This document shows positions 1-64,000 of a stretch of 64,000 nucleotides of DNA, piece after piece. The notes under the pieces are model-generated. The model ran no database searches, was not told the origin of the DNA, and worked only from the letters and a program-made list of their open reading frames with translations. The translations under genes were made by a program, and so were the position numbers. This DNA comes from Fimbriimonadaceae bacterium (lineage in GTDB: Bacteria; Armatimonadota; Fimbriimonadia; Fimbriimonadales; Fimbriimonadaceae). The DNA lies in assembly GCA_019638775.1 (NCBI GenBank), contig JAHBTD010000001.1:620001-684000 (forward strand). Direction: 5' to 3'. Each line of letters starts with the position of its first letter. The stretch's first letter is position 1.

Positions 1-229
1 CGGTCGTAGCGCTGCTCCCCGTTGTCGCTGAGCTCCCCGTCGTTGCCGTACTGCCAGTAGTAGCGCCGCCCGTCGCACCGCCGGTGGCCGTCGCTGTCGT
101 CGGTGCACTGCTGCCACCGCCACCGCCTCCGCAGCCAATAATCGCTGCACCAAGCACGAAAGCAAAGAATGCCACTGTGGGCTGCAAACGAATCCGCTTC
201 CCTTTGAAAATAGTGTTCGAACCAAGCAT
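1..229 (-). CDS. Putative lipoprotein with Gly/Thr/Ala-rich linker (3' end outside window)
   Basis: Read on the minus strand from an ATG at 229-227, the frame stays open to the window edge (76 codons). The N-terminus has basic residues, then a hydrophobic stretch (VAFFAFVLGAAIIG) and the lipobox-like AIIGC at about residues 29-33, so Cys33 is the likely lipidation site. The Cys is followed by a run of Gly and a low-complexity linker of Thr/Ala/Gly/Ser (TATTGSSATTGSSATT) built from near-repeated codons, as in tethers holding a globular domain away from the membrane. The functional domain lies beyond the window, so no function can be named. It is co-directional with and downstream of the dprE operon, but 263 bp of hairpin-rich DNA separates them. 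Confidence 0.7.
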   Translation of the reverse strand, partial: MLGSNTIFKGKRIRLQPTVAFFAFVLGAAIIGCGGGGGGSSAPTTATATGGATGGATTGSTATTGSSATTGSSATT

Positions 230-297
230 TTCTACGGGAATTGTCGGCACAAATGCTCTTGGTCCTCACCGGTCCCTGGTCGTTCCACTTTGGGAGT

Positions 298-368
298 GCG
301 CGAATTTATTCGCGCTTTCAAAGAAGCGATTCATCGCTTCCCATCCCTCCACCGCTTGCGGTGGAGGG
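298..368. repeat. Three consecutive inverted repeats (hairpin cluster)
   Basis: Three perfect or near-perfect palindromes lie in a row between the dprE1 end and the lipoprotein start. At 298-315 the stem is GCGCGAA with a TTTA loop. At 323-340 it is GAAGCGAT/ATCGCTTC. At 345-368 it is CCCTCCACCGC/GCGGTGGAGGG. None is followed by a clear T tract on the minus strand, so they are not classic intrinsic terminators. They may act as REP-like 3' stabilising or termination structures for the dprE operon. The rest of 230-492 shows nothing recognisable. Confidence 0.6.
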
Positions 369-492
369 TCTCCTCCAATCTGCGGTTTTGCTTTGACGAT
401 TGACAGTTGAGTCTCTGCGAGCGAACCGCTTATGGTGGAAAGTCTCATCGGCAATTGCGGGAAAGACAACGCCCTCGAGAAGTGGCACCGAA

Positions 493-1908
493 CTACCCCA
501 ACAACTCAACCCGCTCAGCAAGACTGCTGTAAAGCAACCCATCAGGGTCCAACTCCCGCTTCAAACCCCGGAACTTCGCCAAAACTTCCTCACCCAAATA
601 CGCCCTCACATCCGCTGGTCGCAAAGTGCTGTCCTTTGCAAAATAGAACCGCCCACCAGCCTGCAAAACGAGGTCATTCATCTTATGACAAAGCGCCTGG
701 ACCCTAGGCCAATTCTTCGCCGTCACCTTAAAATCCAAGGCCAAGGAGAATCCATCAACACCATGGGAAAGCAAAAAGTCATCCGGCTTATGCCGCTTCA
801 ACACCCCTAAGAAAGCCTCCATCTTGGCCTCCTGCATCAACCGCACCTGCTCGGCAAAGACACGCGGTGCATGCTCCTTGGGAACGAAGCTCTGATACTG
901 GATAAACCCACCCGGCAAATACGCCCACCGCCAATTCGGCACATAGTCAAGCAGGAACGAAAACCCAACCAGACTCTCCGAAATCGGCTTCCCATTGCCC
1001 AACTTCTTCGAAGCCGCGTATTTCGCCCAGTTCAGCTTCCGCATCCCCCACCGACGGTTCAGCTTCTTCAAAAACCGCCACACCATCGACTTTGGCAAAA
1101 AACCCATCACCGTATCCGGCAAATCCTGATGGCTCTGCTTAAAGCTGCTCGGAAACTCAGAGCCTTCATCCTGATACCAGGCAACATGAACCAGCCCCCG
1201 CCCAGCCTTGGAACCTTTGGCAAAGCAGTCCACCCAGCTCACCATGTAGTCCGCCTTATCGTCAAACTCCAACAAGGTCGCAAACTGCTCATCCCAACCC
1301 GCGGCGCTGATCGGCAGCACCCGCAGATCCCCCGAATGCACCTTTTTCATCTGGAGCTTTACCCGAGTGATCACCCCCAACAACCCCGCCGAGCTGATCA
1401 CCGCGAAAAACAGCTCGTCACCGTTCTTCACCGTGCGAAGTTCGCCCGTCGGCACCACCAAATCAAACTCCAAAACGTGATTCCCTATCGGCCCCACCGC
1501 AAACGCATTCTTCCCGTGAATATTCATCGCCAGCGCCCCCGCCAGCGTCGGATACATCGTCCCACTCACCACCGGAGGCCACCAGCCATCCTCCAACGTA
1601 TGCCGCCAAAGCCCCTCGATCGTCACCCCCGCCTCAACCTCAATCACGCCCGACTCCGAATCCCACGACAGAATCCGATTCATCTTCGTGATATCAAGAA
1701 CGAGAGCTTCTGGAAGAATCGAGGCATCCCCATAGCTCCGCCCCGCACCACGAAGCACCACCTTGCGCCCCGTCTCGGCAGCAAGATTGAAAACCTCCTG
1801 CACAGCCTCAACCGAGGTCGGACGAAAGACATATCCATCCGCCGCGCTGCCCATGCCGAACCCGGCAATCCGCGCAATCCGTTCTGGAGAGATGGGGAGA
1901 GAACTCAT
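493..1908 (-). CDS. dprE1: FAD-linked oxidase, decaprenylphosphoryl-ribose 2'-oxidase (DprE1) type
   Basis: A 471-residue VAO/PCMH-fold flavoprotein. The FAD-binding GRSYGD motif is at residues 56-61, HGKN at 131-134, and the C-terminal FYFAKDS carries Lys425, the counterpart of catalytic Lys418 of mycobacterial DprE1. In that family the enzyme oxidises polyprenylphosphoryl-ribose at C2', the first half of epimerisation to the arabinose donor DPA. The residue aligned with mycobacterial Cys387 (the covalent benzothiazinone site) is Ala390, in GFSLALDF. It overlaps the upstream SDR gene by ATGA, so the two are translationally coupled, and the UbiA-type gene precedes both. Homology alone would also allow an aldonolactone-oxidase-like role; the three-gene context makes DprE1 the better call. 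Confidence 0.85.
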   Translation of the reverse strand: MSSLPISPERIARIAGFGMGSAADGYVFRPTSVEAVQEVFNLAAETGRKVVLRGAGRSYGDASILPEALVLDITKMNRILSWDSESGVIEVEAGVTIEGLWRHTLEDGWWPPVVSGTMYPTLAGALAMNIHGKNAFAVGPIGNHVLEFDLVVPTGELRTVKNGDELFFAVISSAGLLGVITRVKLQMKKVHSGDLRVLPISAAGWDEQFATLLEFDDKADYMVSWVDCFAKGSKAGRGLVHVAWYQDEGSEFPSSFKQSHQDLPDTVMGFLPKSMVWRFLKKLNRRWGMRKLNWAKYAASKKLGNGKPISESLVGFSFLLDYVPNWRWAYLPGGFIQYQSFVPKEHAPRVFAEQVRLMQEAKMEAFLGVLKRHKPDDFLLSHGVDGFSLALDFKVTAKNWPRVQALCHKMNDLVLQAGGRFYFAKDSTLRPADVRAYLGEEVLAKFRGLKRELDPDGLLYSSLAERVELLG

Positions 1909-2633
1909 ACTTTCAGCTTGTGGAAGATGCTGCTCGGGAAGTTGCGGATGATCGCAAAGATCACCTTATGCGAGAACTTCAAATAATGCTCGCCCGACTT
2001 CCGACTCTTTCTCAAAATCAACTCTGCCGCCCTGCGCGCAGTCATCGCGCCCTTCAAATGCAATGCTGCCGTCATCTCGGTCTCCGTCGGCCCCGGCTTG
2101 ATCGTTACAACCTTCACGCCATACCGCGTCAGCCGGTTTCGCAAAGCCTCCATATAGGCTTTCAGAGCGGCCTTGGTCATGTTATAAACCGGCTGCCCTG
2201 CGCGGCCTCTCTCCCCGGCAACGCTCCCAATCGCCACAATCGTTCCCGACTTCGTGTTCTCAAACCGGATCGCCGCCTGGTTCAGCCATGCGACCGCACC
2301 AGTTAAGTTGACGTCGATCATCGCCTGATCTTTCGCAAAATCGTATTCGTGCCATGCCACTTCAGGCATCACACCCGAAGCGTAGATAATCATGTCCAGC
2401 CCACCAAGTTGCTTGGTAATCTCTTGAAATAGCGCCGGAATCTCATCGTAATGAGTGACGTCATGAGCGAACGCAAGCACCTTGCCATCGTAAGACTTTG
2501 CAAGCTCATCCAGCCGATCTTTCCGACGTGCAACGGCCGCAACCGTCGCCCCCTGCTCGGCAAGCAGCTTCACCAACTCTGCGCCGATCCCGGACGACGC
2601 CCCGACCACAATCACTTTCTTCGTTGAATCCAT
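1905..2633 (-). CDS. dprE2: SDR family reductase, DprE2-type (2'-keto reduction to polyprenylphosphoryl-arabinose)
   Basis: A 242-residue short-chain dehydrogenase. It has the N-terminal GASSGIG nucleotide-binding loop, a DVT acidic motif, YASG, a catalytic Ser in IGSVAGERGR, and the YxxxK pair in PVYNMTK. In the DPA pathway DprE2 reduces the 2'-keto intermediate made by DprE1, using NAD(P)H. Its stop overlaps the start of dprE1 (ATGA), and its own start overlaps the UbiA-type stop (TGATG), giving an unbroken three-gene transcription unit. SDRs are generic, so the specific name rests on the gene neighbours. Confidence 0.8.
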   Translation of the reverse strand: MDSTKKVIVVGASSGIGAELVKLLAEQGATVAAVARRKDRLDELAKSYDGKVLAFAHDVTHYDEIPALFQEITKQLGGLDMIIYASGVMPEVAWHEYDFAKDQAMIDVNLTGAVAWLNQAAIRFENTKSGTIVAIGSVAGERGRAGQPVYNMTKAALKAYMEALRNRLTRYGVKVVTIKPGPTETEMTAALHLKGAMTARRAAELILRKSRKSGEHYLKFSHKVIFAIIRNFPSSIFHKLKV

Positions 2634-3514
2634 CAGCGCTCTATCAGCGGTATCTGTCCACCCGTAATCGCAAACACCGCGCTCACCAAAAACAGCAAAA
2701 CACTGCCCAGCATATGCGGGTCCTTAAAGAGAACATCCGCGGGCTCCCCGCCCTCATCCTTCGAAAAAACCAACAGCACATAACGTGCAATCCCATAGAA
2801 AACGAAAAACGAGGTCAAAACGAGCCCGGAGTACTTCTTTGCCGTCGGACTCTCGATCGAATAGATTCCGTAACACATCGCCGCACCCGTCGCCGACATG
2901 ATCACCAAGGCATCAAGAACCGACTTCGAATACCCCGCCAAACTCTCCCGGCTGTTCGTTCGATTCTCGCCCTGAACAATAAACTCGTTCCGACGCTTGG
3001 CAAAACCCAACATCAGCGCCAAAGCCCCCGTACAGAAAAGCAGCCACCCCGAGATCAACACCGAAATCGCCGCCGCTCCCAAGACTGCCCGCAAGATGAA
3101 GCCAGTGGCTATGCAGAACACGTCCGCTATCGGAGTCCGCTTCAAAAACGCATTGTAGGCGACCTGCAGCGCTAAGTAGGAAAGGATAATCACCACGCTC
3201 GTGGTGTTAATCGCACCCGCAAGCGCGATTCCTGCCCCAAGAGCCACAACCCCAATCCCTACAGCCAGTGCAGGAGACACCTTTCCAGACGCGATGGGCC
3301 GGTTCTTCTTGGTCGGATGCTCGCGATCCCGCTTCACATCCAGCAAATCGTTAAAGACGTAAATCGCTGAACTCGCCAAACACATCGCAGCAAACGCCAT
3401 CAGCACCAAACGAACTGCATCTGGATCGTTGAACTTGCCCGTGAAGATGAAGGCGGCAAAGACGAGCAGGTTCTTGCTCCACTGCTTCGGTCTCAACAAC
3501 GCAATAATCGCCAT
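2633..3514 (-). CDS. UbiA-type prenyltransferase, probable 5-phosphoribosyl-1-PP : polyprenyl-phosphate transferase (DPPR synthase)
   Basis: A 293-residue polytopic membrane protein with the UbiA Asp-rich motif in the DPPR-synthase form, NDLLDVKRDREHPTKKNRP, and a second motif region around MLGFAKRRNEFI. Members like Rv3806c transfer phosphoribose from PRPP to a polyprenyl phosphate, the committed step to DPA. It is the first gene of the ubiA-dprE2-dprE1 unit. The dedicated 5-phosphatase (Rv3807c type) is not in this window. Start ATG 3514-3512 was chosen because MAIIALLRPKQWSKN matches the family N-terminus. Confidence 0.85.
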   Translation of the reverse strand: MAIIALLRPKQWSKNLLVFAAFIFTGKFNDPDAVRLVLMAFAAMCLASSAIYVFNDLLDVKRDREHPTKKNRPIASGKVSPALAVGIGVVALGAGIALAGAINTTSVVIILSYLALQVAYNAFLKRTPIADVFCIATGFILRAVLGAAAISVLISGWLLFCTGALALMLGFAKRRNEFIVQGENRTNSRESLAGYSKSVLDALVIMSATGAAMCYGIYSIESPTAKKYSGLVLTSFFVFYGIARYVLLVFSKDEGGEPADVLFKDPHMLGSVLLFLVSAVFAITGGQIPLIER

Positions 3515-3620
3515 CTGTACTCTCTGTCAACGGCAATCTTCACGCCAATGACTTAAACGAAGCAACGTCCAAGACCCGCCAAAAGCTTCCCGGTAAGAAT
3601 ACCGGAGGGACAATCAAGCC

Positions 3621-3704
3621 ATCAGAGATCAGTAATCAGTAATCGGCAATCAGCATTCGGCAATCGGCAATCGGCAATCTACAATCTACAATCCGCAATC
3701 TACA
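3621..3704. repeat. Heptamer tandem array A (12 degenerate 7-bp units, ATCNRCA-like)
   Basis: Twelve consecutive 7-bp units in strict register, such as ATCGGCA, ATCAGCA, TTCGGCA, ATCTACA and ATCCGCA. Eight nucleotides on comes a box (3712-3727, CTGCCTCTGTGAGAAA) related to boxes at 3906, 41566 and 42791. It lies in the 534-bp region between the divergent ubiA-type and galE genes. Such arrays resemble the heptanucleotide STRRs of filamentous cyanobacteria in form, not in sequence. Confidence 0.9.
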
Positions 3705-3737
3705 ATCCCTACTGCCTCTGTGAGAAATCCTCCAAGC

Positions 3738-3765
3738 GCCCAACGCCCAACGCCCAACACCCAAC
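3738..3765. repeat. Heptamer tandem array B (4 units of RCCCAAC)
   Basis: Four in-register 7-mers, three GCCCAAC and one ACCCAAC. It begins about 10 bp after the box at 3712-3727. Between it and array C lie about 160 bp of non-repetitive sequence without a credible gene, which end in a second box at 3906-3924 (TTCGTGCCTTTGTGAGAAA). Confidence 0.85.
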
Positions 3766-3927
3766 ACCTCCGCCGAATCTCCTTTGCGCTCTTTGCCCCA
3801 TTGCGTGCTTTGCGTGACATTCCCGGTTTGATTTATGGACTTAGCTTCTGCCCCAACCACAAACCTTGTGCCCAGCATTCCACAATCTTCGTGACTTTGT
3901 GGTTCTTCGTGCCTTTGTGAGAAACTC

Positions 3928-4011
3928 CCCCAACGCCCAACACCCAACGCCCTTCCCCCAACGCCCAACGCCCAACGCCCAACACCCAACACCCAACGCC
4001 CAACACCCAAA
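3928..4011. repeat. Heptamer tandem array C (12 units of RCCCAAC)
   Basis: Twelve in-register units, mostly GCCCAAC and ACCCAAC with two variants (GCCCTTC, CCCCAAC). It starts 3 bp after the box at 3906-3924 and ends directly before AGGTATCCT (4012-4020), a possible -10 region upstream of galE. The same nine bases follow the 11-bp array at 39481-39664. Confidence 0.9.
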
Positions 4012-4048
4012 AGGTATCCTTATCCAGGCCCAAAAGCCCCCAAACACT

Positions 4049-5025
<977 letters not shown>

Positions 5026-5029
<4 letters not shown>

Positions 5030-6027
5030 TCATCTCACGCACCCCATTGCGCATTAGCTTTGCCGGAGGTGGCACCGATCTTCCTGCGTTCTACGAGCAA
5101 GAATGCGGCGCAGTGGTCAGCACTAGCATCAACCAGTACATCTACATCACGACGAACCGTAAATTCGACTCCCAAGTCCGTGCCAGCTACTCCATCACAG
5201 AGATCGTCGAAAACGCATCAAAGCTCCAGCACGAACTCATCCGCGAGTGCCTCAAACTCGTCGGCCTCGAAAAAGGCATCGAGATAACGTCCATCTCAGA
5301 CATCCCCTCCCAAGGCACCGGACTCGGCTCCTCAAGCACCTACACCGTCGGACTGCTTAACGCTCTCTACGCCTACAAGGGCCTCCACGCAAGCCCCGAC
5401 CGCCTCGCAAAAGAGGCCAGCCAAATCGAGATCGAAATCTGCGGAAAGCCCATCGGCAAGCAAGATCAATACGCCGCTGCTTTCGGTGGCCTGCGCTACT
5501 ACCAGTTCAACCCTGACGGCACCGTTTTTAGCGACCCCATCATCTGCCAAGCCCGAACTCAAAAACAGCTTCAACAAAGGCTAATCATGCTCTACACCGG
5601 CATGACCCGCTCGGCAGACGACATCTTGCAAGTTCAAAGCAACAACACGAACTGCAAACCCGCCGCAAAAAAGACGCTCCAAAAGATGAAGCAGCAGGCC
5701 GAAGACATGCGCAAGGCCCTGCAATCCAACGACCTCGATGCCTTCGGAGAAATGCTAGACGAAGGATGGAGACTTAAACAGAGCCTTGCCGACGCCATAT
5801 CCAACCCCCAAATTCAGGAATGGTATCAAACCGCCCGAAAGTACGGCGCCGTTGGTGGCAAAATCCTTGGCGCTGGAGGTGGTGGATTCCTTCTTCTCTA
5901 CGCCCACCCCGAAAACCAAATCGCCATCTGCCAATCCATGCCCGATTTGCGGCCGGTTCGAGTACAGTTTGAGCCACAAGGCAGCAAGATCATCTTCGTC
6001 GAAGAAAGCCAGGCAGAACATCAATGA
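5026..6027 (+). CDS. hddA: GHMP kinase, D-glycero-alpha-D-manno-heptose-7-phosphate kinase (HddA type)
   Basis: A 333-residue GHMP kinase: N-terminal ISRTPLRISFAGGGTDLP, the ATP loop GTGLGSSST and C-terminal GGKILGAGGGGF. This combination is typical of HddA, which phosphorylates heptose-7-phosphate at the alpha anomeric position en route to GDP-heptose. The start is ATG 5026: it overlaps the galE stop and has a perfect AGGAGG at 5011-5016. Flanking gmhA and gmhB support a heptose role; no HddC nucleotidyltransferase is seen in the window. A fucokinase-like substrate cannot be fully excluded. Confidence 0.85.
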
Positions 6028-6596
6028 GCATCTATTCCAGCTACAAAGCAGAGTTGGGCCAGCATCTTGCGCGCCTTGATGAGGCTGCTCTCGAACGCCT
6101 CGCCCAAGCGATCCTTGCCGCCTTTCGCGAAGGAAAAACGATCTTCGTCGCTGGTAACGGCGGCAGTGCTGCAACCGCCATTCACATGGCTTGCGACTTC
6201 TGCAAGACAACGCTTGGCAAAGGCAAGACTCTGCCTAACAAGCGTCTCCGCTGCATCGCATTAGCCGAAAACCCCGCGCTCATGACGGCCTGGGGCAACG
6301 ATGTCAGCTACGACGTGATCTTTGCCGAGCAATTGCGCAACCTCGCGCAACCGGGGGACCTTCTCATCAGTATCTCCGCAAGCGGAAACTCCCCAAACGT
6401 CGTCGAATGCCTCAAGGCCGCCATTGACCTTAAAGTCAAAACCTTCAGCCTGCTCGGCTTCCAAGGCGGGAAAGCCAAGAATCTCTCCGATGACAGCATC
6501 GTCGTCGAAAGCCAAGACTACGGCGTTATCGAAGATGCCCACAGCATCATCATGCACATGGTCACCGCTCGCCTCAAGCCGGAAATCTCGGGATAA
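6024..6596 (+). CDS. gmhA: Sedoheptulose-7-phosphate isomerase (SIS domain)
   Basis: A 190-residue single-SIS-domain protein with AGNGGSAATAIHMACDF and SISASGNSPNVVECLKAA, the phosphosugar-binding loops of GmhA, plus DYGVIEDAHSIIMHM near the C-terminus. It converts sedoheptulose-7-phosphate to D-glycero-D-manno-heptose-7-phosphate, the substrate for the kinase encoded just upstream. The start overlaps the hddA stop (ATGA). Confidence 0.92.
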   Translation: MSIYSSYKAELGQHLARLDEAALERLAQAILAAFREGKTIFVAGNGGSAATAIHMACDFCKTTLGKGKTLPNKRLRCIALAENPALMTAWGNDVSYDVIFAEQLRNLAQPGDLLISISASGNSPNVVECLKAAIDLKVKTFSLLGFQGGKAKNLSDDSIVVESQDYGVIEDAHSIIMHMVTARLKPEISG

Positions 6597-6600
6597 GAGC

Positions 6601-7707
6601 ATGGAAGCCGCCCAAAACAGCCTGCGTTATGCTTTGGTGCACGACTGGCTGGTCAATCACGCAGGCTCCGAAGAGGTCTTTCAACAAGTTCAAGAACTGT
6701 TTCCAGGGCACGTCTTCACCTCGATCCTAACGAAAGAGAAATTCCCCTGGATCGATCCCGAAAGCGCCACCGTTTCCTACATCGACAAGCTCCCGCTCGC
6801 CCACACCAAGCACTACATCTACGCCCCCTTGGCAAGCCTTGTCTATCCAAAATTCGACCTTGCCCAGTTCGACGTGGTGCTCAGCGATAGCCATTCCTTC
6901 GCCCACGGAGTCGTCAAACGCAAAGATGCCCTCCACATCAACTATTATCACAGTCCGGCCCGCTCCCTCTGGATGCCCGAGATAGACCCCCGTGCCCAAG
7001 GTGGCCTCAAGAGCAAACTCATCCCTTGGCTAAAAAAGCGCGACCTTGATTTCTCAAAGCGCCCCGACGTCATCTTCGCCAACTCACAAACCACCGCCAG
7101 CCGAATCGAAAAGTTCTATGGGAGAAAGGTTGATCGCGTGATCTACCCACCCTGCCGCATCGACAAGTTCCAAACCGTCACTCGAAGGAACGAGAGCGAA
7201 GGCTATCTGATGTGGGGGCGCATGGTCGAGTACAAGCGCATTGACCTCGCTATCGAAGTCGCAAAGCAGCGAGGATTCAAGCTGCACATCGTTGGCGGAG
7301 GCCCCCTCGAAGCCGAGCTAAAAGCACAAGCCGAAGGTATAGCGAACGTTCAGTTTCACGGAAAGCTCCCCGACGAGCAATTGCTCGACCTCATGGGCCA
7401 ATGCCGAGGCGTTCTCTTCAACGCCTACGAAGACTTCGGAATCGTCCCCGTCGAGGCTCTCGCCGCCGGACTGCCGGTGGTGGCATTCGGGGTTGGCGGC
7501 GCCTCCGAATCCGTCACTCCCGAATGCGGAGTTCTATTCCACGAGCAAACCCCCGAAGCCCTCAGCCAGGCCATCGCCGAATTTGAAGCCAAAGAGTTCG
7601 ACCACAAAACACTAGCCAGTCAAGCCCAAAAATTCGATGTGTCCGTCTTTCGCAAGGAGTACGCCGATGCCGTGCTTCAAGCTCAGGAACGCGCCGAACT
7701 GCGATGA
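6601..7707 (+). CDS. GT4-family glycosyltransferase
   Basis: A 368-residue GT-B enzyme. The N-terminus ALVHDWLVNHAGSEEVF and the segment YYHSPARSLWMPE are typical of GT4 mannosyltransferase-like proteins. The C-terminal donor domain has MWGRMVEYKRIDLAIEV and EDFGIVPVEALAAGLPVV, with the EX7E motif. ATG 6601 lies 4 bp after the gmhA stop; a longer upstream frame only retranslates gmhA. It sits between gmhA and gmhB, so a heptose or other NDP-sugar donor is plausible, but donor and acceptor cannot be read from sequence. Confidence 0.85.
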   Translation: MEAAQNSLRYALVHDWLVNHAGSEEVFQQVQELFPGHVFTSILTKEKFPWIDPESATVSYIDKLPLAHTKHYIYAPLASLVYPKFDLAQFDVVLSDSHSFAHGVVKRKDALHINYYHSPARSLWMPEIDPRAQGGLKSKLIPWLKKRDLDFSKRPDVIFANSQTTASRIEKFYGRKVDRVIYPPCRIDKFQTVTRRNESEGYLMWGRMVEYKRIDLAIEVAKQRGFKLHIVGGGPLEAELKAQAEGIANVQFHGKLPDEQLLDLMGQCRGVLFNAYEDFGIVPVEALAAGLPVVAFGVGGASESVTPECGVLFHEQTPEALSQAIAEFEAKEFDHKTLASQAQKFDVSVFRKEYADAVLQAQERAELR

Positions 7708-8300
7708 GCGTCCACAATAGAACTATGGCGCGCAGGGCGGTATTTCTGGATCGGGACGGCGTTCTTGTCGAGAACCCGCCAAACTACGTCCAGTCCGAAT
7801 CCGACATCGAATACTTCGAATCCGCCTTCGAAGCGTGCCGACTCCTGACCCAAGCCGGATTCCCTCAGATCATCATCACCAATCAATCGCTCGTCGGGCG
7901 TGGAATGATGGATTTCAAAGAGATCGAGCGGCTGAACAACGTCATCGTGGACCGCTTCAACCAAGCCGGAGCAAACATTATCCACGCCTACATTTGCCCC
8001 CACGCCCCCGACGACGGATGTGATTGCCGCAAGCCCAGCCCCGGCAATCTCTATCAGGCCGCAAAGCAATATGACCTCGATCTGCCCCAATCCTTCATGA
8101 TCGGAGACGCCGTCACCGACCTCAAAGCCGGAATCGCTGCCGGAGCGACTCCCATCCTAGTCCGAACGGGCAGAGGCCTCCCCCAAGAGGAACTGCTTCA
8201 TCAAGAGCCCGAACTTCAGGCTCTTGTCGTGGATGACCTACTCCAGGCCGTCAAGCACATCCTCAGCCACAGCCACACCCCAACGGGAGGCCGAGATTGA
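7704..8300 (+). CDS. gmhB: D-glycero-D-manno-heptose-1,7-bisphosphate 7-phosphatase
   Basis: A 198-residue HAD phosphatase with the nucleophile motif FLDRDGVL, the zinc-binding Cys/His cluster CPHAPDDGCDCRKPSPG characteristic of GmhB/HisB-type phosphatases, and the GDAVTDL motif. It removes the 7-phosphate from heptose-1,7-bisphosphate after HddA. Start ATG 7704 overlaps the preceding stop; the in-frame ATG at 7725 (MARRAVFLDRDG) is an alternative closer to the usual family start. Downstream coupling is by a TTGA overlap. Confidence 0.9.
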   Translation: MSVHNRTMARRAVFLDRDGVLVENPPNYVQSESDIEYFESAFEACRLLTQAGFPQIIITNQSLVGRGMMDFKEIERLNNVIVDRFNQAGANIIHAYICPHAPDDGCDCRKPSPGNLYQAAKQYDLDLPQSFMIGDAVTDLKAGIAAGATPILVRTGRGLPQEELLHQEPELQALVVDDLLQAVKHILSHSHTPTGGRD

Positions 8301-9394
8301 CCCGCCCACTCGTCAGCATCGATGTCCGAATGCTCGGCTCAGGAATCGGGAGCTACATCCGCACGATCATGCCCCGACTTATCGACAACTGCCCCGACGT
8401 CGACTTCGTACTCCTCGGCCCCCAAATCTATCTCGTCGAGATATTCGGTGAACGACCTAACGTTCGCTATATCGATACAAGCATCCCCCGCTACTCCCTC
8501 GCCGAGCAGCGAGACTTGCCAAAGATCATCCCCCCAGAAACCGCCCTTCACTGGACTCCACACTTCAACATCCCCGTCTTTAGCAAAAAGCCACAGCTCA
8601 CAACCATTCACGATGTGCTGTTTCTTGCCCATCCTGAGTGGTTTCCTGGAAGCTTCCGACTGATGATCACGAAAGCGCTGTTCAAGGCCGCTCTGCGCCG
8701 TTCAGAGCGCATCATGGCGGTCTCAGAGTTCACGAAGTCCGAGATCGCCCGACTACTGAAGCCGGACATGAGCAAAGTCCATGTCGTGCACAACGGCATC
8801 GACCTCACCGACAATGCCTTCACTGCCGAGCCTCTGCCAACCGACAAACCCTTCATTTTCTCGATGGGCAACGTCAAACCGCACAAAAACTTCGCAACTC
8901 TCATCCTCGCCTTCGCGCAAATCCAGGATCATATTCCGCACGACCTGCTCATCGCCGGACAGATCGACGACCTCATCACCGAGGACATTGCCCTCCAACA
9001 AGCCGTTGCCAAAGGTGGAGATCGCGTCAAGATGCTCGGCTACGTCTCAACGAACACCCTTCACAACCTCTACTCTCACGCCGAACTCTGCGTCTTCCCA
9101 TCGCTCTACGAAGGCTTCGGATACGGCCCGCTGGAATCGATGCTCTTCAACACTCCGGCCCTTTCCTCCGACATCCCGGCAGCACGAGAGGTCTGTGGAT
9201 CGGCGGTTCAATACTTCGATCCACACAGCGTGGAGCATCTTGCCAAAAGCATCGCCGATCTCCTCAACGACAAAGCCCGTTCATCAAATCTTCGAGAAGT
9301 GGGCCTTGAGCAGATACGCAAATTCCCCATCGAACAAACCGTTGCCCAAACCGAGTCTCACGTCAGAGAACTCCTGAATTGTCCAAAACGTTAA
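8297..9394 (+). CDS. GT4-family glycosyltransferase
   Basis: A 365-residue GT-B glycosyltransferase: N-terminal VSIDVRMLGSGIGSYIR, middle TTIHDVLFLAHPEWF, donor-binding FSMGNVKPHKNFATLI and YEGFGYGPLESM with its EX7E-type Glu pair. The start is TTG at 8297, inside the gmhB stop (TTGA), with GGGAGG at 8285-8290. It is the last gene of the galE-hddA-gmhA-GT-gmhB-GT operon and probably adds one sugar of the lipid-linked repeat unit. The acceptor is unknown. Confidence 0.87.
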   Translation: MTRPLVSIDVRMLGSGIGSYIRTIMPRLIDNCPDVDFVLLGPQIYLVEIFGERPNVRYIDTSIPRYSLAEQRDLPKIIPPETALHWTPHFNIPVFSKKPQLTTIHDVLFLAHPEWFPGSFRLMITKALFKAALRRSERIMAVSEFTKSEIARLLKPDMSKVHVVHNGIDLTDNAFTAEPLPTDKPFIFSMGNVKPHKNFATLILAFAQIQDHIPHDLLIAGQIDDLITEDIALQQAVAKGGDRVKMLGYVSTNTLHNLYSHAELCVFPSLYEGFGYGPLESMLFNTPALSSDIPAAREVCGSAVQYFDPHSVEHLAKSIADLLNDKARSSNLREVGLEQIRKFPIEQTVAQTESHVRELLNCPKR

Positions 9395-9579
9395 ACCTAG
9401 CTTAATCCTGGTACAGACCGAAGGGTAGGCCAGCTTGCTTTAAGGGTGTCTCGCACGGCACAATTCAAGGAAGCCATTGGGCGGCATCGAATCGGCAATA
9501 GGCGATTCGGTATGAGAATTGCGGGCGGCATAAGTTACTTCCACATTGGGGAGTGGATCGCCTGTATATCGGACCAGAA

Positions 9580-11076
9580 ATGAGTGAAAGGGTAGGAACG
9601 CAAGAGCAGTTGCGGTGGGATCACACCGCTACAATTGACGTGAAGGAGATCGCCGACCGTCGCAACGCAAAAACCCGCGAAAGGCGGTTGCTCGTGGCGT
9701 TACTCGTCGCCGCAGACGCGGTAGCAACCCTCTCCGCGTTCTTCTTCGTGCTCTGGCCTGCTCTCCTCGAATCCACCTCTTCTGCCACCTCACACCCGCT
9801 CACCGACACCTTCAGCGCGTGTGGCGTAGTCGGTGGACTGCTGCTCGTTCGCCTCACGCTTGGCCTGTACCTTCCCGCAAACGTGCTTTCCGGCTCAAAC
9901 GAATACGAAAGGTCGTTCCTAGCATCCTCGCTCGGCACACTTGCGCTCGTCTTCGCCGGTGGACTCGTCCCAACCTTTGCCCTCTCCGGCAATCAACCAC
10001 TTCTCTTTTGGGCTTGGCTCACCTTCGCGTCGATGATCGGCAGATTTGTTGTCCGACGCGTCGTCTATCTTCTCCGAAAGCGAGGAGTTTTCGTCGAAAG
10101 GGTCCTCATCGTCGGCGCGAATCGCGAAGGAATCGCCATCGGCACTCAGCTAGCCCAGGCAAAAGCCGCTGGCGCAAGAATTGTCGGCTTCCTCGACGAG
10201 GTTGCCTCCAGCCCATCCGAACCCATGCCCGGCGCACCACTTCTCGGAAGGGCTCACGACCTCCGGCATGTCGTCGAAACCCAACGGATCGACTCTGTGG
10301 TCATCGCCGACCCTGCCCAATTCAAAGAGTGCCTCGCCGCCGACCGCGACACGATGCGAATCCTCAACGACACCGAACTCCAGATGACACCCGGATTCTT
10401 CGAGGTATTCACCACCGGCATCCGCATCCGCGAGGATGGTTTTGTCCCCCTCATCGCCCTCAACAAAGCTCGCATCAGCGGCATCCACCGAATCTTCAAG
10501 AGCACCCTCGACCGCCTTTGCAGCGCCCTCCTACTTCTCATCCTGTTGCCCCTCTTCTTGCTGCTGATGCTCCTCATCAAGCTCGGTTCAAAGGGACCTG
10601 CCATGTACCGACGACGAGTCGTCGGGCTCGGACGCCAAGAATTCGACGCATTCAAGTTCCGCACGATGGTGATGAACGGAAACGACATCCTTACCGAAGA
10701 ACAGAAGCTCGAACTGAAGGACTACGGCAAGCTGAAAGACGACCCCCGAATCACCAAGATCGGGATGTTCATCCGCAAATACAGCCTCGACGAGCTACCC
10801 CAACTCCTCAATGTCCTGCGCGGCGAAATGAGCCTGGTCGGACCACGTATGCTCACCTACCCCGAGCTCGAAAAGTTCGGCGAATGGGAGCACAGCCTGC
10901 TCACCGTCAAACCCGGCATGACGGGACTCTGGCAAGTCAGCGGTCGAAGCGACCTCACTTACGACGACCGCGTGAAGCTGGACATGTACTACATCCGCAA
11001 CTACACGATCTGGCTGGACATCGACATCCTCATCCGCACCATTCCCGCAATGATCTCCGGCCGCGGCGCCTACTAA
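9580..11076 (+). CDS. Polyprenyl glycosylphosphotransferase (initiating enzyme of exopolysaccharide synthesis)
   Basis: A WbaP/CpsE/EpsL-like membrane protein of 498 residues (507 if the in-frame GTG at 9553 is used). It has four or five N-terminal membrane segments, a Rossmann-like middle domain ([14 protein letters not shown]), a membrane hairpin ([17 protein letters not shown]), then the catalytic sugar-transferase domain with [29 protein letters not shown] and [14 protein letters not shown]. It loads a sugar-1-phosphate onto undecaprenyl phosphate. ATG 9580 is preferred: the GTG has a Shine-Dalgarno-like stretch immediately abutting it, and TATATC lies 11 bp before the ATG. The 185 bp before it (9395-9579) hold no gene. 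Confidence 0.9.
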
Positions 11077-11150
11077 GGCGAGGCTAACATCGGCTGGAAT
11101 GAGTTCTGACCGGGAAGCCACCGCTCCGCCGTCGCCACGCTCCGATCCCT

Positions 11151-11168
11151 CCATAACTGCTGTTATGG
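11151..11168. terminator. Small hairpin downstream of glycosylphosphotransferase gene
   Basis: CCATAAC-TGCT-GTTATGG forms a 7-8 bp stem with a tetraloop about 75 bp past the glycosylphosphotransferase stop. No T tract follows, so termination is uncertain. Confidence 0.35.
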
Positions 11169-11226
11169 AAGGTTCTAAATCTGAGTCCGCACAAGCTCAT
11201 ATAGCGCCACCCCTCCCTGCTCCACT

Positions 11227-11261
11227 CATCCCTCATCATTCATCGTTCATCGTTCATCGTT
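11227..11261. repeat. Heptamer tandem array (5 units of CATCGTT type)
   Basis: Five in-register 7-mers: CATCCCT, CATCATT and three CATCGTT. It lies 45 bp upstream of the glmS -10 box. It has the same 7-bp period as the arrays near 3.6-4.0 kb and 41.5-42.9 kb but a different sequence. Confidence 0.75.
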
Positions 11262-11305
11262 TCATGGCTCCCCCGAACGCCCCCTCCCCCTCCACCCCCC
11301 ACGAG

Positions 11306-11311
11306 TACAAT
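11306..11311 (+). promoter_or_regulatory. Putative -10 box giving a near-leaderless glmS transcript
   Basis: TACAAT ends 6 bp before the glmS ATG, so transcription would start at or next to the start codon. The preceding 30 bases are pyrimidine-rich with no Shine-Dalgarno. No convincing -35 was seen. Confidence 0.5.
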
Positions 11312-11317
11312 ATCCAT

Positions 11318-13147
11318 ATGTGCGGGATCGCCGGATACACAGGACCAAAACAGGCCATCGACATCGTTTTCGACCAGTTGAAAAGGCTCGAGTATCGCGG
11401 CTACGATAGCGCCGGAATCGCTTACCTCGACAAAGGCTCAATCTCCGTTCTCAAGCGCGCCGGAAAACTCAAAGAGCTGGGCAAGCTCATGGAGAACGGA
11501 GTCCCCGACACCCACATGGCTATAGCCCACTCGCGATGGGCCACCCACGGCGCCCCCAACGACGAGAACGCCCACCCCCACTTCGACCAATTCGAGCAGA
11601 TCTCCATCATCCACAACGGCATCATCGAGAACTATCTCGAACTTCGTGAGGAGCTGGTCATTGAAGGCCACACCTTCAAGTCCGAGACGGACACTGAAAT
11701 CGCCGCCCACGTCATCGGTCAAGAGTACGCCAAGACGAAGGTGTTGGAAGACGCCGTAAGAAACGCCGTTAAACGCCTCCGAGGAGCCTATGCCCTCGTC
11801 GTCATATCCAAGGCCGAGCCCGACAAAATCGTCGCCGCCCGCAACGCCAGCCCAATCGTCCTCGGATTCGGCGACGGCGAAAACATGCTCGCCAGCGACA
11901 TCCCAGCGCTCCTCCCTTACACCCGCAAAGTCGCCATCCTCGAAGATGAGCGTATAGCGGTCATTACACCCTCATTAATTCGTATTCTCGACTTCGACGG
12001 CAAAGAATTACGCGTCGAGGCCATGCACATCGACTGGGATATCGAAGCCGCAGAAAAGGGTGGTTACGAGCACTTTATGCTCAAAGAGATTCACGAGCAG
12101 CCCAACGTCATCCGCCAATGCCTCGCCGGTCGCATAGACGACAGCAGCCACATCCGCTTCGAAAGCGTCTTTTCCGAGCATGTCTGGAACGAGATCGACC
12201 GCATCAACATCATCGCCTGCGGCACAGCCTACAACGCAGGACTGATGGGCAAGCACATGTTTGAGAAGCTCCTCAGACTCCCAACCGACGTCTTCTATTC
12301 CAGCGAATTCCGATACGGCGACCCCGTCCTCTCCCCGAAATCGCTCGCCGTCTTCATCAGCCAATCCGGAGAAACCGCCGACAGCCTCGCCGCCCTTCGG
12401 CTCTGTAAGCAGCGCCGCATCAGAACCCTCGGCATCGTCAACGTCATGGGCTCCAGCATCGCCCGAGAATGCGACCGCACCATATTCACCCAAGCCGGGC
12501 CAGAAATCTCCGTCGCCAGCACCAAGGCCTACACCGCCCAAGTGCTGGTCCTGACCATGCTCAGCCTCTACATCGCCCAACTTCAAGAGATGCCTGGCGT
12601 GAGAGTTGCCGACTGTGCCCAGATGCTTCGCAATCTCCCCACCTTGGCGGAAGAGGTACTCAAGCTGGAGGACGAGGTCATCCAAATCGCCGAGAAAATC
12701 CAAGACACCAAGCTGTTCTTTTTCCTCGGACGCGGCGCAGACGCCTATCTTTCCCTCGAAGCTGCCCTCAAGATGAAGGAGATCGCCTACGTGCCCACCC
12801 AAGAGTGCCCCGCAGGCGAGATGAAGCACGGACCACTTGCCCTCGTCGAACCCCAAGTGGTAGGCGTCTTCGGAGCAACCGACCCCGCCCTTCGCGAAAA
12901 GACAACCAGCAGCATTAAGGAGTTTCACGCCCGCTCGGGAACCATCGTTGCCATCACCACCGAAGGCGATACCATCATTCCCAAAAACGCCGAGCACGTC
13001 CTGCGTGTCCCAGATACCAACTTCGACTTCCTCAACTCGCTGCTCACCATCATCCCTCTCCAACTGCTCGCCTATCACGTGGCGCGCTTAAGGGGATGCG
13101 AGATCGACCAACCGAGGAATCTCGCCAAATCGGTTACCGTTGAATAG
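11318..13147 (+). CDS. glmS: Glutamine--fructose-6-phosphate aminotransferase (isomerizing)
   Basis: 609 residues, the usual family length. The mature N-terminus begins with the nucleophile Cys (MCGIAGYTG), followed by class II amidotransferase motifs (YRGYDSAGIA, HSRWATHGAPNDENAHPH, HNGIIENY). Two SIS domains follow (CGTAYNAG, SQSGETADSLAALR, GRGADAYLSLEAALKMKEIAY), and the C-terminus ends RNLAKSVTVE. It makes glucosamine-6-phosphate for UDP-GlcNAc. ATG 11318 is required for the N-terminal Cys. Its 3' end overlaps the convergent epimerase gene by 14 bp. Confidence 0.97.
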   Translation: MCGIAGYTGPKQAIDIVFDQLKRLEYRGYDSAGIAYLDKGSISVLKRAGKLKELGKLMENGVPDTHMAIAHSRWATHGAPNDENAHPHFDQFEQISIIHNGIIENYLELREELVIEGHTFKSETDTEIAAHVIGQEYAKTKVLEDAVRNAVKRLRGAYALVVISKAEPDKIVAARNASPIVLGFGDGENMLASDIPALLPYTRKVAILEDERIAVITPSLIRILDFDGKELRVEAMHIDWDIEAAEKGGYEHFMLKEIHEQPNVIRQCLAGRIDDSSHIRFESVFSEHVWNEIDRINIIACGTAYNAGLMGKHMFEKLLRLPTDVFYSSEFRYGDPVLSPKSLAVFISQSGETADSLAALRLCKQRRIRTLGIVNVMGSSIARECDRTIFTQAGPEISVASTKAYTAQVLVLTMLSLYIAQLQEMPGVRVADCAQMLRNLPTLAEEVLKLEDEVIQIAEKIQDTKLFFFLGRGADAYLSLEAALKMKEIAYVPTQECPAGEMKHGPLALVEPQVVGVFGATDPALREKTTSSIKEFHARSGTIVAITTEGDTIIPKNAEHVLRVPDTNFDFLNSLLTIIPLQLLAYHVARLRGCEIDQPRNLAKSVTVE

Positions 13148-14069
13148 AATTGAAGAGGTCGCTTAGCCCCTCCTCAAGCCGGATCGAACTCGTAAAGCCG
13201 ATCCGCTCACGTGCAAGCGAGGGGTCAGAGCAGGAGTGCCGGATGTCGCCCTGACGCCCCGGCTCATGCAAAACCTCACTGCGTTTGCCCGTGACGTGAA
13301 AAATCGTATCGGCAAGCTCAAGCAGGGTCACGCTGTCGCCCGTCCCAATGTTAATGCTCTCTCCATCCCCGCTCTTGCCTTCAAAAGCAAGCATATTCGC
13401 CCGCGCAATATCCCGAACATTGACAAAGTCGCGCGTCTGTCCACCGTCGCCATAAATGGTGAGCGGCTTGCCCACCAAGACCTTGCGCACAAAGATGCTG
13501 ATGACACCCGAGTAAGGGCTGCTGGGATCTTGCCGAGGCCCGTAAACATTGAAGTACCGAAGAGACACCGCGCTCAGGCCCTTCGCCCGAACGTAACTCC
13601 GAATCAACCCCTCACCATAGAGCTTCTGCGCCCCATAAGGCGAAATCGGCGCCAAGGTAGCCCCCTCACGAACGGGTTGCTCCACATCCTCCCCATAAAC
13701 CGCCGCTGTCGAGGAAAAGATCAACTTTGCACCGTGTTCAGCGCAGGCCTCCACAACATTCAGCGTCCCCGTCGCGTTCACGTCATGAATGTCATAGGGC
13801 TCCAAAAACGACCGCTGCACACTCACGGCCGCCGCCAGATGAAAAACCCCTTTGCAGCCACTCACCGCCTGACTCATCAGTTCTCGATCCAGGATCGAGC
13901 CACCAATCCACTCAATGTCGCTGGCAACCTGCGCCAGGTTCTCCTTGCGTCCCGACGACAAGTCGTCCAGCACCCGCACCCGGTAGCCCGCGCTCACCAA
14001 GCTCTCGGCAAGATGGCCGCCGATAAACCCGGCCCCGCCAAGAACCAGCACCCGACCCTTATCAGCCAC
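13134..14069 (-). CDS. NAD-dependent NDP-sugar epimerase (GalE-like)
   Basis: A 311-residue extended SDR: VLVLGGAGFIGGHLAE, FSSTAAVYGE, YGAQK as YxxxK, LRYFNVYGPRQ and INIGTGDSVT. It starts at GTG 14069, eight bases inside the ugd coding end, with a GAGAAGG Shine-Dalgarno; longer frames only retranslate ugd. Coupling to ugd suggests a UDP-hexuronic acid or UDP-GlcNAc(A) substrate, but UDP-Glc 4-epimerase is equally possible. The paralogue at 29391 is a clearer UDP-GlcA 4-epimerase. Confidence 0.8.
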   Translation of the reverse strand: MADKGRVLVLGGAGFIGGHLAESLVSAGYRVRVLDDLSSGRKENLAQVASDIEWIGGSILDRELMSQAVSGCKGVFHLAAAVSVQRSFLEPYDIHDVNATGTLNVVEACAEHGAKLIFSSTAAVYGEDVEQPVREGATLAPISPYGAQKLYGEGLIRSYVRAKGLSAVSLRYFNVYGPRQDPSSPYSGVISIFVRKVLVGKPLTIYGDGGQTRDFVNVRDIARANMLAFEGKSGDGESINIGTGDSVTLLELADTIFHVTGKRSEVLHEPGRQGDIRHSCSDPSLARERIGFTSSIRLEEGLSDLFNSIQR

Positions 14070-15372
14070 GAGAGCCCTTCTCGGAGATGCCGACCGCGAA
14101 GAACCGCAAGCCCGCCCCCTCCACCGTCGCTCGGGAATAGATCCGCCGCCCATCGAACAACAGATCACCCCGCATAGACTGCCTCACACGCTTCAAATCA
14201 AGCTGCTTAAATTCATTCCACTCGGTGACCAAGACAATCGCATCCGCCCCCTCCGCCGCCTCATACGCGCCACCTGTATAAACGATGTCGGGGCAGACCT
14301 CCTTCACGTTATCCATCGCCACCGGATCGTAAGCCCGCACCGTCCCGCCCGCCTTGGTGATTCGGTCAATCATCACCAAAGACTTCGCATCGCGAATATC
14401 GTCGGTATTGGGCTTAAACGCTAGCCCCCAAAGGCAGACCGTTTTGCCCTCAAAGCCCCCAAGAGCCTGCTCAAGCCGACCGATGAAATGGAAGGTCTGA
14501 TCCTCATTGACTTCCCACACCTCACGCAAAAGCCCAAAATCGTAACCCAGCGCCTCGCCCGACTTGATTAGCCCCAAAACGTCCTTCGGGAAACAGCTCC
14601 CTCCCCAACCCAAGCCTGCCTGCAAGAACTGATTGCCAATACGAGTATCGAGCCCCATCCCCTTAGCGATATCGCCCACGTTCGCGTCGGCAAGCTCGCA
14701 AATCCGGCTCATCGCGTTGATAAAGCTAATCTTCATCGCCAGAAACGAATTGCTCGCGTACTTGATCAGCTCCGCCGTGTTCAAATCGGTCACCACAAAC
14801 GGCGCATCCAGCGGCGCGTAAAGCTCCTGAAGCTTCTTCGCTGCTTCAGGATGCTTGGTCCCAATCACAACTCGGTCAGGATGCAGCGTGTCATGAATCG
14901 CCGAACCTTCACGCAAGAACTCAGGATTGCTCACAACGTCGAACAACTCTTTCGCTGCGCCCTGCTGCAAAATAATCTGCTCGACCATGTCGCCGCTTCC
15001 CACCGGAACAGTCGACTTATTGACGACGATCGTATAGCGGTTTATCGCCCTGCCGATCTCCCCTGCAACCAACTTGACCGTGGACATGTCTGGATTGCCG
15101 TCCGGCAACGCCGGAGTACCAACCGCAATAAACACGACCTCACTCGCCTTCGTCGCCTCAGAGATCGAGTCGGTAAACGTCAGCTTTTCTTCGTTAATAG
15201 TCCGACGAAGAATCTCCTCAATTCCAGGCTCATAAATCGGCGAAATAGCCTGTCGAAGTTTAGAGAGTTTTTCTAGGTCGTTATCGACGCAAATCACATC
15301 GTTGCCAAGGTCGGCAAGAACAACCCCTGTGACCAACCCGACGTACCCAGTCCCCACCACGGCAATGCGCAT
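14062..15372 (-). CDS. ugd: UDP-glucose 6-dehydrogenase
   Basis: A 436-residue UDP-glucose/GDP-mannose dehydrogenase family protein: N-terminal GTGYVGLVTGVVLADLGNDV, VNKSTVPVGSG, SNPEFLREGSAIHD, and the catalytic Cys in GLGWGGSCFPKD, with the C-terminal domain AFKPNTDDIRDAKS. It oxidises UDP-glucose to UDP-glucuronate, feeding the epimerase it overlaps and the UDP-GlcA 4-epimerase at 29.4 kb. Start ATG 15372 begins the Rossmann strand MRIAVVG. Confidence 0.95.
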   Translation of the reverse strand: MRIAVVGTGYVGLVTGVVLADLGNDVICVDNDLEKLSKLRQAISPIYEPGIEEILRRTINEEKLTFTDSISEATKASEVVFIAVGTPALPDGNPDMSTVKLVAGEIGRAINRYTIVVNKSTVPVGSGDMVEQIILQQGAAKELFDVVSNPEFLREGSAIHDTLHPDRVVIGTKHPEAAKKLQELYAPLDAPFVVTDLNTAELIKYASNSFLAMKISFINAMSRICELADANVGDIAKGMGLDTRIGNQFLQAGLGWGGSCFPKDVLGLIKSGEALGYDFGLLREVWEVNEDQTFHFIGRLEQALGGFEGKTVCLWGLAFKPNTDDIRDAKSLVMIDRITKAGGTVRAYDPVAMDNVKEVCPDIVYTGGAYEAAEGADAIVLVTEWNEFKQLDLKRVRQSMRGDLLFDGRRIYSRATVEGAGLRFFAVGISEKGSRG

Positions 15373-15473
15373 GGCTTTGAATGTACCCCCGCGCCGCAAA
15401 GGACTGCGGAGCAAAGCCGAATCCAGGACCTACCCCGTCCCTATCTCTTGGGACTCCATAATCGAGGGTACGG

Positions 15474-16703
15474 ATGAGAATAGTCATCGTCAGCGACTAT
15501 GCGCATATCAACGGGGGCGCGGCCAAGGTCGCTCTCTCCTCGGCGGTAGCCCTCGCCGACGCTGGACACGATATCCACGTCTTTAGCGCCGTCGCTCCCA
15601 TCGAACAAACTCTTCTCAACCACCAACGCATCAAAGTCACCTGCCTCGAAATCCCCAAGTTCAACTCCCTAAGCGGTAAGGCTGCCTTAAAAGCTGGAAC
15701 CTGGAACCCCGAAGCTGCCGAAGCCTTCGGCGAGGCGCTTGCAGCCTGCAACCCCCACGAAACCATCGTACACGCCCACCAAATACGCGACGCACTCACC
15801 CCCGCCGTAGTCCGCAAAGCAATCGACCTCAGATTCCCCACCATTTTCACAAGCCACGACTACAGCCTCGGCTGCCCCTATGGCGGCTTCCTCGATGTCC
15901 CAACATCCACCATCTGCACCCGAAAAGGCATGTCCCTCTCGTGCATTACCGCCAAGTGCAACGATTCGGGAAGGATCAAAAAGGCCGCCATCCTCTACAA
16001 ACACGCCATCCAACAAGGGCGCGGCAAGATGCCGAAAGGGTTGGACGCCGTTCTATTCGTCAGCGAATTCAGCAAGCGGGTGCTTTCCCCCTATGTCGAA
16101 GGCGTCGGCTTAAAAGCCGTCATCCCCAACCCAATCGACGTCATCAAATCCGAACCCGCCGAAATCAAGAGCGAAAACCCCTACCTCTACATTGGTGTCC
16201 TAAACTCCGGCAAGGACCCGATCACCGCCGCCAAAGCCGCCAAGCTCGCGGGCATAAAGATAGCCTTCATCGGCGACGGTCCCCTCCTCGATACTCTCCG
16301 CACAGACCATCCCGAGGCAGAGGTACTGGGCTGGCTCAGCGCCGACGAAGTCCAAAACAAGCTCCGTCATTCACGCGGACTGATCTTCCCCTCTTTGCTC
16401 CTCGAAACCCAAGGCATGGCGGCCTATGAAGCCCTCGCAAACGGCATCCCCATCATCTGCTCGGACGTAACCGCCGCCTCCGAAGCTACCAAGGTAAGCG
16501 GAGGAGGCGTTCTCTTTAAGGCTGGAGACGCCGAGGATTTGGCCCAGAAGTTGCGAGATTATGAAGATATCGACCGAGCCAAACAGGACGGCAGGAGTGG
16601 GTACGATTGGTTCTGGGCCGACCCGCCCACGATGGACAAGCACCTGCAACGCCTGATAGAAGTCTACGAATCGGTGCTCGCCACCAAGCGCACCTCCAGT
16701 TAA
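15474..16703 (+). CDS. GT4-family glycosyltransferase with four-cysteine insert
   Basis: A 409-residue GT-B enzyme: MRIVIVSDYAHINGGAAKVA, the acceptor-domain motif TSHDYSLGCPYGG, donor-domain PYLYIGVLNSGKDP and FPSLLLETQGMAAYEALA. After HDYSLGC comes a C-x13-C-x8-C-x4-C cluster, also found with identical spacing in the gene at 28057-29304. GAGGG 6 bp before the ATG is the ribosome-binding site, and CATAAT at 15457-15462 is a possible -10. Divergent from ugd. Donor and acceptor unknown. Confidence 0.85.
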   Translation: MRIVIVSDYAHINGGAAKVALSSAVALADAGHDIHVFSAVAPIEQTLLNHQRIKVTCLEIPKFNSLSGKAALKAGTWNPEAAEAFGEALAACNPHETIVHAHQIRDALTPAVVRKAIDLRFPTIFTSHDYSLGCPYGGFLDVPTSTICTRKGMSLSCITAKCNDSGRIKKAAILYKHAIQQGRGKMPKGLDAVLFVSEFSKRVLSPYVEGVGLKAVIPNPIDVIKSEPAEIKSENPYLYIGVLNSGKDPITAAKAAKLAGIKIAFIGDGPLLDTLRTDHPEAEVLGWLSADEVQNKLRHSRGLIFPSLLLETQGMAAYEALANGIPIICSDVTAASEATKVSGGGVLFKAGDAEDLAQKLRDYEDIDRAKQDGRSGYDWFWADPPTMDKHLQRLIEVYESVLATKRTSS

Positions 16704-16777
16704 CTCACCATGGGATTCAACACACGCGCACCAAAAGGACTCACCTATCCCAAACGCATCAACCGAAGGGGGCGCAT

Positions 16778-17719
16778 ATGAGAATCAATGACCCAACTCT
16801 GCCCCTGGTGACGGTCATCATCCCGTGCTACAACCACGCTCAATACCTCCCCACTTCCATCGAGTGCGCCCTAAACCAGGATTATCCGAACATCGAAGTC
16901 ATCGTCGTCAACGACGGCTCCTCCGACGACACCTCCCAAGTCGCCGAAAAGTACAAGGAGCAAGGGGTCGTCCTCATCAATCAGGTCAATGCCGGTCTTT
17001 CCGCATCCAGAAACGCCGGAATCATGCTCTCCCGAGGGGACATCATGTGCTTCCTCGACGCCGACGACCGGATGGACTTGAACCTGATCTCCGAGCGCGT
17101 CAAGCTGTTCGACTCTGACCGTGTCGGGATCGTCGCCGGAGCCTACCGTTTCACCGACCCTGACCTCGAACCCTACGCCGAAGCCGATCAGCTCGCTCCA
17201 CCCGACTACGTCGTCAACGCCCAAACAACGGTCTGGGCCGCCCTATCGCCAAACTGCGGCCTACTCGTGCGTAAGCGTGCCTTCGTCGAATGCGGATTTT
17301 ACGACCCGCTCCTCAGAGCATGTGAGGACTGGGATCAACAAAACCGAATCTGTCAAAAGTTCGAACACCGATTCGACCCCGTGCGCAGATCGGATTACCG
17401 GCAGCTCCCCCGATCCATGTCCCGCGATCCCGTTGTCATGTTCGACAACGGCATGACCGTCATCCGCAAAGCCCAGGTCTACGTCGGCAAATCGTTCAAA
17501 ACTCGCCTTAACTGCTCAATCGGCCTATTCCGGCACACCGTCTCAACCGCTATCCTGCCCATACTGAACGAGCAGAAAGGGTTCGCCGGATACAAAAGCC
17601 TTTTTCGGTTCATCCTTAGCCGCCCCTCTGCCGCTGTATTCCTCTTGGCCGGGATCATGCGAAAGGTTTACAACAACATCTTCCGACGTCGGTTGCTCAA
17701 GCGCTCTCGACAGTCATGA
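16778..17719 (+). CDS. GT2-family (GT-A fold) glycosyltransferase
   Basis: A 313-residue protein with a classic GT2 N-terminus: VTVIIPCYNHAQYLPTSI, VIVVNDGSSDDT, and the DXD-type motif in CFLDADDRMD. The C-terminal third is basic and ends in a hydrophobic stretch (AAVFLLAGIMRK) that may associate with the membrane. ATG 16778 follows GAAGGGGG at 16765-16771. It lies between a GT4 gene and the flippase, so it probably extends the lipid-linked repeat unit on the cytoplasmic face. Confidence 0.88.
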   Translation: MRINDPTLPLVTVIIPCYNHAQYLPTSIECALNQDYPNIEVIVVNDGSSDDTSQVAEKYKEQGVVLINQVNAGLSASRNAGIMLSRGDIMCFLDADDRMDLNLISERVKLFDSDRVGIVAGAYRFTDPDLEPYAEADQLAPPDYVVNAQTTVWAALSPNCGLLVRKRAFVECGFYDPLLRACEDWDQQNRICQKFEHRFDPVRRSDYRQLPRSMSRDPVVMFDNGMTVIRKAQVYVGKSFKTRLNCSIGLFRHTVSTAILPILNEQKGFAGYKSLFRFILSRPSAAVFLLAGIMRKVYNNIFRRRLLKRSRQS

Positions 17720-17765
17720 TCTCAAGATGCCAACACAAGGGTGAGCTTCCGGAGACGTTAGAAAG

Positions 17766-19205
17766 ATGAACAAATCCGAATTCACCACCGGCTTCGCGTG
17801 GAACTTCATGTTCAACGCGATCAACCGACTGGCGTTTCCGGTCATCGGCATCCTCATCGCCCGACATCTCGGCCCCGCCGAAATGGGCATCTTCGCACTC
17901 TACGCGTCCATTGTCACCGTCATCGACGTTTTTCGCGACGCCGGGCTTGGCTCAACCCTAATCGCCGACCGCGAACACAAGCTCGGCAGCGTCGCCAGCT
18001 ATTTCTGGACAAGCATCTCCATCAGCGCGATCCTCGCACTTGTCGTCTTCCTCCTGCGCGACAAAGCCGCTGTTTACTTCGGCTCCGACAGCTTGCGCAT
18101 GACCCTCATCTTCGGAAGCATCGGGCTGATGATCGGCGGCCTAACCATCATCCCCAACGCCATCCTCCAGCAGCAGGCCAGATTTCGAGACGCCGGGTTT
18201 GCCGAGCTTGTCGCCTCCATCATCGGCTATTCCGTCTGCATCATCATGATCTTCCAGGGCTATGGATTCGAGGCCCTTCTCACCCAATCGATCATCCGGG
18301 GCGCGCTCCTTCTTGCCTTTTTCTGGTACCTCGCCAAGCCCAAAATCTCCGGCGGTAAGCTGCAGGACTCCTGGTCGATTCTCGCCAAATCGACGCATCT
18401 CCTCGCCAACAACATCCAATACACGATCTACACAACCGTCGACAACACCTTCATTGGAAAGGTCTTTGGCGAAAAGGCGTTGGGACTCTACGGAACGATG
18501 TACAACATCTCCACCCGCCCGCTCGAACTCGTAAGTTGGCCCCTCAGCCGCACCCTGTTTGTGGCCTTCACCCGCACCCAAGACGACAAAGTACGGCTTG
18601 CATCTATCCTCTGCCGCTCCTACCGCGCCGTCGCATTCTCGATGGTCCCGCTGTACGCATTTCTCGCCATCTACAGCAAACCGTTCGTGATCTCGCTTTA
18701 CTCCACCAAGTTCGAAGATGCCGTCCCAATCCTCACTATGCTGGCGATCTATCTCGGCGTCCGCTCATTCGGCACCATCGGCGGCACAGCCTGCGTAGCC
18801 ATCCACCGCGCCAGCCTAAACACGCTCTGCTGGTTTTTGCCATACGTTGTCGCCATCACGGGCATTTGGCTGACGTGGAGTACCAGATCGCTCATCTCCG
18901 CAACGTTCTGGCTAACTCTCGGAGCGGTTGCTGGCTATGGAGCGCAAACGATCGTATCGTTGTTCGTCTTCCGCCCCACCGCAAAGGCCCTCGCAAGCGT
19001 TGGCTCAGCAATCGCATGCTCCGTTGGCGCGGTCATTCTGTCCGTCCCCATCCTCTGGCTGAACGCCCCCCTGCCCATCAAGCTTGTCTTGGGCGTCGCG
19101 TTCGTGGGCATCGTCCAAGTGATCCTAGTTGGCCTTCAAACGAAGAAAAACCCCTGGGCTTGCTTCTCCCTAAAAGGGATAAAAGGCGTATGGGCCGAGA
19201 TGTAG
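17766..19205 (+). CDS. Wzx-type polysaccharide flippase (MOP superfamily)
   Basis: A 479-residue polytopic protein, about 12-14 hydrophobic segments. The N-terminus NFMFNAINRLAFPVIGILIARHLGPAEMGIFA is the hallmark of the oligosaccharide flippase (PST) family. It would move undecaprenyl-PP-linked repeat units across the inner membrane for the polymerase encoded convergently next to it. GGAG about 12 bp before the ATG is the likely ribosome-binding site. Only one base separates its stop from that of the convergent polymerase gene. Confidence 0.88.
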   Translation: MNKSEFTTGFAWNFMFNAINRLAFPVIGILIARHLGPAEMGIFALYASIVTVIDVFRDAGLGSTLIADREHKLGSVASYFWTSISISAILALVVFLLRDKAAVYFGSDSLRMTLIFGSIGLMIGGLTIIPNAILQQQARFRDAGFAELVASIIGYSVCIIMIFQGYGFEALLTQSIIRGALLLAFFWYLAKPKISGGKLQDSWSILAKSTHLLANNIQYTIYTTVDNTFIGKVFGEKALGLYGTMYNISTRPLELVSWPLSRTLFVAFTRTQDDKVRLASILCRSYRAVAFSMVPLYAFLAIYSKPFVISLYSTKFEDAVPILTMLAIYLGVRSFGTIGGTACVAIHRASLNTLCWFLPYVVAITGIWLTWSTRSLISATFWLTLGAVAGYGAQTIVSLFVFRPTAKALASVGSAIACSVGAVILSVPILWLNAPLPIKLVLGVAFVGIVQVILVGLQTKKNPWACFSLKGIKGVWAEM

Positions 19206-19206
19206 C

Positions 19207-20577
19207 TTAGAACGACTGATGCCCAGCCAACAACGACTCGCCACGGTGCTGGTTGACCGCAATATGGACTCCCATAATGACGTTCGCTACAACCATCGAG
19301 AACGGGCTCGTTAGAATGTTTTCACTGGCGCAAAAAACCACCAGCGCACAGCCAACAACGATAGCCCCTATGGCTATGTCGTCACGTGGAAACTTCACGA
19401 TCAACGGCGTAAAGGGCAGCAACAGAATGATAAAAACAAAGACAAGCCCCCCAAACCCAAAGTAAGCAGGCATCTGATAATAGGCCGTGCCCGTCACGCC
19501 CTCAGCGTTGTAGTAGTTGTAGCTTAAAACGCCCTGACGGTTCAGACCCGCACCCGCTGGCGAAGCGCCAAAAACCGGGAACCTGCGGAACATCTCCGCC
19601 ATACGGTTGTTCGTGTCAATACGGTCATACCAACTCGAAATCGACATGTTCGCACGCGCGATCGACCGGCCCTCCAAAGGCTCCTTGTAGCGCTTGATGT
19701 CAAAGGCATACACCATCGCCAAAAACGCGATCATCGCCCCCAGGAAACACCCACCGATCACGCCACTGATCACCCACTTCCGACGAACGATGTAGAAAGC
19801 GCAAATACCGACGATGATCAGCGTCATCGCCAAAATTCCGCCCCGTGAATAGGTGAAGAAGAGCGACAGCGCCACCAAGCCCGAGTACCCGACAACCACC
19901 CACTTTTTCACCTTAAGCGAGAAAAGAAAGGCGACCGTCGCCAAACCCATCGACAAGATCTCGGCGTGACCGTTTGCGTGCGCACTAATCCCCCTGGCCT
20001 GATACTCGGCAGAGGGGCCAACAAGCTTGGCGTCGATCTTATCCCACTGATAAAAGCCCCGGAACCAATTCCTAAAGCCCGCCACGTTGCCCGCTTGCAG
20101 CAAACCCAGCATTGCAATAAACGCAATCGTCCCCACCAGCCAATAAATCAGCACTTTCATGCTGAAATGCTCGCGGTTATTGCACTCGATGATGACGATA
20201 TAGAAAAGCAACGGCGTCAAAAAGGTGCGCATCCAGTCGCCATAGTTGATGACTCCACTGGCACGGACCATGAACAGCTCGGCATAGATAAGCCCTACCC
20301 CGTAGAACGCCGCAAAGGCAATGAACGTGATCTCCCATAGCCCGATTCGATAACGCTTTCTGTGTGATGGCCTGTCTAACAACAGGAAGAACATGACCGC
20401 AATAATCGGAAGCTCGTTCAGCCGCACATAAGGCAGGGGGAACCGGTCAGCGAGCAAGTCGATAACCAGGTACCACCAGAACGAGAAGCCGATAAGATGC
20501 GCAAGCATCTTGCCGCGAGACAAGGCTGCTGGATTAAATCTTTCAGTGAAGCCTTGACGTGCGCTCGACGCTATCAT
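19207..20577 (-). CDS. O-antigen ligase/polymerase family (Wzy/WaaL-like) membrane protein
   Basis: A 456-residue protein with about 10-12 hydrophobic segments and a large extracytoplasmic loop (about residues 290-370: RFPVFGASPAGAGLNRQG, YYNAEGVTGTAYYQM) as in Wzy_C/WaaL-like proteins. It probably polymerises the repeat units flipped by Wzx, or ligates polymer to an acceptor; sequence alone does not separate the two. The start overlaps the Wzc-like stop (ATGA), making it the last gene of the exosortase-EpsI-Wzc-Wzy operon. Confidence 0.8.
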   Translation of the reverse strand: MIASSARQGFTERFNPAALSRGKMLAHLIGFSFWWYLVIDLLADRFPLPYVRLNELPIIAVMFFLLLDRPSHRKRYRIGLWEITFIAFAAFYGVGLIYAELFMVRASGVINYGDWMRTFLTPLLFYIVIIECNNREHFSMKVLIYWLVGTIAFIAMLGLLQAGNVAGFRNWFRGFYQWDKIDAKLVGPSAEYQARGISAHANGHAEILSMGLATVAFLFSLKVKKWVVVGYSGLVALSLFFTYSRGGILAMTLIIVGICAFYIVRRKWVISGVIGGCFLGAMIAFLAMVYAFDIKRYKEPLEGRSIARANMSISSWYDRIDTNNRMAEMFRRFPVFGASPAGAGLNRQGVLSYNYYNAEGVTGTAYYQMPAYFGFGGLVFVFIILLLPFTPLIVKFPRDDIAIGAIVVGCALVVFCASENILTSPFSMVVANVIMGVHIAVNQHRGESLLAGHQSF

Positions 20578-22571
20578 TGGGGCAATGCCTTACTCTCATC
20601 GATGACTTCGATTCGGTCCAGCGTCGTCGCATCGCTCGAAGCGAAGGTCAGAACAACCGTTACCTGCTTGCATCCTGCATCCTTCAACGCCTGCTGCACC
20701 GTCGCAAAGTCCACCGAACGAACACGATCCGCTCGCACGAGCACGATCGCTTCATCGATAACCTGCGAAAGAATCGCATAGTCGGCGCTTCTCAAGGTGT
20801 AATCCAGATCAAAGACCGTCACGTCCGCTTCGTGGCTCTTCACCGCCGCTGCGATGTCAAGCTCGGTGCCTTGAGCCTCAACGAGGTTCATCTCAACCGC
20901 ATTGAGAACACGCAGTCCATCGGTCAGTTCCGATACCTGTCCCGGCTCCGGCAACTGCTTCCCAAGACGCTTGATCGTCGAACGAGCGTCCGCCATCACG
21001 ATCAACGGCTTCAGACCTCGTCGCAAAACAGACTGGGCATAGTTCAACGCAGCCGTCGATGCGCCGCTATCGCGCACAATTCCAAAGACCGCCACACGAT
21101 AAGGCCGTGAATCCGACCGCAGACAGTTCAGCACCATTGTCTCGTAAGACTCGTGCGGTGCCTTTCCAAGACCCCGGAACGGAACTCCAAGTCTGGGAAC
21201 GGTTCGATAGGCAACGTGCGAAGACAAAGCGTTGAGCTGCGCCAGCGACCGGATCGGCATTCGAGTAGCCTCACGACGGGCACAGATCAAACCTGCGATC
21301 AACAGACCGACCAAACCGCCGATAACCGAATTCTGCAAAGGCTTCGGGCTAACAGGCTCTGGCAGCGCTGTCGCGGGGGTCACAACCGTCGTCGGTGTAA
21401 CACGACCAAGCTTAGAGAGCTCAAGCGTTCGATACTGCTCGTTAAACTGCAGGAACAGTCGCTCCAGCGATGAAACCTGACGCTGAATATCGTTCTGCGC
21501 AAGCGTCACCTCGGGATACTTGTCGATCACCAGTGACAGCTCGTCAAACTTCTGCGCCGCTTCGTCATAGCGTCGCTCAATCGCGGTGACCGCCGCCAAT
21601 GACTCGTTGATCGCGCCCTGCTGCGCCTGATAGTTCGGGTTCACGGTTGAGGTCGAAGACGAGTTCAGATTCTGCCGCATCGTCTTCAAGCCGTCCTCAA
21701 ACGCCTTGATCGTCGCATCCGCCTGCTTCACCAAATCGTGGTCCGGGTAATAGCGCTCAAGCAGTCGATCTCGCTCGGCTTTGGTCGTGGCAATCTTGTT
21801 CTCAAGATCGAGAATGTTGCCGTTCATGCTCGTCGTCTCACTCGCCCCAATCCGTGGCGGAATTTTCTTCAGCTCTTGCTGCAGAATCTCTAAGCGACCG
21901 CGAGCAGTGGCAAGCTCAATCGCAGCCATATCTCGCGTCTCCCGAGCGCGTGTGATAGAAGCATAATCCGCCGCAAACTGGCTGCCAGGGTCGGTAATTC
22001 CACTCTCCTGACGAATCTGCTTCATCTTCTGGTCAAGAGCATCCATCTGCGCTTTAAGACCAGCCATCGACTCTCGGATGGTTCCCAAAGCACGGTCCGC
22101 CAAAGTTCGGGCATTCACGCCGTTACGACGCTCGTACTCCGTATACATCGCCGCCGCAAAAGCGCGCGCCTTGGCTGGCGAAGACATCCGAACGCGCAAG
22201 CTAACGACGTCAGAACCTAGCTCAGCATCAACGAAGACGTTCTCGCGCATATTGATAGGCTGCAGCTCTTCCTGTTCGTCCGAAGGAATGTTCAAGTCTT
22301 GCGTAATCTTCTCAGAAGCCTCGCGCAAAACATCATAACCCGTGAGCTGCTGAACCTGAGTGGTAAGGCTACGCGGGCGGCTAAACTCGGTCAAGTCGAC
22401 AATCGACTGATCAGGCGCACTCATCGCCATCGCGGGCGAGAGCTGCTTCTGGTCGATCAGAATCTGAACGAACCCTTCGTATTTCTTTGGGGCGATAAAG
22501 GAGGCGCCAAGCGCTAAGCCTGCGCCGATCATCACACCCAGCACAACCTTCCATAAATAAGATCTGATCAT
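20574..22571 (-). CDS. Wzz/Wzc-type chain-length protein with degenerate BY-kinase domain
   Basis: 665 residues. A membrane segment near residues 8-28 is followed by a Wzz-type periplasmic region with long coiled-coil stretches (LADRALGTIRESMAGLKAQ onward) and a second membrane segment around 410-432. The C-terminal region (about 490-665) has the layout of a Wzc/CapB tyrosine kinase. The Walker A site, however, reads GIVRDSGAST with no GK[ST]; the A' motif is LIVMADARS, Walker B is TVFDLDYTL, and no Tyr-rich tail is present. ATG 22571 is preferred over GTG 22589 because GAGGA lies at normal spacing. Confidence 0.85.
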   Translation of the reverse strand: MIRSYLWKVVLGVMIGAGLALGASFIAPKKYEGFVQILIDQKQLSPAMAMSAPDQSIVDLTEFSRPRSLTTQVQQLTGYDVLREASEKITQDLNIPSDEQEELQPINMRENVFVDAELGSDVVSLRVRMSSPAKARAFAAAMYTEYERRNGVNARTLADRALGTIRESMAGLKAQMDALDQKMKQIRQESGITDPGSQFAADYASITRARETRDMAAIELATARGRLEILQQELKKIPPRIGASETTSMNGNILDLENKIATTKAERDRLLERYYPDHDLVKQADATIKAFEDGLKTMRQNLNSSSTSTVNPNYQAQQGAINESLAAVTAIERRYDEAAQKFDELSLVIDKYPEVTLAQNDIQRQVSSLERLFLQFNEQYRTLELSKLGRVTPTTVVTPATALPEPVSPKPLQNSVIGGLVGLLIAGLICARREATRMPIRSLAQLNALSSHVAYRTVPRLGVPFRGLGKAPHESYETMVLNCLRSDSRPYRVAVFGIVRDSGASTAALNYAQSVLRRGLKPLIVMADARSTIKRLGKQLPEPGQVSELTDGLRVLNAVEMNLVEAQGTELDIAAAVKSHEADVTVFDLDYTLRSADYAILSQVIDEAIVLVRADRVRSVDFATVQQALKDAGCKQVTVVLTFASSDATTLDRIEVIDESKALPQ

Positions 22572-22676
22572 CGATCCATCCTCGTACACGTAGTCTAACG
22601 GTGCCTATTGAACCTATAGACGCTTCACAATCATACCTTGGTGCGAGTTCGACGAACTCTCGACAAGGCTTCTGGT

Positions 22677-23336
22677 TTAAAGCTTTCCGTCGCTCGTTCG
22701 TTCGCTCTCAGCTAAATAGTCGGAAATAAATGCCTGAAGCTTCTCTTTTGTAACCGAGGGGGACACTCCGATGAACCTGTAAAACACGCCGTCGGAGTTG
22801 GGTTTAAACAACAATCGACGCTTGAGCATGTTAAAGGTCATGCCCTGTGGAGCCGCATAATAGTTGTCGGCGTCCTTGTAGAAAAAGATCGTCTGACTCG
22901 TTCGGCCGTCCTGATTGCTCATCGACGCAACCGTCGCCCGAATGTCGCCCTTGCTGGTCTTAATCGGCTCTTCGTTCAACGTCCCAAAAGTCCAACCCTG
23001 GGCTGTAAAGCACACCTTCGGGTCGTGGAAAGACTCCTTCTTGTTGCTCGAAATCACAACAACATCGATCACATCCTCGCCCGCTCGATACACCCGGCAA
23101 ACAATGCCGTACGGAACGAGCTCGTTGTACGTCGACTCAGGCATCTTATAGGTCTGTTCTGTGCCTCCATCGCTGTACACCATCGTGAACTTGCCAATCT
23201 GTTTCGGAAGGCTCGACTCCATCCAACTCTCCGTATGACCCGGAGTAGCCGCGGCCTTCGGAGCAAGCTGAATCGCCAAGCCAACGATAACAAAGCTCAC
23301 ACCTAGCCAAACTGCGCTTTTTCTTAGTTTTTCCAT
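22677..23336 (-). CDS. epsI: EpsI-family exosortase-associated protein
   Basis: 219 residues. One N-terminal membrane anchor/signal (AVWLGVSFVIVGLAIQLAP), then a periplasmic EpsI (DUF3485) domain with the conserved HDPKVCFTAQGWTF segment. EpsI proteins accompany exosortases in EPS-linked loci, where their exact chemistry is unresolved. ATG 23336 lies inside the exosortase 3' end (13-bp overlap), arguing for coupled translation; longer frames only retranslate the exosortase gene. Confidence 0.85.
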   Translation of the reverse strand: MEKLRKSAVWLGVSFVIVGLAIQLAPKAAATPGHTESWMESSLPKQIGKFTMVYSDGGTEQTYKMPESTYNELVPYGIVCRVYRAGEDVIDVVVISSNKKESFHDPKVCFTAQGWTFGTLNEEPIKTSKGDIRATVASMSNQDGRTSQTIFFYKDADNYYAAPQGMTFNMLKRRLLFKPNSDGVFYRFIGVSPSVTKEKLQAFISDYLAESERTSDGKL

Positions 23337-24421
23337 CCTAAACCTCTTGCAAGTTGGAACAGGATCAGGAAGCAAACGATCAGCGTGATATAGCCGCTGT
23401 AATCGTGGAACTGCATTCCCGCCTTCGATCCATAAGCGTTGCCGACAACGCCAATCAAGGAAATTCTCAAGCCGTTGATAAACACCGCCAACGGCAAAAT
23501 CATCGCGACCATCACCAGGTTCGCCCACCACTTCAATCGAGCGATCATGACAAAGAACGCGGTAAACGCCATGAGCGCCAAAACGAGTTTCAAGCCCGAA
23601 CACGGCACTGCGATGTCCAGCATGAAGTTATCGAGCCATACCGTCGTCGGTTCGTTAGGAACCTGGAAAGTATTCAGGCCAAACACCTTCAAAAGCTGAA
23701 TCGCCACCGAAGTTGAAGCGAGCTGCAGCGGGTTTGTATAGTTCGTGATAATCGAAGAAAGCAGCGGCAAACCAAACGCCAAATACAAAATAGGCGGCGA
23801 AAGCCACAATGCCCACCGAAAGCCCGCCAACATCCAAACGCTGCACACCAGCGTGAGCAGCAGCAACAGCGACAGCAAGCCGATAATCGTCAGCGAATTG
23901 GCAACCAAAGTGCCCGCCACAAGAGCAACCAAGAGCACCGCAGCCGGATAGAAAGGCTTCACCGGGATCGTCTTTAGCTTCGGCCACCATCGATAAACGA
24001 CGTAGCCCGAGATCAGCGGAACCAAAAAGCCGTGCGAATAGTAGCCGTCCTCACTGGTCCAAAGCCCATACAGCCGCCGAATGACGGTGAAGAACATCAC
24101 CCCAATGCCGAGCGCAAGCAAAACGCCAGGAACAAACGCGGGCGATTGGCTGATCTTCCGCGCCAGTTCGGCGTAGTCCATCTTCGCATCTTCATCCGCC
24201 GCGCCATCAGCTTCAAGCTTGAGTTCGCTCTCCGCTACGCGTTGAATCCCAACATCCCCGCCAAAGTTGACAAGATAGGTGTTGGCATCCTGCTCGGTCG
24301 GCAACTCCGTGATGGAGCCGACGCCAAACTGCTCATGCCGAGCCTTCGTGCCCACCACAACATTTGCCGACTTAACGGCCATCTCATCCGCGACTGTGTC
24401 CACGGCAGACTGCTCACCCAT
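23324..24421 (-). CDS. Exosortase with N-terminal UvrD-tail/Tudor-like domain
   Basis: 365 residues. The C-terminal 280 form a multi-pass exosortase with the catalytic triad Cys274 (VPCSGLK), Arg319 (NGLRIS) and His339 (FHDYSGY). Exosortases are transpeptidase-like enzymes that process PEP-CTERM-type sorting signals, often in EPS loci. Unusually, residues about 20-70 (VGTKARHEQFGVGSITEL to the SELKLE end) resemble the small Tudor-like domain at the C-terminus of UvrD/PcrA helicases. GGAGG 9 bp before ATG 24421 supports that start over the internal Met81. No PEP-CTERM substrate is encoded in the window. Confidence 0.88.
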   Translation of the reverse strand: MGEQSAVDTVADEMAVKSANVVVGTKARHEQFGVGSITELPTEQDANTYLVNFGGDVGIQRVAESELKLEADGAADEDAKMDYAELARKISQSPAFVPGVLLALGIGVMFFTVIRRLYGLWTSEDGYYSHGFLVPLISGYVVYRWWPKLKTIPVKPFYPAAVLLVALVAGTLVANSLTIIGLLSLLLLLTLVCSVWMLAGFRWALWLSPPILYLAFGLPLLSSIITNYTNPLQLASTSVAIQLLKVFGLNTFQVPNEPTTVWLDNFMLDIAVPCSGLKLVLALMAFTAFFVMIARLKWWANLVMVAMILPLAVFINGLRISLIGVVGNAYGSKAGMQFHDYSGYITLIVCFLILFQLARGLGWKN

Positions 24422-24573
24422 TGATCAGTGCCTCCATTCGTAAAACCATGTAAAGATCGGTAACTGCAATCATCATACCAATCGAACGATTGGCCCCACG
24501 CATCTTGACGCTGCCCGAACAATCCTCTACAACGCCTCACGCTGCAAACCCGTTCCCCATCCCGAACGTAAGA

Positions 24574-24611
24574 ACACAAAGAAAAGTGGGGCCGCGATTG
24601 CGGCCCCACTT
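24574..24611 (-). terminator. Intrinsic terminator downstream of the glycoside hydrolase gene
   Basis: A 12-bp GC-rich stem (24584-24595 with 24600-24611, tetraloop GATT), followed on the minus strand by TTTTCTTTGTG. It lies 22 bp past the hydrolase stop. The rest of 24422-24632 shows nothing else recognisable. Confidence 0.85.
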
Positions 24612-24632
24612 CAGGATGTTTCAAGCGTGCCG

Positions 24633-26717
24633 TCATTGGCCGCGTACGGTATAGATCGCTTGCCGATTCACTCGACTCGCCGTCACCATCTCTTGGTACG
24701 GTGTGTCCGTGATCGACAGGAAGCCCGTGTTGTAGTTCTCTCCGTCAAATCTGCCCGAAGCATGCTCGTCGTAGTATTGGAACCAGTGTGCGCCCACAAC
24801 CATCGGAGAGGCTGCTGCCTTCGCGATATAAGCCTTGAAAAGCTCGCCTCGGTCCGTCTGGTCCATCGCCGGGACGATTCCCCACCAGTTGCCATCGCTG
24901 CATGTACCGTAGTTAAACTCCGCCAACACCACCGGACGCTTAAATCCAGCAAACGAGAAGTCGGCAAGCTCGGATCGCTCGTAGTAGTTCACCGTGAAAG
25001 CGTCAAGGTAAGCGTTCGCCCCACTGATCGCCTCCGGCGTATAGAAGTTGTCCCGCGACCCAAGATACAGACCGGTGTAACCCAGCGCCTGAAGAGCCGC
25101 CCGAACCTTCGAGTAGTACGCTGCCGAATACTGCGTGATGAAAGCCGAGATGTCCGTCAGAGCCGAGCGTCGTGAGTACGGCATGTTCGGTACCGAGTTC
25201 GATGCCTGAAGCTGATTCCAAGACGCAAAGTTCGTTCCCCAAGCCGCATTGAAGCGAGAGATGGTTCGATACTTCGTCTGCAGAATCGCCATAAAGCGCT
25301 GCTTTGCTGGCTGTGACATCGGCGCATTGATCGCGCCCTCGGCGATCTGGTAGCGAGATTCAGCATCCATCGAGTTGCCGCGCCAGGATTGCTCGCCATC
25401 GACGGTGATGCCCAAAAGGTTGCTGCGATTCTTGTGCAGGTTCACCTTCGCCGCAAAATCGTTCTGCATCCAAGTTTGGAACGTCGTGTCGAAGGGATCG
25501 GGCAGCTTGCGCCAAGCGTAGAACCGCGTATCCAGCCTCGTGCCGAATCCATTGGTTTGTAGGTGCAAGATATACGGAGTCGCCGTCGTCTGCATCAGAC
25601 TGTCGTTCGACCAAGCCGAAATCGTATTGAAGCCCCACGAACGGATTCGAGCGTCCGAACGCGATACAAAAGTCGTCTTCCAAGAGGGGCCATACTTCGC
25701 CGCCAAATTCTGCGAGCGGAAGTTGAAGCCCGAAACAACCTGTCCAGACTTCAGTTGCATCTGCGAGTAGTGCTCCAAAGCCGAGCCGGACTGCGAAGGC
25801 AGAACGCTAAACATCGTCTCACGGCCCGCGATCGGTGTAGCTTCCGAGTAGTCAACCGTCGTGATTCCGTAGCTCCAGAACAGCTTGCCGTTGGGCTGAA
25901 CAAAGTACCACTTGCCCGAGGGAAGCTTCTCCACTCGCCATTTGCCCGTAGCCGAGAACGTCGGCAGGTTGCCCGGAACCGCCAGCGGATCGCCGCCAGG
26001 ATTGAGAGCCAAATCGGTATCCTCCGTTGACTTCTGCGTCAACAGATCGCCCGTGCCATAAACCTTGCCATTCCAATCCCCCTGCGCACGCTGCCCAAAT
26101 TCATCAAAGATGTTCGTGTACGTCTGCGAAACCTTAAAGAGCATCGCATCGGAAATCGTGACGTTCGCCGTCGTATTCTCAGCAAGATACAGGCTCCACG
26201 AGTAAATCTGAGTTCGCGAAACATCCTTGTCCGACCACAGGCGAATGTGAGGCGAGGTCAGCGGGCTCGGCAGACTGAGCATGTTGTGGGTCAAGTTCGG
26301 ACCCGCTTTCAGCTCCATAACCACCGTTTGGGTTTGACCAGGCGACAATTCAAAGCGATGACCTGCCTTAGCCGAGTTCACCGTAAAGTCAGCCGAGTTC
26401 GAGTACTCAAAGCGCATCCGTGCGGTGCTTACGCCATTGTTTTTCACCGTCACCGCGATGTGCGAGTACTGAGTCCAGTCCTGAGCCGCAGAAAAGAGTC
26501 GTCCATATCGCGCCCAAATGCCGGTCATCTGAACGTCGGCGTTCAGGTTGCCATCGCGAAGCACATGATTCACGGCTGCTCCCGCGCTGGAAACGGAACT
26601 GTTTGGTAGCCCAAGGGAAAATTGATCTGCCGACTGAGTGACGAGAGGACTGACGTCCATCGCGAATGCGCTCGTCACCAAGAAGGGCAGTAATAAGCAA
26701 AGAGTCTTTGCACGCAT
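24633..26717 (-). CDS. Secreted glycoside hydrolase, beta-agarase-like (clan GH-A)
   Basis: 694 residues beginning with a signal peptide (MRAKTLCLLLPFLVTSAFA). A beta-sandwich carbohydrate-binding-like region (about 20-230) precedes a TIM-barrel domain with GKWYFVQPNGKLFWSYGIT, RIRSWGFNTISAWS, ITVDGEQSWRG (possible acid/base Glu), VVLAEFNYG (possible nucleophile Glu) and HWFQYYDEHASGR. These phrases are typical of GH50/GH86-type agarases and relatives, but the true substrate may be the organism's own polysaccharide. Longer starts only add the region upstream of the signal peptide. A terminator follows. Confidence 0.8.
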   Translation of the reverse strand: MRAKTLCLLLPFLVTSAFAMDVSPLVTQSADQFSLGLPNSSVSSAGAAVNHVLRDGNLNADVQMTGIWARYGRLFSAAQDWTQYSHIAVTVKNNGVSTARMRFEYSNSADFTVNSAKAGHRFELSPGQTQTVVMELKAGPNLTHNMLSLPSPLTSPHIRLWSDKDVSRTQIYSWSLYLAENTTANVTISDAMLFKVSQTYTNIFDEFGQRAQGDWNGKVYGTGDLLTQKSTEDTDLALNPGGDPLAVPGNLPTFSATGKWRVEKLPSGKWYFVQPNGKLFWSYGITTVDYSEATPIAGRETMFSVLPSQSGSALEHYSQMQLKSGQVVSGFNFRSQNLAAKYGPSWKTTFVSRSDARIRSWGFNTISAWSNDSLMQTTATPYILHLQTNGFGTRLDTRFYAWRKLPDPFDTTFQTWMQNDFAAKVNLHKNRSNLLGITVDGEQSWRGNSMDAESRYQIAEGAINAPMSQPAKQRFMAILQTKYRTISRFNAAWGTNFASWNQLQASNSVPNMPYSRRSALTDISAFITQYSAAYYSKVRAALQALGYTGLYLGSRDNFYTPEAISGANAYLDAFTVNYYERSELADFSFAGFKRPVVLAEFNYGTCSDGNWWGIVPAMDQTDRGELFKAYIAKAAASPMVVGAHWFQYYDEHASGRFDGENYNTGFLSITDTPYQEMVTASRVNRQAIYTVRGQ

Positions 26718-26794
26718 GTTTGACCGATTCCACACCGGCAAAAACAGACCCCCAGTACAACTGCCTGTCTTCCCCCGAGCATTACCTGGGGAAC

Positions 26795-28060
26795 CTAATC
26801 TCCGCAATTTACGACAGAGTGAAGTACACCTTCAGTCCTATCGACAATTGCCGACATCGTAAACCGGCTTTCGATCACCCGCAACGCTTCGTCTGCCCGC
26901 CCAAGCGCTGCTGTGTAATCCTGCAAGGTCGCCAATATTGCATGCGTCAGGGCATCCACATCGTGTCGCGGATAGACCCACGCCGAAGACATGTGCGTCA
27001 CGACCTCCTGCGACGATCCGTCATCGCTCACGATCAATGGAGTCCCACATCCCAGTGTCTCAATGATCGTATTGGCGAAAGGCTCCCCACAAACCGATGC
27101 GCTGATAAAGCAATGCGCCCCCGTCACAATGTCAAGAAGCTCATCCCTCGTCCTGCGCCCCACAAACTTGACTCTGTCGGCAATTCCGCCTTCATCGGCG
27201 ATGCGCTGCAGCTTGTCCATGTAGGAGGCCTCCGAAGCATCCCGCATATCGGCGGCATCTGGCTCGCCCACCATCCATAACTCCCAATCAAACTCCGGAT
27301 GCGCCGCAAAGGTCTTGGCAAGAGCTTCGACGATGTTGTGATATCCCTTGTCGGGAATGATCCGACCCGCCGAAACAAAACGAAAAACCTCCGCCCGTTT
27401 GCGATCTGTGTCCTTTCGCAAAGGGAATTCGATCCCGCGCGGGATGACCTCCATCGTCTTCGTGCCCGCTCCAAACTTCTCAACAAAGCCCGACTCCTCG
27501 CAAAGCCCCATCAAAAAACGACTGACAAAGCACAAATGCCGAAAATCGCTCTTCTCCTCAAACCGAAGCAGCCTGCGCCGAAGCCTCATCAACTTCGACT
27601 CGTCCGCCGGAGGCAAAAACCGAGCCTGCAAGTAAGGCCCCCCCTGATGCCAAAACACCGGAATCCCGCTCTCAGAAAATCCAAGCGTCGTCCCCGGCCC
27701 AATCAGGCTCACGCCAAAGCAATAAACGACATCGAACGATTGAGCAGTCAAAACCGCCCGAACGGCCGCAATGTTGTCAAGAATCGTCTTTCGTTCTTGA
27801 AGCACCTTAAAGAGAATTCTTTTCTTATCGCCCGTATCCGCCGGAGTGACGATATCTATCGGCTTCAAAACTCGAAAAATCTTTGGCGTCCGCGGCGTCC
27901 ATTCAGGAATCTCCGCCCCCGTCTGAGCCGTGAAGACCGCCACCTCATGCCCTCGCAAAGCAAACTCTTGCGCAAGTTTCTTCGCATTCTCCTCCAAACC
28001 ACCCGCCGGGTCAGGCGGATAGAGCTGGGTGAGAATGGCAATCCTCAAGGGCTTGCTCAA
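26795..28060 (-). CDS. GT4-family glycosyltransferase
   Basis: A 421-residue GT-B enzyme: RIAILTQLYPPDPAGGLEENA, FVSAGRIIPDKGYHNIVEAL and SVCGEPFANTIIETLGCGTPL with the EX7E-type pair. The start is TTG 28060, overlapping the upstream stop (TTGA) as at 8297, with a G-rich Shine-Dalgarno (GGGGGG) before it. It follows and probably depends on translation of the neighbouring GT4 gene. Substrates unknown. Confidence 0.83.
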   Translation of the reverse strand: MSKPLRIAILTQLYPPDPAGGLEENAKKLAQEFALRGHEVAVFTAQTGAEIPEWTPRTPKIFRVLKPIDIVTPADTGDKKRILFKVLQERKTILDNIAAVRAVLTAQSFDVVYCFGVSLIGPGTTLGFSESGIPVFWHQGGPYLQARFLPPADESKLMRLRRRLLRFEEKSDFRHLCFVSRFLMGLCEESGFVEKFGAGTKTMEVIPRGIEFPLRKDTDRKRAEVFRFVSAGRIIPDKGYHNIVEALAKTFAAHPEFDWELWMVGEPDAADMRDASEASYMDKLQRIADEGGIADRVKFVGRRTRDELLDIVTGAHCFISASVCGEPFANTIIETLGCGTPLIVSDDGSSQEVVTHMSSAWVYPRHDVDALTHAILATLQDYTAALGRADEALRVIESRFTMSAIVDRTEGVLHSVVNCGD

Positions 28061-29304
28061 GCCGTGCCCCCCATTACGTCGCGATAGTAAACCAGCAGCG
28101 CATCCACGTGAGCCGTCAATGTCATCGGCTGCTTCCAATACGTCTCGTAACCCTGCTTTCCATATCCCTCACAAACCGCATCATCCTCAAACACCCGCAA
28201 TTTCGAAGCCAAATCCTCGGCATCGCCCGCCCGAAACACCAGCCCACAGCCCAGGGTTTCCACCGTTTCTCGCGAAGCATTCGCGTCCGCCGAAATCACC
28301 GGCAATCCGTTCGCCGCCGCTTCATACGACACCAGCGGGCTCGCCTCATACCAAATCGAAGGAAACACAAGCGCCCGCGACCGGCGCATCGTCTCCGTGA
28401 CTTCAGCCGAAGACATCCAAGGCATAAATTCAGCCTTAGGAAACTCACGAACCAATGATTCCTTGAGCGGCCCATCCCCCACAACCCTAGCCCCAACCCC
28501 CACGAACCGACAAGCCTCAAGGAAAGTTCGTGGGTCCTTCTCCATCGTCAATCGCCCAACAAACAAATAAGGCGCATCAGGCTGTAATTCCCGGACCCCT
28601 CGATCTTGCACATCGATCGGATTAGGCACCCACCGCATCGGACGCTTCGCAAGATACGGCCGGATAATGTCTCCCGAAAAGTCAGACACAAAGGCGTAGG
28701 CGCTAAACGCATCCGCAACGTGCCGACGGCGATTCGCCATCGCGCGTAGAGTCACCGCTCCCTTAAACGCCAACCCCCGACCCGTGCAAGGCCGCGTGCA
28801 GCATGCCAAAGACAGCGGTTTCAACTGGCATATCCCCATTTTGTCGTGATCGAAAAACGACTGCTGCGGACAGGCCAACCCATAGTCGTGGACCGTATAG
28901 AACACCTTGAACCCACCATCGCGAGCCGCGAGCACTGGCGAAGCGCTGAGTCCACCCATAAACGAATGAAAGTGAACGACCGTCTCCTGGGGGCTAAGGC
29001 CATCGAGAATCGAGCGCATCATCGACGACGCAGCCGGATTTTTGATCATCGCCATCGTCGCCTTGACCTTCGACGACGAGTCCCCCACCTTCGACTGATT
29101 TAGGCAATGAACCGTAATGCCTGGGTGAGCACGAAGCTCCTCACACACAGGGCCAATCGCCGCCAGGAAGACCACCCTTAAGCCCGAGTCGGCAAGCCCA
29201 ACCGCCGACTGGATCGCCACTTTCTCCGCCCCACCGGCGACGTAGGCATAGTCTGCGGCAATGACCACGTTCGTCAGTTTTGCAAGCTGTGAGGCGGCAC
29301 CCAT
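28057..29304 (-). CDS. GT4-family glycosyltransferase with four-cysteine insert
   Basis: A 415-residue GT-B enzyme: VVIAADYAYVAGGAEKVAIQ, TVHDYGLACPQQ, PYLFVGRLTMEKDP, and FPSIWYEASPLVSYEAAANG with its EX7E Glu pair. It shares the C-x13-C-x8-C-x4-C cluster after HDYGLAC with the gene at 15474. Start ATG 29304 is chosen because upstream codons add no family-like sequence. Divergent from the UDP-GlcA epimerase; the 86 bp between them must hold both promoters. Confidence 0.85.
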   Translation of the reverse strand: MGAASQLAKLTNVVIAADYAYVAGGAEKVAIQSAVGLADSGLRVVFLAAIGPVCEELRAHPGITVHCLNQSKVGDSSSKVKATMAMIKNPAASSMMRSILDGLSPQETVVHFHSFMGGLSASPVLAARDGGFKVFYTVHDYGLACPQQSFFDHDKMGICQLKPLSLACCTRPCTGRGLAFKGAVTLRAMANRRRHVADAFSAYAFVSDFSGDIIRPYLAKRPMRWVPNPIDVQDRGVRELQPDAPYLFVGRLTMEKDPRTFLEACRFVGVGARVVGDGPLKESLVREFPKAEFMPWMSSAEVTETMRRSRALVFPSIWYEASPLVSYEAAANGLPVISADANASRETVETLGCGLVFRAGDAEDLASKLRVFEDDAVCEGYGKQGYETYWKQPMTLTAHVDALLVYYRDVMGGTA

Positions 29305-29390
29305 CCGGCACGATGATACTTGAATCACGGACGATCTGCAGTGCCGCAATGCCCCCATCCGATCACCCATAATGAAGCCGGGCATAAATC

Positions 29391-30401
29391 ATGCAGAACA
29401 TCCTCGTCACCGGTTCCGCCGGATTTATCGGCTTCCACGTCGCCAAACGCCTGCTCCACGAGGGCTGCCGTGTCGTCGGCCTCGATAACTTCAACGACTA
29501 CTACGACCCCACGCTCAAGGAAGCCCGCAGTGCCATCCTCGAAGGATCGGAGAATTTCATCAGCGTTCGCGGTGGCCTAGAAGACCCCGGCCTGTTGGAC
29601 AGTCTCATCCGCGATCACAAAATCGAAGCCGTCATCAATCTTGCCGCCCAAGCCGGAGTCCGCTACTCTCTCCAGAACCCCCACGCCTACGCTCAATCTA
29701 ACCTCGTCGGGTTCGTGAACTTGTTGGAGGCTTGCCGACAGCACGAAGTAAAACACCTCGTCTATGCGTCGAGCAGTTCGGTCTACGGTGCAAACACCAA
29801 ATACCCCTTCTCTGTCCACGACAACGTGGATCACCCCATCAGCCTCTACGCCGCCACTAAGAAGAGCAACGAGCTGATGGCCCACACCTACAGCCATCTC
29901 TTCGCCCTCCCCACCACCGGACTGCGGTTCTTCACGGTCTATGGCCCGTGGGGCAGGCCAGACATGGCCGCCTTCCTCTTCACAAAAGCCATCCTCGAAG
30001 GCAAGCCCATCGACGTCTACAACAACGGAAAAATGCAGCGCGACTTCACCTTCATCGACGACATCGCCGAAGGCGTCGTCCGCGTGATGCGCAAACCCGC
30101 CGAGCCCAACCCCGAATGGGATTCATCAAACCCAGACCCCGGAAGCGGAAAGGCCCCCTACCGAATCTACAACATCGGCAACAACCGGCCCACCGAGCTC
30201 CTAAAGTTCATCCAGGTTCTTGAAACCGCCCTTGGCAGAAAAGCCGAAATGAACATGCTGCCCATGCAGCCGGGGGATGTCCCCGCCACCGCCGCCGACA
30301 TCTCGGGCTTGCAATGGGATGTCGGGTTCGAACCATCGACTCCCATCGAGGTCGGCATTCCAAAGTTCGTGGCTTGGTACCGCCAGTTCTACTCAAAGTA
30401 A
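29391..30401 (+). CDS. UDP-glucuronate 4-epimerase (CapI type)
   Basis: A 336-residue extended SDR with the signature phrases of UDP-GlcA 4-epimerases: [75 protein letters not shown] and MLPMQPGDV. It converts UDP-glucuronate from Ugd into UDP-galacturonate, so the polysaccharide probably contains GalA. CATAAT at 29368-29373 is a possible -10. Confidence 0.92.
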
Positions 30402-30428
30402 CGGACTTCACTTTGCGCCGCTAGGAGC

Positions 30429-31013
30429 CTACTGTTCTGGATTGTCATCGCCCTCCGCCGAAGGCGAATGCCATGCTCTCAGCTTCTTCCGAATGCGGCG
30501 GTTGAGCAGGAGGTTTCCAAGCAGAGTCTTCTTCTCGCGCGGCTCCACAAGCAGCCGAACTCTCGTCCCATCGACTGTCCCATCCACCGAAAGCCACCCG
30601 CCCAGCCCAATGATGGTGTGAACATTGGGGCGAAACGAAATCTTGTGAATCTGCCTTTTCTGGATTTCGACCTGAATGCTCTCCCCCAAAAACTCAATAC
30701 GGTCATCCCGCAAAACTAAAAAACCGACATCCTCATGAGGGTCAAGCAGGTCTTTAAACGCAGGTCGGGCAAACCCCACAAACCAAGATGCCGTTTTCGG
30801 TTCGGCAAGCGGAGCGGAAAGTCGCTTGGCGAGCAACTGCCTCATCTGCCCATTTTGAAAAAGCCCCAAAAAGTTGACAAGCACAATCGCCGACAGGGGC
30901 CAAAGCGCAAACCAAAGCAATCCAGAGCCAATCAACTGGCCCTGCCGAAACATAGCAAAAAAGCCAAGCACGCCAAACGGCAGGCTAAACAGCGCCGGTA
31001 GAAAGTTTCCCAT
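30429..31013 (-). CDS. Conserved-looking membrane protein of unknown function
   Basis: 194 residues from ATG 31013. Two hydrophobic segments near the N-terminus (LFSLPFGVLGFFAMF and LLWFALWPLSAIVLVNFLGLF) are followed by a soluble domain with VGFLVLRDDRIEFLGE, VHTIIGLGGWLSVDGTVDG and a basic C-terminus. The soluble part looks like a small beta-rich PH/YcxB-like domain, which is an inference only. Longer frames would overlap the divergent addB-like promoter. Convergent with the GlcA epimerase. Confidence 0.65.
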   Translation of the reverse strand: MGNFLPALFSLPFGVLGFFAMFRQGQLIGSGLLWFALWPLSAIVLVNFLGLFQNGQMRQLLAKRLSAPLAEPKTASWFVGFARPAFKDLLDPHEDVGFLVLRDDRIEFLGESIQVEIQKRQIHKISFRPNVHTIIGLGGWLSVDGTVDGTRVRLLVEPREKKTLLGNLLLNRRIRKKLRAWHSPSAEGDDNPEQ

Positions 31014-31059
31014 GAACTTGCGCTGTGTCGTCCAAACCCTCTGAGCCACAACGGCATGA

Positions 31060-31065
31060 TACACT
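31060..31065 (+). promoter_or_regulatory. Putative extended -10 (TGATACACT) just before the addB-like start
   Basis: TGA-TACACT is an extended -10 whose hexamer ends 10 bp before ATG 31076, so the transcript would have almost no leader. A short GAGG lies 3 bp before the ATG. Confidence 0.5.
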
Positions 31066-31075
31066 GTTGAGGCCC

Positions 31076-33940
31076 ATGAGCAGAGCCCAGGTGCGATGGC
31101 TAGCCCTGACGCCAACAGCGTCGAACCTTGGGGCAGCGCTGCGTGAGTGGGATGCCCCCCACGGGCGCGTCATTGCGCTGGACGGGCAATGGTTCCCACC
31201 AACACCCGAGAGAGAAAACGACGAGCGTCTTGGGCTTGCCGAACTCCTCGGCCTTATCCTCGCCGACGCCAAAGCAAGGGTCTTTCCCCTCGCCGACGAC
31301 GCACTCGTCCAAGCGCTCGTCGCCTCCGCATGTGAGGAGTTCTCCGACGACTCCCGTCTAGCCGCTTCAGCCCAATACCCAGGCTTCCACCGTCGCGCAG
31401 TCCGCGTCCTCACCGAACTCGAATCGGCCCGGCTAACCCCCGAGGAGATGAACAAATTTGCCGCACAACTCCCCCAGTATCTTGCCGACAAACTCTACGC
31501 CGTCGGGCAGTTGCAGCAAACCGTCGATGACAAGCTCCATGCGCTCGGCTTGGAAACCGTCGAGAAGCGGCTCTCCCGAGTGCTGTCCCTGAAATCCATT
31601 GGCGAGCAGCCAGACATTTGGCTTTGGGCAGGGAGCGATTACAAGCCCAGCCTCGCCGCACTGATCCGCAGGCTCGCCAATGTCGCCCCCTCAGTAACCG
31701 TTGTCCTTGAAGCCCTACCCGGCCGTAACCAACTTACAGCGGGAGCTCAGCGGTTCGCCTCAACCTTCGAGGTCGAGCCCGAATTCCGGGGAACCGTCAA
31801 TAGCCTGGCAAGCCACCTCTTTCAAAGCACAACGCCCGAGAAGCTCGACCTTCGCATCCAAATCGCCAGCGCCGCCGATCCGCTCGCCGAGACAGAATGG
31901 GCGGTCCGCATGGCGCTCGAAGAGCTCGCCGAGGACAAGCCCCCCAGCGCAATCGCCATCTATGCACGTCAACTGCGCGACTACCGCCCGCTCGTCGCCT
32001 CAGCCGCAAACCGGCTCAAGCTCCCCGTCGCCCTATCTCAGCAGTCTGCGTTGATCGAAACTGGCATCGCCGCCTATGTTCTCGAACTCCTCCGCGCACT
32101 CGAACACGGTGCATCGCCGCATCTCCTCCGAGTAGCGAAGTCCACGTACTCCGGGCTCACGGTTAGCGATCGCGAAGAGCTCGCCAAGCTCATCGAAGTC
32201 CCGCAGTGGGAGGAAGCTCCCCCCACCGAAACCAACGCGGGGCGTTGGCTCAAGTGGAGTCTCGAATTCGGCAAAGAGATCTATCCGCGTGATGCCCATC
32301 CCGTCGATGACTTGATCCGACGGCTGCTGGCAAGACTCGGCGATGAACAGATTGTCAGCCCCACCAAAAACCAGGAAGCCACCCGCGAACGCGACTCCGC
32401 GATGCTTGCTGCCGCCGCCGAATCCCTGAAGCGCGAACTCCAGATTCGGGCGCTCGACGGCGAAACGGGTCTGTTCGCCGCCAGCATGACCGGGCCGGAA
32501 TTCGTGCAGTTCATCGAGCGGTTATGGACAACTGCTGTCGTCCACGTCCAACCCTCCAACCCCGGAGTCCGCATCACCCAGGACGCCTCGTCGATAGGCG
32601 AATGCCAAACCCTCATCATTCTCGGAATGCTCGAAGGCATCTTCCCCAAACGCCGATCTGAAGACCCTATCCTCTCCGACTTCGAGCGCTCCCAGATCAA
32701 TGCCCTGCTCCCGGCAGAGCAGGGGCTCGACGACTCCCACGCCATCGCCCGCCGAGAGCGAGAAGACTTCCTCCGCCTTTGCGCCATCCCCACTCAGCGA
32801 GCGATCTTCCTCTACCCACAAACCGACGAGGAGAAGGACAACGTCCCCGCGTTCTATCTCGAAGAGGTCCGACGGGTAGCTGGACAGGCGCTCACCCAGA
32901 CCGACTTCCCAAGAAACCTCTTCACTCCTCCTGGCGAGGAGTGCATTGCCGTTGCTGACCAGATTCTCCAACAAGCCCTCCTCGGCGAGCGACAACCCCC
33001 CGCCCTACCCGCGCTAACGGAAGAAAAAGCCATCCAAATGGTGCTGGCCGAGCCTGACACCGCCTACACCCTCTCCGAGCTGAGGGAATCCATCGTTTGC
33101 TCCTTCCAGTTCGCCTTCGACCGACGGCTTCGGATCGCCAAGCCAACCGACGACGGGGACGCCCGCCTTGGACATCTCCCTCACGAAGCAAGACTGATGC
33201 TCACCCCAAATGAAGCGGCAGCCCGTGACGCCCTTTCGCTCGCCCTCGATCTCGAAATCCAAAAGCTCTCCAGCCGGATGACGTGGGAGGAGCTCCAGCT
33301 CGCCCTCGCCACTGGAAAGCGGATGATCCCCGAATGGATCGAGCGTGAGTTCCGAGCCAGAGAACTCTGGCCGCTGACTCCTGATTCCCTGCAAACCAAC
33401 GTAGTGTTTGGCGATCCCATGCTCCCCGATGTCCTTCCCATTCCTGGGCAAGCCGTGAAGCTCAGAGGCAACGTCAGCGGCATCGGCAAATTTGGCGACT
33501 ACCGGATCGCCCTGCGCTACGGAGCCAACCGTGGCCTCATCGTCGATAAGTTGGAGAAGCTCGAAGCCCCCTTCCGACTCGAACTTGGTCTCCTCTTACT
33601 CTCGATGACCGCAGGCGGGCACCCGTTCGTGGGGGCACAGATTGACGGGGCGTCTGGCGGGAGGGTGCTCTATCTGTGTCCGCGCCCGGTCGATGTCAAC
33701 ATCCCTTCCGATCTGAATGCCGGGCTCAGAGTCATCCCCATCGACAATCGCAAGGAGTTCTTCGAAGAAGTGAAGGAGCTGCTTGCCCGCTCGCTCGACG
33801 GCATGAATAGAGGCTCAGTGATGCCATGCGCCGGAGATCATTGCAAAGTCTGCGCCTTCGGCGAGCTCTGCCGAAGCTCCCAACTCTTTGGCGAACAGCT
33901 CGCACTTGCCGAGGAGGAGGTGGCCCTAGATGAGTCATAG
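31076..33940 (+). CDS. AddB-like subunit of a helicase-nuclease, nuclease core apparently degenerate
   Basis: 954 residues. It lacks a Walker A motif, as inactivated AddB-type helicase subunits often do. It keeps the four cysteines that in AddB hold an Fe-S cluster: Cys675 (SIVCSF) and Cys918, 923, 926, 932 offer the C...CxxC(x5)C pattern. The PD-(D/E)XK core is not intact. The expected G-x-I-D-R...DYK region reads GNVSGIGKFGDYRIALRYGA (about 795-815), and no HxxLE motif was found. It overlaps the AddA-like gene by 11 bp, so the two probably form a complex in double-strand-break processing. Confidence 0.78.
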   Translation: MSRAQVRWLALTPTASNLGAALREWDAPHGRVIALDGQWFPPTPERENDERLGLAELLGLILADAKARVFPLADDALVQALVASACEEFSDDSRLAASAQYPGFHRRAVRVLTELESARLTPEEMNKFAAQLPQYLADKLYAVGQLQQTVDDKLHALGLETVEKRLSRVLSLKSIGEQPDIWLWAGSDYKPSLAALIRRLANVAPSVTVVLEALPGRNQLTAGAQRFASTFEVEPEFRGTVNSLASHLFQSTTPEKLDLRIQIASAADPLAETEWAVRMALEELAEDKPPSAIAIYARQLRDYRPLVASAANRLKLPVALSQQSALIETGIAAYVLELLRALEHGASPHLLRVAKSTYSGLTVSDREELAKLIEVPQWEEAPPTETNAGRWLKWSLEFGKEIYPRDAHPVDDLIRRLLARLGDEQIVSPTKNQEATRERDSAMLAAAAESLKRELQIRALDGETGLFAASMTGPEFVQFIERLWTTAVVHVQPSNPGVRITQDASSIGECQTLIILGMLEGIFPKRRSEDPILSDFERSQINALLPAEQGLDDSHAIARREREDFLRLCAIPTQRAIFLYPQTDEEKDNVPAFYLEEVRRVAGQALTQTDFPRNLFTPPGEECIAVADQILQQALLGERQPPALPALTEEKAIQMVLAEPDTAYTLSELRESIVCSFQFAFDRRLRIAKPTDDGDARLGHLPHEARLMLTPNEAAARDALSLALDLEIQKLSSRMTWEELQLALATGKRMIPEWIEREFRARELWPLTPDSLQTNVVFGDPMLPDVLPIPGQAVKLRGNVSGIGKFGDYRIALRYGANRGLIVDKLEKLEAPFRLELGLLLLSMTAGGHPFVGAQIDGASGGRVLYLCPRPVDVNIPSDLNAGLRVIPIDNRKEFFEEVKELLARSLDGMNRGSVMPCAGDHCKVCAFGELCRSSQLFGEQLALAEEEVALDES

Positions 33941-36221
33941 CGAACTCTCACCCGAACAGCTTGGCGTTGTCGAAGCCTCAGAGAGCGCTTTCGTCGTGCG
34001 GGCTGCCGCCGGCGCGGGCAAGACTCGCGTCCTAGTCGCGAGATACCTGCGGCATGTCGTCGAAGATGGTTTCGATCCGGGCCAAATTCTCACCATCACG
34101 TTCACGCGCAAGGCCGCTGCCGAGATGAAGCGACGCATCGTAGACGCCCTTCGCCAATCCAACCTCCTCGACGCCGCCCAACTCGCCGAAACCGGACCGA
34201 TCCAAACCATTCACGGCTTCTGCGAACGACTGCTACGCGAATGCTCCGTCGATGCCGGGCTCGATCCCGATTTCGACATCCTCGACGAAACCGAATCCCA
34301 GCGGATCGTCCAGCAGTCGATCTGGGAAGCGATCAAACGGCACGGCGACAATCCCCTGAGCCTCCAACTGATTCAGTACCTCGCAGGCAAGCGGCGATAC
34401 GGCGAGTCTGCCCCCAACTCCCAGCTCGAAGGTGTGCTTCGCGAGGCTCTCCTGGCGTTGCGCGGTACAGGTTGGGGTGTGGCCCGGCTCGAAGAGCTCG
34501 GAGCATCCCCCGAAGCCCTTGAGCGTGCCCTACGCGAGCGTATGCTCGAAGACCTGCCCCCCGAGGTGCGTGAAGCGTACAGCCCCGACACCGACTTCGG
34601 CAATGCCCTCAAAGCCGCCCACAAAGCAGCAAAGGTGCGGATGCCCCAATATCTACGCGGGTTAGACGCCGACGGGCAGGACGAAACGGACAGGCTCTGT
34701 CTGGAGCACGTCTGCGGAATTCTCGTTATGACGGCCTGGGCTTGGCGGGCGCTTGAAGAGGAGATGGCTCGAAGGCAGGCGCTCGACTTCACGTCCTTAG
34801 AGACCAAAGCAGTAGCCCTCCTCGCCGAGGGCGGCCCCGTTGCCGAACGGGTGCGTCGGCAATATCGGGTGGTGATGGTGGATGAGGCGCAAGACCTTAG
34901 TCCGCTCCAGTACGCTCTGATTGGGGCGCTGGGAATCGAGACCGAAATGATGGTGGGCGATGCCCAGCAGTCGATATATAGCTTCCGGCAGGCCGATGTG
35001 CGCCTATTCTTGGAGAAGTCTGCTCGATCCTCGACAAAGCTGCTCTCCAAAAACTACCGTTCCGACCATGGCATTCTCGCCTTCGTCGACCATCTTTTCG
35101 GGCAGATTTGGCAGGCCGACTATCTGGCGATGAGCCCGGCGGTCGATTCCATCCTCGACGAGGAACCCCCCGATTTCTCCGGTGTGGAGTTTTGGGTCGA
35201 GCGCGTCAAGGATCACTCTCTCACCGCAAGATGGATCGCCGAGCTAATCAGCGAGGGGGCCGAACCCAAAGAGATCGCTGTTCTCGTCCAAGCCCACTCC
35301 TACGCCGCCGAACTGCTTCCCAAGCTGATCGACTCAGGCGTCCCCGCTCGCATCGCCGGGGGGTCAGAGATGTTCTACACACGCATGGAAGTCCGAGATT
35401 TGGCGAACGTGCTGTGCAGCCTCGCCGACCCCCAAGACAACTTTGCCCTCCTCGCGACCCTCCGCAGCCCGATTGTCGGATTATCACTCGACTCCATCGT
35501 GCTGCTCTCCCAAGAAACTCCCCTCGTAGATAAGTTGCATAGCTTTGAAGCTCAGTCGAGCGAGGATGCCGAAAGAATCGCCGAGTTCTTGGCGTGGTGG
35601 AAGCCCTTAACCGCCTACGCCGACCGTCTTGCCGCGTGGGAAGTTCTAAGCAAAGTCTTCGCCAACTCCCCATACCTCCCCAACCTCGCCAAACGCAGCA
35701 ACGCCTCCCAACTCCTTGCCAACGTCCGCAAACTTCTCCGACTTGCTGCCGCCCATCCCGAGCTCAACGCGGGCGATTACGCCAAACGTATTCGAGAGAT
35801 TCAGGAGATTCGGCATCGCGAAGGCGATGCCCCCGCGATCGACGAGGACGCAAACGCCGTGACGATCATGACGGTACACAAATCAAAAGGGCTCGAATTT
35901 CCCATCGTCGTCCTCCCAGACATGCACCGAGCAATGCGCCGCAACATGTCGGAGTTGGAGATCGATCGTGGCCTCGGAATGCTCACTTCTAAGTTCACGA
36001 AAAAGGCGTCTGTGTACCACCAGTGGCTCAGCGAGCGGCGCAAAGACCAAGAGCAAGAGGAGAAGCTAAGGGTGCTCTATGTGGCGATGACCCGCGCGAA
36101 AAAGAAACTCTGCGTGGTCTTACACCCCGACCTGCGCTCCACCAGTTACGGCGGCAAAGTTGCGGAGCTGCTTGGGTTCAGCGGAGAACCGCTGTCCGGG
36201 GCAAGGGTGAGAAAGGAGTAG
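33930..36221 (+). CDS. UvrD/AddA-like superfamily 1A helicase without a nuclease domain
   Basis: 763 residues with all SF1A motifs: Walker A AAAGAGKT (25-32), TITFTRKAAAEMK, IQTIHGFCERLL, DEAQD (VDEAQD at 317-322), DAQQSIYSFRQAD, LSKNYRS, TIMTVHKSKGLEFP and YVAMTRAKKKL. It stops shortly after motif VI, whereas AddA/RecB run several hundred residues further into a nuclease domain. GTGs and the coupled AddB-like gene suggest an AddAB-type pair. No C-terminal nuclease remnant is visible before the stop. Confidence 0.85.
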   Translation: MSHSELSPEQLGVVEASESAFVVRAAAGAGKTRVLVARYLRHVVEDGFDPGQILTITFTRKAAAEMKRRIVDALRQSNLLDAAQLAETGPIQTIHGFCERLLRECSVDAGLDPDFDILDETESQRIVQQSIWEAIKRHGDNPLSLQLIQYLAGKRRYGESAPNSQLEGVLREALLALRGTGWGVARLEELGASPEALERALRERMLEDLPPEVREAYSPDTDFGNALKAAHKAAKVRMPQYLRGLDADGQDETDRLCLEHVCGILVMTAWAWRALEEEMARRQALDFTSLETKAVALLAEGGPVAERVRRQYRVVMVDEAQDLSPLQYALIGALGIETEMMVGDAQQSIYSFRQADVRLFLEKSARSSTKLLSKNYRSDHGILAFVDHLFGQIWQADYLAMSPAVDSILDEEPPDFSGVEFWVERVKDHSLTARWIAELISEGAEPKEIAVLVQAHSYAAELLPKLIDSGVPARIAGGSEMFYTRMEVRDLANVLCSLADPQDNFALLATLRSPIVGLSLDSIVLLSQETPLVDKLHSFEAQSSEDAERIAEFLAWWKPLTAYADRLAAWEVLSKVFANSPYLPNLAKRSNASQLLANVRKLLRLAAAHPELNAGDYAKRIREIQEIRHREGDAPAIDEDANAVTIMTVHKSKGLEFPIVVLPDMHRAMRRNMSELEIDRGLGMLTSKFTKKASVYHQWLSERRKDQEQEEKLRVLYVAMTRAKKKLCVVLHPDLRSTSYGGKVAELLGFSGEPLSGARVRKE

Positions 36222-36228
36222 AGAGAAG

Positions 36229-36331
36229 GTAAGGGTCGTAAGGGGTATAGATTGTAAAGAAAAACAAGGTAAGGATTGAGAAGGCAAGGGCAGCGTCTCT
36301 GCTCATCCCTAACGGCCTTTACGACCCTTAC
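36229..36331. repeat. Inverted repeat with 9-bp direct repeats between convergent genes
   Basis: A 13-bp perfect inverted repeat (GTAAGGGTCGTAA at 36229-36241 and its complement at 36319-36331) spans the gap between the AddA-like gene and jag. The right arm runs into CCTTACAAT-type repeats (to about 36360). It could form a large hairpin on either strand and act as a bidirectional transcription end. Confidence 0.6.
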
Positions 36332-36363
36332 CCCTTACAATCCTTACAATCCTTACGCCCTTC

Positions 36364-37185
36364 TCACTCCCCCGGAGCAATAACTACCCGACGGTTCGGC
36401 TCTTCGCCCTCGCTGTAAGTGACGATGCCCTCCATCGTCGAAAGCGCTTTGTGGATGATCCTGCGCTCAAAGGCGGGCAGGGCATCCAGCAGGGCCTCTT
36501 CGTTGCGCTTGCGCACTTCTGTTGCGATCCGCTCGGCAAGCTGAATCAGGGAGGCTTCTCGTCGCTGTCGGTAGTTCCCACCGTCAACCGTCACACGCAC
36601 GCCGTTCTGCAACTGCTGAGCGGTGATGATGTTGGCGAGGTATTGAAGCGCGTTGAGAACTTCCCCGTGCTTGCCCACAAGGTGCCCGGTGTCCGGACCG
36701 TCAACCTCAAGGTTAACATAGCGCCCAGTCACGCCCTTCACCGAAAGCGTCACACGCAGGTCCGCGCCATCGAGAATCCCAGAAAGAAGCTTGAGAATCT
36801 TCTTGGCATCTGCGTCCGTGGCGACAACTTCAGGCCTCTCCTCGGGGGCTTCCTCCGTAGCAGGCTCTGCCGAAGCAGCCGCCTCCTTCGCCGGGGCAGC
36901 CTTTCGCCCTCGTGCAGGCTTAGCAGCAGGCTTCTCCTCCACAACCTCTTCAGGTTCGGGAGCAGGCGCTTCCTCCTTCGCTGCGGCCTTCTTGCCTCGG
37001 GTTGCCTTGGCCGGTTTGCCGCTCGCCGAAGATTCTGCCTTGATTTTGACGGTTCCCTTCCCAAAGAGGCCCTTGCTCTGTTCGAGCACGGTCACTTTCA
37101 GGTCCGAGACTTTCACGCCGAGTTCTTTTGCGGCTTGTTCAGTTGCTGCATCCAGCGTTGCCGCGGTGACTTCAATCGATTCCAT
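36364..37185 (-). CDS. jag: Jag/KhpB RNA-binding protein (Jag-N, KH, R3H)
   Basis: 273 residues. The N-terminal Jag domain (1-50, with GLFGKGTVKIKA) is followed by an Ala/Lys/Glu/Pro-rich linker (about 50-120), a KH domain with GHLVGKHGEVLNALQYLA, and an R3H domain with FERRIIHKAL (R-x3-H pattern). KhpB-type proteins bind RNA and in Firmicutes influence cell elongation. Placement directly after yidC is the classic arrangement. Confidence 0.93.
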   Translation of the reverse strand: MESIEVTAATLDAATEQAAKELGVKVSDLKVTVLEQSKGLFGKGTVKIKAESSASGKPAKATRGKKAAAKEEAPAPEPEEVVEEKPAAKPARGRKAAPAKEAAASAEPATEEAPEERPEVVATDADAKKILKLLSGILDGADLRVTLSVKGVTGRYVNLEVDGPDTGHLVGKHGEVLNALQYLANIITAQQLQNGVRVTVDGGNYRQRREASLIQLAERIATEVRKRNEEALLDALPAFERRIIHKALSTMEGIVTYSEGEEPNRRVVIAPGE

Positions 37186-37240
37186 AATTTGCTTCCCGAA
37201 ACTTTACTCTTTGTTGCGTTCTATGTCCAAGTTCGACCGG

Positions 37241-38602
37241 TTATTTCTTCTTCGACTTGGGCTTGTGCCGAACCGGAACGCCGGTCTTGACCGACTGACC
37301 GTTCTTGGGCGTTCCATTAGGGGTTGGGTCTGTTGGAAAGACACCGCCACCAGGAGCGTTGACCTTCACAAGCGGCTCGACCGGCTGACGGTACACCCAA
37401 ACCATCTGGGCCGTTGCAAAAATGTTCGTGAATACCCAGTACAGCACAAAAGCCGACGGAAGGGGATAAAAGAACATCATGATCGAGAACAAAACAGCCA
37501 CACCGACGCCGATCATCTTCTGCTGCTTGGCGTTGGACGGGTCCGACACCGGAGTCATCAACGTCGTGGTGACCATCGAAATCATGTAGATGACGATCAG
37601 AAGGTAGTCCGTCTCACCAAGGTTCGGAGCGATCCACGTGCTGCCCGCATTGCCCGGATTGATCCAAAGGAACGTACCCTTCTGGAACTCAAAGCGGTAG
37701 TGAACCATGCACTGATAGACCATCAAGAAGAAAGGCATCTGGATGAGCATCGGCAGACAGCCCGCCATCGGATTCAGGCCGTACTCTTTGTACATCGCCA
37801 TGCTCCGCTGGTTGAACTCCTGCATATCCTTGATCTGCCCAGTCTTCTTGTCCGTATACTGCGCCTTCAGCTCCTTCATCAAAGGCTGAAGCTGCGCCAT
37901 TTGCCGGCCCCAGCGATACTGCTTCTGAGTCAACGGAAACACGAGCGCACGAACAACAAACGCAAGCAAAAGCGCCGCGAACGCATAGCTAAAACCTGCC
38001 ACCGCGCCCGTAAGATTCACAAGATAGTCGATGAGCTGATAACCGGGGACCAGACCCCAAACGAGGTCTTTCTGAGACCTCTTGGTCAGTTCATTGACAA
38101 GTTCGTTGTAAAACGATTCGCCCGTGACGGTCTTTGCCGGAAAGCTTCCGGTGAGCGTCGCAGGAATCTCAAACTGCTGGTCCTTCCAGATCGGCTTGCC
38201 CAAATACTGCTTGTGCGTTCCGCGCAAGGTGATATAAGCCGTGTTCAGACGGTTGAAATCGTTGCGCTGAATACCCGCTTTATAAGCCGCATCCGCCGCA
38301 AGCAACTGCCCCTCAACCCGCTTTCGAAGGATCGTGTCCTCAAGGATTCGCCGCGCCGCCGGGTCCTTCTCGTTGGCGGCCTTCTTCTCATCCTCAGAGA
38401 GGGCGGCATTGAGCTTGGTTAACTCCGTGTTGATTGAATGGTCATTGATCTTTGAGTTCTCAGACCGTATGGATTCGAGAATCTTGGCAGAAGTCCGCGT
38501 ATCTTGCGGCTCCCGGTTCATGAACATTTGGAAGCCCAAGAAGATCAGGCCTGCAATCAAGAGGGTTTGTATAAAATTAGAACGCGGAGCTGGTTTACTC
38601 AT
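37241..38602 (-). CDS. yidC: Membrane protein insertase YidC
   Basis: 453 residues. The first membrane segment (FIQTLLIAGLIFLGFQMF) is followed by a roughly 180-residue periplasmic region (intermediate between Gram-positive YidC and the larger E. coli P1 domain). The conserved five-helix core follows, with the hydrophilic-groove Arg in FVVRALVFPLTQKQ, a cytoplasmic hairpin (QLQPLMKELKAQY), NPMAGCLPMLIQMPFF and a Lys-rich tail. It inserts inner-membrane proteins alone or with Sec. It lies in the rpmH-rnpA-yidD-yidC-jag cluster. Confidence 0.95.
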   Translation of the reverse strand: MSKPAPRSNFIQTLLIAGLIFLGFQMFMNREPQDTRTSAKILESIRSENSKINDHSINTELTKLNAALSEDEKKAANEKDPAARRILEDTILRKRVEGQLLAADAAYKAGIQRNDFNRLNTAYITLRGTHKQYLGKPIWKDQQFEIPATLTGSFPAKTVTGESFYNELVNELTKRSQKDLVWGLVPGYQLIDYLVNLTGAVAGFSYAFAALLLAFVVRALVFPLTQKQYRWGRQMAQLQPLMKELKAQYTDKKTGQIKDMQEFNQRSMAMYKEYGLNPMAGCLPMLIQMPFFLMVYQCMVHYRFEFQKGTFLWINPGNAGSTWIAPNLGETDYLLIVIYMISMVTTTLMTPVSDPSNAKQQKMIGVGVAVLFSIMMFFYPLPSAFVLYWVFTNIFATAQMVWVYRQPVEPLVKVNAPGGGVFPTDPTPNGTPKNGQSVKTGVPVRHKPKSKKK

Positions 38603-38723
38603 CGTATCGCCTTGCTAGCTTTGCCGTCCGCAGGTCAGTTCGGTTCGGACGGTTGGTCCATCGGTATTCAGTTACGTGTCCCGCCAAATCGGCGTTGCCC
38701 TTCATATGGACCCGACAACTCTC

Positions 38724-38933
38724 CTATGGTACCGGGTCGTGGCCCCCTGGGCGAAACGGATGACACCGACAAATACGCTTTAGACCCAGCCAACTCCCCT
38801 TAAACAGCCCGTATTTTTCAACCGCTTCAAGGGTGTATTGAGAGCACGAGGGGGTGTATCGGCAGGTTGGCGGGACCCACTTGGTCGTGCGCTGATAAAG
38901 CCGAATTAAGAAGACTCCGATACTTCGTCCCAT
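38724..38933 (-). CDS. yidD: Membrane protein insertion efficiency factor YidD
   Basis: 69 residues, the usual size. Family signature: [50 protein letters not shown]. YidD assists insertion of YidC clients. It overlaps the rnpA 3' end by 28 bp, as is common. Confidence 0.95.
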
Positions 38934-39244
38934 CGTCGATTCAATTGGACCAAAAGTCCTGCGATCTCCTCGCTCACCTCAGTCAGCGAGGCCTTGTCAG
39001 CAGCCGCCAGTCCGATGACAATCAAGTCGATCCCCGGCCTGAGCGCGTCTTGATTGGCCCTCAGTGCTTCCTTTACTTTACGCTTGACTGAATTCCGCCG
39101 TGGCTTGCTCCCGATCACCTTCACGGTCGCAACGCCAATACGACCCCCACCTTCTAACGCAATGAAGCGGCAAAAGCGTCCAGAAACGCGTTTGCCGCTC
39201 TCAAAAATCTGATCGAACCGGTGCTTGGTCAGTCCGCGAAGGAT
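38906..39244 (-). CDS. rnpA: Ribonuclease P protein component with a probable AUC start codon
   Basis: The RnpA signature [17 protein letters not shown] is clear, and the frame upstream also matches the family: [20 protein letters not shown], then [10 protein letters not shown]. The frame is open up to a stop before rpmH but contains no ATG, GTG or TTG before GTG 39124, which would delete the conserved first 40 residues. ATC at 39244-39242 follows GAGGGGG by 4 bases and gives a normal-length 112-residue protein. A CTG four codons later is the other option. RnpA assists the RNase P RNA in tRNA 5' maturation. Lies 14 bp after rpmH. Confidence 0.88.
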
Positions 39245-39258
39245 GGTTCCCCCTCTTC

Positions 39259-39393
39259 TTAGTGGGCGATCTTGGCGCGACCCTTCAAGCGTCGTCGACG
39301 CAGAAGGTTCTGTCCGTCGTGCGTCTTCATCCGGATTCGGAAGCCGTGAGTCTTCTTTCGGTGTCGGTTGTTGGGTTGATATGTGCGCTTCAT
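39259..39393 (-). CDS. rpmH: 50S ribosomal protein L34
   Basis: 44 residues, [20 protein letters not shown] onward, an almost canonical L34. ATG 39393 is the family start; a longer frame to 39456 is not conserved. It heads the rpmH-rnpA-yidD-yidC-jag cluster, which in many bacteria adjoins dnaA and oriC, but no dnaA is present here. Confidence 0.97.
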
Positions 39394-39427
39394 GGCTGGT
39401 CCAAACCTATAGCAGTTGCGAGAGGGG

Positions 39428-39433
39428 ATTATA
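39428..39433 (-). promoter_or_regulatory. Perfect -10 box upstream of rpmH
   Basis: TATAAT on the minus strand, about 35 bp before the rpmH start. The -35 position shows no good match. A second candidate, TATAGG, lies closer to the start. Confidence 0.5.
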
Positions 39434-39480
39434 CCGCGCTTTGCAAGAACGTGCATTAGGGCCGGGACTTGATTCGTCCG

Positions 39481-39664
39481 TTGCCAACCACTTGCCGACT
39501 ACCTGCCGACCACTTGCCGACAACTTGCCAACCACCTGCCAACCAATTGCCGACTACCTGCCGACAACTTGCCAACCACCTGCCAACCAATTGCCGACAA
39601 CCTGCCGACCACTTGCCAACCACCTGCCGACAACTTGCCAACTACTTGCCAACCACTTGCCAAC
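39481..39664. repeat. 11-bp tandem array, 16.7 units, YTGCCRACNAM
   Basis: Sixteen full 11-bp units plus 8 bp in unbroken register (such as TTGCCAACCAC, CTGCCGACAAC, TTGCCGACTAC), varying only at fixed positions. It fills the gap between rpmH and the ThuA-like gene and ends 9 bp before AGGTATCCT. The 11-bp period is close to one DNA turn, so variable and fixed positions would each lie on one face. Confidence 0.93.
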
Positions 39665-39675
39665 GCCCCCCAAGG

Positions 39676-39681
39676 TATCCT
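39676..39681 (+). promoter_or_regulatory. Putative -10 box of the ThuA-like gene
   Basis: TATCCT ends 9 bp before ATG 39691, directly after the 11-bp array. There is no Shine-Dalgarno between box and start. Confidence 0.4.
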
Positions 39682-39690
39682 CCCCCACTG

Positions 39691-40353
39691 ATGAAAAAGG
39701 CGCTGATCGTTTGGGGCGGATGGGATGGACACGAGCCGGAAAAAGTGGCTCATTTTTTTGAGGGGATCCTCAAGGACGAGGGTTTCGAGGTCGAAGTTTC
39801 GACCACGCTCGACTCCTTCCTCGACGAAGAAAAGCTCAACCGTCTGAGCCTGATCGTCCCCATCGTCACCATGTCGAAGATCAGCTGGGAGCAGGTCCAG
39901 CCCGTGCTCAAGGCCGTCGGCGACCACGGCGTCGGTATGGCGGGATGCCACGGCGGCATGTGCGACGCCTTCCGTGAATCCACCGAATGGCAATTTCTCA
40001 CTGGGGGACAATGGGTCGCCCACCCCGGCAACGATGGCGTCCGCTACGAGATGAAGATCGACCGCAGCAACCCCCACGAAATCACCGACGGCCTGCCCGA
40101 TTTCGAGGTCGTCTCCGAGCAGTACTACCTCCACGTCGATCCCGGCGTGAACGTGCTGGCTTACACGGAATTCCCTCTGCCGGGAGTGGACGGCCCCCAC
40201 GTCAAAAACAAATGCAAAATGCCCCAGGTTTGGACCAAGTGGTACGGCGAAGGCAAAGTCTTCTACAACGCTCTCGGACACCATTGCGACACCCTCGAAG
40301 CGGAAGTCCCCCGCGAACTCATGCGTCGCGGCTTCCTCTGGGCCGCAAAATAG
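39691..40353 (+). CDS. ThuA-domain protein
   Basis: 220 residues from ATG 39691; a longer frame would only translate the 11-bp array. MKKALIVWGGWDGHEPEKVA, the GVGMAGCHGGMCDAF nucleophile-elbow-like segment, GGQWVAHPGN and ALGHHCDTLE match the ThuA (class I glutamine-amidotransferase-like) family, found in sugar-catabolic and unknown contexts. Cytoplasmic, no signal peptide. Five bases separate it from the HNH gene. Confidence 0.85.
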   Translation: MKKALIVWGGWDGHEPEKVAHFFEGILKDEGFEVEVSTTLDSFLDEEKLNRLSLIVPIVTMSKISWEQVQPVLKAVGDHGVGMAGCHGGMCDAFRESTEWQFLTGGQWVAHPGNDGVRYEMKIDRSNPHEITDGLPDFEVVSEQYYLHVDPGVNVLAYTEFPLPGVDGPHVKNKCKMPQVWTKWYGEGKVFYNALGHHCDTLEAEVPRELMRRGFLWAAK

Positions 40354-40358
40354 AGAAG

Positions 40359-41198
40359 ATGGCAAGCTTTTTGGACGTCCCACGATCGGGACCACTTAGT
40401 GTCGGAGGCATTTACAAAAGAGCTTCCCTGCATAAAAGATTTGGAGGAAATCCAAACACTGGCATTGTTCCGTCAAAGATTGAGCCTGCTATTTTGCTTT
40501 TTCACACACATGAGCCAGGGAATCAGTTTTACGGGGATCGCTTTGACCAAGATGGCACCTACCACTTCTCAGGGAAAGGGGCAGAAGGCGATATGCGATG
40601 GAACAGTGAGAACAGGTCCATCCGAGATCATGCAAGAGAAATGCGAGCCTTGCTCATGTTCGAGCGCTATCAGCGCAAGGGTGGCTATTGGCAGTTCTTA
40701 GGGCAAATGATCTGCGTGGGCAACACGATTGAAGAGATTCCCGACAAGAACGGTAAGCCAAGGATGGCTATCCTATTTCAGTTGCTGCCAATAGATGAAC
40801 CCCTTCAGAAGCAAGACGAACTTGCCCAGAACATGACTGTGAGAGAGCTCCGCAAGCTTGCATACGAGTCCTCCAACATAGTCATCAAGACTGGACAAAG
40901 CATGCAGACTTATTTTCAAAGAGAGAATGCCATAAGGCAATATGCACTTGAAAGAGCTGCAGGCATCTGTGAGGCCTGCAACCAACCTGCTCCATTCACA
41001 AGCGTACAGGGCTATCCCTTCCTTGAAGTACACCATCTTAGCAACCTTGCTGATGGAGGACCAGATGTTCCAGACGGAGTAGCGGCAGTTTGTCCGAACT
41101 GTCACAGGCGCTGTCATTACGGTCAAGATGCCACTGAATACAATTCAAAGTTAGTAGAAAAAATCACGGCTAAGGAGCACTCATTGTCAGATGCTTAG
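40359..41198 (+). CDS. HNH endonuclease, possible type IV (McrA-like) restriction enzyme
   Basis: 279 residues. The C-terminal HNH domain has paired zinc knuckles and the HH core: GICEACNQPAPF, FLEVHHLSNLADGG, CPNCHRRCHYG. The N-terminal half (GNQFYGDRFDQDGTYHFSGK, RSIRDHAREMRALLMFE) resembles the modified-DNA-binding part of Streptomyces McrA-type nucleases; this is a recollection-based match. Its third-codon positions are visibly more A/T-rich than neighbouring genes, suggesting transfer. No methylase or other restriction gene adjoins. Start ATG 40359 just after the ThuA stop. Confidence 0.8.
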   Translation: MASFLDVPRSGPLSVGGIYKRASLHKRFGGNPNTGIVPSKIEPAILLFHTHEPGNQFYGDRFDQDGTYHFSGKGAEGDMRWNSENRSIRDHAREMRALLMFERYQRKGGYWQFLGQMICVGNTIEEIPDKNGKPRMAILFQLLPIDEPLQKQDELAQNMTVRELRKLAYESSNIVIKTGQSMQTYFQRENAIRQYALERAAGICEACNQPAPFTSVQGYPFLEVHHLSNLADGGPDVPDGVAAVCPNCHRRCHYGQDATEYNSKLVEKITAKEHSLSDA

Positions 41199-41284
41199 AC
41201 ACCTGACTGAGTCCCTCACCCCAAAACGCTCTGCGTCGTCTTAAAGTGCAGCATGGACTGATGAGAAAACCCCTCCCTCGTCAA

Positions 41285-41706
41285 CTCCGAAGGATTGATG
41301 AGGGAGGGGCAGGGGTGGGAGAAAGCATTCCCTCCCCTCCATCTTGACGAAGTCGAAATGAAAGGATTGGTGAGGGTGGCAGGGGTGGGAGAAAAGCATA
41401 CCCCCTTCCATCTTGACGAAGTCGAAATGGAGGGGAGGGTTAGGGTGGGGAGGTCCCAGAACCCCCTCGCCCTGCGAAGCGAGAGAGAGGGGGCAGGGGG
41501 AGAGGGTCAGCGCCGACGAAGTCGGAGAAGATCGCCGATAGCCGATAGCTGATCGCCATCCCAACTTTGCGCCTTTGCGAGAAATTAATCCGTCTCCCCT
41601 CACCCTGCGAACCGGAGTCAGGGTCAATTCCGACGAAGTCGGAGAAGATAGCCGATCGCTGATAGCTGATAGCTGATCGCCGATAGCCGATCGCCAGCTG
41701 ATCGCC
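41285..41706. repeat. Composite intergenic repeat block 1
   Basis: Fills the HNH-rnhC gap. It contains two diverged copies of an inverted element (CCATCTTGACGAAGTCGAAATGG inside CTCCCCT/GGAGGGG arms), a CCTGCGAAGCGAG element, hairpins CCGACGAAGTCGG at 41513 and 41630, GAT-heptamer arrays at 41530-41557 (4 units) and 41647-41695 (7 units), and the box TTTGCGCCTTTGCGAGAAA at 41566-41584. Open frames across it are translated repeats, not genes. The region 41199-41284 shows nothing. Confidence 0.85.
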
Positions 41707-41710
41707 ATCC

Positions 41711-42337
41711 TCACCCCAAAACACTCTGCGTCGTCTTAAAGTGCAGCTTCGCCACATTCCCCAGCGCATCCCGACCGTGCTTCGCCACAAACCGCTTCCC
41801 CGCCTCAATCACACCTTGCGACGCCCCCTTGGGGATGTCCGTGCCAAAATCCTGGGCAAGCCGCCTCATCCGATGCAGAAACTCCGCCCGGGCCAAAATT
41901 GAAGCCGCCGCAACCGCAATATCCGACTCTGCCCGGACCACCGACTCCAGTTGCACCTTCAGCCCCTTCTTCGCCAAAAGCGACTTGATATAGGAAGAAT
42001 CGCCAAATCGATCAGAAATCGCCAACTCGGCGGGCTGCTTGGCAAGAACGTTTTCGATCGCCTGAGCATGCCCCCAACTCAAAAGCCGATTCAAATTCTG
42101 GATCCGCTCATACAGCTCGTTGTACTTTGCCGGACCGATTGCCACCACCGCATAAGGGCACGTGCGCTTGATCGTGTCGGCAAGTTTGAGAATCACGGGG
42201 TCCGTGATCTTCTTAGAATCTTTCACGCCATCAAGCTCGGCAAGATGCTCCGGTCCAACGTAACAGGCAGCAATCACCAGCGGCCCAAAATAGTCGCCCT
42301 TTCCGCTCTCATCAACCCCGATATGCCCGTCGTCCAT
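41711..42337 (-). CDS. rnhC: Ribonuclease HIII, catalytic domain only
   Basis: 208 residues. IGVDESGKGDYFGPLVIAAC carries the RNase HIII form of the active site (DE...GKGDYFGP), followed by GVKDSKKI, an acidic ISDRFGD, and RAESDIAVAAASILAR. It cleaves RNA in RNA/DNA hybrids. Typical RNase HIII has about 90 extra N-terminal residues (a TBP-like substrate-binding domain); here the catalytic domain starts almost at the Met. TACACT at 42348-42353 ends 10 bp before ATG. Flanked on both sides by composite repeats. Confidence 0.88.
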   Translation of the reverse strand: MDDGHIGVDESGKGDYFGPLVIAACYVGPEHLAELDGVKDSKKITDPVILKLADTIKRTCPYAVVAIGPAKYNELYERIQNLNRLLSWGHAQAIENVLAKQPAELAISDRFGDSSYIKSLLAKKGLKVQLESVVRAESDIAVAAASILARAEFLHRMRRLAQDFGTDIPKGASQGVIEAGKRFVAKHGRDALGNVAKLHFKTTQSVLG

Positions 42338-42419
42338 GCCGGTGCGAAGTGTACCGGTGCAAAGGCAGTCGTGGCATGCGAGAGGGCAACGCTGCGTCGT
42401 TGGCGTCGCAGAAATCCCC

Positions 42420-42561
42420 TAGTAAATTAGTTCTCAGACGCTCTCTCACTTGACGGGAGAGTGGCAAGGCGGAGAAAGCATTCCCTCCCCTAGTAAATTA
42501 GTTCTCAGACGCTCTCTCACTTGACGGGAGAGTGGCAGGGCGGAGAAAGCATTCCCTCCCC
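42420..42561. repeat. 71-bp tandem duplication
   Basis: Two adjacent copies (starting near 42421 and 42492) of a 71-bp unit beginning AGTAAATTAGTTCTCAGACG and ending in CATTCCCTCCCCT differ at one visible base. Each contains the stem CTCTC...GAGAG. The low divergence implies a recent duplication. Confidence 0.88.
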
Positions 42562-42914
42562 TCCATCTTGACGAAGTCGAAATGGAAGGATTGGTGAGGG
42601 TGGCAGAGGTGGAGAAATGTATTCCCTCCCCTCCATCTTGACGAAGTCGAAATGGAGGGGAGGGTTAGGGTGGGGAGGTCCCAGAACCTCCTCGCCCTGC
42701 GAAGCGAGGGAGAGGGGGCAGGGGGAGAGGGTCAGCTCCGACGAAGTCGGAGAAGATCGCCGATAGCTGATTGCTGATCGCCAGTCCACCTTTGCGCCTT
42801 TGCGAGAAACAAATCCGGTTGCCCTCTCCCTGCGAACCGGGAACCAGGGTCAGCTCCGACGAAGTCGGAGAAGATGGCCGATAGCCGATAGCTGATCGCT
42901 GATAGTTGATCGCC
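42562..42914. repeat. Composite intergenic repeat block 2
   Basis: Repeats the modules of block 1 on the other side of rnhC: two copies of the CCATCTTGACGAAGTCG element, CCTGCGAAGCGAG, hairpins CTCCGACGAAGTCGGAG at 42736 and 42854, GAT-heptamer arrays at 42755-42782 (4 units) and 42873-42914 (6 units), and the box TTTGCGCCTTTGCGAGAAA at 42791-42809. With the 71-bp duplication it fills the 588-bp gap; 42338-42419 holds only the rnhC promoter area. Confidence 0.87.
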
Positions 42915-42925
42915 GACCACTCCCC

Positions 42926-43543
42926 CTACTGCCCACCACCACCGCCGGTGGAACCCTTCTTATCATCCCCACCACCGTACATCTTATTAATCTCATCCTC
43001 CCGCTTCTTCGCCTCAGCCAGAGTCGGGCAATTCATCATCTTCCGATGCCAGTCAGCAACCTCCTCATCGACCGTGGCAAGCGTAAACTTGCTGCCATCG
43101 GCGCTCGTGTACTGCGTCGCAAACCTTTGCGGCAGCTTCCCATGATCAAGGTAGCGATCCTCCGAAGCCGCCGCAAGCCAAATCGCCTTCTTGTTCCCCT
43201 TGCTGATCGCCAACACGCAAAGCTCGTGCGCCAGCAGATAGTCGTTCTGGCGTGGAGCGTGCTGCAAAATCATCGCCGCATGATAGAAGTCGTTCCCCGT
43301 CACAAACACACCCTCTTTGTACATCTCCCTCACACGAGCAAGCCGAGCTTTGTCCCGAGTTGCCACCACATCCCAATCCAACTTGCCGTCCTTGGGTGAT
43401 CGGTCCGCCTGATCCTCTTTGTACATTGTCGCCAGCTCTTCGTTGTCCGGCGGAGCAGCCTGGGCAGGCGCATCCTGGCCAAAATAGCTCGTGGTGGCAA
43501 GGGTCAAAACAACACCGGCGATAAAGCAGGAGACCGATTTCAT
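42926..43543 (-). CDS. Secreted protein of unknown function (DUF6624-like)
   Basis: 205 residues with a signal peptide (MKSVSCFIAGVVLTLATTSY). The body has DRARL-type repeats and the phrases AAMILQHAPRQNDYLLAHEL, GNKKAIWLAAASEDRYLDH and PQRFATQY, matching a widespread family of unknown role (DUF6624, from memory). The C-terminus is Gly/Lys-rich. TAAAGT at 43552-43557 (minus) ends 8 bp before the ATG. The 265-bp gap after it (43544-43808) shows no gene. Confidence 0.75.
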   Translation of the reverse strand: MKSVSCFIAGVVLTLATTSYFGQDAPAQAAPPDNEELATMYKEDQADRSPKDGKLDWDVVATRDKARLARVREMYKEGVFVTGNDFYHAAMILQHAPRQNDYLLAHELCVLAISKGNKKAIWLAAASEDRYLDHGKLPQRFATQYTSADGSKFTLATVDEEVADWHRKMMNCPTLAEAKKREDEINKMYGGGDDKKGSTGGGGGQ

Positions 43544-43792
43544 AACGACTTACTTTACGCGATATCTCAGAGAAATGTTTCTATTTTTGGGACAGTCACA
43601 AGTAATTTTTATTGCTCCCGCCCCTCAACTGCAAGTCCAACGCTAAGCCCACCCCCCATCTTTTGTTTCAATCCTATTCACGCCCTGCTCCGAATCTAAG
43701 GCTCTGCCACCCCTCCCTCAAACAATCTTTCGATGTTTCAAGCGCCGCTTGCCAGGTCCCACAGAGCCCGAATGCCAGGTTCAAAACGGCTG

Positions 43793-43798
43793 TATAAT
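43793..43798 (+). promoter_or_regulatory. Perfect -10 box giving a near-leaderless pdxS transcript
   Basis: TATAAT ends 10 bp before the pdxS ATG, with only TCAATCAATC between. No Shine-Dalgarno and no obvious -35. Confidence 0.55.
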
Positions 43799-43808
43799 TC
43801 AATCAATC

Positions 43809-44717
43809 ATGTCGAATGCGAATGGCCAGTTGACCCCGAAAGCGAAGACCTGGAGAGAAAAGGTCGGGCTTGCCGAGATGCTAAAAGGCGGCGTTATCAT
43901 GGACGTCACCAACGCCGATCAGGCAAAGATCGCCGAAGATGCCGGGGCTGTCGCGGTCATGGCGCTCGAAAGAGTCCCTGCCGATATCCGCCGTGACGGC
44001 GGTGTGGCCCGCATGAGCGACCCCGAGATGATCCTCGAAATCAAAGGATGCGTCTCCATCCCAGTCATGGCCAAATGCCGGATCGGACACTTCGTCGAAG
44101 CCGAAATCCTCCAAGCCCTTGAGGTCGATTTCGTCGACGAATCCGAAGTCCTCACCCCCGCCGACGAGGAGCACCACGTCGACAAGCACGCATTCACCGT
44201 CCCCTTCGTTTGCGGAGCAAGAAACCTCGGAGAGGCCCTCCGCCGCTGCGGCGAAGGCGCGGCGATGATCCGCACCAAAGGCGAAGCCGGCACCGGCGAC
44301 GTCGTTGAAGCCGTTCGCCACATGCGCACGATCATGTCGGAGATTCGCAAAGTCCAAAACGCCCGCGAAGACGAGCTTTATCTGCTGGCAAAAGAGCTTC
44401 AAGCCCCGCTTGAACTTGTCCAGCACGTCCACGAAACCGGCAAACTCCCCGTCCCCAACTTCTCCGCCGGTGGCCTCGCCACCCCCGCCGACGCCGCGCT
44501 CATGATGAAGCTCGGAGCAGAAACAGTCTTTGTCGGCAGCGGCATCTTCAAGTCCGGAGACCCCGCTCGCCGAGCCCGCGCCATCGTCGAGTCAGTGCTG
44601 TTCTACAAGGACGCCAAAAAGCTCGCCGAAATTAGCCGAAACCTCGGCGAACCGATGGTCGGCATCAACATCAGCTCGCTTGACGAGAAAGAGCTGATCG
44701 CCGGTCGCGGCTGGTAA
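43809..44717 (+). CDS. pdxS: Pyridoxal 5'-phosphate synthase lyase subunit
   Basis: 302 residues, near-canonical Pdx[105 protein letters not shown] and [10 protein letters not shown]. It builds PLP from ribose-5-phosphate, glyceraldehyde-3-phosphate and ammonia from PdxT. pdxT is not adjacent. Start ATG 43809 ([10 protein letters not shown]) has the -10 box at 43793. Confidence 0.96.
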
Positions 44718-44737
44718 GCGGCTAGAGCATTCTCAAA

Positions 44738-44772
44738 GGCAAGCAGGGCTGCGTCTTAAGTAGCCCTTTGCC
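44738..44772 (+). terminator. Imperfect hairpin downstream of pdxS
   Basis: GGCAA-gc-AGGGCT pairs with AGCCCT-TTGCC around an 11-base loop, about 20 bp after the stop. No T tract, so activity as a terminator is uncertain. Confidence 0.4.
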
Positions 44773-44877
44773 ACGAAGGCTGTCAAAGCTACCTCCTGCT
44801 TAAGCCCCACAATTGTTACAACAGTCGGGCAAAACAACCTGCTAAATATTTGCACTACACTTATGCCAAAAAGCGTT

Positions 44878-44883
44878 TATAAT
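44878..44883 (+). promoter_or_regulatory. Perfect -10 box 8 bp before the zinc-ribbon gene
   Basis: TATAAT followed by 8 bp to ATG 44892, with no Shine-Dalgarno; TTGCAC at 44850 is too far (22 bp) to be an ideal -35. Confidence 0.55.
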
Positions 44884-44891
44884 GCGATTCG

Positions 44892-45407
44892 ATGATCACG
44901 TGTCCGCAGTGCAAGAACTCGCTTCCCGATTGGGCTCAATCATGCCAGTTCTGCGGGTCGCCCTTAACCAACGTTCCCCGGCCTAAGGTTGAAAAGGAAC
45001 GTCGCACGAACCTTGGCGCGATACCCAAGTGGATATGGGCGCTTTACTACACCGTCTGTATTTATTGGCTTGTTGAAGGCACGTTCGACATCCTTACTTC
45101 CTTCCATGTCATCCAGTTTGGGTCAGAAAAGGTAGAGGCCGTCGATCCGTTCGGCATCATTGCTGGCGGCATCAGCGTGATCTGTGGGCTAGGCCTCATC
45201 ATTAGACTTGAGTTCATTCGAGGAATCGTAAACTTCGTTTGCTTCCTAAATATTCTCTCCGGGCTTCTGGGAGGCTGGGCAGGTCTTATGCTTATGGCAG
45301 TGAACGGCATGTACGGATCAATCATCCTCATCCTGAATGCACTCCAGGTCATAACGAGCGCACTGATGATCTGGCTTATTGGCGAGACGGATCGGGCAAG
45401 CTACTAA
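44892..45407 (+). CDS. Zinc-ribbon membrane protein, copy 1
   Basis: 171 residues. The N-terminal zinc ribbon has two CxxC knuckles (CPQCKN and CQFCGS) joined by SLPDWAQS, followed by about four hydrophobic segments (WIWALYYTVCIYWLVEGTF and others). Function unknown. The next gene is a paralogue in tandem, sharing ribbon and topology. Confidence 0.75.
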   Translation: MITCPQCKNSLPDWAQSCQFCGSPLTNVPRPKVEKERRTNLGAIPKWIWALYYTVCIYWLVEGTFDILTSFHVIQFGSEKVEAVDPFGIIAGGISVICGLGLIIRLEFIRGIVNFVCFLNILSGLLGGWAGLMLMAVNGMYGSIILILNALQVITSALMIWLIGETDRASY

Positions 45408-45420
45408 GTCAAGGAGTTTT

Positions 45421-45933
45421 ATGGCTGCCTGCCCCCAATGTCAAAAGTCGATTCCTGACTGGTCGGAAGTCTGCCAGTTCTGCGGCGCAAAGGTCGTCAT
45501 CAGCAACAAAGCCGCAACCACAAATCCACATGCCCGAAGCAAGCTTGGCGTCCCCAAAAAGGTGATGGCTATTCACATGCTGGGGGCTGCCTTTTGGATG
45601 CTCGACGGTATCCGCTACACCCTCAACATCATGGGTTTCCCAAATATCGGGAGTACAAAGATGTTTGCTGGGATGTTCCTTTTTGTTGGATTGGCAGCCG
45701 CGACCCTGGTCGTAGGCTTCCTGCTCCTAGTAAAGGTAAAAGTCGCTCAAAGAGCCGTCAAGACCATCGCTTGGATCAACATTGTCCTTGGCATCCTCAC
45801 GTTCATCAATCCCGCTCTCTTCGCCGTCTGGACCTGGTGGATCATCCTCAACTTGGTCTTTACGGTCCTGCAGATCGTCATTGGCGGCTACATGATCTAC
45901 GCGCAAGGCGTTATTGATCTATACGACGACTAA
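45421..45933 (+). CDS. Zinc-ribbon membrane protein, copy 2
   Basis: 170 residues from ATG 45421, preceded by AAGGAG at 45413-45418. CPQCQKSIPDWSEVCQFCGA is a close copy of the ribbon upstream, followed by about four membrane segments. Unlike copy 1 it has a normal Shine-Dalgarno, as expected for a second cistron of one operon. Likely tandem duplication; function unknown. Confidence 0.75.
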   Translation: MAACPQCQKSIPDWSEVCQFCGAKVVISNKAATTNPHARSKLGVPKKVMAIHMLGAAFWMLDGIRYTLNIMGFPNIGSTKMFAGMFLFVGLAAATLVVGFLLLVKVKVAQRAVKTIAWINIVLGILTFINPALFAVWTWWIILNLVFTVLQIVIGGYMIYAQGVIDLYDD

Positions 45934-45955
45934 CACTGCCCGAGTGAACACATCG

Positions 45956-47335
45956 TCATTGTTTCGGCGGCCGAGGCGGGTAGAACGCCGCCACATCGCC
46001 CTTGCGCATGCCAGTCCCGTCCTCGGCTCCGCTGTCCGGTGCGCCGTTATCATCGGCAAGGTCCTCGCCTACACTGTAAACCAGAACCTCCGCTCCGCGC
46101 ACCTTGTACCGCATCTCCCCTCCGCCAAACGGATCTTTAAAAGTAACCCCCGCCTCCTTGAGCGTCTGAGGGAAGCGTCCGTGCGCCGCCTTGTAGGCGA
46201 CAACTTTGCAAAGACCGAGATGGCTGAGGCGATTCGCCTCTGCCCGCGTAGTCGCAAACCCAAACCGACTCGTGTCGGGAATAAGAAACATCGCCACTTT
46301 GGCGCTCGTGCTCTTCTCGGCCTCGAACTTCTTGGTAAGCGCGTCTATGTCCTTGAAAACTTTGACGAGATCGTCGGGGTTCGCTCGTAGAATCGCCATC
46401 GCTTTGGCCCAATACTCCAACACACGTGATAAATGCACCCGGTCAATGAGGCCCGGCGGCAAACCATCCCGCCGAAGTTTGTCAACCGGCACTTGTGGAG
46501 ATCGCCAGTTATTGCCGGGGTTCTTCTCAGTGTCCGTCAGCGCCTTAAATCCACCATAGAGGTCAAGATTTCTCACAATCGCGACGGTCATATAGCATTC
46601 GTTGCGGAACACCTCTTCAAACTGGAAAGCAAGCTTCTTCCCGAGAACCTCCTTCTCAATCCGTGAGAGAATCGCAGGGTTGCGGGCAGAAAGGTTGATG
46701 ACTTTGTTCACCCCGCTGAGCGTGATCGCATCGAGTGCAATCCCCACAAGAACACCAATCATTGTGTGGTCACTCGCCAAAAGCATCGACACCTTCCGGC
46801 AGGCCACAAGGTCGTCGACAGCTTTACCAAAATCCCCCTGCTCGGCCGAATACTGAGCGCTCACACTGAGCATCCAAAGGAGGTCTTTGATGGAGCGGTA
46901 TTCAGGAAACTCGAGCATGACCCCCTGATCCCAATCGCGCCCCCAATCAAGGCCCGTTCTCTCAGAGGCTTTTCTAAGCAGATCGAGCGCGGACGCCGCT
47001 CGCTTAATGTAAGCCTTCGCTGCCGCCTTCTCTTGCGCATTCCCTCGCGTATTCTTGCGAAAATCTGTGCTCGTCATTGGCGGTGTAACTTTCTCAAGAG
47101 CCACCGCCGCGCTTCTAAACAGCGGTACCGCATTGTCGGCCTCGCGAATCTTTAAGGTCGATACAAGCTCCTCTTGTGTAAGGGGCAAGCCCACCTTCCG
47201 AGCATCGGCGATAGCCTCGTTCACATCGGACCCTTCGCCAACGATAAGCCCCTTCGCCGCAGAGTAAACACCCCACGCCCCAATCCCGAAAAGAGCCACT
47301 CCCGCAACCAAGCACCCGATCCGCGCCTTTGTCAT
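45956..47335 (-). CDS. Membrane-anchored protein of unknown function, paralogue of 47455-48786
   Basis: 459 residues with one N-terminal membrane anchor (IGCLVAGVALFGIGAWGVYSA) and a large extracytoplasmic part. Shared with the next gene: LPLTQEEL, a GLDWGRDWDQG-type phrase, and a C-terminal module FKDPFGGGEMRYKVRGAEV followed by VYSVGEDLADDNG. The DPF...RY...VYSVG.D tail is common in secreted proteins of Planctomycete/Armatimonadete-type genomes. No catalytic motif was recognised. Start ATG 47335 places the anchor at the N-terminus. Confidence 0.72.
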   Translation of the reverse strand: MTKARIGCLVAGVALFGIGAWGVYSAAKGLIVGEGSDVNEAIADARKVGLPLTQEELVSTLKIREADNAVPLFRSAAVALEKVTPPMTSTDFRKNTRGNAQEKAAAKAYIKRAASALDLLRKASERTGLDWGRDWDQGVMLEFPEYRSIKDLLWMLSVSAQYSAEQGDFGKAVDDLVACRKVSMLLASDHTMIGVLVGIALDAITLSGVNKVINLSARNPAILSRIEKEVLGKKLAFQFEEVFRNECYMTVAIVRNLDLYGGFKALTDTEKNPGNNWRSPQVPVDKLRRDGLPPGLIDRVHLSRVLEYWAKAMAILRANPDDLVKVFKDIDALTKKFEAEKSTSAKVAMFLIPDTSRFGFATTRAEANRLSHLGLCKVVAYKAAHGRFPQTLKEAGVTFKDPFGGGEMRYKVRGAEVLVYSVGEDLADDNGAPDSGAEDGTGMRKGDVAAFYPPRPPKQ

Positions 47336-47380
47336 TCTGCGAGCATACACCGGCTTACTTCGCCAAAGGAAACAGCACAA

Positions 47381-47413
47381 CAAAAAAGCCCCGCGAACGC
47401 ATCCGCGAGGCTA
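47381..47413 (-). terminator. Intrinsic terminator after the 47455-48786 gene
   Basis: On the minus strand, AGCCTCGCG and CGCGGGGCT form a stem (one mismatch) followed directly by TTTTTTGTTG. It lies 40 bp past the stop of the 47455-48786 gene. Confidence 0.8.
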
Positions 47414-47454
47414 TCTGTGTGACTACTGCAAGTAATCGTCAAAGTTCGCCGCTG

Positions 47455-48786
47455 TCACAGCGGACAATAGGCAACGATATCTTCGACTCGGCTGTTAGGC
47501 GTAGATATAACCCCGCCATGATCCACCAAGTCTGACCCGACACTGTACACCATGACCGCTCCATCCTTTTGTATATATCGGAGCGGTTTCTTGGCGAACG
47601 GGTCAACAAACTCTGCATTGACCTCACTCAAAGTTTTGGGAAGCTTCCCAGTTTCCTTCTTGCTCTGCATCACGCGATAAAGCGCAAGGTGGCATAGTCT
47701 TGTCGCCTGACTCTGAATCGCATACGTAGCTGATCTGTCGAAAATCTGCAACCTCACGGTTCCCAATCCAGAATACAAACCGCTCTTGTTGCGATACTCT
47801 CCCGACTGCTTCTGTACGGCTTCATAGAAAGTCGGCAAGTCCGGCTCAACTTCCTTGAAGCGTTCAGCGATGTCTGCCCAAAAATAAATGGTAGTGGCAA
47901 AGGCGGCCTGACCAGACTTTGACTTCGGAATGCCGTGTCGTTGTAAATCGGAATACAAGATCGACTTGGCAGCTTTCCCTTCAGCGCGCTCCATATCTCG
48001 ACTTAGCCAAAGGTGCCCATTTCTTGCTTCAACGATGCCCAGATAGCATTCCGTCTGCATAAATCGATGAAGGTCATACTTAGGCTCTTCCGAAAGCAGA
48101 TCCTGCTCAACCCTAGCCATGAGGGCGGCATCATTGCGTATGAAAGCCAACAGATCACCGCTCCTTCTCCATACAGACTGGTGCAAGCCCTGTGCAGAGC
48201 TGAAAGCTTGTGCAGAGCCATCTTGCGCCAGCAGGTTGGCAACTGCCTGCACACACTTCAGGTCTGCTATGGCCTGATCGAATCGCCCAGCCTCGGCCGA
48301 CAAGATAGTGGAATACGCCAGCATCCCTGCGACCCTTTGCGTCGTGCGGCCAGGCCAACCTGAAAGAGCATTTTTGGCATCCCAGTCTTGCTCCCAAACC
48401 AGCCCTTTCTTCTTCGCCCCTTCACGCAAATGCTCAAAAGCAGGCTCAAGCCCCTGGAGAATCTGCTTTGTCCGCACGCGCTCCTCAGGCGTACCCTTGA
48501 CTAAGAGATACACCCGTTCCATTTCGGGGGACCATATCTTCGTCGCCTCAGCCTCCGCAAGGAGAAAGTCTGCGGCTGCATTCTCTCCCGAAGGCACCGT
48601 CAGAGAAGCCATAAGCTCATCCTGTGTGAGCGGCAATTCGTGCATCCTTGCCACCTTCACGGCGACGTCTGCCTTGTTGTGAAACTCACCCCAAAGCCCC
48701 AATGGGATGATCTGATAAGCAACATAGCCGGTCACACCCAAAATGGATGCACCGGCTACGAGCCAAATCTTAGTCTTCGTCGTCAT
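47455..48786 (-). CDS. Membrane-anchored protein of unknown function, paralogue of 45956-47335
   Basis: 443 residues. An N-terminal anchor (IWLVAGASILGVTGYVAYQI) precedes an extracytoplasmic body with LPLTQDELMASL, GLVWEQDWD, and the tail VDPFAKKPLRYIQKDGAV then VYSVGSDLVDHGG. The layout matches the downstream paralogue along its length. The terminator at 47381-47413 separates the two, so they are not simply one operon. 47 bp after metK. Function unknown. Confidence 0.72.
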   Translation of the reverse strand: MTTKTKIWLVAGASILGVTGYVAYQIIPLGLWGEFHNKADVAVKVARMHELPLTQDELMASLTVPSGENAAADFLLAEAEATKIWSPEMERVYLLVKGTPEERVRTKQILQGLEPAFEHLREGAKKKGLVWEQDWDAKNALSGWPGRTTQRVAGMLAYSTILSAEAGRFDQAIADLKCVQAVANLLAQDGSAQAFSSAQGLHQSVWRRSGDLLAFIRNDAALMARVEQDLLSEEPKYDLHRFMQTECYLGIVEARNGHLWLSRDMERAEGKAAKSILYSDLQRHGIPKSKSGQAAFATTIYFWADIAERFKEVEPDLPTFYEAVQKQSGEYRNKSGLYSGLGTVRLQIFDRSATYAIQSQATRLCHLALYRVMQSKKETGKLPKTLSEVNAEFVDPFAKKPLRYIQKDGAVMVYSVGSDLVDHGGVISTPNSRVEDIVAYCPL

Positions 48787-48833
48787 GCGCCAGCCTCGCC
48801 ATCCTTACGGCAGCTTAGCCTAGCTCGTTTCAA

Positions 48834-49958
48834 CTACTTCAAGCGGTCGGCTGTCTTCGTCGACTCCCAAGGAAAGTCGGCGTGCCCGAAGTGCCCGTTC
48901 TTCGCGGTAGGCAAGTACTTCGTGTTGCGCAGATCAAGCTCGTCGACAATCCCCTTCGGCGAGAGATCATAGTTCGCACGAATGCGCTCGGCAATCTCGC
49001 TCTCCGAAATAGTCTCCGTACCAAAAGTATCCACGTTGATCGCAACCGGCTGGGGAACCCCGATGGCATAAGCCAACTGCACAACGCACCGGTCCGCAAG
49101 CCCCGCCGCAACGATCTGCTTTGCAAGGAACCGTGCCATATAGGTCGCCGACCTGTCCACCTTCGTCGGGTCCTTGCCGCTGAATGCGCCGCCGCCATGG
49201 GCGCACATGCCACCATACGTGTCCACGATGATCTTTCTGCCCGTCACACCCGTGTCGCCCTGAGGTCCGCCAATGATGAACTGCCCCGTCGGGTTGATGT
49301 GGTAAATGATATCGCCCTTGACGTAATCCTTATAATTGTCCAAAACCGGGCGGACGATCTCGTTGTGAACGATGTCCTGCACCTGGTCCTGACAGACGTC
49401 CGGCGAGTGCTGCTGCGAGAAGACGATCGTGTTGATTCGGTTGGGGCTGCCGTCCTCGTTGTACTCTACCGACACCTGACTCTTCGCATCCGGTCGGAGC
49501 ACCTTGCTGTCGAGGATGGTCCTCACCTCAACCGACCGCCGGGTAAGCGCGTGAGCGATAGAGATCGGCAGTGGCATCAGTTCGGGCGTCTCCCTCGTCG
49601 CCATCCCAAACATCATCCCCTGGTCACCGGCTCCGCCCGTGTCCACACCCATCGCAATGTCGCTCGATTGCTCTTGAATCGCAACCAAAACGCCACAGGT
49701 GTTGCCGTCAAAACCAAAATCGGTGTGCGTGTAGCCGGCGCTCGTAATCGTGTCCCGCACGACCTTGGTGACGTCGACATAGCCCTCAGTCCGCACCTCG
49801 CCCGCAACGACTGCAACGCCTCGGGTCAGAAGCGTTTCAACCGCAACGCGAGAGTTTTTGTCCTGCTCAAGGAAAGCGTCAAGAAGAGCGTCCGAAATCT
49901 GGTCTGCCAGCTTGTCTGGGTGCCCCGCGCTGACGCTCTCAGAAGTAAAAATCTTCAT
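48834..49958 (-). CDS. metK: S-adenosylmethionine synthetase
   Basis: 374 residues with all MetK landmarks: TSESVSAGHPDKLADQISDA, GAGDQGMMFG, the P-loop-like GGAFSGKDPTKVDRSA, and HINPTGQFIIGGPQGDTG. It makes SAM from methionine and ATP. TACCCT ends 13 bp before the ATG, leaving a very short leader; the 85-bp upstream gap is too short for a known SAM riboswitch. Confidence 0.97.
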   Translation of the reverse strand: MKIFTSESVSAGHPDKLADQISDALLDAFLEQDKNSRVAVETLLTRGVAVVAGEVRTEGYVDVTKVVRDTITSAGYTHTDFGFDGNTCGVLVAIQEQSSDIAMGVDTGGAGDQGMMFGMATRETPELMPLPISIAHALTRRSVEVRTILDSKVLRPDAKSQVSVEYNEDGSPNRINTIVFSQQHSPDVCQDQVQDIVHNEIVRPVLDNYKDYVKGDIIYHINPTGQFIIGGPQGDTGVTGRKIIVDTYGGMCAHGGGAFSGKDPTKVDRSATYMARFLAKQIVAAGLADRCVVQLAYAIGVPQPVAINVDTFGTETISESEIAERIRANYDLSPKGIVDELDLRNTKYLPTAKNGHFGHADFPWESTKTADRLK

Positions 49959-50043
49959 AGTTCAGGCACAAAGGGTACCCGCTCAGTCGCACTCCGCCAG
50001 AGCAGTTCGGCCCTAGTTCAAAGCCGCTTCAATCGCGAAGGCC

Positions 50044-50814
50044 TCAAAACTGGTCCGTCAAGAACATCTGAGGAGTCTGTGGAGAGCGCCAACCCATAAA
50101 CAAAAGGTCCTCCTCCTCTTGGCTCCGGTCGATGCCCAGATGGTCCGCCATCGAGCGCAGACCATACCAGTGCGAACCCGCCGAGATCGGCCACGATTCC
50201 GGCGCGCCAGCATCCACCGCTTCACGCACCACATTGCCCTCTTGGCAAACATATCCCTGTCCCGCTTCCGCGCACAATCGGAAGTTCCACCGCCAATACT
50301 CCCACCGCTTCTCAGGCCGCCTCAATCTTGCCGGATGTCCCTGCGCCCAACGATTGTAATAAATCCCTACATCGTCGTAAGTGCAGATCAAGTCTTCGTT
50401 CTCGCCCATCCCCGCCAAGGGAGCCTTGATAACCCGGTCGATCACCTGAAACCCGGCTCGCTCATAGAGATTGGCCTGCTTCGCAAAAAGGTAAGCCGCC
50501 GTTTCTCCCCGGTCGTTGGAGGTCTTCACGACATGTTTGAGCAGATCAAGTGCATACCCCTTGCCGCGCAGATTGACATCGGTAGCCACTCCCGCAATCC
50601 CAATCGCCTTGCCCCACCCAAACTCAAGCGGGACCGTGGTCAAAATGGACCGCATCTTCCCACCCTCAAATAGCGCCCATTTGCGGTTGAGATCGAAAAG
50701 TGGTTCCTTAAAGAAAACGGCCTGCGCCCGCGAATAGTCCAACTCAAACACGAGGCAGAGCAGTTTCAGGAAAGATTCCGCTTCGTCTTTTCGTATGGTT
50801 CGAATCGATCTCAT
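50044..50814 (-). CDS. GNAT-family N-acetyltransferase
   Basis: 256 residues. The N-terminal GNAT domain shows IAGVATDVNLRGKGYALDLL (motif A, with the R/Q-x-x-G-x-G/A acetyl-CoA loop) and ANLYERAGFQVI. A second domain follows (RRPEKRWEYWRWNFRLC), a layout like Eis-type acetyltransferases. Substrate unknown. It follows the cdaR gene by 14 bp on the same strand, so may share its transcript. Confidence 0.8.
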   Translation of the reverse strand: MRSIRTIRKDEAESFLKLLCLVFELDYSRAQAVFFKEPLFDLNRKWALFEGGKMRSILTTVPLEFGWGKAIGIAGVATDVNLRGKGYALDLLKHVVKTSNDRGETAAYLFAKQANLYERAGFQVIDRVIKAPLAGMGENEDLICTYDDVGIYYNRWAQGHPARLRRPEKRWEYWRWNFRLCAEAGQGYVCQEGNVVREAVDAGAPESWPISAGSHWYGLRSMADHLGIDRSQEEEDLLFMGWRSPQTPQMFLTDQF

Positions 50815-50828
50815 TGTTCTAAGTAGCT

Positions 50829-51749
50829 TTACGAACGCCCGATCCGAATGCGCACCATGACGTTGTTTTCGACGGAGAGACGTATGCCATCCGGCAGCAC
50901 CAATTTTGTGCGAATCTCGGTGGTTTTGGAAAGACCATCAAGCCGGATCGGATCGGTCGAGATCGTCGAAATGTCGATGATGTCCTTCCGATCCCCCTGA
51001 ACCACCACGGACGCAGGCTCAATCGTGATCGACTGCACCGTGTAGCCAAACTTGGGCTGCCCCGTAAAGTTAGGAGAGATCAAAATGTCCCGTTTCGGAA
51101 GCCCTTGCCCCGCCGAAACCGTCACCGTAATGTTGTGCGGCCTTGCCTCCACCCTTGGAAGCACCTTGCCCGTCGCGTCCACAATCTCCACAGGGAGCGT
51201 AAACGAACCACCCGCGATAACATCGTTCGGCTTGAGAATCACCCGAATCCCTGCAATCTTTTGAATCTCGCTTGACGGACCGCGAATGGTCACCATCTCG
51301 GCGTGAGCCTTTGCTCCATTCGTGTCGTAACCGTCCGGCCAAATCACACTGACCGCACGGGGCTGTTCAATAATCCGCTCAATCACCACCGGCGCAGTGC
51401 GATCCCACTGCCAGTCCAAGTCCTTAATCTCTGTGGGGCGAATGAGGCCGACGTTGTACTCCTTGTCGCCCGGTTCGGCGCTCTCCAGGTCAACATAAGC
51501 GCGAAGCTTGAGGTTGTTCAAGTTCAACCGCTCCATCACCTCAAACGGGGCTCTGATCGTCACGTTGATCGTATCCGGCTTGCTCACGACCTCCAGGTCA
51601 GGTGGCAAGCCTGTAACCACGAGCGGCACCTGACGAGTATTCGTATCCTTGGGTACGTCAAGGCTGTTGACAAACAGGAACACCACCACGCCAGCGATGA
51701 GGGAAACGACCTTAAGACCGAAGTTATGGGACAGTGACACTTTGATCAC
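50829..51749 (-). CDS. cdaR: YbbR-domain protein (CdaR, regulator of CdaA)
   Basis: 306 residues. One N-terminal membrane segment (GLKVVSLIAGVVVFLFVNSLD) is followed by YbbR repeats rich in Val/Pro (LVVTGLPPDLEVVSKPDTI; VTIRAPFEVMERLN; VTIRGPSSEIQKIAG). CdaR binds and modulates the diadenylate cyclase. It overlaps cdaA by 26 bp. The usual third gene, glmM, is not next. Confidence 0.9.
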   Translation of the reverse strand: MIKVSLSHNFGLKVVSLIAGVVVFLFVNSLDVPKDTNTRQVPLVVTGLPPDLEVVSKPDTINVTIRAPFEVMERLNLNNLKLRAYVDLESAEPGDKEYNVGLIRPTEIKDLDWQWDRTAPVVIERIIEQPRAVSVIWPDGYDTNGAKAHAEMVTIRGPSSEIQKIAGIRVILKPNDVIAGGSFTLPVEIVDATGKVLPRVEARPHNITVTVSAGQGLPKRDILISPNFTGQPKFGYTVQSITIEPASVVVQGDRKDIIDISTISTDPIRLDGLSKTTEIRTKLVLPDGIRLSVENNVMVRIRIGRS

Positions 51750-52608
51750 GGGTCTTCTCCTTACGCCTCTGATGGCGTTCTTTGCGCGATGTCGATTTCT
51801 CTTCGTCGTCTCGAAGCAAGTGGTTTAGACGATCCCGAAGCTCCTGCACACTCACCGTCGAAAGCTGTCCTTCACGAACAAGGCTGATCGTTCCCCGCTC
51901 TTCACTCACAACGATGACGATACAGTCGTGGTGGTCCGATGCCCCCACCGCCGCGCGGTGCCGCATGTGAAGATTCGGACTGAGCTTTCGGTCGCTAAGG
52001 GGCAGACGACAAGCTGCCGCAACGATCCGGTCGCCACGTATGACCACCGCACCGTCATGCAAGGGGTTCGCGCCATAAAAGATCGAACCCAGCAACGCCG
52101 CCGAAATCGACGAGCCCAGCTTGACTCCGTTGGCGATGATGTCGTCAAGCTCTGCTCCACGCTCGATGACGATCAATGCCCCCGTACGTGAGTCGGCAAG
52201 CTCGGCACACGCCGCAACCAACTCCTCGATGGTCTGCGCTCGCAAGGGAGAATCCACACCCTCAAACCCGACAATCCGCTCAATCCGCTGAGAGAACAGT
52301 CCAAACTTGCCCATCCCCTCCAAAGCCTGCCGAAGCTCGGGCAAAAGCAGAATCGCCAAAGCCACCGGCGCCATCAACGTCGCCTTTTCCAAGATCCAGT
52401 GCAGAGAGTTGAGGCCCAGCGCTTTGCTCACAAACAGCAGCAACAAGAAACCGACGATCCCCATTACAACCCGCCACGCTCGCGTTCCCCGAATCATCGA
52501 AAGGATCTTATAAACGAGCATCGCGACGACGAGGATATCGATAACGCTCACCAGCGTTTCGGTCGAAAATTCCCTCAATGACGTCAACGGACGGAAAATA
52601 TCTTGCAA
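51724..52608 (-). CDS. cdaA: Diadenylate cyclase CdaA (c-di-AMP synthase)
   Basis: 294 residues. Three N-terminal membrane helices precede the DAC domain with NPLHDGAVVI (DGA at 185-187) and MRHRAAVG (RHR at 216-218), both needed for ATP binding and cyclisation. The Arg/Lys/Glu-rich tail is longer than usual. It makes c-di-AMP, a regulator of potassium and cell-wall homeostasis. Divergent from pheA over 166 bp. Confidence 0.95.
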   Translation of the reverse strand: MQDIFRPLTSLREFSTETLVSVIDILVVAMLVYKILSMIRGTRAWRVVMGIVGFLLLLFVSKALGLNSLHWILEKATLMAPVALAILLLPELRQALEGMGKFGLFSQRIERIVGFEGVDSPLRAQTIEELVAACAELADSRTGALIVIERGAELDDIIANGVKLGSSISAALLGSIFYGANPLHDGAVVIRGDRIVAAACRLPLSDRKLSPNLHMRHRAAVGASDHHDCIVIVVSEERGTISLVREGQLSTVSVQELRDRLNHLLRDDEEKSTSRKERHQRRKEKTRDQSVTVP

Positions 52609-52774
52609 AAAAGTGCCTCGAGTTGGTGCCTCTGCCTATTTTAACGCTCTGACAGGTTCAGTGTGTCCGAAAGGCCTTCGGCTTTTTAGAATAAAATCAA
52701 AGCGCTCTCAATTGTGGGGACGATGGCGTCTTTCCCTGCGTTTCCGAACGCTTCTGAGAAACGATGAAAAGGCC

Positions 52775-53860
52775 ATGTCAGACCCATTGCAAAGATCGAT
52801 CCAACAAATCCGTACCGAGATAGACGTCATCGACGCCGATCTCGTTCGCCTTCTAAGTCGCCGTGCCGAATGCGCCATCGAGATTGGACTCGTCAAAGGA
52901 CGTGACTCGCAGCCCTTCTTCAATCCCGAACGTGAACGCCAAATCTACGAAGAGCTAAAGCGCATCAATCCTGGCCCGCTGACCCATCCCCAACTCGTTG
53001 GAATCTTCCGCGAGATCATCAGCGCCGCCCGTGCCGCCGAGAAGCCGCTCGGCATCGCCTACTGGGGGCCAGAAGGAACCTTCTCCCACGTCGCGGCGAT
53101 GCAGGCCTTCGGCGTCAGTTCAAACTACCATCCCGTCGAATCCATCCACGACGTGTTCATGGCTGTCGAACACGGACAGGCAAACTACGGTGTCGTCCCC
53201 GTCGAGAACTCTGTCGCCGGTGTCGTGCCCGAAACGCTCGACATGTTCCCCCAAACCAACGTCCGTATCTGCGCCGAGATGTTCACACCTGTTCACCACC
53301 ACCTCCTCAGCGTCGCACCAACCCTCAAAGAGGTGAAGCGGGTGTACTCGGGCCCGCAGCCATCGGGGCAGTGCCGCAGCTGGCTCCGTACGAATCTCCC
53401 AGGAGTGGAAGTTCTTGAAGTTGTCCCAACCGCCACCGCAGTCATCAAGGCCCAAAAGGACCCCGAAGGAGCCGCCATCGGAAACCACGTAGCCGCAGAG
53501 ATGTACGGTTTGCCCATCCTCGTCGAGCACATCGAGGACAACCCGCAAAACCGAACTCGCTTTCTCATCATCGGCTTCAACGAACCGGCAAAGACAGGCC
53601 GAGACAAAACGTCAATGATGTTCAACCTTCGCAACAAGCCCGGCGAGCTTTACCGCGCCCTCGGCGTATTCGTCGCCCACGAAGTGAACCTACAGATGAT
53701 CGAATCACGCCCCGCACAAAGGGCCTCCTTCGAATACATGTTCTTCATCGACTGCGAAGGCCACCAACAAGACCCCGGACTACAAAAAGTGATTGAAGCG
53801 CTAAAGGCAGGAATCACGCTTGAGACAACCGTACTCGGCAGCTATCCCGCCGCCGAATAG
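52775..53860 (+). CDS. pheA: Bifunctional chorismate mutase / prephenate dehydratase
   Basis: 361 residues: an AroQ-type chorismate mutase (1-90, IDADLVRLLSRRAECAIEIG), prephenate dehydratase (about 92-275, YWGPEGTFSHVAA, VVPVENSVAG, NRTRFLII), and a C-terminal ACT domain with MIESRPAQRASFEYMFFID for Phe feedback. Start ATG 52775 matches the family; a longer frame from 52613 has no conserved sequence. TAGAAT near 52686 may be its -10. A small hairpin, CCGAAAGGCCTTCGG followed by CTTTTT, lies just upstream at about 52667-52686. Confidence 0.95.
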   Translation: MSDPLQRSIQQIRTEIDVIDADLVRLLSRRAECAIEIGLVKGRDSQPFFNPERERQIYEELKRINPGPLTHPQLVGIFREIISAARAAEKPLGIAYWGPEGTFSHVAAMQAFGVSSNYHPVESIHDVFMAVEHGQANYGVVPVENSVAGVVPETLDMFPQTNVRICAEMFTPVHHHLLSVAPTLKEVKRVYSGPQPSGQCRSWLRTNLPGVEVLEVVPTATAVIKAQKDPEGAAIGNHVAAEMYGLPILVEHIEDNPQNRTRFLIIGFNEPAKTGRDKTSMMFNLRNKPGELYRALGVFVAHEVNLQMIESRPAQRASFEYMFFIDCEGHQQDPGLQKVIEALKAGITLETTVLGSYPAAE

Positions 53861-53862
53861 GT

Positions 53863-54366
53863 TCAAATCTTCTTTCGACGAACCCTTTTTGCATCGAGCC
53901 ATTCCACTAGGATTTCATGGCTCCGTTCCGCAGGAAAGCATGCAATCGGGATCACAAAAAACTGCGTCCGTGTCAGATAAACGTTGACCGCATCTTCGGT
54001 CACAGCATAAGCAGAGATGGCTTCAAACTTGAACTTGCCCTTAACGCTGCCGTCTTCACTGCGCTGATTGATCGAAGCAGGAGTGATGGTGTAGGTAAAC
54101 GACTGGTCCATCCACGGCGCAGGCCGCCTTGCGTAAGTCAGCATCAGACGAAGCCACAGCGCCAAACCGATAGCCGCCGCATAAATAGCGAGAAGCCCCG
54201 TAAAGGCCCGGCTCGCAGATTCATTGGGCATCGTCAGGCTAATCCCAACCAGCGCCAAGCTTAGCGTTACAGTGCCCATAAACCACCTTCGATAAGCCCG
54301 CAAACTGTGACGCAACAAAAACTTACGACTCATCACAAAGGGAGTCGTCACAATCTCTTCGCTCAC
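53863..54366 (-). CDS. YcxB-like membrane protein
   Basis: 167 residues. Two membrane helices (MGTVTLSLALVGISLTM and GLLAIYAAAIGLALWLRLM) are followed by a YcxB-type C-terminal domain (YTITPASINQRSEDG, WSEF-like region FEAISAYAVTEDAVNVYL, FVIPIACFP). Function unknown. It starts within the ftsK stop (ATGA). Convergent with pheA, two bases apart. Confidence 0.8.
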   Translation of the reverse strand: MSEEIVTTPFVMSRKFLLRHSLRAYRRWFMGTVTLSLALVGISLTMPNESASRAFTGLLAIYAAAIGLALWLRLMLTYARRPAPWMDQSFTYTITPASINQRSEDGSVKGKFKFEAISAYAVTEDAVNVYLTRTQFFVIPIACFPAERSHEILVEWLDAKRVRRKKI

Positions 54367-56552
54367 GATCCCTCACCGTCGTAATTCGAGCCCCCACCGA
54401 CCATCTCTTCCGCTTCCATGATGTTCACCAATACGTCGCGCGGGCGTGGCCCGTCCCTCGGGCCCACAATCCCCCGCTCCTCCATCATGTCCAGCAACCG
54501 GGAAGCCCGCTGAAAACCAATCGAAAACCTTCGTTGCAGCATCGATGTCGAAGCCTGCCCGCGCTCAACAACCCAAAGCACCGATTCGCGCCACAGGGCG
54601 TCGATCTCATCATCGCCAGAGCCACCGCGCTCGCCTCGGCCTGCATCAGCCTCTTGCCGAGCCAGTTCGACCGGGTTGATCTGATACTGAGGCCGCTCCT
54701 GTTCTTTCCAGAACTTCCCAACGCCCTCAATCTCTTTCTCCGTTACGTAGCAGCCCTGAATTCGGGTGGGTTTGTTGGCATCGATCGGCGAGAACAGCAT
54801 GTCGCCCCTGCCGATCAATCGCTCTGCGCCACCCTCATCCAAGATCGTCCGTGAGTCCACCTGCGACGAGACAGCAAACGCCAGTCGCGACGGGATATTG
54901 GCCTTAATTAAGCCCGTAATAACGTCAACCGAGGGTCTTTGTGTAGCGATCACTAAATGGATTCCAACTGCCCGTGCAAGCTGCGCCAACCGCACAATCG
55001 CCGTCTCCACTTCTGCCCGCGCCGCGATCATAAGGTCGGCAAGCTCGTCGATCACCACGACGATGTAAGACATCTTCTCCTGGAAACTCGCCTTCTCGTT
55101 CCAGCCGTCGATATTGCGCACACCCGCCTCGCTCAAGATGTCGTATCGACGATCCATCTCTCGGCAAAGCGCCCGCAAGACCGGAGCCGCCTCCTTCACA
55201 TCTTTGATCACCGGACACATCAAGTGCGGCACGTCGTTAAAGAGCGAAAGCTCAACCCGCTTCGGATCGATCATCACAAAGCGGACATCCTTGGGGGTGT
55301 TGCGCATGAGCAGGGACATGATCACCGTTGCCAACCCAATCGACTTGCCTGAGTTGGTCGCGCCTCCAATCAAGATGTGCGGCATCTTGGCAAGGTCGGC
55401 GTACATGTTCCGACCGGCAACGTCCTGGCCCAACGCGATGCAAAGCCGCGAAGGATGATCCCGAAACTCCTGAGACTCGCAAAGCTCACGCAAAGAAACG
55501 GCATACCGGTGCGCATTCGGCACTTCCACACCAACCGCGTTCTTCCCCGGAATCGGAGCCTCCACGCGAACCTGGGCCGCCGAAAGATTCATCGCGATGT
55601 TGTCGCCGAGAGCCCCAATTCGGCTGACCTTGATGCCCGGGCCAAGCTGAATCTCATAGCGCGTCAACGTCGGGCCGGTCGCGACTTCAACCACGTTGGC
55701 GTCAATCCCAAACTCTTCAAGGGTCGATTCCAGCGTCTCGATATTCTCCTGCATCTCCTGCGGTGTGCGCTTTTGCCGTGCGGGAGGATTCGCCAGAAGT
55801 GTAAGAGGGGGAAGCTTGTAGCCCTCCTTCGGAGTCGCATGTTCGACCTCCGCAAATTCAAGTTCGCGCTGTTCGGTCTCGTGGAAAATCGGAGTTGGCT
55901 TGCGTCTTGGCTCCTCTTGAACGTCGTCGGCTTGCGGTCGCGAACGCTCAACGGTTCGCTCCTGTACCACCGCCCGTGTCACGGCCTTCTTCGCAACCGT
56001 TGCCGTGCGCTTAGGTGCCAACGATTTGGCCTTCGAATGAGCCGTCTCCAGCATCGCCCGAATCGATGTGTTCGCCGCCAAGACAAACCCAATAAGCCCC
56101 AAAGCCACCAAGCCGATCAGCTTGCCCGCGCCCAGCAGCGAGAACGATGCCCACCCCATAATCGCGCCGACATATCCACCCGAAGACGTCACAACCGAGG
56201 GATCGAAGAAGTCGCTTCCCAACGGCTGGGCAATCGCCCCGAGAATCGCCAAGAAAACCAACGTCAGGCCCATCCCAAGCTGATTGATCGAAATGCGTCG
56301 CTTGCCCGCGATCGAACCAGCCCCCAGCAAGAATAGGCAAACACAAACAACCCAAGAGCCCTGCCCAAAAAGCAGACGCAGAAAGTTGCTCAGTGCTTGG
56401 CCAACGATGCCGGAATCGGAAAGAACGAGCGAAACTCCCGCAATCAGCGCGAGAGCGATGCATACGATTCCAACAATATCCCCCGTCTTATGCGAAGGGG
56501 TTGACGTGGAAGATCGTTTGCCCTTGTTCACGGGACGTGTGCTCACCTTCAT
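54363..56552 (-). CDS. ftsK: FtsK/SpoIIIE-family DNA translocase
   Basis: 729 residues. Four N-terminal membrane helices, a basic/Pro linker (about 165-270), an alpha-beta motor domain with Walker A GGATNSGKS, MIDPKRVELSLFNDVPHL, VVVIDELADLM and HLVIATQRPSVDVITGLIKANIP, and a C-terminal winged-helix gamma domain (STSMLQRRFSIGFQRASRLLD) that reads KOPS-like polarity sequences. It moves chromosome ends across the division septum. The Walker A is GATNSGKS rather than the usual GTTGSGKS. TATAAT at 56592-56597 (minus) is a likely -10. Confidence 0.95.
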   Translation of the reverse strand: MKVSTRPVNKGKRSSTSTPSHKTGDIVGIVCIALALIAGVSLVLSDSGIVGQALSNFLRLLFGQGSWVVCVCLFLLGAGSIAGKRRISINQLGMGLTLVFLAILGAIAQPLGSDFFDPSVVTSSGGYVGAIMGWASFSLLGAGKLIGLVALGLIGFVLAANTSIRAMLETAHSKAKSLAPKRTATVAKKAVTRAVVQERTVERSRPQADDVQEEPRRKPTPIFHETEQRELEFAEVEHATPKEGYKLPPLTLLANPPARQKRTPQEMQENIETLESTLEEFGIDANVVEVATGPTLTRYEIQLGPGIKVSRIGALGDNIAMNLSAAQVRVEAPIPGKNAVGVEVPNAHRYAVSLRELCESQEFRDHPSRLCIALGQDVAGRNMYADLAKMPHILIGGATNSGKSIGLATVIMSLLMRNTPKDVRFVMIDPKRVELSLFNDVPHLMCPVIKDVKEAAPVLRALCREMDRRYDILSEAGVRNIDGWNEKASFQEKMSYIVVVIDELADLMIAARAEVETAIVRLAQLARAVGIHLVIATQRPSVDVITGLIKANIPSRLAFAVSSQVDSRTILDEGGAERLIGRGDMLFSPIDANKPTRIQGCYVTEKEIEGVGKFWKEQERPQYQINPVELARQEADAGRGERGGSGDDEIDALWRESVLWVVERGQASTSMLQRRFSIGFQRASRLLDMMEERGIVGPRDGPRPRDVLVNIMEAEEMVGGGSNYDGEGS

Positions 56553-56609
56553 CCTGAATTTTCCCTACGCCATCCATAGCGCGGACTTTCATTATAGCTT
56601 GGGTTGGTT

Positions 56610-57212
56610 CTATGGTCGTGCCGTAGAGGCCAGATTTGACTTTGGCAGCGCGTACGAAGGTCGTTCTATCGCCATTCGGATGTACCTTCTGGTGCCCGAA
56701 GCCATGACACCCGACTCATACATGCGAAGCTCCGTTCCATCGGCAAATCTCCACGTGGTGTCACCCATAGGCCCTGGAGTCGAGATACCGCCCGGCAATG
56801 CCTTCGTGTAAAACGCGAGCACATCCGAAACCGGGATATCCGTTTCAAAGTCTGCGTCATACCTCCAGCCGCCATCTATGTAGCGGCAGCGAACAACATA
56901 GACCTCCTCACGCTTGGGCCACTCAAGACCCGACATAAGCGGGATGCCGAGCCGCGCCATCTCCTTCTCCATATCCCCCCGAACGTCATTATCGGGGACG
57001 ATTTCTGATCTGGTTGTGACCGTGTAGCCGCCATATTGATACTCAAAAGTACGGGTCTTCCCCCCGTCCAAAGTGATCGCTGGAGCCTTCATTGCCGTAC
57101 CCACAATGTGATATCCGGCAAAAGAAAACAGCGCCACAAAGAAGGTCACAACCCAAATCCAAGTCTTGACCGACCGAGGACGTCTAGGCTCGTTTACAAC
57201 CGCATCTTCCAT
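56610..57212 (-). CDS. Single-span membrane protein of unknown function
   Basis: 200 residues with one N-terminal anchor (WIWVVTFFVALFSFAGYHIVG) and a periplasmic domain (FEYQYGGYTVTTRSEIVPD, VLAFYTKALPGGISTPG, TELRMYESGVMASGT). The phrase DVLAFYTKAL recalls small secreted domains that compare two states, but no family was recognised. TAGAAT about 19 bp before the ATG may be its -10. Confidence 0.65.
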   Translation of the reverse strand: MEDAVVNEPRRPRSVKTWIWVVTFFVALFSFAGYHIVGTAMKAPAITLDGGKTRTFEYQYGGYTVTTRSEIVPDNDVRGDMEKEMARLGIPLMSGLEWPKREEVYVVRCRYIDGGWRYDADFETDIPVSDVLAFYTKALPGGISTPGPMGDTTWRFADGTELRMYESGVMASGTRRYIRMAIERPSYALPKSNLASTARP

Positions 57213-57325
57213 GAGTCTTCACCCACAGACCATTCTAAAACGACTTTTCCAATTCCCGATGTCGAATATTCTCCACACCACCAAATCAGACAGAAAGACC
57301 CTACGCAATCGGATCACCTAAAGCG

Positions 57326-57345
57326 CCTCCCCCTTGAGGGGGAGG
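57326..57345. terminator. Perfect hairpin (CCTCCCCC-TTGA-GGGGGAGG) downstream of rodA
   Basis: An 8-bp GC stem with a TTGA loop about 48 bp past the rodA stop, followed by a GTGAGCGTAGCGAAC element of the same REP-like style as elsewhere. No T tract on either strand; possible 3' end structure. The rest of 57213-57392 shows nothing. Confidence 0.45.
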
Positions 57346-57392
57346 AACAGTGAGCGTAGCGAACTGAGACGAGGGTGAATCAAGCTCAGCGC

Positions 57393-58523
57393 TCAGAAAG
57401 ACTTTTCCGATTCCTGTCGCCGAATGTTTAACAAGAGGGCCACGCTGGACATACAAAGCCACATCGCCGACCCGCCATAGCTCAAAAACGGCAGCCAAAG
57501 CCCCACAACCGGCAGCAGTTCAAGCACCATCCCCATATTGACCGCCATGTGAAAGGCCAAGAACGAGAAGACACCCGCCGCCATCATCCGCAAAAACGGC
57601 TCGGATGCGTGAAACATCACCAGCCAGACCCGATAGAAAAAGAACCCGAAGGTCGCAAGCAGCAGTGTCGCCCCAAACAGCCCCCCCTCCTCTGCCGGAA
57701 TCGTCAGCACATAGTCGGTCTGTTGCTCCGGAACAAAGTCCTTCTCCTTATGCTCGCCCTTCAAAAACCCTGTGCCAAAAACGCCACCGCTGCCGATAGC
57801 CACACGAGCCTTCATCGGCTGATATTTGTTCCCCTTTTCGTCAGGGTTGAACATCGCAAACACACGCCCGCGCTGATACTCGTTGAGAATCCCCGGCACA
57901 AGGATCGCCGTCGTCAGCAGAGCGCCCATCGCCGCAATCACAATCACGATGTACTTCACCGGCACCCCCGCACAAAGCGAGATCCCCAGCCAAATCGTAA
58001 TCACAGCAAGCGTGGCCCCTAGGTGGGGCTGCATAAAGATCAGCGCCATCGGAAGCGAAACATGCAGCAAAGAAAGCAGAAACGTCGAGAATTTGTCGAC
58101 GGCGTGGACCCGAGCCGCATAATACGCCGACAGGGAAATCGTGACAAAAAGCTTTGCAACCTCGCTCGGCTGCAGTTCAATCGGACCAAACCGAATCCAG
58201 CGCTGCGCCCCTAACCCCTCCTTGCCGATGGCAAGCACCATCACCAACAGCACGATGTTCACAACGTAAATGCTGTTCGCATACCGGGAGAGCCACTTGG
58301 GAGGCACCAGCAAGAGTGCAAAAAATGGCACAAGGCCAAGCCCAATACGAAAGACCTGACTGCTGAAATAGTTTGTCCCCGCTGCCCGATCCTTCGAAAA
58401 AAGCGACATCAAGCCGATCAGGATAAGCAGACCGGAAGCGACGAGCAGCCAAAGATCATAACCCGACCATCGGCTTTTAGTGGCAGAGACGGTCCGTCCG
58501 GCTACTGCCGGGCTGGAGGGCAA
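57393..58523 (-). CDS. rodA: Rod shape-determining SEDS glycosyltransferase RodA
   Basis: 376 residues, about ten membrane helices. SEDS signatures: LGAQRWIRFGPIELQPSEVAK, MQPHLGATLAVI, GSGGVFGTGFLKG, FVPEQQTDYVL, EEGGLFGA and LPFLSYGGSAM. RodA polymerises lipid II during elongation, together with a class B PBP that is not seen here. It follows the next upstream gene with no gap. Confidence 0.93.
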   Translation of the reverse strand: MPSSPAVAGRTVSATKSRWSGYDLWLLVASGLLILIGLMSLFSKDRAAGTNYFSSQVFRIGLGLVPFFALLLVPPKWLSRYANSIYVVNIVLLVMVLAIGKEGLGAQRWIRFGPIELQPSEVAKLFVTISLSAYYAARVHAVDKFSTFLLSLLHVSLPMALIFMQPHLGATLAVITIWLGISLCAGVPVKYIVIVIAAMGALLTTAILVPGILNEYQRGRVFAMFNPDEKGNKYQPMKARVAIGSGGVFGTGFLKGEHKEKDFVPEQQTDYVLTIPAEEGGLFGATLLLATFGFFFYRVWLVMFHASEPFLRMMAAGVFSFLAFHMAVNMGMVLELLPVVGLWLPFLSYGGSAMWLCMSSVALLLNIRRQESEKSF

Positions 58524-59183
58524 TTAAAGGCCCTCCACTTCTCCCGTATCCGGCGATTGCGGCATACGTGAAGAAGCGCCTCCGAATTCCCTCTTGAGCA
58601 AACCTTTGCCATTCACGAACCAAAAGCCAAGCTCTCTCTTCGCTGGCTTCGGACCCACACCGTCAATAAACAAGTTCATCCGCACATAAACGGCGTTGTC
58701 ATCAACCCCTGGAATATTGAGCTTGTCGAGCGAAACATTCAACTCAGCGCGAGCCTCATAAGGCGCCGCCCCAGAACTGATCTTGCCTTCCCACTGCCAA
58801 GTGTCGCCCTCGTTCATCTCCGATTGAAGCAACAACACCGGGGGATCGTAAGTTTCACCAATGGCGGAGGTCATCTCGATCTCCTTGCCCGTGACGCGGT
58901 AAATCTCCGTCTCCAAAGCCTCGCCAAACGCCTCCGACCGAATCTTCACCATTTCGCCTTCGGTCTCCACATTCAGGGTGACGGGCAGCTCCAAACCCGA
59001 AAGAACGAGTTGAGCATCCTGCCGATCCTGTAGGGCCGGGCTGACCTTCGCGATCTCAATCGTAATCGGAGGACCCTGCGGGGCTCGCGGGCCAAACAGT
59101 TTGGGCGCAAGAAATACGCCGCCGACAACAAGTGCCACGACGATGGCGATAATTCCGATGGGTCTGGCCGAATTGCGTCCCAC
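58524..59183 (-). CDS. Single-span secreted/anchored protein, WTW-type repeat family
   Basis: 219 residues with an N-terminal anchor (IGIIAIVVALVVGGVFLAP). The body has a VLLLQSEMNEGDTWQWEG segment also recognisable in the next three genes (GTKWTYE, GSTWDTG, GNQWTYS). It is one of a run of small secreted proteins upstream of rodA. Function unknown. Zero gap to rodA. Confidence 0.72.
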   Translation of the reverse strand: MGRNSARPIGIIAIVVALVVGGVFLAPKLFGPRAPQGPPITIEIAKVSPALQDRQDAQLVLSGLELPVTLNVETEGEMVKIRSEAFGEALETEIYRVTGKEIEMTSAIGETYDPPVLLLQSEMNEGDTWQWEGKISSGAAPYEARAELNVSLDKLNIPGVDDNAVYVRMNLFIDGVGPKPAKRELGFWFVNGKGLLKREFGGASSRMPQSPDTGEVEGL

Positions 59184-59191
59184 AGTGCTTG

Positions 59192-59803
59192 TTACTTCGG
59201 AGCCTCAAACTTAATAAGTTTCATCTTGGACTTAATTGTGTTTCTATCGACAGTATCTTGAGTCTCCATCTCCACCAACCCCAGCCCTTTCGCATAAATC
59301 ATGGTCTGCTTGACCCTCTGGAATCGTCCAGGAATCACTTCCATCTCCGCTTCCAACACCAATTCGATGCACTCTCTCTGTTCGTCGAGGATCTTGCGCT
59401 TTCCTTTCGGCGTGGATTGCCCTTTCATAGTAAGCGGAATCAGATCGCCGCGATAGATTGTCCCCCCCGAAAACTCCCATTGGACTTTCTTTGTGTCCAC
59501 CTTGAGAATCGGATGCGGGGTCACCAGAGGCTCTTTTTGGTTGTAGGCGACAATATACACGGTATCGCCCTCGATCCGATAAAAACGCTTCTCAAGCGGA
59601 CCGGCATTGTCGCTGGTGGTAAACGGGATCGCCAACTTGCCGTCAATCTCAATGTGCGGCAAGACTTCATCCACGCTGATGGCTTTCAGCTTCATGCTGT
59701 CAAGCGTGGTTTCGTAAGTCCACTTTGTCCCTGGCTGGGTCGGAAAGTAATCCGCAACGGCGGCCTGTGCGAATGTCAAACTAGCGGCGAGCAATGCAAT
59801 CAT
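59192..59803 (-). CDS. Secreted protein, GxxWTY family
   Basis: 203 residues with a signal peptide (MIALLAASLTFAQAAVA). DYFPTQPGTKWTYETTLDSM is the family opening, also seen as NLYPMTEGNQWTYSVEQRAQ at 60638-61393. ATG 59803 is preceded by TTAAGGAGG. The likely fold is a beta-sandwich of the periplasmic-protein type; no catalytic motif seen. Confidence 0.72.
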   Translation of the reverse strand: MIALLAASLTFAQAAVADYFPTQPGTKWTYETTLDSMKLKAISVDEVLPHIEIDGKLAIPFTTSDNAGPLEKRFYRIEGDTVYIVAYNQKEPLVTPHPILKVDTKKVQWEFSGGTIYRGDLIPLTMKGQSTPKGKRKILDEQRECIELVLEAEMEVIPGRFQRVKQTMIYAKGLGLVEMETQDTVDRNTIKSKMKLIKFEAPK

Positions 59804-59816
59804 GTGGTGAACCTCC

Positions 59817-60638
59817 TTAATTGGACGGTTTTGCAAGCTCTAAGTTCGTCACCTGTTCGTTTCCGTCCGAATCTTTTGATGTCAAAGTGAGTTTGACAAT
59901 ACCGACTCCCTTGACCATCCATTGCGTTAGCTTGGTCGAACTCGTCACAACTTTGCCCGATTCTTTCTCTTTTCTCGACGCAGTTCCCTCCGATTCAACC
60001 TTCAAAGCATCAAACTCGCCCATCGGCGTGCTCACTTTCTCATTGCCGACCACACGATTCTTCATCTTGACCGTAATAGTCCCTTGCGCGTCCATGTCGG
60101 CGGTCAGACCCGTATCCCACGTCGATCCTGCGGCCAGACTCGCGGGCATCTCCACAACCGGCTTCTCAAGCTTTTTGCCGTTGAACGTCGAGGTCAGCAC
60201 GCCGTTCTTGTTCAGGACAAGCTCTTCGCCCGTGCCGAGCAAAGCTGCCAGCGCGCTGCTGCGATCAACCGCAAACCGAACCTCGTTCTCCTCAATCGCA
60301 AGAAGCCGAACCGCGATGGTCCCCTCACCCTCTTTCAACTCGGGTTCACTGCCCTTGCCACGCACAATGCTCGTCGTGTACTTGACCGTCAACGGCCTGT
60401 CGTAAGTCAGGCTGTAGTAGTACATCGCGTCCGATTGAAGCGCAGGTGGGATCTTTGCGAGTTCGCCCGAAAGCGTCAACACCGGCTCGATCTTCTCAAC
60501 GACGGCGGCAGGCTTGGAGACGACCGGCACATCGTCGCCCTTCTTTGCCACCGGATACAGAGAGTCGTTGCTTGCTTGACAGCCGCCCAGAGCCAGTGCG
60601 CCCAGAGCAGCCAAAATCCAATACTTTTTCACAGCCAT
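59817..60638 (-). CDS. Lipoprotein of unknown function
   Basis: 273 residues with the lipobox LALGGC (Cys20). The body has YSLTYDRPLTVKYTTSIV, LLAIEENEVRFAVDRSSALA and LAAGSTWDTGLTADMDAQGT, then VKGVGIVKLTLTSKDSDG. ATG 60638 overlaps the upstream stop as TGATG. It shares length and a GSTWDTG phrase with its neighbours. Confidence 0.74.
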   Translation of the reverse strand: MAVKKYWILAALGALALGGCQASNDSLYPVAKKGDDVPVVSKPAAVVEKIEPVLTLSGELAKIPPALQSDAMYYYSLTYDRPLTVKYTTSIVRGKGSEPELKEGEGTIAVRLLAIEENEVRFAVDRSSALAALLGTGEELVLNKNGVLTSTFNGKKLEKPVVEMPASLAAGSTWDTGLTADMDAQGTITVKMKNRVVGNEKVSTPMGEFDALKVESEGTASRKEKESGKVVTSSTKLTQWMVKGVGIVKLTLTSKDSDGNEQVTNLELAKPSN

Positions 60639-61393
60639 CACTTCACTACATACGCTTTCAAACGGAAGGTTAGCACTCCTGCGATCTGATTCGCGGCAAG
60701 AACTTCCTGACGATAGCGGACAAGTCCGACGTTTGGCGAGTACCAGCTGGTCGCTCCATAAGTACCTTTGCTGTTCTTTCCAGCGAAAGTGCCCGACGTA
60801 ACGATGGGAATTGTCGAGAATCGCTTGCCCTGATCGGTGTCCACGATCTGAGTTTCAAGCACTTCAGACTCCGCCGTCACTTTGCCAACCTCGTTGAGCA
60901 TCGTGGTCGCCGTCCCTTCCCACTTATACTTCTCTCCCACCTTAACCGGGAACTTGATGGAAGTCTGCATGGGGCTGAACATTACTTCCGTCAAAACCCC
61001 CTCTTTTGTGCTCGTGCTCGCCGAGAGTTGATACATCCCCTTATCGTTGACGAGCCACTTCTGGCGATCGGTGACGTTGCCGTCCTTCGACAGTTCGACA
61101 GTCCCCACCTTTCCATTGGGTGTCTCTTCAACCTTTACGACCTTGAAAGTAATCTCAAAGTCGCCGTTGAGCTGCTGTCCCTGCGCATTCTGAGCGCGCT
61201 GCTCGACGCTGTAAGTCCACTGATTCCCCTCCGTCATCGGATAGAGGTTCGTTTCCTTGCCCGCCTCCACGGTAGCTTTCGGCGGCTCCTTAGCCTGCTG
61301 AGGAACATAACCGGTGCTTCCGCTTCCACACCCGCTCAAAACGGAGAGGGTCAGCGCCCCAAGGGCGAGTTCTTTTACATATCGCATTCGCAT
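60638..61393 (-). CDS. Lipoprotein, GxxWTY family
   Basis: 251 residues from ATG 61393; GTG 61408 and ATG 61387 are alternatives. The lipobox LSVLSGC is followed by a GSGSTGY spacer and NLYPMTEGNQWTYSVEQRAQ. Related in layout to the gene at 59192. Four bases after the stop of the upstream gene, hence same operon. Function unknown. Confidence 0.72.
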   Translation of the reverse strand: MRMRYVKELALGALTLSVLSGCGSGSTGYVPQQAKEPPKATVEAGKETNLYPMTEGNQWTYSVEQRAQNAQGQQLNGDFEITFKVVKVEETPNGKVGTVELSKDGNVTDRQKWLVNDKGMYQLSASTSTKEGVLTEVMFSPMQTSIKFPVKVGEKYKWEGTATTMLNEVGKVTAESEVLETQIVDTDQGKRFSTIPIVTSGTFAGKNSKGTYGATSWYSPNVGLVRYRQEVLAANQIAGVLTFRLKAYVVK

Positions 61394-61397
61394 CAAC

Positions 61398-62537
61398 TTA
61401 GCTTCCACCTTTTTCTAAATTCTTCAAAGTATCGACAGTCGCCTTCGCCAGTCTATAGTCTCCCACACCTTTCACGGTCACAGTTGTTTGTGACAACTCG
61501 TGCTGTACGGCAGGCGCGGCGATAGCGTTCCCGTCCCATATAAACAATAATTGTGCCCCAACGCGGTTCAGCGAATATTGCCACAGCCGCATCCGACCCT
61601 CTTCTGTCAGGTCCAGGTCAATGTCATAGACCGTTCTGCCATCCGAAAGTTTGCGTTCTGTCATCCGTGCATCGCTGATCAACTTTTCATTGATGATGAC
61701 GTTTGCACTCGACAGAATAAGCTCTGGCCTCTCGGCAAGCGCCTTCGATCTCGCCTCCGAGATGTTCGCCTCAAGCGACCCTCGAACGTTCTCCTTGGGT
61801 GTCCTTGCCTCAAGGATGTCCTTTGCCATCGCGCTGTAGTAGCCGACGATCTGGTCAACCGTGTAGTTCTTGCCCTGATACCTTCGCTGAACGTTCTGAA
61901 TAAACGTGGGCGTGTACGATTGGAGGATGCGGGCCGTAATCGCCTTCTTGGTGTTGCCAACCTGAACGTTCACCACAACCGGTGCATCGATCACGATCCC
62001 CTCTTCAACCGCCTTCACGGTCATCGTGTCCATGGGAGTTCCATCGAGCTTAACGTTAAGGTCATGCTGCAGCTTGGCGATCAGCTCAGCGTCCCCATCG
62101 AGGGCTTTGCGAATGTCCTCGGCTTTCCAAATCGCGGGCTGCGGTGGCAACTCACCTTCGTTGAGGTCGTTCATCACCATCACAAAGCGGCTCAGCGACT
62201 TTTCGTTGCCCTGCAGCGACTCCAACAGCTCACGCATCGGAACGCGCTTTTTTTCCGCATCTTGAGCAGAGCTTTCCGCGTTGTAATCCGTGTCGTGCTT
62301 CATGCCGGGGTTTGCCCCACGCACAAGCTGCGCCATGTTGTTCGCCACCACGATGTGGTAGCCCACACCCGTGTCGACTCCAACCAGGTTCACCCGCGCG
62401 GGCGCAATCGGCTCAAAGGACAGACCCGATACGCGCCAGACGTTGTAGCTGCGATAACCAAAGAACAGGGCGACGACGATAACGACAAATCCAATGGCGA
62501 TCTTCGTTGCCGGTCTTATCTTCTTTTTTCCTTTCAT
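61398..62537 (-). CDS. Membrane-anchored protein with SecD-P1-like C-terminal domain
   Basis: 379 residues. One N-terminal membrane segment (IAIGFVVIVVALFFGYRSY), a long middle region (VGVDTGVGYHIVVANNMAQL; LPPQPAIWKAEDIRKALDGD), and a C-terminal part with LDLTEEGRMRLWQYSLNRVG, LLFIWDGNAIAAPAV and VTVKGVGDYRLA. The tail resembles the P1/head region of SecD (LxEEGxxxF...NxGxxLAxxxDGxxIxAPxV). It is not a full SecD: only one membrane span. Heads the lipoprotein run. Confidence 0.75.
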   Translation of the reverse strand: MKGKKKIRPATKIAIGFVVIVVALFFGYRSYNVWRVSGLSFEPIAPARVNLVGVDTGVGYHIVVANNMAQLVRGANPGMKHDTDYNAESSAQDAEKKRVPMRELLESLQGNEKSLSRFVMVMNDLNEGELPPQPAIWKAEDIRKALDGDAELIAKLQHDLNVKLDGTPMDTMTVKAVEEGIVIDAPVVVNVQVGNTKKAITARILQSYTPTFIQNVQRRYQGKNYTVDQIVGYYSAMAKDILEARTPKENVRGSLEANISEARSKALAERPELILSSANVIINEKLISDARMTERKLSDGRTVYDIDLDLTEEGRMRLWQYSLNRVGAQLLFIWDGNAIAAPAVQHELSQTTVTVKGVGDYRLAKATVDTLKNLEKGGS

Positions 62538-62641
62538 GGAATGGATGATTGCTCCTTGCCGGACTCAACAACGCAAACCGTCGATAAGTTCGGGCGACGC
62601 CACAACCTCGCAATGGGCGCGTAGATTTTACCGCCCACTGC

Positions 62642-64000
62642 CTATTCGCTTGGGTTGAAGCTCGCGTACAAGCCACCCGCAACCCAGGATGCAAGAAGGC
62701 CTATCCCAACGCAAGCGCCCCCCGCTACAGCCCCCGCAATCCAAATCGGAACTCCCAATGCCCACAGGCCGCCGAAAACGACAACTCCCGGCAACGACAG
62801 AATCCCCGTCCCGATCATCATCATCATCCCCCGAAACTGACGCTGGCTCGCATCGTCCACATCTGGAAACAGCATGATCACCAAGAACATCGTCGAGCTG
62901 AGAAGATAGGTAAAGCAGGGCATCAGCAGCAAGCCACCCAATACCGCCGACCAAAAACTTGGCTGAATAATCAGCGCCACCACTCCCGAGAGCAGACAAA
63001 CCAGCGAGCCCAACAACGCCTTAGAAAGCACCTCATAAGCCACCGTCGCCTGAGGCTTGAAGGGCAAAGGCTTTTGGAGATCGACACGTCGAAGAACTTC
63101 GATAAACCCAGTCTGCGCCAAAGCCGTGGTCGCCATAAACGCCGCCGAAGCCTGCATCACAAAGTAGAAGATCGCCTGCGCCATCTCCTGGCTTGGCAAG
63201 AAAACCGGCAGCAGACAGATAAACAGGCCAAGCAGGCCCATGCCGATCCACAACCCTAGCAAGCCTCGAACCTGAAGAATGATCTCCTTCCAGACGATAG
63301 CCATCGCCCCTTGCCAGCGCAGGCGAAACATCCAGCGAGCCCGCCCCGCCTTCACCTTGCCCGAACGTGCATGTTCGGCAAGCATTGCAAAGGAGTCACC
63401 CTTCCTCTGCAGGTCGCGCATCGTGTTCGACTTAAAGCCTCGAACCGCCGCTTGGTCATACATCCATCCAGCGTTTTGGAACGCGTAGCCGAAAGCCACC
63501 ACAATCAGGGTGAGAAGCCCTCCAAAGCCCGCCAAACCGTTCCAAATGTTCGCCTGAAAAGCCGCCATCGTCATCCTTGTCGCCAGACTCGCTGTGAAGA
63601 AGATCGTCCTCAACACAGGCGAACCCGCAATCGACAGCAACTCTTGCGAGGACTGACTCTGCCGAACCTCCCATCCGATGTGAGCAAAAGCCACCACAAC
63701 AAGGATGCCAACACTCCAACCCAAAATCTTTCGGTTCCTATCGCTCTGCGTATCGCTCCGATTGATCGCAAGACTCAGCGCGTAGTTGATCGAGATCCAC
63801 ACCATCGAAAGCAAAATCCAACTCAAAAAGATAAGCCGAATCGCCATCCCCGAATACTCCGGATTTGGCATATTCCGAAAGAGCGCTTCCCAACCCATCC
63901 GCACCGGCTGAAAGCCCAAGAGCAGAATGAGAAAAGGCAGAAACAGCGTCAAGAAGTAATCCCGCGCCATCCGAAACACCAAGACGATTCGCGGGTGGAT
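62642..64000 (-). CDS. ABC-2-type exporter permease (5' end outside window)
   Basis: At least 446 residues, about ten membrane helices, in the layout of ABC-2 export permeases with a large central soluble loop (AVRGFKSNTMRDLQRKGDSF, AEHARSGKVKAGRARWMFRL) then RWQGAMAIVWKEIILQVRG. The frame is open to the window edge (preceding codons read IHPRIVLVFRMARDYF), so the true start probably lies beyond 64000; TTG 63982 and ATG 63970 are internal alternatives. The ATPase partner would lie upstream, outside the window. Confidence 0.75.
   Translation of the reverse strand: MHPRIVLVFRMARDYFLTLFLPFLILLLGFQPVRMGWEALFRNMPNPEYSGMAIRLIFLSWILLSMVWISINYALSLAINRSDTQSDRNRKILGWSVGILVVVAFAHIGWEVRQSQSSQELLSIAGSPVLRTIFFTASLATRMTMAAFQANIWNGLAGFGGLLTLIVVAFGYAFQNAGWMYDQAAVRGFKSNTMRDLQRKGDSFAMLAEHARSGKVKAGRARWMFRLRWQGAMAIVWKEIILQVRGLLGLWIGMGLLGLFICLLPVFLPSQEMAQAIFYFVMQASAAFMATTALAQTGFIEVLRRVDLQKPLPFKPQATVAYEVLSKALLGSLVCLLSGVVALIIQPSFWSAVLGGLLLMPCFTYLLSSTMFLVIMLFPDVDDASQRQFRGMMMMIGTGILSLPGVVVFGGLWALGVPIWIAGAVAGGACVGIGLLASWVAGGLYASFNPSE

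Follow-up and report, generated by a model that had tools for sequence, protein, structure and literature searches.

A UvrD/PcrA-type Tudor domain at the N-terminus of an EPS-locus exosortase from a Fimbriimonadaceae bacterium

In a Fimbriimonadaceae genome we identified a gene in which a Tudor domain of the type known from the helicases UvrD and PcrA precedes an otherwise canonical exosortase. The gene lies in a window of 64,000 nucleotides (the whole stretch of DNA that was analysed) and is encoded on the minus strand (23324..24421), with an ATG at 24421 and a stop codon ending at 23324, specifying a protein of 365 residues. This is made up of the Tudor domain (residues 23-70; 24212..24355), a charged linker, delineated by hydropathy, ahead of the first membrane helix (residues 71-95; 24137..24211) and the exosortase core (residues 104-359; 23345..24112), all on the minus strand. 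The reading frame and the active-site motifs are intact, the fusion is restricted to one genome of those searched, and as read from the assembled sequence we regard it as real. The architecture is new and both of its parts are known; it is not a new system. The explanation that we tentatively place first, at somewhat less than an even chance, is that the Tudor is a lineage-specific cytoplasmic docking domain, with another protein as its candidate partner. The probabilities shared out here among the explanations are matters of judgement.

The earlier note on this DNA had read a UvrD/PcrA Tudor pattern into residues about 20-70, and several lines of comparison bear this out. The Pfam model PF21196 (PcrA_UvrD_tudor) matched residues 23-62 (24236-24355, minus strand) in the whole protein with 25.8 bits against a gathering score of 23.9. 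Given that the isolated 90-residue N-terminus scored 22.8 bits, just under this cut-off, we added an independent control in the form of a UvrD-tail HMM, whose rows consisted only of the UvrD tails of relatives, UvrD of E. coli and PcrA of G. stearothermophilus (the Geobacillus row being slightly unlike the PDB entry). This HMM gave the fusion N-terminus 30.9 bits, and none of 20,000 shuffles with its composition preserved exceeded 11.8. A phmmer search of all PDB sequences drew in a single, weak match, the PcrA Tudor 5DMA (E 0.72). Furthermore, the domain aligns with the UvrD tails of the family over 48 residues without a gap, at 31-40% identity, with the stretch VGTKARHEQFGVGSI occupying residues 23-37 and SELKLE residues 65-70. 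Positions of the fold kept relative to the UvrD tails include G24, H29, F32, G33, G35, V51, F53 and G58, and three positions invariant in 32 UvrD tails, K31, K60 and V27, are respectively Q, Q and A in the fusion. At the level of sequence, these comparisons establish the homology of the N-terminus to the PcrA/UvrD Tudor. Of the CarD-like and DUF3553 folds that the earlier note had named for comparison, no profile appeared: neither the CarD/Mfd RNAP-interaction domain nor DUF3553 was among the Pfam matches of the fusion at E up to 10.

An AlphaFold model of residues 1-92, computed with an alignment of four UvrD tails, contains five strands at 26-69 with block-mean pLDDT values of 77-88. Its best PDB match in Foldseek is again 5DMA (TM 0.74 by target), the UvrD Tudors 6YI2 and 7EGT are also among the best, and the top eight further include 7EGS, likewise a UvrD Tudor, and 9DQS, all with E-values of 0.005 and above. 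Because the UvrD tails in its alignment bias the result, we take this five-strand model as supportive and nothing further. The full-length AlphaFold model, computed without UvrD rows, has pLDDT values of 25-39 over residues 1-80 and no Tudor in this region, and was set aside for its low confidence. The structural match for which the earlier note had asked is obtained in the model with UvrD rows and missing from the full-length model without them, so that the presumed folding of the domain is backed mainly by sequence homology.

The remainder of the protein is an exosortase with eight hydrophobic segments by hydropathy, recovered by PF09721 (154.2 bits against a cut-off of 25.7, E 5.5e-45) and TIGR02602 (119.7 against 105.55), and scoring below the cut-off of every named Xrt subfamily. 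All six residues described as invariant in exosortases (PMC1569441) are present, namely C274, G276, N316, R319, H339 and G343. Among these, Cys274, the putative nucleophile, lies in the Cys-Xaa-Gly motif (23600..23602), Arg319 in the Asn-Xaa-Xaa-Arg motif (23465..23467) and His339 in the His-Xaa-Xaa-Xaa-Gly motif (23405..23407), all on the minus strand. The end of the exosortase overlaps by 13 bases with a partner of the EpsI family (DUF3485; 22677..23336, minus strand), a pairing kept in 11 of 11 relative loci. Beyond it in this EPS locus are a Wzz-like chain-length protein with weak Pfam matches, whose orthologue adjoins the exosortase in genome G012 (20574..22589, minus strand), a Wzy-like O-antigen ligase/polymerase (19207..20577, minus strand), a Wzx-like polysaccharide flippase (17766..19205, plus strand) and glycosyltransferases. 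The host genome contains 43 PEP-CTERM matches over the cut-off. Directly upstream of the fusion is a glycoside hydrolase-like gene (24633..26807, minus strand) for which the relative loci that were compared offered no counterpart; this may point to a local rearrangement. Beside the EPS locus we also observed an AddB-like nuclease followed by a 763-aa UvrD-family helicase that lacks a Tudor (31025-36221, plus strand). A second exosortase of the host, likewise devoid of a Tudor, is found on a 10.9 kb contig (G000:C29:3101-3868, locus L002) in a frame of 535 aa that would have room for a C-terminal EpsI domain; three PEP-CTERM matches lie close by.

These features place the core close to the EpsH/XrtA exosortases with a separate EpsI, with which it shares the three motifs, the eight hydrophobic segments, the EPS locus and the PEP-CTERM proteins, and from which it differs in its extra N-terminal domain of ~50 residues and in falling below all named Xrt cut-offs. 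Exosortases have gained extra domains before, but the described fusions are to a C-terminal EpsI or to a CAAX-protease (PMC1569441), that is, to EpsI or membrane-protease partners, and no exosortase-Tudor fusion was found in the literature searched. The Tudor itself resembles the PcrA/UvrD C-terminal domain (PF21196; 5DMA, 6YI2, 7EGS, 7EGT) in its gapless 48 residues, in the histidine and aromatic residue of its binding face and, as predicted by the model made with UvrD rows, in a five-strand fold. However, theirs is basic and C-terminal on an SF1 helicase, whereas that of the fusion is acidic, N-terminal on a membrane enzyme and carries glutamine at two invariant lysines. A UvrD-type Tudor outside UvrD is also known from the Y-family polymerase DinX (DUF3553), where the key residues are reported to be PcrA-like (PMC6511836), though DinX is a DNA-repair protein and its Tudor is C-terminal.

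Under the docking explanation, one Fimbriimonadaceae lineage would have added a UvrD/PcrA-type Tudor to a canonical EPS-locus exosortase. The membrane core, together with EpsI, would carry out PEP-CTERM cleavage at the outer face of the inner membrane via Cys274, Arg319 and His339. The Tudor, which from the topology of exosortases is probably cytoplasmic, would act as a protein-docking module, attached ahead of helix 1 by a flexible, charged linker, and would thereby hold the enzyme to a partner in the cytoplasm or associated with the membrane. We know of no cytoplasmic regulator or anchor of exosortases. A soluble docking domain on such an enzyme would mean that its binding partner could reveal what the exosortase works next to, and a domain through which a helicase meets its partners would have been put to new use on a membrane protein, its RNA polymerase contacts partly removed. 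In favour of this explanation we count the two Pfam matches within one open frame, the margin over the shuffles, the gapless alignment with its kept fold positions and its replaced invariant residues, the negative charge described below, the model with 5DMA as its best match, the pairing with EpsI alongside the 43 PEP-CTERM matches, and the precedent of DinX. The host also has an intact UvrD with a Tudor of its own, which makes the Tudor of the fusion an extra copy. Against it weigh the empty search of the window with a relaxed helicase-interaction-motif pattern (see below), the dependence of the Tudor model on UvrD rows, the two RNAP-contact residues that are retained, and the presence of the fusion in one genome, which, while it holds, also limits the reach of the finding.

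The Tudor and the exosortase align together in the host only, that is, in 1 of 291 Armatimonadota genomes. When compared with 85 genomes of the family, the N-terminal domain mostly drew in long helicase-sized frames, which we took to be UvrD, and reached an exosortase solely in the host; across 101 genomes (its own and those of relatives) almost all other exosortase matches begin past residue 50, mostly near 88. The UvrD-tail HMM scored no higher than 1.1 bits on exosortase N-termini from 54 loci, which represent 44 distinct genes since some had been fetched twice, against 30.3 for the fusion. Whole-protein scans of IMG/VR and of the GTDB genomes yielded no closer fusion-bearing relative; the one scan that reached bacteria beyond the phylum was pattern-based and finds close relatives only. 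In the fetched loci, neither a small gene for a Tudor nor a remnant of UvrD preceded the relatives' exosortases, and the match to plasmid exosortases was confined to the core. Tudor-like matches in G038, in G050 and close to the G011 exosortase were dismissed as chance, as the UvrD-tail HMM did not recover them. The earlier note had looked to conservation of the fusion in relatives: none of the related exosortases that we examined has the Tudor, which is one half of what that note had named as counting against it, and this limits the generality of the fusion rather than the presence of the domain. Its remark that exosortases normally begin at the first membrane helix was inexact, as those of the relatives carry a variable tail of ~20-50 residues before it, short and without a common motif.

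This distribution also suits a close rival of docking, which we consider possible, at about a third of the total weight: the domain could be a near-neutral passenger, a copied Tudor stretch that became fused ahead of the exosortase gene and is tolerated as a cytoplasmic extension, folded or partly folded, that does nothing specific. The variable tails imply that the site tolerates change, and the residues of known binding function are partly lost (see below). On the other hand, the fold-critical glycines and aromatics remain in register, without gaps or stops, at 31-40% identity, which would be unexpected had neutral drift been long. As the UvrD tails of the family share a mean of 77% identity among themselves, the fusion Tudor must owe its divergence to an early split, to rapid evolution or to an origin elsewhere, alternatives between which 48 columns cannot decide. 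A search for a UvrD remnant 5' of the fusion matched only the Tudor itself. The passenger explanation further draws on the junction, given that the Pfam match ends at 62 and that a likeness to the exosortase of G022 suggests, weakly, an exosortase N-terminus just past it. The probable start of the latter is a GTG (Val) aligned with V62, and its tail reads VAEKELSLE against VAESELKLE here (p 0.00024 for a single tail, or about 0.01 once corrected for 50 tails). The stretches compared are the probable N-terminus in G022, VAEKELSLEMVGA (L213 about 834), and the end of the Tudor region, VAESELKLEADGA (window 24202-24238). If this likeness is real, and it is a weak lead, the junction may lie near residue 61 and the last strand may be exosortase-derived. 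Similarity of the tails had also hinted at a frameshifted Tudor in two genomes, G022 and G117, but none of the three frames upstream contains one.

Studies on PcrA have shown that RNAP binding is severely reduced when H681, W684, K712 or L714 is replaced by alanine (PMC5397179), and that the docking site of its Tudor in RpoB and UvrB is a hairpin with TGE at the tip (PMC8318588). These four residues matter for function; belonging to the domain family does not depend on them. The equivalents of H681 and W684 are kept in the fusion as H29 and F32, the latter position being also Phe in E. coli UvrD, and those of K712 and L714 are changed to Q60 and V62. K683, the second lysine invariant in the 32 UvrD tails, corresponds to Q31. 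Summed over the 48 positions, the fusion Tudor carries a net charge of -4; the host UvrD stands at +3, the family averages +3.4, and no UvrD tail falls below +1. The host RpoB carries ADPETGEVL, one position off the published helicase interaction motif, and hence a docking site exists in the host, though the fusion Tudor lacks the lysine face; a relaxed pattern of this motif found no match among those ORFs of the window that encode at least 100 aa. With the basic residues of the face replaced, the partner is probably neither RNA polymerase nor DNA. The assignment to the UvrD tail made in the earlier note is supported, and the RNAP or nucleic-acid binding attached to it is not. It is accordingly improbable that the domain tethers RNA polymerase, binding the helicase interaction motif of RpoB so as to couple transcription to membrane sorting: the retention of H29 and F32 speaks for such binding and the near-motif would provide the site, but alanine at either of the two changed positions strongly impairs RNAP binding by PcrA, K683 is likewise replaced, the charge is reversed, and the UvrD of the same cell would compete. 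That the Tudor docks RNAP or another helicase-motif partner and keeps polymerase, while it transcribes, next to the exosortase at the membrane is a long shot; if true, surface-protein synthesis and sorting would be coupled in space.

A further alternative, to which we give little credence, is an artefact, with translation starting at Met81 and leaving the domain untranslated, or with an assembly error at the join. It would account for the Tudor being in no related exosortase examined. However, a GGAGG ribosome-binding site (24431..24435, minus strand) stands 9 bases before the ATG, with an in-frame TGA (24427-24425) two codons 5' of that ATG, and Met81, the next start after the Tudor, has no clear ribosome-binding site in front. 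The frame is single and intact, and over residues 1-80 its codon usage is host-like (+0.12, against -0.05 and -0.11 in the other two frames). These observations uphold the earlier argument from the GGAGG that the domain is translated. Moreover, the gene sits in the middle of a 1.33 Mb contig, and its locus has the gene order Wzx-Wzy-Wzz-EpsI-exosortase in common with G012. The least likely explanation of all, a DNA- or RNA-binding module on a membrane enzyme, could appeal to UvrD of E. coli, whose Tudor uses a basic, aromatic face to bind DNA weakly (PMC7585439), but is opposed by the negative charge and the loss of both conserved lysines. UvrD-type Tudors are also encountered without a helicase: in G280, from another Armatimonadota family, one of ~69 aa (L080:1749-1958; PF21196 53 bits) is free-standing and follows immediately after a gene that looks sialidase-like by eye, and the same genome has a second Tudor match within a helicase-sized frame.
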